Below are positions 1 through 36,402 of a stretch of 36,402 nucleotides of DNA, piece after piece. The position numbers were made by a program, and so were the translations under genes. The notes under the pieces are model-generated. The model saw only the letters and a list, made by a program, of their open reading frames with translations. It searched no databases and was not told where the DNA came from. This DNA comes from an uncultured Lentisphaeria bacterium (lineage in GTDB: Bacteria > Verrucomicrobiota > Lentisphaeria > Oligosphaerales > Oligosphaeraceae): positions 1 through 36,402 of the forward strand of contig CALZPA010000005.1 of NCBI GenBank assembly GCA_945827525.1, read 5' to 3'. Within the stretch, counting starts at the first letter, position 1, and each line of letters begins with the position of its first letter.

Positions 1-54
1 ATTCCCCTGGATCAGGTCCCTGAATGAGTATACGCTTGTCGTCAGATCCTTCAT
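1..54 (-). CDS. Start of a probable AAA-ATPase-like / PD-(D/E)XK protein, cut by window edge
   Basis: Only 18 codons are inside the window, reading MKDLTTSVYSFRDLIQGN. An excellent ribosome-binding site (GGGGAGG about 6 bases before the ATG at 54) and a promoter 141 bases upstream support a real gene. The pattern SF-x-DLI-x-G-N matches, from memory, the N-terminus of the AAA-ATPase-like/DUF1703 family, whose members usually continue with a YVDKT motif, an ATPase core and a C-terminal PD-(D/E)XK nuclease domain. They are often present in many copies in Bacteroidota and PVC genomes. The family call rests on these few residues and the next bases beyond the edge would decide it. The gene lies downstream of lepB but has its own promoter. 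Confidence 0.55.
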   Translation of the reverse strand, partial: MKDLTTSVYSFRDLIQGN

Positions 55-75
55 GATGTCCTCCCCATCGTGTCC

Positions 76-92
76 CCCGGCCTTTCGCCGGG
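76..92 (-). other. Hairpin in the leader of the left-edge gene
   Basis: Perfect inverted repeat: 6-base arms CCCGGC/GCCGGG around a 5-base loop (GAAAG on the minus strand). It lies between the promoter at 195-222 and the ATG at 54, just upstream of the Shine-Dalgarno site. There is no T-tract, so it is not an obvious terminator; it may be a leader structure. Confidence 0.35.
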
Positions 93-194
93 AAGGCGTA
101 CTCGCCCGCATGACGCGCCCCATGGGCGTGGCGCATCCAATTCTGCTACGGCAAACGCGCCTCCGTGCCCAGCAGTGCCACAAACCTGGCGGGC

Positions 195-222
195 AAGATA
201 GCACGGGAAAAGGCGATTGCAA
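195..222 (-). promoter_or_regulatory. Sigma70-type promoter for the left-edge gene
   Basis: On the minus strand: -35 TTGCAA (217-222), 16-base spacer, -10 TATCTT (195-200). It lies just after the lepB stop codon and gives a leader of about 135 bases before the ATG at 54. The same -10 hexamer recurs before bamA, the DUF1015 gene and the 729-residue protein gene. Confidence 0.6.
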
Positions 223-256
223 GCGGGTGCGGGTGTTCCCGCCGTGGCGGTCGTCG

Positions 257-1840
257 TCACAGGGTGCGGCGGCGCTCGACGACGGGCATGGTCGGTGGCG
301 TGTCCCCGAGCGTCTCGTCGGGCTCGCAGCGGTCGGGGAGTCCCCAGCGGCGCGAGAGCGGCCACCAGACGAAGCCAGGCGTGCCAACGAGGTTGGCGCG
401 CGGGACGCTGCCGAACCAGCGGCTGTCCCAGCTGTTCTCGCTGTTGTCGCCCATCATGAAGTATTCGCCGTCGGGGACCTCGAATTCGTCGTCGTTGTCG
501 GTCAGGTAGACGGCGGAGCCGGCGGTGCTTCCGAGCTGTGGGTTGCGGGACATATGGGAGTAGCCCCGGTAGCCGCCGCGCATGGAGGCGAGGCGGTCGA
601 ACGCGGGGTTGACGGAGCCGTCGAGCAGCCGGAATTCGGTCTCGCCCCTGGGGCGGACGTAGAGTCGGCGGTCTCGGATGCGGAGCGTGTCGCCGGGGAG
701 TCCGACGAGCCTCTTGATGTAGTAGCTGCCGCCGAAGGGTCGTCCGTCGGCGGAGACGAGGCCGGTGGTGAGGAAGACCATGGGGTCGCCGCGGCGCGGC
801 TCATGGAAGAGGAGACCCAGACGGTTCACGAACAGATGGTCGCCCGACTCGGCGTAGCCCCGGATGACGACCTCGCCGGCGCCGAAGCTCCAGCCCAGCC
901 CCTGCGGATGGAGGTAGTAGGCGATGAGGGTCGTCTTGACGTCCTCGGCGGGCAGGTCGAAGCGGTACTCGTCCGGGCCGATGCGGAGGGTGGTGACGGG
1001 TCGTCCGCGGTCGTCGCGCGTCTGGCTGAGGGTGCTCCAGTCGAGCTGTCCGTCATGGCGGGCGAAGACGGTCTGCTCGCGGCCGTCGTAGTCGGTGTAG
1101 TGGAGGAGCGGGTAGCCGGCCTGGAGGGCGAGCGGCCCGCGCTGGCAGCGGCGTGTCTGGAAGTCCAGGAGCATGGCGCGGGTCTGCTCGGGGGTTCCGG
1201 GGAAGGTGACGGTGCGGTTTCCGAGGCGGAAGGAGGACTCGGGGAGAAGGGGGCGGCTGCCGCCGGAGACCTGGAGCGTGTCCCAGTCGAGGCGGTCGCC
1301 GTCCGCCTCGGCGACGATGTCCACGGCGCTCCGGCTCAGGTTCCAGTAGGAGAGGAAGCGGACGACGGGGTTCCTGGACGGCGGCTCGTCCTCGGCGCGG
1401 AAATGGATGCCGTAGAGGGTCGGCTGCATGCTGCCGGTCGGGATTTTGAAGGGCTGGATGAAGAGCGCGCGGATGCCGAACGCGACGCCCAGGGCGACCA
1501 CCAGCACCTCCAGGCGCTCGCCCAGCCACGCCAGCCGTCCACGGGGAGGCAGCGCCTTCTCCAGACGGCGCTGAAGCTGCGCCGTGCCGTGGCGGCAGGC
1601 CTCCGCGTCCCCGTCGCGCAGCGTCCGCGAGGCCGTGTCCAGCATGGCGCGCAGCTCGTCGCGGGTGGTCTCGGACAGGATGTCGCCGTCGCGCAGCAGG
1701 AGGCCGCGCACCTGACGGCGCAGACGGCGCAGCTCGTGGCGGGCGCGGGCGTCGCCGGTGCGGACGAGCGAAAGCAGCGTGTCGCCGAAGAAGAACCAGA
1801 CGACCGCCAGGTCGAACAGGACGATGACATAGAGTGGCAT
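257..1840 (-). CDS. lepB: Signal peptidase I (long form)
   Basis: Membrane serine protease that removes signal peptides from proteins exported by Sec or Tat. The 527-residue protein has an N-terminal hydrophobic segment (about 2-26), a charged helical region, a second membrane segment (about 110-128) and then the catalytic box GSMQPTL with nucleophile Ser137. The general-base Lys376 is in YIKRLVGLPGD, and the last conserved box, GDNSENSWDSRWFG, is at 464-477. Family identity is secure. The spacing is odd: Ser and Lys are about 240 residues apart, against roughly 55 in E. coli LepB, so about 185 residues are inserted in the periplasmic domain. It is the last gene of the bamA-lptF/G-lepA-lepB run, 55 bases after lepA. 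Confidence 0.95.
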   Translation of the reverse strand: MPLYVIVLFDLAVVWFFFGDTLLSLVRTGDARARHELRRLRRQVRGLLLRDGDILSETTRDELRAMLDTASRTLRDGDAEACRHGTAQLQRRLEKALPPRGRLAWLGERLEVLVVALGVAFGIRALFIQPFKIPTGSMQPTLYGIHFRAEDEPPSRNPVVRFLSYWNLSRSAVDIVAEADGDRLDWDTLQVSGGSRPLLPESSFRLGNRTVTFPGTPEQTRAMLLDFQTRRCQRGPLALQAGYPLLHYTDYDGREQTVFARHDGQLDWSTLSQTRDDRGRPVTTLRIGPDEYRFDLPAEDVKTTLIAYYLHPQGLGWSFGAGEVVIRGYAESGDHLFVNRLGLLFHEPRRGDPMVFLTTGLVSADGRPFGGSYYIKRLVGLPGDTLRIRDRRLYVRPRGETEFRLLDGSVNPAFDRLASMRGGYRGYSHMSRNPQLGSTAGSAVYLTDNDDEFEVPDGEYFMMGDNSENSWDSRWFGSVPRANLVGTPGFVWWPLSRRWGLPDRCEPDETLGDTPPTMPVVERRRTL

Positions 1841-1895
1841 GGTGGGTGGCTGCTCCGTGGGTGGATGCGAGGGGGAGGACGGACTAGCGCGACGG

Positions 1896-3713
1896 CTACT
1901 TGCTGTCGTCGTTGTTGCTGCGCAGGACGGCGACGAACGCCTCCTGCGGGATGTTGACGTTGCCGACCTCCTTCATGCGCTTCTTTCCCTCGCGCTGCTT
2001 GTCGAGGAGCTTGCGCTTGCGGGTGATGTCGCCGCCATAGCATTTGGCGAGGACGTTCTTGCGCAGCTGCCGGACATCCTCGCGGGCGATGATGCGTCCG
2101 CCGATGGCGCCCTGAATGGCGATCTTGAACTGCTGTGGCGGGATGGCGTCGGCGAGGCGCTCACAGATGGTGCGCGCGCGCATGACGGCGCGGTCGGCGT
2201 GGCAGAGGGAGGCGAATGCATCGACGGGCTCGCCGTTGACGAGGATCTCGAGCTTGACGGTGGGGGCCTTCTCGTAGCCGTCGGGCTCGTAGTCCATGCT
2301 GCCGTAGCCCCGGGTCACGGTCTTGAGGCGGTCGTAGAAGTCGAGGACGATCTCGTGGAGGGGCATCCTGGCGGTCATCATGATGTGCAGCTGGTCGACG
2401 GTGTCGGTCTTGAGGCAGAGTCCGCGCTTGTCGAGGATGAGGTTCATGATGGCGCCCATGTAGGTGGTCGGGGAGATGATCTGTGCCTTGATCATGGGCT
2501 CCTCGACATGGTCGATGGCGTTCGGGTCGGGCATGTAGAGGGGATTGTCGATCTCGCGCATGGAGCCGTCCTTCATGTAGACATGGTAGACGACGCTGGG
2601 ATAGGTGAGCAGCAGATCCATGTTGTACTCGCGGCTGAGGCGCTCCTGCACGATGTCCATGTGGAGGAGTCCGAGGAAGCCGCAGCGGAAGCCGGCGCCG
2701 AGGGCGACGGAGCTCTCGGGCTGGGCGAAGAACGCGGCGTCGTTGAGCCTGAGCTTGGCGATGTTGAACTTGAGCGCCTCGTAGTCGGCGGAGTCGATGG
2801 GGTAGATGCCGCTGAAGACCATGGGGCGGACGTGCTGGAAGCCGGGGAGCGGCTCGTCGCAGGGTCGCGCCGCGTGGGTGACGGTGTCGCCGACATGGAT
2901 GTCCTGCGGCGTCTTGATGGAGGTGATGACGTAGCCGACCTCGCCGCTGCGCAGCTCGGCGGCAGGCTTCATGCCGGGGCTGAAGAAGCCGACCTCCTTG
3001 ACCTCGGCGTCCTGCTCGGTGCTGAACATCCGGATGGCGTCGCCGGGGCGGATGGTGCCGTTGACGACGCGGACATAGATGACGACGCCGCGATAGACGT
3101 CGTAGACGGAGTCGAAGACGAGGGCCTGGAGCGGCTTCGCCTCGTCGGTGACGGGCGCGGGGATGCGCTTGACGACCTCCTCGAGGAGGTCCTCGACGCC
3201 GAGTCCGCTGCGCGCGGAGACCTGGAGGACCTCCTCCTTGGGGATGGTGAGGAGCTCCTCGAACTGCTCGAGGCACATGGGGACGTTGGCGGCGGGGAGG
3301 TCGACCTTGTTGATGACGGGGACGATGGCGAGGTTCTGGCGCATGGCGAGGTTGACGTTGGCCATCGTCTGCGCCTGGACGCCCTGCGCGGCGTCGACGA
3401 GGAGGATGGCGCCCTCGCAGGCGGCGAGGCTGCGGCTGACCTCGTAGGCGAAGTCGACGTGTCCGGGGGTGTCGATGAGGTTGAACTCGTACTCCTGCCC
3501 GTCGCGGCTGGTGAACTGCATGCGGACGGGATGGGACTTGATGGTGATGCCGCGCTCCTGCTCCAGGTCCATGGCGTCGAGGATCTGGTCATGGAACGTG
3601 CGGGCCTCGATGGTCTTCGTGTGGAGGAGGAAGCGGTCGGCCAGCGTCGACTTGCCGTGGTCGACGTGGGCCACAATGCAGAAATTGCGTATGGTCTTCA
3701 GGTGCTCGTTCAT
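1896..3713 (-). CDS. lepA: Elongation factor 4 (LepA), ribosome-associated GTPase
   Basis: Translational GTPase that acts on ribosomes in the cytoplasm and is proposed to remodel stalled or assembling ribosomes. The 605-residue length matches the family (about 600). The G1 loop AHVDHGKST is at 15-23, followed by the switch region RGITIK, the DTPGHVDF G3 motif and the NKVDLP G4 motif. The LepA-specific C-terminal domain ends with KQREGKKRMK. The ATG at 3713 was chosen because it begins the conserved MNEHLKTIRNF start; the same frame stays open to 4079, but that extension lies over the lptF/G gene and has no family character. It sits between lptF/G (83 bases) and lepB (55 bases), the classic lepA-lepB pairing. 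Confidence 0.97.
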   Translation of the reverse strand: MNEHLKTIRNFCIVAHVDHGKSTLADRFLLHTKTIEARTFHDQILDAMDLEQERGITIKSHPVRMQFTSRDGQEYEFNLIDTPGHVDFAYEVSRSLAACEGAILLVDAAQGVQAQTMANVNLAMRQNLAIVPVINKVDLPAANVPMCLEQFEELLTIPKEEVLQVSARSGLGVEDLLEEVVKRIPAPVTDEAKPLQALVFDSVYDVYRGVVIYVRVVNGTIRPGDAIRMFSTEQDAEVKEVGFFSPGMKPAAELRSGEVGYVITSIKTPQDIHVGDTVTHAARPCDEPLPGFQHVRPMVFSGIYPIDSADYEALKFNIAKLRLNDAAFFAQPESSVALGAGFRCGFLGLLHMDIVQERLSREYNMDLLLTYPSVVYHVYMKDGSMREIDNPLYMPDPNAIDHVEEPMIKAQIISPTTYMGAIMNLILDKRGLCLKTDTVDQLHIMMTARMPLHEIVLDFYDRLKTVTRGYGSMDYEPDGYEKAPTVKLEILVNGEPVDAFASLCHADRAVMRARTICERLADAIPPQQFKIAIQGAIGGRIIAREDVRQLRKNVLAKCYGGDITRKRKLLDKQREGKKRMKEVGNVNIPQEAFVAVLRSNNDDSK

Positions 3714-3796
3714 CGATTTGCGGAATTCACAGGTGAGAAGTGTGGGATGGGAAGTGGAACCAGTGGGGAGACGGAGGCGCGGCCAGGACGGCGTGG

Positions 3797-4894
3797 TCAG
3801 TGGCGTCCGAGCCGCCGGATGGAGAGGATGCCGCCGGTCATGTAGAGGACGTTCGGAAGCCAGACCATCCACTCCGGATGCAGATGCGGGCTCCGCTCCA
3901 GCATGTCCGCCAGCAGCAAGAACACATAGAAGCCCAGCGCCAGCACCACGCAGATGAGCAGACCCACCGACAGCTCGCTGCGGCGGCCGCGGATGCCGAA
4001 CGGCAGCCCCAGCAGCAGGAACGAGAACGCCGACAGCGACAGCGACACACGGCTGTGGAGATCCAGCAGCAGCGAGCACGTCTCCTGGCGGTCGCCCGCC
4101 GCCAGCCGCAAGCGCCCGAACAGCATCCGCACATCCAGATACTTGGACTTGCGGCTCAGGCGACGGCGGTCCAGCGACTCGCCGTACGAGAGCGGCAGCG
4201 TCAGCTCGCGCGCGCTCATCGCCACACGCGCCTCCGCGCCACGCTCGCCGAAGCTCAGCTCCGTCACGCTCGCGTCCTCCAGCCGGACCAGCAGGCGCGA
4301 CTCCTCGAAGTCCGCCGTCAGGCGTCCGCGCTCGGCCGACACGGCCAGCGCCGTGCCGCCCTTCTCGCGCAGCAGCAGCTGCACGCCCACGAGCTCGTCG
4401 CCGTCACGGCCCGCGATGCGCAGCTGGCAGTCCGACGACAGCGCCGTGTACTCGCCCGGCTCCAGCATCGACAGCGGCGCGCTCGCCAGCGCCGTCCACT
4501 TCAGGCGCTCGCCCTCGTAGCGGCACAGCGGCGACACATACAGCGACAGCAGCAGGCAGACCGCGCAGCAGGCGAAGCTCAGCACTAGCCCCGGGGCGAT
4601 GATCTGCCACAGGCTCACGCCGCTCGCCTTCAGGGCGCTGATCTCGTTGTCCGACGACATCCGCCCGAACACCAGCACCGTCGACACCAGCATCGAAAGC
4701 GGCACCGTGAAGCGCAGCATGTCCGGTATCATGTACAGCAGGAAGCGGCCCAGCAGACCGAAGCCGACCCCCTTCGTCAGCAGCTCGAAGGCGCGGAAGA
4801 AGTGACCCGAGAGCATGACGAAGGTGAGCACGCCCAGCGCCAGCAGCAGACTGCCGAGCAGACTGCGGAAGATGTACCAGTTCAGTGTCCTCAT
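3797..4894 (-). CDS. LptF/LptG-family lipopolysaccharide export permease
   Basis: Inner-membrane permease of the Lpt machine, which extracts lipopolysaccharide for transport to the outer membrane with the LptB ATPase. The 365 residues show three hydrophobic segments in the N-terminal third (about 10-30, 50-72, 95-122), a hydrophilic beta-jellyroll-like periplasmic middle, and three membrane segments near the C-terminus. The sequence SSDNEISALKASGVS between membrane segments is the family's coupling-helix signature (E-x-x-A-L-x-A-x-G). Whether it is LptF or LptG cannot be decided, and only one of the pair is present here. It lies 48 bases after bamA, consistent with a shared envelope operon. 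Confidence 0.9.
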   Translation of the reverse strand: MRTLNWYIFRSLLGSLLLALGVLTFVMLSGHFFRAFELLTKGVGFGLLGRFLLYMIPDMLRFTVPLSMLVSTVLVFGRMSSDNEISALKASGVSLWQIIAPGLVLSFACCAVCLLLSLYVSPLCRYEGERLKWTALASAPLSMLEPGEYTALSSDCQLRIAGRDGDELVGVQLLLREKGGTALAVSAERGRLTADFEESRLLVRLEDASVTELSFGERGAEARVAMSARELTLPLSYGESLDRRRLSRKSKYLDVRMLFGRLRLAAGDRQETCSLLLDLHSRVSLSLSAFSFLLLGLPFGIRGRRSELSVGLLICVVLALGFYVFLLLADMLERSPHLHPEWMVWLPNVLYMTGGILSIRRLGRH

Positions 4895-4942
4895 GCGTCG
4901 TCAGGCGGCGCGCCGGCAGGCGCCGGGCGCCGGCCGGGTTCC

Positions 4943-7342
4943 TCAGTAGGAGAAGCCGATGCTGAAGTGGAAGCGTCCGCTGCGTCCGTCGAGGTGGTCG
5001 TAGCTGGTGAGGATGGGGTAGCCGTAGTAGAGGCTGATGGGGAGGGCGCGGAACTGGACGCCGACGCCGACGCTCATGCAGAGGTCGGAGAGGTCGATGT
5101 CCGCGGCGTCGTACCAGACGTTGCCGAAGTCGGTGAAGACGCTGGCGAACATGATGTCGCGGACGGGCTGGAGGAGCTCGATGGTGCCGGTCATCATGGT
5201 GCTGCCGCCGAAGGGGTCCTCGTGGCGGTCGACGGGCGCCACATCACGCCGCTTGAAGCCGCGGATGGTGCCGACGCCGCCGGCGAAGTAGCGGTCGAAG
5301 ATGGCGACCTTGTCCTCGTCAGTGGTGGTGGCGAGGCTGAGCCCGAGCTTGAGGACGCGGGCGCCGGGCAGGGGGACGTAGTGCGAGCCGCCGAGGCTGA
5401 AGCGGAGGTAGTCCTCGTAGCTGCCGAGGGCCTTGGTGATGTACTCGGTCTGGAATTCGACGATGGTGCCGCTGGTGGGGAAGCGGTAGGCGTCGCGAGT
5501 GTCGCGGGTGACGCGCCAGACGAGGCGGTTGGCCCAGTAGCTGCCCTCTTCGTCGGCGATGACGCGGTCGCGGACGAAGTCGCCTCGGGCGGTGTCCCAG
5601 TCGAAGTCGTCCTCGTCGTACTCGTCGCAGTCGGAGATGCGGACGTGTTCGAGGCGCAGTCCGGCGCCCATGCGCCAGTTGCGCTCGACGATGTCGGTGA
5701 AGGGGATGCGGAAAGCGAAGGGCCAGGAGAGCATGATCTGGGCGCCGATGTTGCGCTGCTCGTACTCGTCCTCGGTGCGGGTGCGGAGGAAGAGCTCGGT
5801 GCTGAGGGTGAGTCGGCGGTCGAGGAACCAGGGCTCGTCGAGGGAGAGGAGGATGTTGGTGAGGTCGCTGCCGACCTGGACGCGCGAGCGGAAGCGCTGT
5901 CCGCCGCCCTTGGGCGGCCACTCCAGGGCCATCAGCCGCTGGAGGTCGAAGTTGGTCTCGGTAAACTCGAACTGTCCGAGGACGGAGTCCTCGGTGGAGA
6001 AGGCGGCGCCGAGGCTGACGTTGCCGGTGGGCTTCTCCTCCAGGGAGATGCGGAGGTCGCGGAGGTCGGGGCGTCCGGTGACGGCGGGGGTTATGTCGAC
6101 CTGTGAGAAGTAGCCGAGGTTCTGGAGGCGCGCCTTGGAGACCTCGAGGAGCGTGGGGTCGCCGAGGTCGTCGGGCTGGATGGCCAGCTCGCGGCGGATG
6201 ACCTTCTCGCGCGTCTGCTCGTTGCCCACGATCTTGATGTCGCGGATGCGGACGGCGTCGCCCTCGCGGATCTGGTACTCGACGGCGACGGTGTGGGCGG
6301 CGGCGTCCTTGACGCGGTTGGCCCAGACCTGGACCTCGAGGTAGCCGAGGGCGCCGTAGCGGGCCTTGAGGGCGCGGATGTCCTGCTGCTCGCGCTCGGC
6401 GCTGAAGGGCTGCCCGGCGGCCAGGGCGAGGTCACGCGCGAGCTCGTCGGCGGCGAAGCGCCTGGCGCCCTGGACGGTCACCTTGGAGACGGCGTAGGGC
6501 TGCCCCTCCTGGAGCAGATACCAGACCTGGACCCAGCCCTCGTCGGCGTCGGGCCGCTGCTCGATGGCGCGCAGCTCGAAGTCGAGGTAGCCGGCGTTGT
6601 GGTACTTGCGGCGCAGCTCCTCGCTGTCGAGGGGGAGCAGATGGTCGTTGAAGTAGTTGCCGAAGCGGAAGATGTAGCGCCACCACTGACGCTTGGTGTA
6701 GAGGCAGTCGCGCAGCTCGTCCTCGGGGAACGCGGTCGCGTCCTGGAAGTAGGTGCCCTCCAGCTTGCGGCGGGCCTTCTCCTTGACGACGATGACGACC
6801 TGGACGCCGCCCTGCCCGTCGGCCATGGGCTCCTCAAGCGTGGAGACCTCGGTGCCCCAGTAGCCGGCGTCCTGGTACTTCTCGAGGATCTTCTTGCGGG
6901 CGGCGGCCTTGGAGCGCTCCTCGGCGGGCGCGCCGACCTTGACGATGTCCTCGACCTGGCGCAGCAGGGAGTCCGCGGAGTACTCGGAGCTGCCGCGGAC
7001 GACGAGGCTGCGGACCATGGGGCGCGGCTGCACGAAGAAGTTGAGGCCCAGGCGCCCGCCGCCGAGGTCGACGCGCTCGACGCGCACGGACTCGAAGCTG
7101 CCGCTGAGCATGAGCTGCTTGATGTCGTCGTTCAGGACGGCCTCGCTGAAGGTCTGCCCCGTCTGGGTTCGCACGAGATGGTAGACGCGCTGGGCGAGGG
7201 CCTCGGGCGGGTACCCGCCCTCCTCGCGCTCGCTGATGACCGCCATCTTCTCGACCACCTCGCCGCTCAGCCAGGGCGCGCAGGCCAGCAGACCGCCAGC
7301 CAGGACACAGCGCCATGCCCGTACCATTGTCTCCATCTTCAT
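4943..7342 (-). CDS. bamA: Outer membrane protein assembly factor BamA
   Basis: Central beta-barrel of the BAM complex, which folds and inserts outer-membrane proteins. From the ATG at 7342 the protein has 799 residues: a signal peptide ending near SGEV (about 25-30), a series of POTRA repeats over roughly residues 30-410, and a 16-strand Omp85 barrel over the rest. The barrel carries the lid-lock type motif GTIRGFKRRD and ends in the aromatic outer-membrane signature FSIGFSY. The start was chosen for the AAGGGAAG ribosome-binding site 8 bases upstream and the signal peptide that follows; an open extension to 7516 lacks both. A promoter lies at 7488-7516. It leads the bamA-lptF/G-lepA-lepB transcript. 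Codons are overwhelmingly C-ending, unlike the G-ending lptF/G gene next to it. Confidence 0.95.
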   Translation of the reverse strand: MKMETMVRAWRCVLAGGLLACAPWLSGEVVEKMAVISEREEGGYPPEALAQRVYHLVRTQTGQTFSEAVLNDDIKQLMLSGSFESVRVERVDLGGGRLGLNFFVQPRPMVRSLVVRGSSEYSADSLLRQVEDIVKVGAPAEERSKAAARKKILEKYQDAGYWGTEVSTLEEPMADGQGGVQVVIVVKEKARRKLEGTYFQDATAFPEDELRDCLYTKRQWWRYIFRFGNYFNDHLLPLDSEELRRKYHNAGYLDFELRAIEQRPDADEGWVQVWYLLQEGQPYAVSKVTVQGARRFAADELARDLALAAGQPFSAEREQQDIRALKARYGALGYLEVQVWANRVKDAAAHTVAVEYQIREGDAVRIRDIKIVGNEQTREKVIRRELAIQPDDLGDPTLLEVSKARLQNLGYFSQVDITPAVTGRPDLRDLRISLEEKPTGNVSLGAAFSTEDSVLGQFEFTETNFDLQRLMALEWPPKGGGQRFRSRVQVGSDLTNILLSLDEPWFLDRRLTLSTELFLRTRTEDEYEQRNIGAQIMLSWPFAFRIPFTDIVERNWRMGAGLRLEHVRISDCDEYDEDDFDWDTARGDFVRDRVIADEEGSYWANRLVWRVTRDTRDAYRFPTSGTIVEFQTEYITKALGSYEDYLRFSLGGSHYVPLPGARVLKLGLSLATTTDEDKVAIFDRYFAGGVGTIRGFKRRDVAPVDRHEDPFGGSTMMTGTIELLQPVRDIMFASVFTDFGNVWYDAADIDLSDLCMSVGVGVQFRALPISLYYGYPILTSYDHLDGRSGRFHFSIGFSY

Positions 7343-7487
7343 TCGCTTGCTTCCCTTCTGCCCCCCTGGGACAGGGTGTCTGACTGCCTGTTGTGCTGTG
7401 GGCGCGCGCCCCCACCGGGCGGTGCCCCTCTCCCCCCGCCCGCGCGTCCGTCCGGAGACCGGCGCGGACAGGACGGGGAACCTCCAT

Positions 7488-7516
7488 AAGATAGCACCTG
7501 TGCCGCCGATATGCAA
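7488..7516 (-). promoter_or_regulatory. Sigma70-type promoter for bamA operon
   Basis: Minus strand: -35 TTGCAT (7511-7516), 17-base spacer, -10 TATCTT (7488-7493), immediately after the argC stop codon at 7526. The predicted leader to the bamA ATG is about 140 bases and GC-rich. Confidence 0.65.
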
Positions 7517-7525
7517 CAGGGCGGC

Positions 7526-8569
7526 TCAGAGCAGGCCGGCCGTCTCGTCGAGGCCACAGAGGATGTTCATGCACTGGATGGCCTGGCCGGAGGCGCCCTT
7601 CGTCAGGTTGTCGATGACGCTGCTGACGATGAGCCGTCCGGTGCGGCGGTCGAAGGCGCAGCCGATCTCGCACATGTTGGTCATGGTCACGTGCTTGGTG
7701 TCGGCGAGCTGCCCCTCGGGGAGGACGCGGACGAAGGGCTCGCCGGCGTAGGCGCGCCGCAGGGCGTCGAGCGCGGCGGCCGCGTCGGCGCCGGGGCGGG
7801 CGTGCAGGAGGATGGTCGAGTGGATGCCGCGGTTGACGGGGACCAGATGCGGGATGAAGTTGATGACGACCGGGCGGCCCGCCGCGACGGACAGCTCCTG
7901 CTCCATCTCCGGCAGGTGGCGGTGACCCGTCACGCCGTACGGGCGCAGGCTCTCGTTGCACTCGGGGAAGATGTACGGCAGGTCGACCTTGCGCCCCGCG
8001 CCCGTCACGCCGCTCATCGAGATGGCCTCGATGCCCTCGGGCTCGGCGACGCCAGCCGCCAGCAGTGCTGTCGTCGGCAGCAGGACGCTCGTCACATAGC
8101 AGCCGGCGCAGGCCACCAAGCGTGCCGTGCGCAGCTGGGCGCGGTAGCGCTCCGGCAGGCCATAGACCGCCAGCGGCAGCAGCTCGGGCGCCGGATGCTC
8201 CAGCTTGTAGTAGGTGCGGTACACCTCCGTGTCGCGCAGGCGGAAGTCGGCGCTGATGTCCAGGACGCGCAGGCCGCGCTCCAGCAGCGGCGCCGCGTAG
8301 TCGTGGGCCAGGCCATGCGGCAGCGCCAGGAACACGACGTCGCACAGCCGAGCGATCTCGTCCACGTCGGGGGCGATGAACGACAGCGGGCACTCCACAT
8401 AGCGCGGGAACGCCGCGCCCACCGGCTGGCCCGCGTGCTGGCGCGACGTGATGCACGTCAGCTCAATCCCCGGATGGCGCAGCAGCAGGCGCAGCAGCTC
8501 CTCGCCCGCATAGCCCGACGCGCCCACAATGCCCACTCGCACCTTCGCTCCGTCACTCATCGCTCTCAT
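7526..8569 (-). CDS. argC: N-acetyl-gamma-glutamyl-phosphate reductase
   Basis: Third step of arginine synthesis: NADPH-dependent reduction of N-acetylglutamyl phosphate to the semialdehyde, in the cytoplasm. The protein has 347 residues, normal for the long ArgC type. It shows the dinucleotide-binding GASGYAG (16-22), the DISADFRL motif (about 104-111) and the catalytic cysteine in CAGCYVT (Cys157). The ATG at 8569 has a GAGGAG site about 4 bases upstream; the ATG three codons later (8560) would leave that site about 13 bases away and is less likely. It is the only arginine gene here, between rpsI and bamA. No convincing promoter is visible, although a likely terminator separates it from rpsI. 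Codons change from G-ending at the 5' end to C-ending at the 3' end. Confidence 0.94.
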   Translation of the reverse strand: MRAMSDGAKVRVGIVGASGYAGEELLRLLLRHPGIELTCITSRQHAGQPVGAAFPRYVECPLSFIAPDVDEIARLCDVVFLALPHGLAHDYAAPLLERGLRVLDISADFRLRDTEVYRTYYKLEHPAPELLPLAVYGLPERYRAQLRTARLVACAGCYVTSVLLPTTALLAAGVAEPEGIEAISMSGVTGAGRKVDLPYIFPECNESLRPYGVTGHRHLPEMEQELSVAAGRPVVINFIPHLVPVNRGIHSTILLHARPGADAAAALDALRRAYAGEPFVRVLPEGQLADTKHVTMTNMCEIGCAFDRRTGRLIVSSVIDNLTKGASGQAIQCMNILCGLDETAGLL

Positions 8570-8684
8570 TCGCTCCTCAAGTTCCTGCCTGCCCCCAGGC
8601 CGCCGCCCGCACGGGGCGGCGACGGCGGGCCACACACGTCGCACATCTCTTCTCACACACACCTTTCCCCAACGGCACTGGGGG

Positions 8685-8716
8685 AAAAAAAGAGGGGGCC
8701 GGACGCCGGACGCCCA
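8685..8716 (-). terminator. Probable rho-independent terminator after rpsI
   Basis: On the minus strand a GC-rich imperfect stem (GGG...CCC enclosing CCGG-CGT-CCGG) is followed by CCTC and a run of seven T residues (8685-8691). It lies about 80 bases after the rpsI stop, in the 228-base gap before argC, which otherwise holds only GT-rich and CG-rich sequence with no gene. Confidence 0.5.
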
Positions 8717-8797
8717 AGGCATCCCCGCATCCGGTCCCCGTCGGCGCCAGGCGGACTCCACGCCGCCCGGCGCACGGCTCGCCAGAGCCAGCCAGCG

Positions 8798-9196
8798 TCA
8801 GCGCTTGCTGAACTGGAAGCGCTTGCGGGCTCCGGGACGGCCCGGCTTCTTACGCTCCTTCTCGCGGCTGTCACGCGTGAGCATGCCAGCGGCCTTCAGG
8901 ACGGCGCGGAACTCGGCGTTGTACTTCTCGAGGGCGCGGGCGATGCCATGGCGCAGGGCGCCGGCCTGGCCGATGATGCCGCCGCCGTCAATCAGGGTGA
9001 CGACGTCGAAGTCGGCCTGCTTGCCGGTGATCTCCAGCGGCTTCATGATGTAGCCGCGAACCTGCTCGATGGGGAAGTACTCCGCGAATTCGCGCTTGTT
9101 CACCGTGACCTTGCCGGTGCCGGGAACCAGGCGGACGCGGGCGCTGGCCGTCTTGCGGCGGCCAATGGCGATGTACACTTCTTTGTCTTCGGCCAT
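8798..9196 (-). CDS. rpsI: 30S ribosomal protein S9
   Basis: Small-subunit protein whose C-terminal tail reaches the P-site tRNA. The 132 residues show the conserved start AIGRRKTASARV, the GGGIIGQAGALRHGIARAL segment, the TRDSREKERKK stretch and the terminal RFQFSKR, which is the invariant basic tail. A Shine-Dalgarno AGGAAG precedes the ATG at 9196. It lies 79 bases after rplM, the universal rplM-rpsI pair. Confidence 0.98.
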   Translation of the reverse strand: MAEDKEVYIAIGRRKTASARVRLVPGTGKVTVNKREFAEYFPIEQVRGYIMKPLEITGKQADFDVVTLIDGGGIIGQAGALRHGIARALEKYNAEFRAVLKAAGMLTRDSREKERKKPGRPGARKRFQFSKR

Positions 9197-9275
9197 GCTT
9201 TTCTCTTCCTTTGAAACCTAGAACCTGTCTTGATATGTATGGAGGTACGACTTGCTCGAACGGAATTCCGCCGTC

Positions 9276-9719
<444 letters not shown>

Positions 9720-9787
9720 AATCCTTCAATACCTAGTTGATGTGGTTATCGTGAGCTGAAAAAAAACTTCCGTAATGACACGAGCCT

Positions 9788-10567
9788 TTAATCTAATGCC
9801 ACCTGGACAAATTTGCAACCTGAATTGACAGAACTGGACGCTTTTTTCAAATTTCCGCAGGCCAGGGCCAGGGGGACCAGGGCGGGGACAGGCGCGGGAC
9901 GGTCGCCGAGGGCGGCGAGGAGCGCCAGCTCCAGCGCCGACGGGACGACGGCGCCGAAGCGCCGGACGCGCGTGTGGCCGGCCGTCACGGAGCGGAGCTC
10001 GCCCTCGCCCGTGTCCGGACGCAGCGCAAGCTCCGCCTCGCCGGCGTCGCCGGACGCCCGGAGACGCCAGGCGCGCGCCATGGCCGCCGTCTCCGTCTCC
10101 GTCTCCGGGTCGCCGGCGTCGCCCGTGCCGCCGGCCAGCCAGTCGCGGACGTCGGAGGCGGCGAGGCGCTCCTGCCTGGTGGCGTCGCCGGGCAGCTCCA
10201 GGGTCACGCGGACGGCGGGGCCGAGGCTGCCGCCCGTCACCAGCTCCTTCAGGGCGCACACGCCCGGCAGGACGCGACGTCCGCCCAGCAGATAGGCGTG
10301 CAGCCGGCGGCGGCGCGCCAGGGACGCCTCCAGGCGAGACAGCTCCGCCGCCTCCATTCCGTCCAGGCTGGCCAGGGCGAAGGGACGCCGCTCGCGCAGG
10401 AGCTGCCCCAGCAGCCGTCGGCGCGTCTCGCCGCGGCAGGCCAGCACCGGCAGCCCGGGGGGCAGCGGCTGCGCCGCCGGGTCCACGCGCCGCAGTCGGG
10501 GGCAGCCGTCCGACGTCCAGGGCGCCGCGTCCCCGTCCTCGATGATGTAGATGTCTTCCGTCGCCAT
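9788..10567 (-). CDS. Gfo/Idh/MocA-like protein lacking the nucleotide-binding half
   Basis: The 259-residue protein is not a standard enzyme. The region from about 60 (RRPFALASLDGMEAAELSRL) through GGRRVLPGVCALKELVTGG-SLG (95-116) to a beta-rich part and the C-terminal ALELALLAALGDRP-PVPA segment resembles the end of the Rossmann domain and the C-terminal domain of Gfo/Idh/MocA oxidoreductases. The usual motifs are EKP-x-A, NRRF-P-A, ALRELI-x-G-x-LG and a final FL-x-A-x-x-G-x-P. The GxGxxG NAD(P) motif is absent and the EKP lysine is replaced, so catalysis is unlikely. The ATG at 10567 follows a CA-rich leader with no Shine-Dalgarno site; it lies 71 bases after the M16 protease gene. The last 20 residues are lower in GC and look like an added tail over the rplM promoter. 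Gene reality is fairly secure; the family call is an inference. Confidence 0.6.
   Translation of the reverse strand: MATEDIYIIEDGDAAPWTSDGCPRLRRVDPAAQPLPPGLPVLACRGETRRRLLGQLLRERRPFALASLDGMEAAELSRLEASLARRRRLHAYLLGGRRVLPGVCALKELVTGGSLGPAVRVTLELPGDATRQERLAASDVRDWLAGGTGDAGDPETETETAAMARAWRLRASGDAGEAELALRPDTGEGELRSVTAGHTRVRRFGAVVPSALELALLAALGDRPAPVPALVPLALACGNLKKASSSVNSGCKFVQVALD
9790..9818 (-). promoter_or_regulatory. Promoter for rplM-rpsI
   Basis: Minus strand: -35 TTGCAA (9813-9818), 17-base spacer, -10 TAGATT (9790-9795). The surrounding 9720-9860 is much richer in A and T than its neighbours. The promoter overlaps the last codons of the upstream 259-residue gene, whose stop is at 9788. Confidence 0.55.
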
Positions 10568-10638
10568 GTGTGTGCAGGTGATGAGTGTGCCTGTGTGTGG
10601 TGTGTGTCCGTCGACCGCGCGGCCAATCCCGTGCGGGG

Positions 10639-13575
10639 TCAGTCGCCGGCCCGTCTCCAGCTCAGCGTCCGGCAGCCGAGCCGTCCGAGGGTGCGCGCGT
10701 CGCCGACGAGACAGTCGTTGAAGCCCCTGGCGGCGGCCTCGCGGAAGGCCTCGGCGGCCCAGCGGACGTCCCGCAGCGTCACGTCCAGGAGCTGCTGCCA
10801 GCGGAGGCGGCGCTCGTCGTCGGAGACGCGGAGCATTTCGCGAACGAGGGCGGCGTTGCAGCTCTCGGAGGCGCGGAGGGGGACGTCGTTGCGGAGGCAG
10901 CCGGCGATGGCGCCGGTCAGCTGCGCCTCCGTCCAGGGCTCGGCGCGTCCGGGGACGGAGGCGAACACCTCGAGCGTCCCGCGCGGCGAGGGGTCGCGGT
11001 AGGAGTAGAGCTGGAGCAGCCGGGTGGAGGGGCTGTAGCTGCAGCCGCAGCCGTAGGCGCCGCCCGCGAGGCGTATCTGGTCCAGCAGGTAGCCCTCGCC
11101 CAGCAGCTCCGCGTAGACCAGCAGCGGCGCCCACAGGGGATCCGAGTAGCCGCAGACGCCGAACGAGCGGACGCAGCAGAATTCCCGGAGGCCGTTGGCG
11201 AGGCCCTCGCGGCGCCCCAGCTCCTCCGTGCCCGCCGGCAGGCTCCCCCAGTCAAGCGGCTGCCAGGCGCGGACGCGCCCCGTGCGCGGCAGACGCCGCA
11301 GCAGGGCCTCGTGCCCGGCCGCGTCACCGGCGTAGGAGACGATGTTCGGGAGCGCCTGGGCGAGGCGGTCGCGCATCCGCACCAGCAGGGCGGTCAGGGC
11401 GTCGCCGCGGCCCAGCAGCTGCCGCCGCGCCTCGCGCAGCCGCCTCATGCCGAGGACGCCATACCAGCTCTCGGTGCAGGCCTCGCGGGGGCAGATGCCG
11501 GCCGCGGAGCGCCACATGGCCAGCTCCAGCGCCTCGTCCTCCGACTGGAGGCGCTGACAGCCCTGGGCCCAGCATTGCCTGAGCGTGTCGCGCAGGCGCG
11601 CCCGCTCGGTGAACTGGCTGTCGCGCCAGCGCGCCATCAGGCAGTCCAGCGCCGCCTCCCAGTGGTCGGACAGCGCCGCCAGGCGCAGCGTCAGAGCCGC
11701 CCTCGGGCGCATCTCCGAAACCCCGGCGGGCGCGTAGTGCACCCCGACGTCGAGCTCCGCGCCCGCCAGTCCGAGACGGCGCTCGAAGTCGCCGTAGCGG
11801 CAGCCCGAGACGCCGACCGCCTCCAGCAGGCAGGCGAAGGTGGGCAGCACCTCAAGCTCCTCCGGCGGCAGCGACGACACGTCGAACGCCAGCTTGGCGT
11901 AGTTGACCGCGCCGGACGTCTGGCGGCAGTTCAGCAGCACGGTCCCGCAGGGCAGCACCTCGCGCGCGACGTCCACCGAGAACGGCTCGCGCGGAAGCTG
12001 CCTGCGCGTCAGGCGCGGGAACGCCGCCAGCGCCTCCGGGCTGTCGGGACGGGCCTGGAAGTCGGCGAAGCGGGCCAGCCTGTCCGCCCAGGCGGCGCGC
12101 TCGGCGGCGGAGAGCCGTGCGAACTGCCGCTGGCAGCGACGCTCCTCCTCGGCCTGCCGCCGCGCGGCCAGGCCGGGGTCCGCCACGAGACGCAGCTCGA
12201 CGCGATGGCGGTTGTCCAGCAGGAGCCGCTCCAGGAGCCGCTCCAGGAAGCGTCCGTCGCGGGCGAGCTCCTCGCGGAGGGCGGCGAGGCAGGCGCGGTG
12301 GTCGACGCCGGCCAGGGGATCCTGCCCGGAGAGCCAGTTGCGCATGACCTGCTGCCCCAGCGCCAGGGCATGGCCGTTGGAGACCGCCTCGTAGCGCAGC
12401 CGCAGCTGGTTGAGCGCCGCCTGCACCTGCTCCGGCGAGAAGCCGTCGCGGCGGCAGCGCTCCAGGCAGTCCACGCACAGCGTCCGCAGCTCGTCGAAGG
12501 ACTCGCGGCGGCAGTTGACCACTCCGACGACCAGCAGGCACTCGGCGCAGTCCGTCTCCATGCCGGTGCAGTCCAGCAGATTCTCGCACAGCCCCGACTC
12601 CAGCAGCGTCCGGCTCAGGGGCGAGCCGTCGTCCTCCAGCAGCAGCGTCTCCAGCAGCTCCATGCCCAGCAGCTCGGCCGGGCCGGCCAACTGACCCAGA
12701 TGCCAGTTCAGGCTCCAGGCGCACTGCGACGCACCGTCATCGCCCGGCTCGCACGCCACCGGCACCGTCACCCGCCGCGGCGACTGCCAGGACGCCGGCG
12801 CCGGGCGCGGACGCTCCTCCGGCAGGCACACCTCGCGCAGCCGCTCCGCGCAGTGACGGCGCAGATAGCCGTCCACCAGCGCCAGCTTCCGCCCCGTCGG
12901 GATGTTCCCGTAGAACAGCAGCCGCGCCTGCGGCAGCCGGTACCAGCGGCGGTAGTAGTCCACCATGTCCTCATAGCGCAGCGTCTCGATGACGCCCGGG
13001 ACACCGCCCGTGTCCCAGCTCAGCGGATGGCCGGGAAACAGCTCCCGGTACGCCGCCGACAGCGCCACGCCCCCAACCTCGTCCCGCTCCGCGCGGCACT
13101 CGTTGAGCACAATGCCCGTCGTGCGCGGGGCGCCCTCCCCCGTCAGCTCGTAGCGCCAGCCCTCCTGCAGGAACGTCTCCTCCAGCAGCAGCGGGCTGAA
13201 CACCGCGTCCAGGTACACGCCGACGCCGTTCGCGAAGTCCTCCTCGCTGATGCTGGTGAACGGATACAGCGTCCGGTCCCGGTACGTCTCCGCGTTGATG
13301 TACGTCGCGAGGCTGCCGCGGCTCAGCTCCTCGCACGGATTCTTCACCGGACAGTGGCGCGAGCCGCCCAGCACGACGTGCTCCAGGATGTGCTGCACGC
13401 CCGTGTCGTCCGAGCCAGGCGTCCGGAAGCCCGCGATGAACGCGTTCTCCACGTCCGCGCACTCCAGGCTGATGACCTGGAGCCCGCAGCGGTGGCGGCA
13501 GCAGACCGCGCGCAGGCCCAGATAGCCGACCTCACGCTCCCATTCCAGCGTGAAGCCGCCATCCGGCGCCGGCAT
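10639..13575 (-). CDS. M16C zinc metalloprotease, PreP-like presequence/oligopeptide protease
   Basis: A large clam-shaped peptidase that degrades short unstructured peptides. The 978 residues match PreP/Cym1-type M16C proteins (about 970). The inverted zinc motif HILEH is at 62-66 with distal ligand Glu159 in GIVLNE; typical flanking motifs GFRTP-SDDTGV-HILEH and LA-TYINA-TY-DRTLYP are present. The start at 13575 was chosen for AGGAGG 8 bases upstream and for fit with the family N-terminus; an ATG at 13599 adds eight residues and is possible. No signal peptide is seen, so the protein is probably cytoplasmic. The gene follows rplQ by 267 bases containing two long hairpins. Third codon positions shift from G-ending (5' part) to C-ending (3' part). 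Confidence 0.9.
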   Translation of the reverse strand: MPAPDGGFTLEWEREVGYLGLRAVCCRHRCGLQVISLECADVENAFIAGFRTPGSDDTGVQHILEHVVLGGSRHCPVKNPCEELSRGSLATYINAETYRDRTLYPFTSISEEDFANGVGVYLDAVFSPLLLEETFLQEGWRYELTGEGAPRTTGIVLNECRAERDEVGGVALSAAYRELFPGHPLSWDTGGVPGVIETLRYEDMVDYYRRWYRLPQARLLFYGNIPTGRKLALVDGYLRRHCAERLREVCLPEERPRPAPASWQSPRRVTVPVACEPGDDGASQCAWSLNWHLGQLAGPAELLGMELLETLLLEDDGSPLSRTLLESGLCENLLDCTGMETDCAECLLVVGVVNCRRESFDELRTLCVDCLERCRRDGFSPEQVQAALNQLRLRYEAVSNGHALALGQQVMRNWLSGQDPLAGVDHRACLAALREELARDGRFLERLLERLLLDNRHRVELRLVADPGLAARRQAEEERRCQRQFARLSAAERAAWADRLARFADFQARPDSPEALAAFPRLTRRQLPREPFSVDVAREVLPCGTVLLNCRQTSGAVNYAKLAFDVSSLPPEELEVLPTFACLLEAVGVSGCRYGDFERRLGLAGAELDVGVHYAPAGVSEMRPRAALTLRLAALSDHWEAALDCLMARWRDSQFTERARLRDTLRQCWAQGCQRLQSEDEALELAMWRSAAGICPREACTESWYGVLGMRRLREARRQLLGRGDALTALLVRMRDRLAQALPNIVSYAGDAAGHEALLRRLPRTGRVRAWQPLDWGSLPAGTEELGRREGLANGLREFCCVRSFGVCGYSDPLWAPLLVYAELLGEGYLLDQIRLAGGAYGCGCSYSPSTRLLQLYSYRDPSPRGTLEVFASVPGRAEPWTEAQLTGAIAGCLRNDVPLRASESCNAALVREMLRVSDDERRLRWQQLLDVTLRDVRWAAEAFREAAARGFNDCLVGDARTLGRLGCRTLSWRRAGD

Positions 13576-13661
13576 GTCCTTCGCCTCCTCGTCTCTCATC
13601 CCTGACTCGCTCCCAAACCTGCTTTCCGCCTCTCTCTCCCCCCATGCGCACGCGCACGGAC

Positions 13662-13682
13662 GGCGCGGCCCGCGGCCGCGCC
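13662..13682. repeat. Perfect 9-base inverted repeat upstream of the M16 protease gene
   Basis: Arms GGCGCGGCC/GGCCGCGCC with a 3-base loop. No T-tract follows on either strand. It lies in the 267-base gap between rplQ and the protease gene and would be a very stable hairpin in RNA. Confidence 0.45.
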
Positions 13683-13786
13683 TCGCCGTCACGCGCACAA
13701 AGAAGCCGTCCCTCCCACCCGTCTGCCGCGACAGGCTGCGCTCATGGCGCCAGCCCCGCGGCCTGCGGATGGCCAGGACGGCATCT

Positions 13787-13829
13787 CCGGCGCGCCGCCG
13801 GAGGCCTCACGGCCTCCGTCCGGCGCGCC
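13787..13829 (-). terminator. Long GC hairpin after rplQ, possible terminator or processing site
   Basis: Inverted repeat with arms of about 18-19 bases (outer GGCGCGCC/GGCGCGCC, inner GGAGGCC/GGCCTCC) and a 4-base loop, 14 bases after the rplQ stop. There is no T-run, so it would have to act as a non-canonical terminator or an RNA end stabiliser for the alpha operon. Confidence 0.45.
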
Positions 13830-13842
13830 TCTGGGCTTGGAC

Positions 13843-14310
13843 TCACTCGCCCTTGGCCTCCTCGGCGGGAGCCTCAGCGGCGACGGGGGCCGCAGCCTCG
13901 GCGGCAGGAGCCTCGGCCTCGGCGGCGGGGGCGTTCTTGGCCTGAACCTGGGCGTCGGTCTCGACGAATTCGACGATGCACATCTCGGCGCCGTCGCCGA
14001 TGCGCGGACCGATCTTCATCAGGCGGGTGTAGCCGCCCTGGCGGTTCGCGTAGTTGGGGGCAAGCTCGTTGAACAGCTTGCAGACCATGCCGACCTGGTG
14101 GAGCTCGGCGATGACCAGACGGCGGGCGTGGAGGGTGCCCTCCTTCGCGAACGTCATCATCTTGTCGGCGACGCGGCGAATCTCCTTGGCCTTCACCAGC
14201 GTGGTGGTGATGCGGCCGTGCTGGATCAGGCTGCAAACGGCGTTCGCCAGCATGGCTTCACGATGGCCAGTGCGACGACCGACCTTGAAAGTGTGAACAC
14301 GATGTCTCAT
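13843..14310 (-). CDS. rplQ: 50S ribosomal protein L17
   Basis: Large-subunit protein near the exit tunnel. Of 155 residues the first 120 or so are canonical (MRHRVHTFKVGRRTGHREAM, the TTLVKAKEIRRVADKMMTFA region, GGYTRLMKIGPRIGDGAEM). The last 30 form a tail of Ala, Glu and Pro (repeats of PAAEAEAP type), which is longer than in E. coli L17 (about 127 residues) and probably disordered. It lies 6 bases after rpoA, with its AAGGAC ribosome-binding site overlapping the rpoA stop codon, so translational coupling is likely. Confidence 0.97.
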   Translation of the reverse strand: MRHRVHTFKVGRRTGHREAMLANAVCSLIQHGRITTTLVKAKEIRRVADKMMTFAKEGTLHARRLVIAELHQVGMVCKLFNELAPNYANRQGGYTRLMKIGPRIGDGAEMCIVEFVETDAQVQAKNAPAAEAEAPAAEAAAPVAAEAPAEEAKGE

Positions 14311-14316
14311 CTGTCC

Positions 14317-15387
14317 TTATTCCTCTATAGTCTCTGAAGTCGTTTCGGCCTGCTGGCGACGGGCGACTTCCTGCTTCACTTCCTCGGGAATCTCCATCCC
14401 GATGTACAGGTCCAGCTTCTGGAGGCTCTCCTTGATCTCCTGGACCGTCTTCTTGCCGCAGTTGCGGTGCTTCAGGAGATCCTGGTCGGTGCGGCTGACC
14501 ATGTCGGCCAGCGTCGTCACCTGCAGGGCCTGCATCACGTTCGCGGCGCGGACCGACAGCTGCAGCGTCTCGACCTTCGCCGACAGCTTCTCGGCCAGGG
14601 CCTCGTTCTCCGGCGACAGCGCCTGCGGCGCCTCCAGCACGGACACCTCGGAGGCGGACTCGCCGATCTCGCCGACGAAGAGCTCCAGGTGCTTCATCAG
14701 GATCTGGGCCGACAGCTTCACCGCGTCCTGCGGGCGGATGCGCCCGTCAGTCCACACGCTCAGCTCAAGGCGGTCCATGTCCATGATGTTGTTCTTGCGG
14801 CAGGCCTGGACCTCGTAGCTCACGCGCTCGACCGGGCTGAACAGCGAGTCGACGGGGATGGTCAGGAGCGCCTGGTCCTCGTGCTTGTTCAGCTCGCTGC
14901 GGCGGTACCCGCGGCCGCGGTCAATGTCCAGCTCCATGCGGAACGCGCGGTCCTTGTCCAGCGTGCAGATGAGCTGGTCCTGGGTGAGCACCGTCGTCTT
15001 GTCGTCGACGCGGATGTTCTCGCCCGTCACCGGACCGGCGTGCTCGGCCACCAGCTGCAGCGTCCGGGGCAGCTCGCCGTCGCACAGGAACTTCAGCTTC
15101 TTCACGTTCAGGACGATCTGCGTCACATCCTCGAGGACGTCCGGGATCGTGGTGAACTCGTGCGGGACGCGCACGTCCTGGCCGTTGTCATCCTCGTAGC
15201 TGATGCGGATGCTCGTCACCGCAACGCCCTCCATGGACGACAGCAGAACCCGGCGGAGGGCATTGCCTATCGTGTTGCCGAAGCCATGCTCCCACGGCTC
15301 GGCGGTGAAGCGAGCGAACGTGTCCGTCCGAGTCGCCTCGTCAATCTCCAATGACTTGGGGAGTTCGAATCCTTCTATGCCTGGCAT
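14317..15387 (-). CDS. rpoA: DNA-directed RNA polymerase subunit alpha
   Basis: The alpha dimer is the scaffold for RNA polymerase assembly. The 356 residues include the N-terminal domain (FTAEPWEHGFGNTIGNALRRVLLSS at about 28-52; the VEPLERGFG-type motif is present in altered form) and a C-terminal domain from about 270 with helix-hairpin-helix residues (SVRAANVMQALQVTTLADMV; HRNCGKKTVQEIKESL) that contacts UP elements and activators. The length is slightly above the usual 310-350. The start has AAGGAGAAGAGG just before the ATG. The 130-base gap before it contains GC-rich inverted repeats, and rpsD is missing from its usual place between rpsK and rpoA. Confidence 0.98.
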   Translation of the reverse strand: MPGIEGFELPKSLEIDEATRTDTFARFTAEPWEHGFGNTIGNALRRVLLSSMEGVAVTSIRISYEDDNGQDVRVPHEFTTIPDVLEDVTQIVLNVKKLKFLCDGELPRTLQLVAEHAGPVTGENIRVDDKTTVLTQDQLICTLDKDRAFRMELDIDRGRGYRRSELNKHEDQALLTIPVDSLFSPVERVSYEVQACRKNNIMDMDRLELSVWTDGRIRPQDAVKLSAQILMKHLELFVGEIGESASEVSVLEAPQALSPENEALAEKLSAKVETLQLSVRAANVMQALQVTTLADMVSRTDQDLLKHRNCGKKTVQEIKESLQKLDLYIGMEIPEEVKQEVARRQQAETTSETIEE

Positions 15388-15517
15388 CCTCTTCTCCTTA
15401 CAATTTGCTGCTGCGCCTGGGGCAGGCGCGGCGTCCGGGCGACCGCCCTCGTCAGGCGGCGCGCGGTGCCGCGCCGTCCCCGTAACTCAAAAACCACGGG
15501 AGGTACGTCCTCGGGGG

Positions 15518-15949
15518 TCAGACGCGGCGGCGCTTGGGGGGACGGCAGCCGTTGTGGGGCAGCGGGGTGACGTCGCGCAGGACCGTGATCTCCAGGCCGG
15601 CGGCGGCGATGCCGCGGACGGCGGACTCGCGGCCGGCGCCCGGCCCCTTGACCTCGACCTCGACCTCCTTCAGGCCATACGTCATCATCGCCTTCTTGGC
15701 GGCGTCCTGGGCGATCAGCTGCGCGACGTAGGCGGTCGCCTTGCGGCTTCCCTTGTGGCCCAGCTTGCCGCCGGTGCTCCAGGAGAGGACGTTGCCATGC
15801 ATGTCGGAGATGGCGACGCGGGTGTTGTTGAAGGTGGAGTCGACATGGACGACGCCCTGGAGGACCTGGCGTCCGCCCTTGACCTTGCTGCGCTTGACTT
15901 CTGCTGCCGGCGCCTCGGCGTTCTGAACAGCGGCATTCTCTTCTGACAT
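15518..15949 (-). CDS. rpsK: 30S ribosomal protein S11
   Basis: Platform protein of the small subunit, close to the mRNA exit. The 143 residues include [18 protein letters not shown], the [18 protein letters not shown] segment, [17 protein letters not shown] and the C-terminal [16 protein letters not shown]. An Ala/Glu-rich N-terminal extension of about 20 residues precedes the core. The ATG at 15949 was chosen because AGGAG lies 8 bases upstream; an open extension to 15988 has no such site. The Shine-Dalgarno lies inside a small hairpin (15952-15965). It is 100 bases after rpsM. Confidence 0.97.
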
Positions 15950-15951
15950 CT

Positions 15952-15965
15952 GATAGTCTCCTATC
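15952..15965 (-). promoter_or_regulatory. Hairpin overlapping the rpsK Shine-Dalgarno
   Basis: In the mRNA, GATAG (15965-15961) pairs with CTATC (15956-15952) around a GAGA loop. The AGGAG site is shared between arm and loop, 8 bases from the rpsK ATG, so folding could reduce ribosome access. Confidence 0.45.
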
Positions 15966-15976
15966 CTATCTTGGCT

Positions 15977-15997
15977 CGCCGGCCTCATCAGCCGGCG
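15977..15997 (-). other. Perfect hairpin between rpsM and rpsK
   Basis: Arms CGCCGGC/GCCGGCG with a 7-base loop, directly upstream of the smaller rpsK ribosome-binding hairpin. There is no T-run. The two hairpins occupy the short intergenic leader of rpsK. Confidence 0.45.
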
Positions 15998-16049
15998 GAC
16001 GTTTCGTTGCGGTTACGGCATGGCGGCGGCGACGCGCCGCGTCCCATCC

Positions 16050-16451
16050 TTACTTGTCGGCGTTGGCCTGCTTGCGCTCGGAGCGGTCGCGGATGGCGCC
16101 GACGGTGCGCTTGGCGCCCTTGCGGGTGCGGGCGTTGGTCTTGGTGCGCTGTCCGTGGACGGGCAGGTTCTTCTTGTGGCGGGTGCCGCGGTAGGAGTTG
16201 ATGGCGATGAGACGGCGGATGTTGGAGGCGACCTGGCGGCGGAGGTCACCCTCCACCATGAAGTGCTCGTGCAGGATGTTCAGGATGGCCGAGATGTCGG
16301 CCTCGTTCAGCTCGCCGGCCTTCTTCAGCGGGTCGATGTTCGCCATGCGGCAGATCTCGTTGGCGACGTGCGGGCCAATGCCGTACAGATACTGCAGCGA
16401 GACATTGGTGTGCTTGTTGTTGGGGATGTCAATACCGAGTAGACGTGGCAT
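16050..16451 (-). CDS. rpsM: 30S ribosomal protein S13
   Basis: Head protein of the small subunit that bridges to the large subunit and touches P-site tRNA. The 133 residues begin with RLLGIDIPNNKHTNVSLQYL and contain the YGIG helix-hairpin-helix, RRLIAINSYRGTRHKKNLPV and the conserved GQRTKTNARTRKG tail. The gene has a strong site (GAAGGAAAG) just before the ATG and follows rpmJ by 59 bases. Confidence 0.98.
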   Translation of the reverse strand: MPRLLGIDIPNNKHTNVSLQYLYGIGPHVANEICRMANIDPLKKAGELNEADISAILNILHEHFMVEGDLRRQVASNIRRLIAINSYRGTRHKKNLPVHGQRTKTNARTRKGAKRTVGAIRDRSERKQANADK

Positions 16452-16510
16452 GTTCTTTCCTTCGAAATGGCTTTCCAGTAAGACGGATTCTCCTCACGGG
16501 CGACCGGGGC

Positions 16511-16624
16511 TCAGCCCTGGCGCTGCTTGTGCTTGGGGTTCGTGCAGATGACACGGACCACGCCCGCGCGCCGAATCACTCGGCAGTTGTTGCAGATGCG
16601 CTTCACGGATGCTCTGACTTTCAT
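16511..16624 (-). CDS. rpmJ: 50S ribosomal protein L36
   Basis: The smallest ribosomal protein, 37 residues, starting [19 protein letters not shown] and ending NPKHKQRQG. The zinc-ribbon ligands Cys-x2-Cys (residues 11 and 14), a third Cys and a His are present, so this is the zinc-binding form. GAGGAAG lies just upstream of the ATG at 16624. It is the first gene after the promoter at 16748-16776. Confidence 0.97.
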
Positions 16625-16679
16625 GAGCTCTTCCTCAATGCCTGGCGTTGATGATCCTTCCGGTGAACGTTCAAGCCCA

Positions 16680-16710
16680 CCCCGGACGACCGGAAACAAC
16701 CCATCCGGGG
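16680..16710 (-). other. Leader hairpin of the rpmJ-rplQ transcript
   Basis: Perfect 7-base arms CCCCGGA/TCCGGGG with a 17-base loop, located between the promoter and rpmJ in a leader of about 117 bases. Just downstream, 16663-16672 is the palindrome TGAACGTTCA. A regulatory role is possible but unproved. Confidence 0.35.
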
Positions 16711-16747
16711 AGGCAAAATCAAGGCGACACAGACTCACAGGGGCGTT

Positions 16748-16776
16748 ACTATAGCACGTCCCGCGCGAGTTGACAA
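16748..16776 (-). promoter_or_regulatory. Strong sigma70-type promoter for rpmJ-rpsM-rpsK-rpoA-rplQ
   Basis: Minus strand: -35 TTGTCA (16771-16776), exactly 17 bases, -10 TATAGT (16748-16753). It sits in the 182-base gap between infA and rpmJ and explains how the alpha operon could be transcribed apart from map-infA. Confidence 0.75.
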
Positions 16777-16806
16777 ACCCTGACAACAGTTTTTTCGCGC
16801 GGCGTC

Positions 16807-17022
16807 TCAGCGCTTGCGGTAGGAGATGCGCCCCTTGGTCACGTCGTAGGGCGAGAGCTCCACGGTCACCTGGTCTCCGGGCAGTATCCGGATGAAGTTC
16901 ATGCGCATCTTGCCGCTGATGTGGGCGGTCACCTCATGACCGTTCTGCAGGGTCACGATGAACTGCGTGTTGGGCAGCAGCTCCTTGACGACCCCTTCCA
17001 CCTTTATGCATTCCTTGGCCAC
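16807..17022 (-). CDS. infA: Translation initiation factor IF-1
   Basis: Binds the ribosomal A site during initiation. The 71 residues form one S1/OB-fold domain: [20 protein letters not shown], then [24 protein letters not shown] split around the family's conserved [11 protein letters not shown] core, then VELSPYD-TKGRI-YR. It starts with GTG (17022-17020), with GGAG 9 bases upstream, and overlaps the 3' end of map by 19 bases in another frame, implying translational coupling. Confidence 0.98.
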
Positions 17023-17837
17023 GTCAAAATCTCCGCTTCGTTCTCTGTTATCAGTATCTGATGCTCAAAATGCGCCGAGAGGGAGCCGTCGGCGGTGCGG
17101 ACGGTCCACTTGTCCTGGCGGTCGATGGTGATGCGCCAGGTGCCGGCGTTGACCATGGGCTCGACGCAGAGCACCATGCCGGGCCGCAGGCGCAGCGTGC
17201 CCTCCGTCCAGTAGTTCGGGACCTGCGGCCCCTCGTGCATGGCGACGCCGCAGCCATGGCCGACCATGTCGCGCACGACCGCGAAGCCGGCGGCCTCGGC
17301 GACGCGCTGGACGGCGGCGCCGATGTCGCCGACGCAGGCGCCTGGCCGTGCGGCGGCGATGCCGGCCTCGAGCGACAGGCGCGTGGTGTCGACGAGGCGC
17401 TGGGCCTCGGGCGAGCCGCAGCCGCCGGCGATGACGGTGCGAGCGTTGTCGCCGATGAAGCCGCCGTAGCTGCCGGTGATGTCCAGGCTGACCACATCCC
17501 CGGGGCGGACGATGACGTCGGCGCGGCCGATGCCGTGGACGACCTCGTCGTTGACGGAGATGCAGATCTGGCGCGGGAAGCCGTAGTAGCCGAAGTCGGC
17601 GCTGCGGCCGCCGGTCTGGCGGAACAGCTCCCCGGCGAGCCGGTCGAGCTCCAGGGTGGTGACGCCGGGGACGCAGGCCTCGCACAGGCGGGCCAGCACC
17701 TCGGCCGAGGCGGCGCAGGCTCGGCGGATGCCCTCGAGCGCCTCGCCCGAATACAGGTTGAACGTCTCGCCGCGCTCGCGGACGCGGGTGACGCCCGGGC
17801 GGGCGTCCGCCCCTCTCTTCTTGATCAGTGATGCCAT
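17004..17837 (-). CDS. map: Type I methionine aminopeptidase
   Basis: Removes the initiator methionine from new proteins. The 277-residue protein has all the metal and catalytic residues: His101 (DEVVHGIG), Asp119 and Asp130 (LDITGSY...GDNA), His194 (GHGCG), Glu226 (VEPM) and Glu258 (HFEHQILIT). An N-terminal extension of about 25 residues ([12 protein letters not shown]...) precedes the catalytic fold. The ATG at 17837 has only a weak GGGAG about 10 bases upstream. It lies 35 bases after adk, matching the common adk-map-infA order. Confidence 0.97.
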
Positions 17838-17872
17838 CGGCTGTGCGCTCCCGGTGTGCTGTGCCGCTCCCG

Positions 17873-18535
17873 TCAGCCGCGCATCGCGGCCTTCAGGCTG
17901 GCGTAGTTCTCCTCGGGGGTGCCGTCGGTGCTGCGCACGCGGACGAGCTGTCCCCGGGACTCGTAGAAGTCGATGAGGGGCGCGGTCTGGGTGGCGTAGA
18001 CCTGGAGGCGGTTGCGGACGGTCTCCTCGCGGTCGTCGCTGCGCTGGTAGAGGGCGGCGCCGCAGCGGTCGCAGACGCCGGCGGTCTTCGGGGGCAGCGC
18101 GATGACGTTGTAGATGGCGCCGCACTCCTTGTTGGAGCACATCCAGCGGGCGGTGAGGCGCTTCAGCAGCATCGCGTCGTCGGCCTCGATGAGGACGACG
18201 GCGGCCATGCGGTGGCCGCAGCGCTCCAGGATGCCGGCCAGCGTCTCGGCCTGGCCGACGGTGCGCGGGAAGCCGTCGAGGAGGCAGCCGCCGGCGACGA
18301 CGTCGGGGCAGGAGAGGCGCTTCTCGACCATGGCGGCGACGATGTCGTCGGAGACGAGGGCGCCGCTGGCGATGAGGTCCTTGACCTTCAGGCCCAGCTC
18401 ACTGCCGGAGGCCATCTCCTGGCGGAGCAGATCGCCCGTCGAAATGTGGACCACGCCCCTGTCGGCGCAGAACTTCTCGCCCATGGTGCCCTTGCCGGCC
18501 CCGGGAGGGCCCAGAAAAACGTATGCGTCAGCCAT
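17873..18535 (-). CDS. adk: Adenylate kinase
   Basis: Interconverts AMP, ADP and ATP in the cytoplasm. The 220 residues show the P-loop GPPGAGKG (9-16), the AMP-site STGDLLR (32-38), LLDGFPRT (85-92) and a zinc-type LID. The LID cysteines are 133, 138, 155 and 158, giving Cys-x4-Cys instead of the more usual Cys-x2-Cys in the first pair; the second pair is normal. It follows rpoZ, not secY, by 61 bases, and precedes map. Confidence 0.97.
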   Translation of the reverse strand: MADAYVFLGPPGAGKGTMGEKFCADRGVVHISTGDLLRQEMASGSELGLKVKDLIASGALVSDDIVAAMVEKRLSCPDVVAGGCLLDGFPRTVGQAETLAGILERCGHRMAAVVLIEADDAMLLKRLTARWMCSNKECGAIYNVIALPPKTAGVCDRCGAALYQRSDDREETVRNRLQVYATQTAPLIDFYESRGQLVRVRSTDGTPEENYASLKAAMRG

Positions 18536-18596
18536 TTTCTACCGATTCTCCACTTGTGTTGGTGCTCTGCCGCCGCGCGCCGCGCGCACGGCCCTG

Positions 18597-18818
18597 TCAG
18601 TCCTGCGGGCGGATGTCGTCGCCGTACCCGATGATGACCTTGCCCTCGGCGACCTCCTGGAGCGCGATGTCCAGGTAGGTGCGCTCGTCGTTGGGAAGCA
18701 TCGCGATCAGCCTGGGGGCGCCCTTGGCCAGCTGGCTTGCGCGCTTCGACACGCCGTTGATGAACAGACGCACATCCGGCACACGCTCGCGGGCGCGAGC
18801 CAACATTTCCTCGTTCAT
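18597..18818 (-). CDS. rpoZ: DNA-directed RNA polymerase subunit omega
   Basis: A 73-residue protein that binds and stabilises the beta' subunit. The segment NGVSKRASQLAKGAPRLI matches the conserved omega helix (A-x-RA-x-QL-x-x-G), and the acidic second helix YLDIALQEVAEGKV follows. The ATG at 18818 was chosen for AAGGAG 8 bases upstream; an open extension to 19034 covers the promoter and a terminator. Finding omega upstream of adk and in the same gene block as rpoA is unusual. Confidence 0.88.
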   Translation of the reverse strand: MNEEMLARARERVPDVRLFINGVSKRASQLAKGAPRLIAMLPNDERTYLDIALQEVAEGKVIIGYGDDIRPQD

Positions 18819-18920
18819 GCTCACTTCTCCTTGCAGACAGGACAAAAACTGCGTTCCCATGCCAGCGGCGTCCTTCGACGGACACCTCATGACATGGCTC
18901 ATACCTTTGGCAAAGCGTCT

Positions 18921-18948
18921 AATATAGCCACCATTGGCAAAAACGCAA
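18921..18948 (-). promoter_or_regulatory. Promoter for rpoZ-adk-map-infA
   Basis: Minus strand: -35 TTGCGT (18943-18948), 16-base spacer, -10 TATATT (18921-18926), with an AT-rich flank. The -35 overlaps the T-tract of the terminator of the upstream gene, so the two sites are tightly packed. The leader to rpoZ is about 95 bases. Confidence 0.5.
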
Positions 18949-19004
18949 ATTCGCCGCGCCGACTCCATGAATTCGCATGGCGAATTCCCGGCTCGGCGCG
19001 GCGA
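18938..19004 (-). terminator. Rho-independent terminator after the BNR-4 gene
   Basis: Outer arms of 12 perfect bases (18951-18962 with 18993-19004) enclose two alternative inner stems, AATTCGC/GCGAATT and CCATG/CATGG. On the minus strand the structure is followed by ATTTGCGTTTTTG. It starts 30 bases after the stop codon of the BNR-4 gene. Confidence 0.65.
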
Positions 19005-19033
19005 CATCCGCGCGGGTCGCGCCTCCGTCCGCA

Positions 19034-20374
19034 TCAGGGCCGCGCGGGGCTGACGCGGAGCTTGTAGACCTGGAGCTCGGCGGGCTGGGGCCAGGGCTCC
19101 GGCCGCGGGCGGTCGCGGTTGGCCGGCAGCGCCTCCCAGCGCATCAGGTAGCGGACGCCGGGCTCGTCGGGGCGGCCGGCGTCGCCGGCAGTCATGAGCC
19201 GCAGCCCGGGGAAGGCGCCGCGGACGCGGCGGACCTCGGCGGGCGTCGGGTCGGGCTGCGGCGGCAGGGTGGCGACGGCGCGGAGCGTCTCGGGGTCGAG
19301 GAGCCAGACGCCGGAGCCGCCGCGGCCGGCGAAGCGCTGGGTGAGCCGTCCGTCCTGCCAGCGCAGCGGCCAGGCGCGGGCCTCGCAGGGGATGCTGCCG
19401 CCGCCGGTGAAGTCCCAGCGCCAGGCCCAGTCGCTGGTCTGGCGGACGCTCCAGCGCCCCTGCTCGAGGCGGGCGTTGTAGATCTGGCTGTGGCCGTCGG
19501 CGTCGTAGCGGTGGTAGGTGATGACGACGCGCCTCTCCTGGTCGAAGCCCATGCAGATGCCCATGTTGATGAGGCCGCCCCTGACGGGGGACGGGTCGAC
19601 GACGAGGCCGGGGGTCCGGATGGTGAGCGGGAGCTCGAGCGGGGTGCCGTCGGCGGTCTCCCAGTGGCGGAGGTCGCGGCTCCGGGCGTAGGAGAGGTCA
19701 TGGTTGGTGTCGCAGCTGGGGGTGTCGCGCCAGACCCAGCAGAGGTGGTACCAGCCGTCGGGGCCGGCCTGCGGGCCGACCAGATAGGCGTTCATCGCGC
19801 CGCCGCCGTCGGTGAGCGGGCGGTCGAGGAGGCGTCGCCAGGTGCGGGTGGCCGTGTCGTAGAGGTTGTAGATCTGGTTGCCGCTGCCGCTGGCGCCGTC
19901 GCGGTAGGTGAAGATGAATTCGCCGCCGGCGCCTCGGAGGAAGATGGGGTATGTGACGCGGGACTCCTGCTCGCCCGTCATCGCGGCGACCCGCTCCAGG
20001 CTGGACAGGTCGCCGGGGCGGCTCATCCGGAAGTAGACGAGGGGCGAGGCGTGCATGTTGCCGGAGACGTGGAGGATCCCGGCGTCGTCCATGGCCATGG
20101 TGACGTAGTTGTGGGAGTCCCAGCCCAGGCGGGAGGGCAGCACGACGCGCTGCCAGCCGCCCTCGGGGTCGAGATCCCGCGCGGCCACGGTCAGGCGCCG
20201 CTCGCCGTCGTAGAACGCCGCGTACTGCCGCCGGCCGCAGGTCAGCAGGGACATCCCCACCTGATGCCCGCTCCACACCGGGCCCAGCCCGGAGCACGAC
20301 AGCACCTCGTCCGCCCCCGCCAGGCCGATGCCCGCCAGGCACGCCATCAGACCGCACATTGCCCTTCTCGCCAT
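19034..20374 (-). CDS. Secreted BNR-4 family protein, PL24/PL25 ulvan lyase-like
   Basis: A predicted exported seven-bladed beta-propeller protein of 446 residues. The start MARRAMCGLMACLAGIGLAGADE is a typical signal peptide, and AGGAAA lies just before the ATG at 20374. The stretch from GWDSHNY (84-90) through LHVSGNMH (101-108) to PLVYFR (111-116) is the hallmark of the BNR-4 family, which includes ulvan and related polysaccharide lyases. His88 and His108, 20 apart, followed by Tyr142 and Arg158 (TYP...TYRDG), occur in the same order as the catalytic residues reported for PL24/PL25 lyases. The substrate cannot be known from sequence; ulvan is not assured. It diverges from the 729-residue secreted protein gene. 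Confidence 0.8.
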   Translation of the reverse strand: MARRAMCGLMACLAGIGLAGADEVLSCSGLGPVWSGHQVGMSLLTCGRRQYAAFYDGERRLTVAARDLDPEGGWQRVVLPSRLGWDSHNYVTMAMDDAGILHVSGNMHASPLVYFRMSRPGDLSSLERVAAMTGEQESRVTYPIFLRGAGGEFIFTYRDGASGSGNQIYNLYDTATRTWRRLLDRPLTDGGGAMNAYLVGPQAGPDGWYHLCWVWRDTPSCDTNHDLSYARSRDLRHWETADGTPLELPLTIRTPGLVVDPSPVRGGLINMGICMGFDQERRVVITYHRYDADGHSQIYNARLEQGRWSVRQTSDWAWRWDFTGGGSIPCEARAWPLRWQDGRLTQRFAGRGGSGVWLLDPETLRAVATLPPQPDPTPAEVRRVRGAFPGLRLMTAGDAGRPDEPGVRYLMRWEALPANRDRPRPEPWPQPAELQVYKLRVSPARP

Positions 20375-20462
20375 TTTCCTGAAGTCTCCCTGCTGTCGCC
20401 TATGCTTGTGTGTGAGTGTGTGGGGGCGGGGCGCGCCGGCCGCCCCTTTGCGCCCCGCCATC

Positions 20463-20491
20463 TTGTATTTCGGCGCGAGATACTATATCTT
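20463..20491 (+). promoter_or_regulatory. Promoter for the 729-residue secreted protein gene
   Basis: Plus strand: -35 TTGTAT (20463-20468), 17-base spacer, -10 TATCTT (20486-20491). The leader of about 40 bases is G-poor with no Shine-Dalgarno. It overlaps a minus-strand promoter for the divergent BNR-4 gene. Confidence 0.6.
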
Positions 20492-20509
20492 ATATAAGCT
20501 GTTCCGCAA
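20482..20509 (-). promoter_or_regulatory. Promoter for the BNR-4 gene
   Basis: Minus strand: -35 TTGCGG (20504-20509), 16-base spacer, -10 TATAGT (20482-20487). It shares bases with the oppositely directed promoter at 20463-20491. The BNR-4 leader, about 100 bases, contains an inverted repeat GGGGCGG/CCGCCCC and a CA-rich tract. Confidence 0.55.
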
Positions 20510-20537
20510 CGCAACGCCCACCCTTTTCCCGACCGCC

Positions 20538-22727
20538 ATGAAGCCGCATCCGCTCCTGTCCCTGTTCGCCGCAGCCGCCCTGCTGCTCCCCCTCGCCGCC
20601 ACCGCCCAGCAGACGCTCGGCGCCGCCACCGCCTACGTCTGGTTCGACCAGCTCGAGCGCCCCTGCGCCCTCGCCGAGGCCCAGCTCGCCGACATCGCCG
20701 CCAGGGTGCGGCGGCGTCTCCTCGACCATGGCGGCGACGGCATCCGCGAATTCGCCGCCACCCTCCCCGACGACCCGTCGCCCCGCGTCGTCTTCGTCAC
20801 CATCGGCGACGACGCCTGGCCGGCCAGGACCTACTTCGGCACCGGCTACTCGTTCGGCGACGCGCTGGGCACCGCCCTGGAGATCCTCGCGGCGAACGAG
20901 CAGGCCAAGCGCGCCGAGGTCGTCAAGCAGGCGACGGCCGTCCTGGAGGAGGCCCAGCGCGAGGGCCGCCCCGTCCCGCGCGAGTGGGCCGCCCGCCGCG
21001 ACGCGCCCGGCGCCTGGCACTGGCTCAAGCTGCACGTCGTCCAGGCCACCAGGACCTACGGCCACTTCACCTTCAACCGCTCGCGCTTCGCCCTGCCCGA
21101 CCTCATCGGCCTCGCCTTCGCCCCCGCGCTCGGCTTCGCCTTCACCCCCGACCAGATCACCGGACGCTATCTCCTCACCCCCAACGGCTTCCTCTCCAGG
21201 AAGCAGGTCGGCAACGTCATCGCCGAGACCTTCAACTTCAACGCCCTCTCCACCTGGCTCGCCCTCTCCAGCATCGACCAGGAGCAGCGCCTCTGCCTCT
21301 TCGAGTCCGACGTCTACTACGCCGACGCCGCCGGCGCCTGCCGCCTCTTCCGCGCCCACCGGCTCCCCGCCATCCCCGACGCGGCCGCCTGCCGCGCCGC
21401 CGCCGCCGCCGTCGCCAGGGCCCTCGCGCCCCACGTCAGCCGCCGCGACGGAACCGTCGAGCCGCCCTTCCCCGACTGGCGGGCCGCCCCCGGGGGCGAG
21501 TCGCACGACGACCTCGCCGAATGCGCCATCGCCCTTCAGGAGCTCGCCAACACCCTCGGCGGCGGCGAGGCCGACGTCCTCCGCGAGCTCGCCGCCACCC
21601 TCGCCCGCCCGCTCCGCGAGGCCATGCTCGACTTCGGCCCCCAGAATGGCCTCCGCGCCCTCGCCGTCCCCGAGCCGCTCCCCGAGGGCTCGCCGCGCCA
21701 GCCCAGGACCATCGCCCCGCTCCGCCACAGCGCCCTTGCCCTCGTCGCCCTCGCCCGCACTGGCCAGCCCGAGGACTCCCGGCTCGCCGCCCGCCTCGCC
21801 GACTTCCTCGCCTCCCTCCACCGGGGCGACGGCACCTTCCACAACGCCGTCACCGTCCCCAAGGCCAGCCCCATCGACTACCCCGAGGCGCAGGCCGCCG
21901 CCCGCCTGACCGACAACGCGCTCGCCGTCGCCGCCCTCGCCGCCGCGGCGTCCGCCGCGCCCGAGGCGAACAAGGCGCAGGAGTGGTCGCGCCTCGCGGC
22001 CCTCGCCCGCACCCGCCTCGCGCACGACTGCGCCGGGCTCCGGGACGCCGACCTCCCCGACGTCACCGCCCTTGCCGCCGCCCTGACCTCCGCCGACCGC
22101 CCCGACGGCCCGCAGCACGACCGCCTCGTCCGGCGCCTGGCCGCGACGCTCATCGCCGCGCGCGACCCGTCGCCGCTGGCGCCCGACCTGGTCGGCGCCC
22201 CGCGCGGCCGCGCCAGCTACCTGGCCGCCGCGCGCGCCGCCTGGGCCGCCTCACGGCTCGCCCTCTGGCTGCGTCCGCAGGCGCCCGAATTCGCCGACGC
22301 CCTCGCCGCCGAGAACGCGCTGCCCACCACCTTCCACCTCCAGGCGCAGCTCGACGACGCCGCCGCGACGCCCCTCCCGCGCCCCAAGAGCTACCGCGGA
22401 CTCTGCCGCACCACGCCCGACGCCTACGAGTTCACCCTGCCCGCCCAGACCTGGCAGATGCGCGCCCTCGCCTGCACCGCCCGGCTGCTCGACGCCTATC
22501 CCGGCGGGCAGTTCCCCGACCTCCCCGCCGCCCAGGCCCAGCTCGACCGCGCCCGGCGCTTCATCGACCTCCACCCCGGCTTCCTCCAGTCCGAGACCAT
22601 CTCCAACCAGCACGGCGTCTCCGAGGAGGCCCGCTCCGCCACCATGGGGCAGCTCTCCAACATCACCGAGTCCAAGGCCTCCCCCAAGGAGGCCGAGCAG
22701 CTCTTCCTCCAGCCCGCCAGACGCTGA
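20538..22727 (+). CDS. Secreted protein of unknown function with helical-toroid-like C-terminal part
   Basis: I do not recognise this 729-residue protein with confidence. Residues 1-24 are a clear signal peptide ending ATA-QQ. The N-terminal third (about 60-290) is mixed alpha/beta; the segment PRVVFVTIGDDAWPARTYFG followed by a helix, and later a GRYLLTPNGFL segment, recalls AMMECR1-type domains, but only weakly. From about residue 300 the protein is alanine- and leucine-rich with repeated helix pairs and phrases such as LALVALARTGQPEDSRLA and FLASLHRGDGTFHNA, as in alpha/alpha-toroid enzymes (epimerases, six-hairpin glycosidases, prenyltransferases). The conserved-looking DGTF turn is typical of these. 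No Shine-Dalgarno is seen. It diverges from the BNR-4 gene and precedes a glycosyltransferase gene by 59 bases. Codons are almost all C-ending. Confidence 0.85.
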   Translation: MKPHPLLSLFAAAALLLPLAATAQQTLGAATAYVWFDQLERPCALAEAQLADIAARVRRRLLDHGGDGIREFAATLPDDPSPRVVFVTIGDDAWPARTYFGTGYSFGDALGTALEILAANEQAKRAEVVKQATAVLEEAQREGRPVPREWAARRDAPGAWHWLKLHVVQATRTYGHFTFNRSRFALPDLIGLAFAPALGFAFTPDQITGRYLLTPNGFLSRKQVGNVIAETFNFNALSTWLALSSIDQEQRLCLFESDVYYADAAGACRLFRAHRLPAIPDAAACRAAAAAVARALAPHVSRRDGTVEPPFPDWRAAPGGESHDDLAECAIALQELANTLGGGEADVLRELAATLARPLREAMLDFGPQNGLRALAVPEPLPEGSPRQPRTIAPLRHSALALVALARTGQPEDSRLAARLADFLASLHRGDGTFHNAVTVPKASPIDYPEAQAAARLTDNALAVAALAAAASAAPEANKAQEWSRLAALARTRLAHDCAGLRDADLPDVTALAAALTSADRPDGPQHDRLVRRLAATLIAARDPSPLAPDLVGAPRGRASYLAAARAAWAASRLALWLRPQAPEFADALAAENALPTTFHLQAQLDDAAATPLPRPKSYRGLCRTTPDAYEFTLPAQTWQMRALACTARLLDAYPGGQFPDLPAAQAQLDRARRFIDLHPGFLQSETISNQHGVSEEARSATMGQLSNITESKASPKEAEQLFLQPARR

Positions 22728-22786
22728 GCCGGACGCCGCCCTAGCACCCTCCCCTCCCCCACGCAACCACGACGAACCACCACCCC

Positions 22787-23941
22787 ATGAAAGTCGACTC
22801 CCCCCACATCGATGTGCTGCATGTCACCGAAGCCTGCGGCGGAGGCGTCAGCAGGCACATCCGGCTCATCGTGCCGGAGCTGCAGGCCAGCGGCGTCCGC
22901 TGCGCCGTCTGCGGCTTCGGGCAGCGCGTCGAGGAGAACTTCCTCAACGACCTGACGCTCTTCGGCCAGGCCGGCATCCAGACCGAGTTCTGGCCGTTCA
23001 ACCACGGCAACGCGCTGGGCACCGCCGCGTTCATCCTCCACCTCCGCCGGCTGCTGCGCGACTGGCGCCCCGCCATCATCCACGCGCACGCCACGCTGGC
23101 CGGGCTCGCCTGCCGCGTCGCGCGCGACGCCCTCCCCGGCGTGCGCGTCGTCTACTCCCCGCACGCCTTCGCCCTCCATCCCTCGCTGCCCTGGCACCTC
23201 CGCAACGCCATCCGACTCCTCGAGACCTGGGCCGCGCACCGCACCGACGCCTACGCCTTCGTCGGACGCTCCGAGATCGAGGACGCCAACGCCATCCGGC
23301 TCCCCGCCAACAAATTCCACCTCATCGAGAACGGGCTGCCCCAGACCTACCCCGACAGGCTCTACACCCGCGAGGACGCCCGCAAGGCGCTCAATCTCCC
23401 GCGCGACGGGCGCTTCGCCGTCATCCCCTGCCGGCTCGTCCGCCAGAAGGGACTCGACCAGGTCCTCCACGCCATCACCAGGCTCGGCCCCGAGTGCTCC
23501 GACATCCAGTTCATGTTCTGCGGCGTCGGCCCCGAGCGCGACCTTCTCCTCTCCATCGCCGGACAGCTCGGCATCGCCTCGCGCACCCACTTCCCCGGCA
23601 CCATCGACCGCCTCGACGTCCTCCTCCCCGCATTCGACATGGCCATCCTCCCCTCCCTCTACGAGGGCCTCTCCTACGTCCTCCTCGAGTCCCTCGCCGC
23701 CGGCATCCCCCTCATCGTCTCCGACATCCTCGCCAACGTCCCACGCCCCGAGCTCCGCGACATCCTCAACACCTTCACCGTCGGCGACTGCGACGAGCTC
23801 GCCGCGCAGATCGCGCTCGTCGCCGGCGACCCGCAGCGCACCCAGGCGCGCGCCAGCCTCGGCGCCGCCTACATGCGGCAGAACTTCCGCCTCTCCTCCC
23901 AGATCCAGAAGCTCTCGAACCTCTACCGCTTCCTCCAGTGA
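22787..23941 (+). CDS. GT4-family glycosyltransferase
   Basis: A retaining GT-B glycosyltransferase of 384 residues, probably using a nucleotide sugar to build a cell-surface polysaccharide, in the cytoplasm. The N-terminal domain has VTEACGGGVSRHIR (glycine-rich acceptor loop) and IIHAHATLAGLACR; the C-terminal Glycos_transf_1 domain has CRLVRQKGLDQVL, FCGVGPERDLL and PSLYEGLSYVLLESLAAGIP with the E-x7-E type motif. Donor and acceptor are unknown. The leader is CA/C-rich with no Shine-Dalgarno. It ends 18 bases from the convergent FAD oxidoreductase gene. Confidence 0.93.
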   Translation: MKVDSPHIDVLHVTEACGGGVSRHIRLIVPELQASGVRCAVCGFGQRVEENFLNDLTLFGQAGIQTEFWPFNHGNALGTAAFILHLRRLLRDWRPAIIHAHATLAGLACRVARDALPGVRVVYSPHAFALHPSLPWHLRNAIRLLETWAAHRTDAYAFVGRSEIEDANAIRLPANKFHLIENGLPQTYPDRLYTREDARKALNLPRDGRFAVIPCRLVRQKGLDQVLHAITRLGPECSDIQFMFCGVGPERDLLLSIAGQLGIASRTHFPGTIDRLDVLLPAFDMAILPSLYEGLSYVLLESLAAGIPLIVSDILANVPRPELRDILNTFTVGDCDELAAQIALVAGDPQRTQARASLGAAYMRQNFRLSSQIQKLSNLYRFLQ

Positions 23942-23962
23942 GGGGCGGGCGCGGCCCCCTCA
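23939..23962. terminator. Bidirectional hairpin spanning both convergent stop codons
   Basis: The 24 bases read TGAGGGGC, a 7-base loop, then GCCCCCTCA, an inverted repeat with a single bulge. Its two ends are the TGA of the glycosyltransferase gene and the stop (TCA on the plus strand) of the FAD oxidoreductase gene. There is no T-run, so termination efficiency is uncertain. Confidence 0.5.
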
Positions 23963-25231
23963 GCCGCAGACGAGCCCGTTCGCGGCCAGCAGCGCGCGGA
24001 TGTCGGCCAGCGGCAGCCGCAGCGGCGTGACGCCGGTCTCGGCGGCGAGCGCGGCCATCGCGCCGGCCGCCTGACCGGTCGCCATGCACGTCGCCTGGAC
24101 GCGCAGCGCCGAGTTGGCCAGGCGGTCGCTCGACAGGCACCGCCCCGCCACCAGCAGATGATCCGTCCCGCGGGGCACCAGCGCGCCGCGCGGCACGAAC
24201 GGCACCACGCCCTCCGCCAGACGCCGCTGCTCGATGCCCGCCGCGCCCGCCACATGCAGGTCAATCGGGTAGACGGAATGGCACAGCGCGTCCGCGTAGC
24301 GCACGCCCGCCACATACTCCTCGCCTGTGACCGTCCATTCGCCGACCACCGTGCGCGTCTCGCGCACGCCGCACTCCCCACCGCCGAACTGCATGGCCAG
24401 GCGCTCCAGCCCCGGCTGCGCCCGCAGGAAGCGGTAGGCGCGCAGGACGGCGGCGCGTCCGGCCAGCTCCATGCGCGTGCGCCCCTCCGAGTCGGCCGCG
24501 ACGATGCCGGGGATGTGGTTGGCGTTGTTGCCGCGGGCGCGGAGGAAGTTGGGGCTGAAGCCGCCGTGCCAGCCCAGGTCGCCGGGCTGGAGGCGCCCCT
24601 CGGCCAGCGCGACCGCGAACGCGCGCCCGATGGCCGCGTAGTCGAGGGCGTCCGGGTCGTAGCCGGAGAGGATGACGCTGTAGGTGCCGGGCTGGCAGGT
24701 CGACGGCTCGCGCAGGGGAAGCCCCAGGATATGGCAGACGTTGGCGTCGCCCGTGCAGTCGACCAGCTCGCGGCAGCTCGCCCCGAAGAGGCCGTCCTTG
24801 CCGCACAGCGTCACCCGCCAGCGTCCGTCGCCCCCGCGCCGGACATCGCCCACCATCGTGTGCAGGCGCACCTCGACGCCGCTGCGCGTCAGCTCCTCGT
24901 CGGCCAGCGCCGCGAACAGGACGGGGTCGACGCGGACATGGTAGCGCCAGTGCTCGACCATCCGCGAGCCGCTCATGTCCTGCACGGGGACACCCATCTC
25001 CGCACGCGTGCGCTCCACCAGCTCCCAGCCGACGCCGGCGATCACCTGCCGTCCCCAGATGTGGAACAGCCCCGGGTACCCGATGCCGCCGGCCGTCGTC
25101 GTCCCCCCGCAGACGCCGTTCTTCTCCACCAGGCACACGCGCCCGGCGCCCAGCCTGCGTCCCGCCTGTATCGCCGCGCACAGCCCGGCGCAGCCGCCGC
25201 CCATCACCATCACCTCATAGTCTGTGCCCAT
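23960..25231 (-). CDS. FAD-dependent oxidoreductase (FAD_oxidored family)
   Basis: A 423-residue flavoprotein. The N-terminal dinucleotide motif GGGCAG (11-16) continues into LVEKNGVCGGTTTAGGIG, the substrate-side motif of the PF12831 family. The middle has DCTGDANV and the C-terminal part LLVAGRCLSSDRLANSALR-QATCMATGQAAG closes the FAD site. Members act on various substrates and are frequent in polysaccharide-degrading PVC and Bacteroidota genomes; the substrate here is unknown. The start at 25231 has GAGG 8 bases upstream; an open extension to 25357 enters the tRNA promoter and was rejected. No signal peptide is seen. Codon use alternates G-ending, C-ending, G-ending along the gene. Confidence 0.9.
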   Translation of the reverse strand: MGTDYEVMVMGGGCAGLCAAIQAGRRLGAGRVCLVEKNGVCGGTTTAGGIGYPGLFHIWGRQVIAGVGWELVERTRAEMGVPVQDMSGSRMVEHWRYHVRVDPVLFAALADEELTRSGVEVRLHTMVGDVRRGGDGRWRVTLCGKDGLFGASCRELVDCTGDANVCHILGLPLREPSTCQPGTYSVILSGYDPDALDYAAIGRAFAVALAEGRLQPGDLGWHGGFSPNFLRARGNNANHIPGIVAADSEGRTRMELAGRAAVLRAYRFLRAQPGLERLAMQFGGGECGVRETRTVVGEWTVTGEEYVAGVRYADALCHSVYPIDLHVAGAAGIEQRRLAEGVVPFVPRGALVPRGTDHLLVAGRCLSSDRLANSALRVQATCMATGQAAGAMAALAAETGVTPLRLPLADIRALLAANGLVCG

Positions 25232-25314
25232 TGCCGTCACCTCTTCCTGTGCCCTCACAGATGCCTGTCCGGACGAAAGGAGCAAAAAAGCCGCGCCTTT
25301 TCGCCCCGGCGCAC

Positions 25315-25342
25315 TTGCAATCGCGCCAGAACGCGCTATAAT
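25315..25342 (+). promoter_or_regulatory. Promoter for the tRNA gene
   Basis: Plus strand: -35 TTGCAA (25315-25320), 16-base spacer, perfect -10 TATAAT (25337-25342), 15 bases before the mature tRNA end. This is the best consensus promoter in the window. Confidence 0.75.
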
Positions 25343-25357
25343 AATGTCATCGACCAC

Positions 25358-25432
25358 GCCGGGCTAGCTCAGTGGTAGAGCAGCGGAATCATAATCCGCG
25401 TGTCATAGGTCCGATCCCTATGCCCGGTACCA
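25358..25432 (+). tRNA. tRNA with CAT anticodon (elongator Met or Ile2)
   Basis: A complete 75-base cloverleaf with encoded CCA. Acceptor stem GCCGGGC/GCCCGGT (one G-U pair), D-arm GCTC-AGTGGTA-GAGC, anticodon stem GCGGA/TCCGC with loop ATCATAA (anticodon CAT at 25390-25392), variable loop of 5, T-stem ATAGG/CCTAT. The regular first pair and D-arm exclude an initiator-type tRNA. Whether it is methionine elongator or the lysidine-modified isoleucine tRNA cannot be decided here. The T-loop is TCCGATC, so position 55 (25411) is C in place of the near-universal T. It has its own promoter and terminator. Confidence 0.93.
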
Positions 25433-25438
25433 ATTTCG

Positions 25439-25476
25439 GAGCCCGTCCGCCGACCAGTTCGGCGGACGGGCTCTTT
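25439..25476. terminator. Perfect 14-base-pair terminator after the tRNA gene, possibly bidirectional
   Basis: Arms 25439-25452 and 25460-25473 are perfectly complementary, with a 7-base loop, followed on the plus strand by TTTCC. It begins 6 bases after the tRNA. On the minus strand it lies 10 bases after the rnhC stop and could end that transcript too, though only a weak T-tract follows on that side. Confidence 0.8.
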
Positions 25477-25486
25477 CCGTGTCCGC

Positions 25487-26443
25487 TCAGGCGTCGCCCG
25501 GCGACGTGTCGGCGCCCAGCACCTGGGCCGCCGTGCGGAAATGCAGCTTGGCGAAGGAGCCGAGACGCTCAGGCCCCAGCTTGGCGACGAGCTCGCGCGC
25601 CGCCGCCAGCACCGGCGCCGAGACGCCCTTCGGCAGCTCGCGGCCCAGCGACGACTCGCCCAGCGCGCGCATCCGCGTCACGAACTCCGCGCGGGCCAGG
25701 ATGGAGGCCGCGGCCACCGCCACGTCCGCCTCCGCCTTCGGATGCTGCTCCAGCACGATGCGACGGCCACGCTCCTGGAGTGCGCGGCGCACCGTGTCCT
25801 GCGACTTCGCGAACTGGTCGGAGATGGCCCGCGGGCATGACGGCTGGCGCGTCAGCAGCTCCTCGAGCGCCTTGGCGTGCCCCCAGGCCAGCAGACGGTT
25901 CAGGTTGCCGATCCTGGCGTAGAGGCGGTTGTACGCCTCCGGCCCGATGACCACCAGGCTGTAGCGCCCCGCCGCCTCGCGGCGCACCAGCTCCGCCAGC
26001 GACAGGATGCGCCGGTCGGAGCCGATCGTCTTCGAGTCGGCGACGCCGGCCGCCAGCAGCCGCCTGGCGATGGGGCCGTCCGTGTAGACGCAGGCGACGC
26101 AGAGCGGCCCGAAGAAGTCGCCCTTGCCGCTCTCGTCGATGCCGGCGTGCGGCTCGAACTGACCCGGATCCTCCTGCGCCAGCAGCTCCGGACGGTAGTC
26201 CAGCCGCGCCTCGCCCAGGATCTCCGGCTCCAGGACGAAGCGCACGAAGTCCTCCGTGCCGCGCCCCTGGACGGTCAGCTTCCCCGACTCGTAGGCCACC
26301 ACCTGCGTCCTCTCATGCGACGCCCGCCAGCGGGCGTACGGAGGCGGCGGGGAGGCGAACTCCCAGCCGCGCTCCGCCAGCAGCCGGCGCAGCGACTCGC
26401 ACGGGGCGGCCTCGAGCGCGCAGACGTAGTTCGTCGCCGCCAT
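25487..26443 (-). CDS. rnhC: Ribonuclease HIII
   Basis: Cleaves the RNA strand of RNA-DNA hybrids. The 318 residues start with the TBP-like substrate-binding domain of RNase HIII (about 1-90), then the RNase H core with GIDESGKGDFFGPL (101-114; Asp103 and Glu104 catalytic), ADSKTI (135-140) and Asp209 in ISDQF. The GKGDFFGPL form distinguishes HIII from HII. It begins 3 bases after the alpha-galactosidase gene stop, so the two are co-transcribed, though unrelated in function. Confidence 0.95.
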   Translation of the reverse strand: MAATNYVCALEAAPCESLRRLLAERGWEFASPPPPYARWRASHERTQVVAYESGKLTVQGRGTEDFVRFVLEPEILGEARLDYRPELLAQEDPGQFEPHAGIDESGKGDFFGPLCVACVYTDGPIARRLLAAGVADSKTIGSDRRILSLAELVRREAAGRYSLVVIGPEAYNRLYARIGNLNRLLAWGHAKALEELLTRQPSCPRAISDQFAKSQDTVRRALQERGRRIVLEQHPKAEADVAVAAASILARAEFVTRMRALGESSLGRELPKGVSAPVLAAARELVAKLGPERLGSFAKLHFRTAAQVLGADTSPGDA

Positions 26444-26446
26444 CGC

Positions 26447-28660
26447 TCAGACGCGCTCCAGCAGGTACACGGCCGACACGCAGTCCGCCCACGGCAGCTC
26501 GTTCGTCCACAGCCCGTAGACGCCCAGCACGTCGCCGGGGAAGACGAGGCCCGTGTCCTGGCCGTTGACGGTCAGGCGGTAGGAGGCCTCGGGGTCCAGG
26601 CCCGGCACGCGGAGGCGCGTCTGGCGGGCGATGTAGCCGACCTTGGTGCGGCGGACGGCCGTCAGGACGGCCTGCGACCGGTCCTTCGCGACGGCGCACC
26701 AGGCCTCGACGTCGTTCTCGCGGAACATGTCGGTGAGGCGGTAGTAGTCGCCCTCGGAGATGGTGTCGTGGTAGCGGTGGTAGCTGGCGTTGAGGCGGAT
26801 GGCGGTCTGGCGCTCCTCCTCGGTGAGCCTGGTCAGGTCGAGCTCGTAGCCGAAGGTGCCGGCCATGGCGACGTTGCCGCGCGTCTCGAACGGGATGAGG
26901 CGCCAGGGCTGGTGCTGCGCGTTGACGTGGGCGCCCATGCTGGCGACGGGATAGAAGAGCGAGGTGCCGGCCTGGATGGCGAGGCGGTCCATCGCGTCGG
27001 TGTTGTCGCTGCACCAGATCTGGGGCAGGTAGTAGAGCATGCCGGCGTCGAAGCGCCCGCCGCCGCCGGAGCAGCCCTCGATGAGCAGCTCGGGGAATTC
27101 GGCGATGAGCATCTCGTGGAGGCGGTAGACGCCGAGGATGTAGCGGTGGGCGACCTCGCCCTGGCGCTCGGGCGGGAGGGCCGCCGAGAAGACCTCGGTC
27201 ATGTTGCGGTTCATGTCCCACTTGATGTAGTCGATGCGCGCCTTGCGGATCATGGCCGACATGACGTCGAACAGGTGCCGGACGACCTCCTCGCGGCTGA
27301 AGTCGAGGATGAGCTGGGTGCGGCCGTAGCTGCGGGGGCGCCCCGGCACGCAGAGCACCCAGTCGGGATGCGCCCGGTACAGCTCGCTGTCCTCCGAGAT
27401 CATCTCCGGCTCGTACCAGAGGCCGAACTTCAGCCCCAGCCCGTGGATGGCGCCGGCCAGCTCCGCCATGTCGCCCACCTTCGACTCGAACTCGAACCAG
27501 TCGCCCAGCGACGTGCGGTCGTCGTCGCGGTGCCCGAACCAGCCGTCGTCCAGCACCAGCATCTCGATGTTCAGCTTCGCCGCCGCCGCCGCGATGTCGA
27601 TGATCTTCCGGCTGTCGAACCTGAAGTACGTCGCCTCCCAGTTGTTCACCAGGATGGGGCGCTGGCGGCCGTTCCACGGGCTGCGGATGATGTGCCCGCG
27701 GATGAAGTCGTGCAGGTGGCGCGACATCGCGCCGAAGCCCGACTCCGACACCGTCATGAACATCTCCGGCGTCTCGAACGACTCGCCCGGCTCCAGGCGC
27801 CACGCGAACAGCTCCGGGTTGATGCCCACCTGCACCCGCACGCCGCCGAACTGCTCCACCTCCGCCGACTCCCAGTGGTTGCCGCTGTACGCCAGGCAGA
27901 ACGCATACGCCTCGCCCGCCTCCTCCGTCGTCTCCGGCGCGCACAGCACGATGCCGGGCGTCTGCACGTGGCCCGTCGCGCCGCGCAGGCTCGACGACGC
28001 CTGCAGGCCCGTGTGCAGCGCCGTCCGCTGCAGATGCCGCTCCCGAGACCAGCTCCCCGACGTGCACACCATCTCGTAGTCCGCCTTGCCCACCAGGTCA
28101 ATCTGCGCGCTCATCGCGCGCTCCAGCGTCAGCGCCTGGCCCGAGACGTTCCGGACCACCACCGACCGGGCGATGACGTCGCACTCCGCGAACACCGTGT
28201 ACAGCAGCGTCACCTCGACGCCAGCATACGGGTCCGACAGCCGCAGCGACAGCTGCTCGCACGACTCAGCCGCCCTGCCCGGGAACGACTGCGGCAGCCC
28301 GTGCAGCGGCGCCTTCGACCCGCGCGTCACCTCGTGCGAGACGTAGCGCGGGTCGCACCACCTCGCGCCGTCCGCCGTCCGCAGCGACAGCGCCGGCAGA
28401 CGCATGTCGCCGCTGTTGCAGCCGCCGTACTCCTGCGGCAGCTGGTCCGGCGTCGCGTTCCCCGGGTCGTCCTGATGACGCGGGTTGAACGACGCGGGCG
28501 ACGGGTTGAACACCCGCTCCGCCACCATCTCCGGACAGCGCATCGCGCCGCCGTAGAAGTAGTGCTGGAGACGCCCAGCTCTGTTCAGGCCAAACACATA
28601 CGACGTCCCCGACGTCCGCAGGTGGAACATCCTGCCTTCGCGCAACACTTCAATCGACAT
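26447..28660 (-). CDS. GH36 alpha-galactosidase
   Basis: Retaining hydrolase that removes terminal alpha-galactose from raffinose-type oligosaccharides, galactomannans or glycans. The 737 residues match GH36 subgroup I length (about 730). They consist of an N-terminal beta-supersandwich, a TIM barrel starting near RPILVNNWEATYF (334-346) with LDDGWFG (370-376), nucleophile Asp482 in YIKWDMNR, acid/base Asp552 in CSDNTDA and the conserved EGCSGGGGRFD (528-538), and a C-terminal beta domain. No signal peptide is present, so it is probably cytoplasmic. It leads a two-gene unit with rnhC and has a long structured leader. Codons are G-ending in the 5' half and C-ending in the 3' half. Confidence 0.96.
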   Translation of the reverse strand: MSIEVLREGRMFHLRTSGTSYVFGLNRAGRLQHYFYGGAMRCPEMVAERVFNPSPASFNPRHQDDPGNATPDQLPQEYGGCNSGDMRLPALSLRTADGARWCDPRYVSHEVTRGSKAPLHGLPQSFPGRAAESCEQLSLRLSDPYAGVEVTLLYTVFAECDVIARSVVVRNVSGQALTLERAMSAQIDLVGKADYEMVCTSGSWSRERHLQRTALHTGLQASSSLRGATGHVQTPGIVLCAPETTEEAGEAYAFCLAYSGNHWESAEVEQFGGVRVQVGINPELFAWRLEPGESFETPEMFMTVSESGFGAMSRHLHDFIRGHIIRSPWNGRQRPILVNNWEATYFRFDSRKIIDIAAAAAKLNIEMLVLDDGWFGHRDDDRTSLGDWFEFESKVGDMAELAGAIHGLGLKFGLWYEPEMISEDSELYRAHPDWVLCVPGRPRSYGRTQLILDFSREEVVRHLFDVMSAMIRKARIDYIKWDMNRNMTEVFSAALPPERQGEVAHRYILGVYRLHEMLIAEFPELLIEGCSGGGGRFDAGMLYYLPQIWCSDNTDAMDRLAIQAGTSLFYPVASMGAHVNAQHQPWRLIPFETRGNVAMAGTFGYELDLTRLTEEERQTAIRLNASYHRYHDTISEGDYYRLTDMFRENDVEAWCAVAKDRSQAVLTAVRRTKVGYIARQTRLRVPGLDPEASYRLTVNGQDTGLVFPGDVLGVYGLWTNELPWADCVSAVYLLERV

Positions 28661-28717
28661 GCTTCTCTCTCACGGCTCCGCTGAAAAAATGGGCTTGCTC
28701 AATCAACAAGACGGCGC

Positions 28718-28784
28718 GCGAGGCCACGGGTAAAGCGGACGCGCGGCGACGGACGCGCCGCGCACCGCCCGCCGACGGCCTCGC
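28718..28784 (-). other. Nested inverted repeats in the alpha-galactosidase leader
   Basis: Outer arms 28718-28725 and 28777-28784 (GCGAGGCC/GGCCTCGC) enclose a perfect inner hairpin 28741-28748 with 28756-28763 (GCGCGGCG/CGCCGCGC). On the minus strand they would fold in the leader RNA ahead of the galactosidase gene, followed nearer the gene by a short CTTG/CAAG stem and six T residues (28684-28689). Confidence 0.45.
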
Positions 28785-28795
28785 CCAAGCGACAA

Positions 28796-28823
28796 AAGAT
28801 AATGCGGAAATCGCCGTTTGCCA
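28796..28823 (-). promoter_or_regulatory. Possible promoter for the alpha-galactosidase gene
   Basis: Minus strand: weak -35 TGGCAA (28818-28823), 16-base spacer, -10 TATCTT (28796-28801). The -10 matches that of other genes here. It would give a leader of about 130 bases that contains the nested repeats. The 322-base divergent gap 28661-28982 contains no gene. Confidence 0.35.
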
Positions 28824-28857
28824 GCGCGACGGACGCTTTTGCGCCCCATTCCCAAAT

Positions 28858-28886
28858 TTGCTTTTTCAGCCTAAACAGACTATCTT
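28858..28886 (+). promoter_or_regulatory. Promoter for the DUF1015 gene and probably lysA
   Basis: Plus strand: -35 TTGCTT (28858-28863), 17-base spacer, -10 TATCTT (28881-28886), in an AT-rich patch. The leader to the ATG at 28983 is about 90 bases and ends with AAGGAA. Confidence 0.65.
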
Positions 28887-28982
28887 AAATTCAATTGTCG
28901 TTGGCGACGGCCAGGCGGGCCCGGACGCATCCTCCCCGCCGCGCCGGAGCATTCCCCTCCCCCCACAGCCCCAAGGAACCCC

Positions 28983-30203
28983 ATGGCCTCCGTCTTCCCC
29001 TTTGCGGCGTACTCGCCGTCCGCCGAGAACGCCCCGCGCGTCGCCACCCTCCCCTACGATGTCATGAACCGCACCGAGGCCGCCCGCATGGCCAAGGGCA
29101 ACCCCATGTCCTTCCTCCGCGTCACCCGCTCCGAGATCGAGCTGCCCGACGACGTCAACCCCTACGCGGTCGCCGTCTACCAGCGCGCCACCGCCAACTG
29201 GCACGCCTTCGTCGCCGACAAGACCGTCGTCAAGGACACCCGGCCCTCCTTCTACGTCTACTCGCTCGTCATGGACGGACGCCGCCAGACCGGCATCGTC
29301 GCCTGCGCCTCCGTCGACGACTACAACCGCGGCGTCGTCCGCCGCCACGAGCGCACCCGCCGCGAGAAGGAGGAGGACCGCACCCGCCACATCTCCATGC
29401 TCCGCGTCCAGACCGGCCCCGTCTTCCTCACCCACCGCGACGACCCCACCGTCGCCGACGTCACCGCCGCCGCCATGCAGACCGAGCCCCTCTTCGACTT
29501 CACCGCCGACGACGGCATCCGCCACACCGGCTGGCGCGTCCCCGCCGACCTCACCGACCGCCTCGCACAGGCCTTCGCCGACATCCCCAGGCTCTACATC
29601 GCCGACGGGCACCACCGCGCCGCCTCCGCCGCACGGACCCACGCCGCACTCGTCGAGAACAACACCCACTCCCCCGAGTCCGGACGCTTCCTCTCCGTCA
29701 TCTTCCCCGCCGGACAGCTCCGCATCCTCCCCTACAACCGCCTCATCCTCAACCTCGGCGTCATGAGCCAGCCCGAATTCCTGCGCAAGATGCACGAGGC
29801 CTGCACCATGGAGCCGGCCGCCTCGCCCGTCCCCCCCCGCCCAGGACAGTGCTGCATGTACTTCCAGCGCCAGTGGCACCTCATCACCTTCGACCGACCC
29901 GCCCCCGACGCCTCCGTCATCGACCAGCTCGACGTCTCCATCCTCCAGCACGACATCCTCGCCCCCATCCTCGGCATCGAGGACCCCAGAACCTCCAAGC
30001 GCATCGACTTCGTCGGCGGCATCCGCGGCACCGACGAGCTCGAGCGGCGCGTCGACTCCGGCGAGGCCGTCGCCGCCTTCTCCATGTTCCCCACCTCCCT
30101 CGACCAGCTCATGGACATCGCCGACCACGACGACATCATGCCGCCCAAATCCACCTGGTTCGAGCCCAAGCTCCGCGACGGACTCTTCGTCCACGAGATC
30201 TAG
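28983..30203 (+). CDS. DUF1015 family protein
   Basis: A 406-residue cytoplasmic protein of the widespread DUF1015 family (PF06245). Family signatures are visible: the N-terminal PYDVMNRTEA (24-33), RHERTRREKEEDR (121-133) followed by TRHISML, and YIADGHHR (205-212). I recall that some relatives have been proposed to be free-serine kinases, but this is from memory and is not shown by the sequence. AAGGAA lies 5 bases before the ATG. It precedes the lysA-type gene by 55 bases in the same direction and is probably co-transcribed with it, which hints at amino-acid metabolism. Confidence 0.88.
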   Translation: MASVFPFAAYSPSAENAPRVATLPYDVMNRTEAARMAKGNPMSFLRVTRSEIELPDDVNPYAVAVYQRATANWHAFVADKTVVKDTRPSFYVYSLVMDGRRQTGIVACASVDDYNRGVVRRHERTRREKEEDRTRHISMLRVQTGPVFLTHRDDPTVADVTAAAMQTEPLFDFTADDGIRHTGWRVPADLTDRLAQAFADIPRLYIADGHHRAASAARTHAALVENNTHSPESGRFLSVIFPAGQLRILPYNRLILNLGVMSQPEFLRKMHEACTMEPAASPVPPRPGQCCMYFQRQWHLITFDRPAPDASVIDQLDVSILQHDILAPILGIEDPRTSKRIDFVGGIRGTDELERRVDSGEAVAAFSMFPTSLDQLMDIADHDDIMPPKSTWFEPKLRDGLFVHEI

Positions 30204-30258
30204 GCCGCCTCCCCCCACACACCTCCCTCCCCCACACATACACCACACGACACGACCC

Positions 30259-31527
30259 ATGCGCATCACCAACGGACAAATCTACCTGGAGGACGTCCCC
30301 GTCACCGAGCTGGCCGCCGCCTACGGCACGCCCACCTACGTCTACGAGGAGGCCCGCATCCGCGACAACTTCCGCCGCGCCCTCGCCGCCTTCCGCAAGT
30401 ACTACCCCAACTTCAGGTTCTTCTACGCCATCAAGGCCAACAGCAACCTCGCCGTCGCCAACATCCTCCGCCAGGAGGGCGCCGGCATCGACGCCGCCTC
30501 CATCAACGAGATCCTCCTCGCCAGGAAGCTCGGCCTCGGCGGCACCGACGTCATGTTCTCCGGCAACTTCCTCTCCGACGACGACATCCGCCAGGGACTC
30601 GAGTCCGGCGTCATCTTCAACCTCGACGACATCTCCCTCCTCCCCCGAGTCCTCAGGTTCGGCGTCCCCGAGTACCTCTCCTTCCGCCTCAACCCCGGCT
30701 ACGGCGAGTGCGAGGTCGGCGACTTCGTCTGCAACGGCGGCCCCGACGCCAAGTTCGGCGTCCACCCCGACCAGATCATGGACGCCTACCGCCAGGCCAA
30801 GGCCGCCGGCGTCCGCCACTTCGGCGCCCACATGATGCCCGGCTCCTGCATCCGCAACCCACAGTACTTCAAGTTCATCACCGGACTGCTCATGGACAAC
30901 ATCGGGCGCGTCGGACGCGAGCTCGGCATCGACTTCGAGTTCATCGACCTCGGCGGCGGACTCGGCATCCCCTACCGCCACGACGAGGACGCCCTCGACA
31001 TCGACGAGGCCGCGCGCCTCGTCGCCGAGATCTTCACCGCCAAGCTCCAGGAGTACGGCCTCCGCCCGCCTCGCCTCATGATGGAGCCCGCCCGCTACTT
31101 CGTCGGCGACGCCGGCTACATCATCGGCGCCGTCCACGCCATCAAGGACTCCTACAAGCGCATCATCGGCACCGACGTCTCCATGAACGTCCTCGCCCGA
31201 CCCGCCATGTACGGCGCCTACCACCACATCTACGTCAACGGACGCGAGGACGAGCCCAGACGCACCGCCGGACTCTGCGGACAGGTCTGCGAGAACACCG
31301 ACTTCTGGGTCAAGGAACGCAAATTCCCCGCCGGAACCGCCGTCGGCGACCTCATCGTCGTCGAGAACGCCGGCGCCTACGGCTACGCCATGTCCTACCA
31401 GTACAACGGACGCCTCCGCCCCGCCGAGGTCCTCGTCTCCGGAGACCGCCACTGGCTCATCCGCCAGCGCGAGACCCTCGACGACCTCGTCCGCAACGTC
31501 ACCGTCCCCGAGCACCTCGCCCGCTGA
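30259..31527 (+). CDS. lysA: Diaminopimelate decarboxylase (LysA-type, PLP fold III)
   Basis: Last step of lysine synthesis: PLP-dependent decarboxylation of meso-diaminopimelate. In 422 residues the fold III features are all present: PLP-binding Lys59 in FFYAIKANSN, His191 in GAHMMPGS, the glycine loop DLGGGLGIPY (230-239), EPARY (276-280) and catalytic Cys344 in CGQVCENTD. The EPGR-type motif appearing as EPAR and the HMMPGS variant put it in a divergent LysA subgroup, so a related decarboxylase (for example carboxynorspermidine or ornithine type) should be kept in mind. The leader is a G-poor CA-rich tract with no Shine-Dalgarno. Nearly every codon ends in C. Confidence 0.85.
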   Translation: MRITNGQIYLEDVPVTELAAAYGTPTYVYEEARIRDNFRRALAAFRKYYPNFRFFYAIKANSNLAVANILRQEGAGIDAASINEILLARKLGLGGTDVMFSGNFLSDDDIRQGLESGVIFNLDDISLLPRVLRFGVPEYLSFRLNPGYGECEVGDFVCNGGPDAKFGVHPDQIMDAYRQAKAAGVRHFGAHMMPGSCIRNPQYFKFITGLLMDNIGRVGRELGIDFEFIDLGGGLGIPYRHDEDALDIDEAARLVAEIFTAKLQEYGLRPPRLMMEPARYFVGDAGYIIGAVHAIKDSYKRIIGTDVSMNVLARPAMYGAYHHIYVNGREDEPRRTAGLCGQVCENTDFWVKERKFPAGTAVGDLIVVENAGAYGYAMSYQYNGRLRPAEVLVSGDRHWLIRQRETLDDLVRNVTVPEHLAR

Positions 31528-31574
31528 CCGCACCCGCACCCCCAACCCAAACCCCACCACCGGAGAGACGCGCC

Positions 31575-32180
31575 ATGATGAAGAACCTCCTCGCCGCCCT
31601 GTGCCTCCTCCTCGCCGCCGCCGCCCTGGCCCAGCAGGTCGCCCCCGCCGACGCCAAGCCCGCCGAGCCCAACCCCGTCATCCGCATCGCCACCTCCAAG
31701 GGCGACATGACTTTCGAGCTCTTCGAGGACCTCGCCCCCAACACCGTCGCCAACATCATCTCCCTCGCCGAACGCGGCTTCTACCGCGGACAGTACTTCC
31801 ACCGCGTCATCCCCGGCTTCATGGCGCAGGGCGGCTGCCCCAACTCCAGGCGCAACGCCACCGGTGCCCCCGGAACCGGCGGCCCCGGCTACACCTTCGA
31901 CAACGAGACCACGCCCAGGCTCACCCACAGCGCCCGCGGCATCCTCGCCATGGCCAACGCCGGCCCCAACACCAACGGCTCGCAGTTCTACATCTGCTTC
32001 ACCCCCACCCCGCACCTCGACGGCAAGCACACCGTCTTCGGCAGACTCCTCACCGGACAGAAGACCCTCGACCGCATCGAGGCCATCGGCTCACAGTCCG
32101 GCACCCCCGCCGAGAAGGTCCAGCTCAACGTCGAGGTCGTCTCCAAGAGAAACCACCCCTACGCCGTCAAGACCAACTGA
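31575..32180 (+). CDS. Exported cyclophilin-type peptidyl-prolyl isomerase
   Basis: Catalyses cis-trans isomerisation at proline, assisting folding of envelope proteins. The 201 residues start with a signal peptide ([21 protein letters not shown]), then a full cyclophilin domain with [13 protein letters not shown] (catalytic Arg in HRV), [17 protein letters not shown] and [11 protein letters not shown]. No lipobox is seen, so it should be periplasmic. GGAGAG lies 8 bases before the ATG. It is followed after 28 bases by a second, cytoplasmic copy. The catalytic-domain DNA of the two copies shares long near-identical stretches, indicating tandem duplication. Confidence 0.95.
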
Positions 32181-32208
32181 CACAGCCCCACCAGCAGGAG
32201 ACCGACCC

Positions 32209-32730
32209 ATGAGCGAACAGAATCCCATCATCCGCATCGCCACCTCCCTGGGCGACATGACCTTCGAGCTCTTCGAGGACCAGACGCCCAACACCGTCGC
32301 CAACATCATCTCCCTCGCCGACGGCGGCTTCTACACCGACATGGCCTTCCACCGCGTCATCGCCGGCTTCATGGCCCAGGGCGGATGCCCCAACTCCAAG
32401 CCCGGCGCCAAGGGCATCCCCGGCACCGGAGGCCCCGGATACCGCGTCCAGGACGAATTCTGCCCCGTCCTGCGCCACAACGGCCGCGGCGTCCTCTCCA
32501 TGGCCAACGCCGGCCCCAACACCAACGGCTCGCAGTTCTTCATCTGCTTCGACCAGACTCCCTGGCTCGACGGACACCACACCGTCTTCGGACGGCTCGT
32601 CGAAGGCGCCGACGTCCTCGACCGGCTCGAGGCCATCGGCACCCAGTCCGGACGCCCCACCCAGAAGGTCACCTTCTCCATCGCCGTCGTCAGCAAGCGC
32701 AACCACCCCTACACCGTCCAGAAGCTCTGA
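32209..32730 (+). CDS. Cytoplasmic cyclophilin-type peptidyl-prolyl isomerase
   Basis: A 173-residue cyclophilin without signal peptide, beginning [20 protein letters not shown]. Conserved residues include [30 protein letters not shown] and [11 protein letters not shown], with the usual Trp of the drug-binding pocket present as TPWLDG, which the upstream copy lacks (TPHLDG). A strong AGGAG lies 9 bases before the ATG. It is the second member of a tandem pair and probably co-transcribed with it. Confidence 0.95.
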
Positions 32731-32753
32731 GGTCAGCCTCAGTCCCGCCGCCC

Positions 32754-35141
32754 ATGCCCCTTCCCGCCGCCATCCGCCCCCTCCCCCTGCTGGGCCTGCT
32801 CGCCGCCGTCGCCCTCCTCGCAGGCTGCCGGACCGCCCCCGTGCCCCCCGGCTTCGCCCGCGTCGGCGCCGTCCTCCAGAGCCAGACCTCCGACATCGCC
32901 TCGCCGGCCGCCATCTACTCCCTCATGCAGTGGTACGCCGAGACGACCGAACGCAAGGAGGTCCCCCCCGAATGGCGCGAATTCGCCGACCGCAGCCGCG
33001 CCCGCGCCCTCGAGGAGCTCCACCTCCAGTGGCGCGCCCGGCTCATCGGCCAGGGACACGGACTCGCCATCGCCCATGACGCCGACTTCCTCGCCCTCCT
33101 CCCCGAGACGCTCGCCAGCCGCACCGACTGGGACGCCATGACCGCACAGACCCACAGCCTCAGCGTCCTCGTCGCCGCCCCACAGACCATCGACATCCCA
33201 CTCGCCGAGTGCGAGTCCATGTCCTTCTGGGAACGTCGCCCGCAGGACCGGCAGGCCTTCGCCGCCTGGGCGCGCCAGCGCCGGACACTCACCCTCCCCG
33301 ACCCGCCCGGACTCCGACGCCTCGACCTCATCCGGCAGCTCGACGCCATCCACGCCGCCATCGCCCTCAAGCGCCACATCCTCGCCATCCGCGACGACGC
33401 CGACCGCAGACGCGACGCACACCAGTTCACCGCCGCCCTCGACCTCCTCGGAAAGCTCCGCGCCGAACTCGACGCCAAGGGCCAGAGCCTCGACGCCATC
33501 GGCGACACCGCCACCCGCGAGCAGCTCGACGCCACCCTCGCGTTCCTCCCCACCCAGGCCATCACCTTCCACCTCGACCGCCTCCGCGGCACCTTCGCCA
33601 CCCTCGCCGCACAGCCCGACGCCTCCGACGACGCCATCGCCGACGCCGAGCGCAGCCTCACCGCCACCCTCGCCGAATGGCAGGCCGACCCACGCTACCA
33701 GGACGCGCTCCGAACCCTCCTCCCCCTCGCGAGGAAAACCCTCCGGACCGCCGCCGACGCCCGAACCGCCGCCTGGAGACGCCAGCTCGACGCCCTCGCC
33801 AGACAGCGACGCTACTGGGACGCTTCCGAACTCTGCCGGCAGCTCCTCCCCCAGCTCGCCACCCGCGGACACCAGCAGTTCGGGGCCTACGCCGCCATCG
33901 CCGCCGACGAGCAGCAGGAGGCCTCCTTCGCCACCCTCCTCGCCGACGCCCTCCGCTCCCACGCCAGCGCCTTCCTCCCACAGGCGCTCCGGCACTTCGC
34001 CGACGCCGCCGAACGCAGCCTCGCCAACGGCAAGCCCGGCTTCGCCGCCGCACTCGGACGCATGGCCGACGACATGCGCAGCACCCTCCACCCCAACCCC
34101 TCCCCAGACCTCGACGCCCACGCCGCTCCACTCCGAAAACTCGCCGAACAGGCCGTCGCCTCCATCACCGCACACGTCCTCCGGCGAACCGTCACCGTCT
34201 CCGACATGACCTCCTCCATCCCCGGAAGCGGACTCACCTACACCCGCGACCTCATCCACGCACTCCGGGGACTCCTCGAGGAACGCCAGCTCGACGCCCT
34301 CATCTCCATCAGCCCACCCACCGGCGAGCAGCCTTCGCCCTACGCCTACTCCCTCTTCAACGGCGTCGTCGCCGACTTCGACGGCACCGAGACCGTCGAA
34401 CGACGCAACTCACGCATCATCCGACGCTTCGGCGAAATCCGCAAGTCCGACAACCCACAGGCGCAGGACAACCCCGAGGCCCCCAAGAACATCTACACCC
34501 AGGAGGTCTACGAGCAGCTCATCAGCATCCGCGAAATCGAGCGCCTCGCCCACGTCCGCGCCTTCATCACCATGCGCGGCCCAGGCTTCTCCACCCTCGT
34601 CGAGGTCAACGAATTCTACAAGCGGCAGTTCATCATCGAGGAGTCGCACCCCTTCAACGACCTCCGCGTCATCGACGTCCTCCGAACCTACGACCTCGAC
34701 AAGCACCCCGTCCAGGACGCCGAGCCCGTCCTCCGCTACGACCGCGTCTGGACCCCAGGCGAAATGCTCGACTGGGCGCGCAAGGACTCGCTCAAGGTCT
34801 TCACCCTCAAAATCCTCTTCCACCTCAACCAGTTCCCCTTCATGCTCGCCAACCAGGCACGGCACTTCGCCGATGCCGGCGACCTCGTCGAGGCCACCGA
34901 ATTCTGGGCCTGCTGCGCCGAGCTCACACGGCTCCTCGACCCCCGAAAGCTCACCACCTCCGGACTCGACCAGACCTCACGCTCCTCGGCCAGCTGCTAC
35001 GAGGACTGCCTCGCCGCCCTCCAGCGCCAGTACGCCGAACTCGCCGCCCTCGTCCGAACCGCGCCCGCCGACATGGCCCGAACCGCCAACGCCCTCTTCG
35101 TCCGCGACGCCACCCCCAAAGCCGCATCCAACACCCCCTGA
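32754..35141 (+). CDS. Large lipoprotein of unknown function
   Basis: I do not recognise this 795-residue protein. It begins with a lipoprotein signal peptide, hydrophobic core PLLGLLAAVALLAGC, lipobox LLAGC with Cys25, followed by RTAP. With no Asp at +2, outer-membrane retention is plausible. The middle (about 60-480) is strongly helical, rich in Ala, Arg, Leu and Asp and compatible with helical repeats or coiled coils. The last third is more mixed, with conserved-looking blocks such as FITMRGPGFSTLVEVNEF and WTPGEMLDWARKDSLKVFTL. No catalytic motif is apparent. There is no Shine-Dalgarno; it follows the second cyclophilin gene by 23 bases, so co-transcription is likely, and a link to envelope folding is only a guess. 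Confidence 0.88.
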   Translation: MPLPAAIRPLPLLGLLAAVALLAGCRTAPVPPGFARVGAVLQSQTSDIASPAAIYSLMQWYAETTERKEVPPEWREFADRSRARALEELHLQWRARLIGQGHGLAIAHDADFLALLPETLASRTDWDAMTAQTHSLSVLVAAPQTIDIPLAECESMSFWERRPQDRQAFAAWARQRRTLTLPDPPGLRRLDLIRQLDAIHAAIALKRHILAIRDDADRRRDAHQFTAALDLLGKLRAELDAKGQSLDAIGDTATREQLDATLAFLPTQAITFHLDRLRGTFATLAAQPDASDDAIADAERSLTATLAEWQADPRYQDALRTLLPLARKTLRTAADARTAAWRRQLDALARQRRYWDASELCRQLLPQLATRGHQQFGAYAAIAADEQQEASFATLLADALRSHASAFLPQALRHFADAAERSLANGKPGFAAALGRMADDMRSTLHPNPSPDLDAHAAPLRKLAEQAVASITAHVLRRTVTVSDMTSSIPGSGLTYTRDLIHALRGLLEERQLDALISISPPTGEQPSPYAYSLFNGVVADFDGTETVERRNSRIIRRFGEIRKSDNPQAQDNPEAPKNIYTQEVYEQLISIREIERLAHVRAFITMRGPGFSTLVEVNEFYKRQFIIEESHPFNDLRVIDVLRTYDLDKHPVQDAEPVLRYDRVWTPGEMLDWARKDSLKVFTLKILFHLNQFPFMLANQARHFADAGDLVEATEFWACCAELTRLLDPRKLTTSGLDQTSRSSASCYEDCLAALQRQYAELAALVRTAPADMARTANALFVRDATPKAASNTP

Positions 35142-35195
35142 ACGCGAACCTGTCCCCTTCCGTCACCTTCTGTCATCTTTTCGCCCCGCGTTGAC

Positions 35196-35225
35196 TTGAT
35201 TTTCCCGAAAGCCGTGCCATGTTAC
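35196..35225 (+). promoter_or_regulatory. Possible promoter for the IMP dehydrogenase gene
   Basis: Candidate -35 TTGATT (35196-35201), 18-base spacer, -10 TGTTAC (35220-35225); an overlapping TTGACT at 35191 is a better -35 but has no well-spaced -10. The 156-base gap from 35142 otherwise contains no gene. Confidence 0.3.
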
Positions 35226-35230
35226 ACGGC
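35211..35230. repeat. Inverted repeat overlapping the IMP dehydrogenase promoter region
   Basis: Perfect 6-base arms GCCGTG/CACGGC with an 8-base centre, located over the candidate -10 region 68 bases before the ATG. The spacing and size suit a repressor operator; a small RNA hairpin is the alternative. Confidence 0.4.
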
Positions 35231-35297
35231 TACACCCAAATTCCCCGTCCGCCAGCCAGCCGGACAGCCGTCGTCACGCAGCAGCAGGAGTTTTACC

Positions 35298-36402
35298 ATG
35301 GCCTTCTATTACGACGAACCCTCGCACACCTTCAGCGAATATCTGCTCATCCCCGGCTACACGGGACCCGACTGCGTTCCCGCCAACGTCTCGCTGAAGA
35401 CCCCGCTGGTGAAGTACCGCCGCGGCGAGGAGGAGTGCCCCCTGACGATGAACATCCCGCTGGTCTCGGCCATCATGCAGGCGGTCTCCGGCGAGCGCAT
35501 GGCCATCGCCCTCGCCCGCGAAGGCGGCGTCACCTTCATCTACGGCAACCAGACACCCCAGGCCGAGGCCAACATGGTCCGTGCCGTCAAGAACCACAAG
35601 GCCGGCTTCGTCCCCTCCGACTCCAACGTCACCCCCGACATGACCCTCGAGCAGGTCCTCGAGCTCAAGGAGAAGAGCCACCACTCCACCGTCGCCGTCA
35701 CCCACGACGGCTCCGCCCACGGACGCCTCCTCGGCATGGTCACCTCCCGCGACTACTCCCTCGAGCGCATCCACCCCAACGCCACCGTCGCCTCCTTCAT
35801 GACCCCCATCGACAAGCTCGTCGTCGCCCAGGAGGGCATCGCCCTCCAGGACGCCTACAACCTCATCTGGGAGCATAAGCTCAACACCCTCCCCGTCGTC
35901 GACCAGCAGGGCAACTTCGTCGCCTTCGTCTTCCGCAAGGACTACGACCAGCACAAGGAGAACCCGCTCGAGCTCCTCGACGCACAGCACCGCTTCATCG
36001 TCGGCGCCGGCGTCAACACCAAGGACTACGAGACCCGCATCCCGCTCCTCGTCGAGGCCGGAGCCGACGTCCTCTGCATCGACTCCTCCGAGGGCTTCTC
36101 CGAGTGGCAGCGACGCACCATCCAGTTCGTCCGCGAACGCTACGGCGCCTCCGTCAAGATCGGCGCCGGCAACGTCGTCGACCGCGACGGCTTCCGCTTC
36201 CTCGCCGAGGCCGGAGCCGACTTCGTCAAGATCGGCATCGGCGGAGGCTCCATCTGCATCACCCGCGAGACCAAGGGCATCGGACGCGGACAGGCCACCG
36301 CCGTCATCGAGGTCGCCAAGGCCCGCGACGAGTACTTCCGGGAGACAGGCGTCTACGTCCCCATCTGCTCCGACGGCGGCATCGTCCACGACTACCACAT
36401 CA
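35298..36402 (+). CDS. IMP dehydrogenase, PRK07107 type, truncated by window edge
   Basis: Converts IMP to XMP with NAD, the committed step to GMP. The 368 residues visible (about 500 expected) start [20 protein letters not shown], typical of the PRK07107 subgroup. They show the TIM-barrel N-terminus with [20 protein letters not shown], two CBS domains (about 105-225, with GMVTSRDY and [13 protein letters not shown]), the IDSSEG motif (261-266) and the catalytic loop [15 protein letters not shown] with Cys320. This loop differs from the common GPGSICTTR of classical GuaB. The ATG at 35298 has AGGAG 7 bases upstream. The 3' end, including the flap region, lies beyond the window. Confidence 0.93.

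Follow-up and report, generated by a model that had tools for sequence, protein, structure and literature searches.

What kind of protein is encoded at positions 20,538 to 22,727 of the window, i.e. the whole 36,402-nucleotide stretch of DNA from an uncultured Lentisphaeria bacterium analysed here, and what could such a protein do? The initial annotation had suggested an exported protein whose N-terminal part weakly recalls AMMECR1-like domains and whose remainder resembles an alpha/alpha toroid, possibly an enzyme acting on the product of the neighbouring gene. The following features, all on the plus strand, were assigned.

20538..22727, +: gene of the putatively exported AMMECR1-like/toroid protein, ATG at 20538, 729 aa (open reading frame, homologues and model)
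20538..20612, +: predicted signal peptide, approximately residues 1-25 (sequence pattern)
20628..21362, +: AMMECR1-fold domain, residues ~31-275 (AlphaFold of this part alone, Foldseek, VIA)
21369..22514, +: (alpha/alpha)6 toroid domain, residues ~278-659 (AlphaFold model, structure comparison)
22584..22724, +: low-confidence C-terminal tail, residues 683-729 (pLDDT < 50 in AlphaFold)
22787..23941, +: GT4 glycosyltransferase gene, immediately downstream on the same strand (neighbour search)

Reading frame and fold of the protein

The frame at 20538-22727 is real and protein-coding, as indicated by the codon-position G+C of the gene (0.75/0.55/0.97), by its homologues and by the dN/dS values of relatives. 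In 10 pairs, composed of relatives only, the window protein having no close relative for such a test, dN/dS amounted to 0.04-0.27, with purifying selection on both domains. Mechanically the frame opens at 20328; we placed the start at 20538 because from there a signal-peptide pattern arises, ending between ATA and QQ as read from the sequence itself. Most of the full-length relatives compared also have hydrophobic N-termini. On this pattern the protein is predicted to be exported, in agreement with the initial annotation.

Sequence comparisons of the single protein gave no match: at E≤1 no Pfam or NCBIfam family was found, phmmer against PDB returned nothing, and PF01871, the AMMECR1 family, was matched neither by the window protein at E≤1 nor by any member in the tally of 38. 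The family profile searched against PDB sequences gave weak toroid matches only (best E 0.076), and for the N-terminal part chance matches. An hhalign comparison of the family with AMMECR1 sequences of the relatives (24 of 29; the other five showed in-frame stops in the stretch retrieved and were left out) was not significant, though the expected strand was aligned.

The structural evidence is of a different kind. AlphaFold modelling and structure searches of both parts, the check proposed together with the initial annotation, returned an AMMECR1 fold and an (alpha/alpha)6 toroid. The model of the full protein, based on 18 sequences, has a two-part architecture (pLDDT 83.6, pTM 0.82), and the N-terminal part modelled alone (residues 31-281) reached pLDDT 89.7 and pTM 0.87. 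For the latter the four top Foldseek matches, 1zq7_A, 1zq7_B, 1vaj and 1wsc_B, with E of 1e-5 to 1e-4, were the only ones below 1e-3, the next, unrelated one standing at 0.096. VIA gave Z of 11.0 for 1VAJ (179 residues, rmsd 3.8), then 8.4 and 6.4 for the three AMMECR1 entries, and no other fold above Z 5.3, which is no proof of absence. As a control, the genuine AMMECR1 of a relative, scoring over the PF01871 cut-off, found by sequence exactly 1VAJ, 1ZQ7 and 1WSC in PDB (E 1.7e-27 to 1.1e-22). The AMMECR1 fold of the N-terminal domain is therefore assigned because its best structural matches are the very entries found by a genuine AMMECR1 sequence; the likeness proposed earlier is borne out by fold, not by sequence. 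Besides the missing PF01871 match, the window protein differs from AMMECR1 in being fused to a toroid and predictably exported, and in carrying RTYFG for RGCIG. The RGCIG motif with its cysteine is a hallmark of AMMECR1, and it is seen in a Memo-AMMECR1 protein encoded next to the family gene in genome G031. In the family position 99 is tyrosine in 23 and cysteine in 2 of 38 members, the correspondence of the two motifs being a sequence pattern.

The anticipated toroid was likewise found. Residues 278-659 superpose on relatives of cellobiose 2-epimerase with Z up to 28.7 (324 residues, rmsd 3.4), but with 10% identity, without a sequence-family match and with the AMMECR1-like domain fused in the window protein. 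Epimerases, GH76 and GH105 enzymes are among the best structural matches. With regard to N-acylglucosamine 2-epimerase, GH88, GH76 and GH127 toroid enzymes, the window protein shares the fold but matches none of the family sequence profiles; some of its relatives weakly match PL2, GH127 and GH88 in Pfam (best 7.6e-06). In the open-licence PMC literature we found no report of an AMMECR1/toroid protein. The composition had been called new, which holds in so far as family models are lacking, though homologues form a broad family.

Distribution and gene neighbourhood in Oligosphaerales

With the single protein as a query, homologues were found in 41 of 98 genomes, the window's own included, that is in 41 of 47 genomes of its own order, and in none of 51 from other orders of the class. 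The six genomes of the order lacking a match (G008, G011, G016, G033, G039 and G042) have completeness of 68-88%; the named relatives with the family protein include Oligosphaera ethanolica DSM 24202 and an Oligosphaeraceae MAG, so that the window falls within Oligosphaeraceae or close to it. The 38-member profile matched 42 of 387 genomes of the phylum: 22 of the same order, genome G060 of the same class, matched over the full length, and 19 others with only short, weak matches to the toroid part.

Six of the 41 loci, namely the window and five loci of one other genus (genera g1 and g8), have the GT4 gene directly after the family gene on the same strand. It is found on the opposite strand in L023 and upstream in L053, with weaker, more distant matches in L025 and L026. 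In six loci of two other families (L040, L041, L043, L044, L045, L050) a membrane protein of ~550 aa or more is encoded directly upstream; the two that were tested match an ABC-permease family in Pfam. A semialdehyde-dehydrogenase gene (asd) stands upstream in eight loci (Pfam was tested on one, which also carries an HSP90 gene), and an amidohydrolase gene is near in four (tested on one). No arrangement is universal, several loci being too short to judge, and an operon explanation was rejected because the neighbours differ by clade. We recognised no adhesin gene beside the Oligosphaerales family genes, the window included.

Genes adjoining the one under study in the window encode BNR_4, GT4, FAD oxidoreductase, Rpb6/omega-like and M24 peptidase proteins and other ordinary products, some of these gene calls coming from a home-made codon score rather than a gene finder. 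The BNR_4 protein (19034-20461, minus strand) shows a relationship to alpha-L-rhamnosidase BT3686, though scoring under the curated cut-off. As a functional partner it was discarded, since it adjoins the family gene in 1 of 41 loci, the window itself, which also speaks against the proposed enzyme acting on the neighbour's product. Elsewhere in the window a GH36-type alpha-galactosidase (Melibiase; 26450-28570, minus strand) and a 795-aa protein with a lipoprotein-like signal start and no Pfam match at E≤0.01 (32754-35138, plus strand) are encoded. In G031 an apparently exported Memo-AMMECR1 fusion (PF01875 + PF01871; L042 6522-8108, minus strand) is divergent from the family gene, and several other AMMECR1 frames in the order start with signal-like stretches.

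The wider family and the toroid pocket

The G060 protein (L129 334-3210, 959 aa) contains both domains and matches the family profile with E of 4e-81; it differs in that its N-terminal stretch, judged by eye, carries several hydrophobic segments in place of a signal peptide. A tblastn search with its soluble part found 53 plasmid records with E down to 1e-28, and one with the protein of locus L138 found 54 plasmid and 8 phage records. Searched alone against the 387 genomes of the phylum, the L138 protein matched 7, G060 best, and did not find the window gene; the link therefore needs the profile. The family profile matched all 5 adhesin-linked proteins tested (2e-19 to 6e-11), and hhalign of the family against nine of them gave a probability of 99.5% and E of 4.4e-23 over profile columns 68-623, spanning both domains. 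By these profile comparisons, the window protein is homologous over both domains to the adhesin-linked GtfC-type family, whose plasmid-encoded members carry the two domains in the same order.

Members of this wider family are annotated as 'hypothetical' or 'poly(glycerol-phosphate) alpha-glucosyltransferase' and have no signal peptide. Of nine loci that carry annotation, seven encode close to the relative a protein labelled as adhesin, clumping factor, Bap-like or T1SS target, and the partners are type I secretion, GT4, Mur-ligase or ATP-grasp proteins. The Klebsiella aerogenes locus has T1SS and 'clumping factor' genes, and in its relative the module is joined to a GT4 domain that most resembles SdgB. 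In Staphylococcus epidermidis there is an SdrD-like adhesin with a convergent glycosyltransferase. Agrobacterium has BapA-like adhesins with T1SS; here one strain has the relative fused to ATP-grasp domains, while in another it bears a Mur ligase family annotation. A large T1SS-target protein is encoded in the Acinetobacter locus, a BapA-like protein in Sulfitobacter and an 'adhesive domain-containing protein' in Enterococcus gilvus. The eighth locus, of Nitratireductor, comprises T1SS genes, a large hypothetical protein and a Mur ligase; in the ninth, on S. aureus plasmid pWBG759, a Mur ligase adjoins and no adhesin is annotated in the stretch shown. Stretches from Variovorax and Rhizobium carry no annotation and stand outside these nine. 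The module is also seen fused or adjacent to GT4, cyanophycin-synthetase-like ATP-grasp or Mur ligase beside T1SS adhesins in L137 8998-12132, L141 7407-12389 and L138 10739-12160. It is possible that the AMMECR1-like/toroid module and its GT4, ATP-grasp or Mur-ligase partners form an adhesin-modification system with several chemistries.

The experimentally studied protein in this setting is GtfC of S. aureus (SACOL0051, UniProt Q5HJU6), which the passages of PMC5230774 dealing with it describe as a 538-aa product encoded immediately downstream of pls, with a convergent glycosyltransferase gene. According to the same passages, GtfC is not a CAZy glycosyltransferase, is similar to the S. epidermidis 'poly(glycerol-phosphate) alpha-glucosyltransferase', and is needed for full glycosylation of the adhesin Pls, working with the glycosyltransferase GtfD on its SD repeats; with the genes of strain COL GtfD alone gave weak glycosylation, while with those of strain 1061 both GtfC and GtfD were needed (PMC5230774). 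Locus L139 encodes a protein of 538 aa with the 'poly(glycerol-phosphate) alpha-glucosyltransferase' annotation, with an SdrD-like adhesin upstream and a convergent glycosyltransferase. By this likeness of length, annotation and gene order to what these passages describe, GtfC probably belongs to the AMMECR1-like/toroid family.

The adhesin-linked proteins lack a signal peptide, are for the most part encoded next to adhesin genes and have a polar pocket in common, whereas the branch of the window is predicted to be exported, has no adhesin neighbour and has lost the pocket. The nine adhesin-linked proteins share 41 invariant polar columns in the toroid, of which G060 keeps 24 and the window 2; a single one persists in at least half of the 38 family members, as against 8 of 22 nonpolar invariant columns. 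These counts were the same in three alignment modes, although residue-by-residue alignment of such distant toroids is uncertain. In a narrower residue set, 23 of 37 invariant polar columns fall close to where the six presumed inner helices begin (near residues 323, 395, 453, 509, 561 and 634 of the model), in zones making up 22% of the toroid; as the zones were chosen after viewing the alignment, the P value of this enrichment is only a guide. The exported branch has thus lost nearly all ancestral polar toroid residues near inner-helix starts, which again tells against the suggested action on the neighbour's product.

This branch has a conserved set of its own, which includes E377, Q427, D550, Q602, R624 and Q637, and E328, E379, D550, R624 and Q637 are highly conserved in it, so the altered pocket may still be catalytic. 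The window copy departs from branch-conserved residues at E377, N398, Q427, W511 and D625, among others. It keeps 39 of 58 conserved toroid columns, fewer than any of the 22 other members in that comparison, which is a further point against the suggested enzyme, whereas in the N-terminal domain it keeps a normal 48 of 52; when all 38 are compared, the window ranks ninth lowest for toroid conservation.

Possible function of the exported branch

The reading we favour, tentatively and at somewhat below even chances, is that the window protein represents an exported, Oligosphaerales-specific branch of the AMMECR1-like plus (alpha/alpha)6 toroid family, serving as a glycan- or glycoprotein-binding or otherwise remodelled accessory factor in the assembly of the envelope or of surface glycoproteins. 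Members without a signal peptide would probably help to modify large adhesins after translation, as accessory factors or as enzymes. In Oligosphaerales the signal peptide would send the protein out of the cytoplasm, the ancestral polar pocket of its toroid would be replaced, and the protein might then bind a glycan or glycoprotein, or act in remodelled form, as an accessory factor building the cell envelope or surface glycoproteins. Such a role is, in our view, the likeliest, with binding or accessory activity rather than that of a classical toroid enzyme; the GtfC link, the compartment and the accessory role are all deduced. In some genera the exported protein may act together with the product of the adjacent GT4. 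GT4 enzymes are normally cytoplasmic, and a direct complex is unlikely because the family copy is exported. Against the favoured reading stand the confinement of GT4 adjacency to few genera, other clades having the asd, amidohydrolase or ABC-permease-like gene instead, the lack of a recognised adhesin beside the Oligosphaerales genes, and the only partial retention of nonpolar columns (8 of 22) as well.

An exported enzyme is a rather doubtful alternative, in which envelope or environmental polysaccharides would be substrates of the toroid, as a glycoside hydrolase, epimerase or lyase whose active site is new, and the AMMECR1-like domain would position them. The epimerase, GH76 and GH105 structures among the best toroid matches, the weak Pfam matches of some members, the conserved E328, E379, D550 and Q637 and the signal peptide all agree with it, yet toroids of any function give such fold matches, the window protein fits no known family profile, and the ancestral polar set is nearly gone. 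Moreover, the window copy lacks three residues conserved among the 38 members, namely E377 (present in 35), W511 (33) and D625 (31). The loss of the pocket would also suit a structural or scaffold periplasmic protein, a pseudoenzyme with no small-molecule or glycan ligand serving, e.g., as a platform for assembling secreted proteins, and so would its retention through the order while tied to no single conserved operon. We consider this unlikely, since a new polar residue set is conserved and, in close pairs, the toroid is constrained about as strongly as the N-terminal domain. It is highly improbable that the protein takes part in an AmmeMemoRadiSam-type system, in which a metal- or radical-linked modification would be carried out jointly by an exported AMMECR1-like protein and exported Memo-AMMECR1 proteins: the divergent Memo-AMMECR1 gene of G031 and the genuine AMMECR1 carried by 36 of 40 relatives searched point that way, but only the G031 locus among 41 shows the adjacency, tyrosine mostly stands where RGCIG has its cysteine, and PF01871 is not matched.

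Returning to the envelope-factor reading, its broader form is possible, though we hold it with less assurance: GtfC-type proteins, filed as alpha-glucosyltransferases, would not be glycosyltransferases but AMMECR1-fold/toroid proteins modifying giant adhesins with GT4, Mur-ligase or ATP-grasp partners, and in one order this machinery would have given rise to an envelope factor that is exported, widely retained and equipped with a new pocket. With these results, a protein retained across almost the whole of one bacterial order can be assigned to a fold and a family. The homology further suggests that GtfC, which according to the cited passages has a genetic role in adhesin glycosylation and is no CAZy glycosyltransferase, is itself an AMMECR1-like/toroid protein; if so, its role in adhesin modification, and with it the function of AMMECR1 folds at large, would become directly testable.
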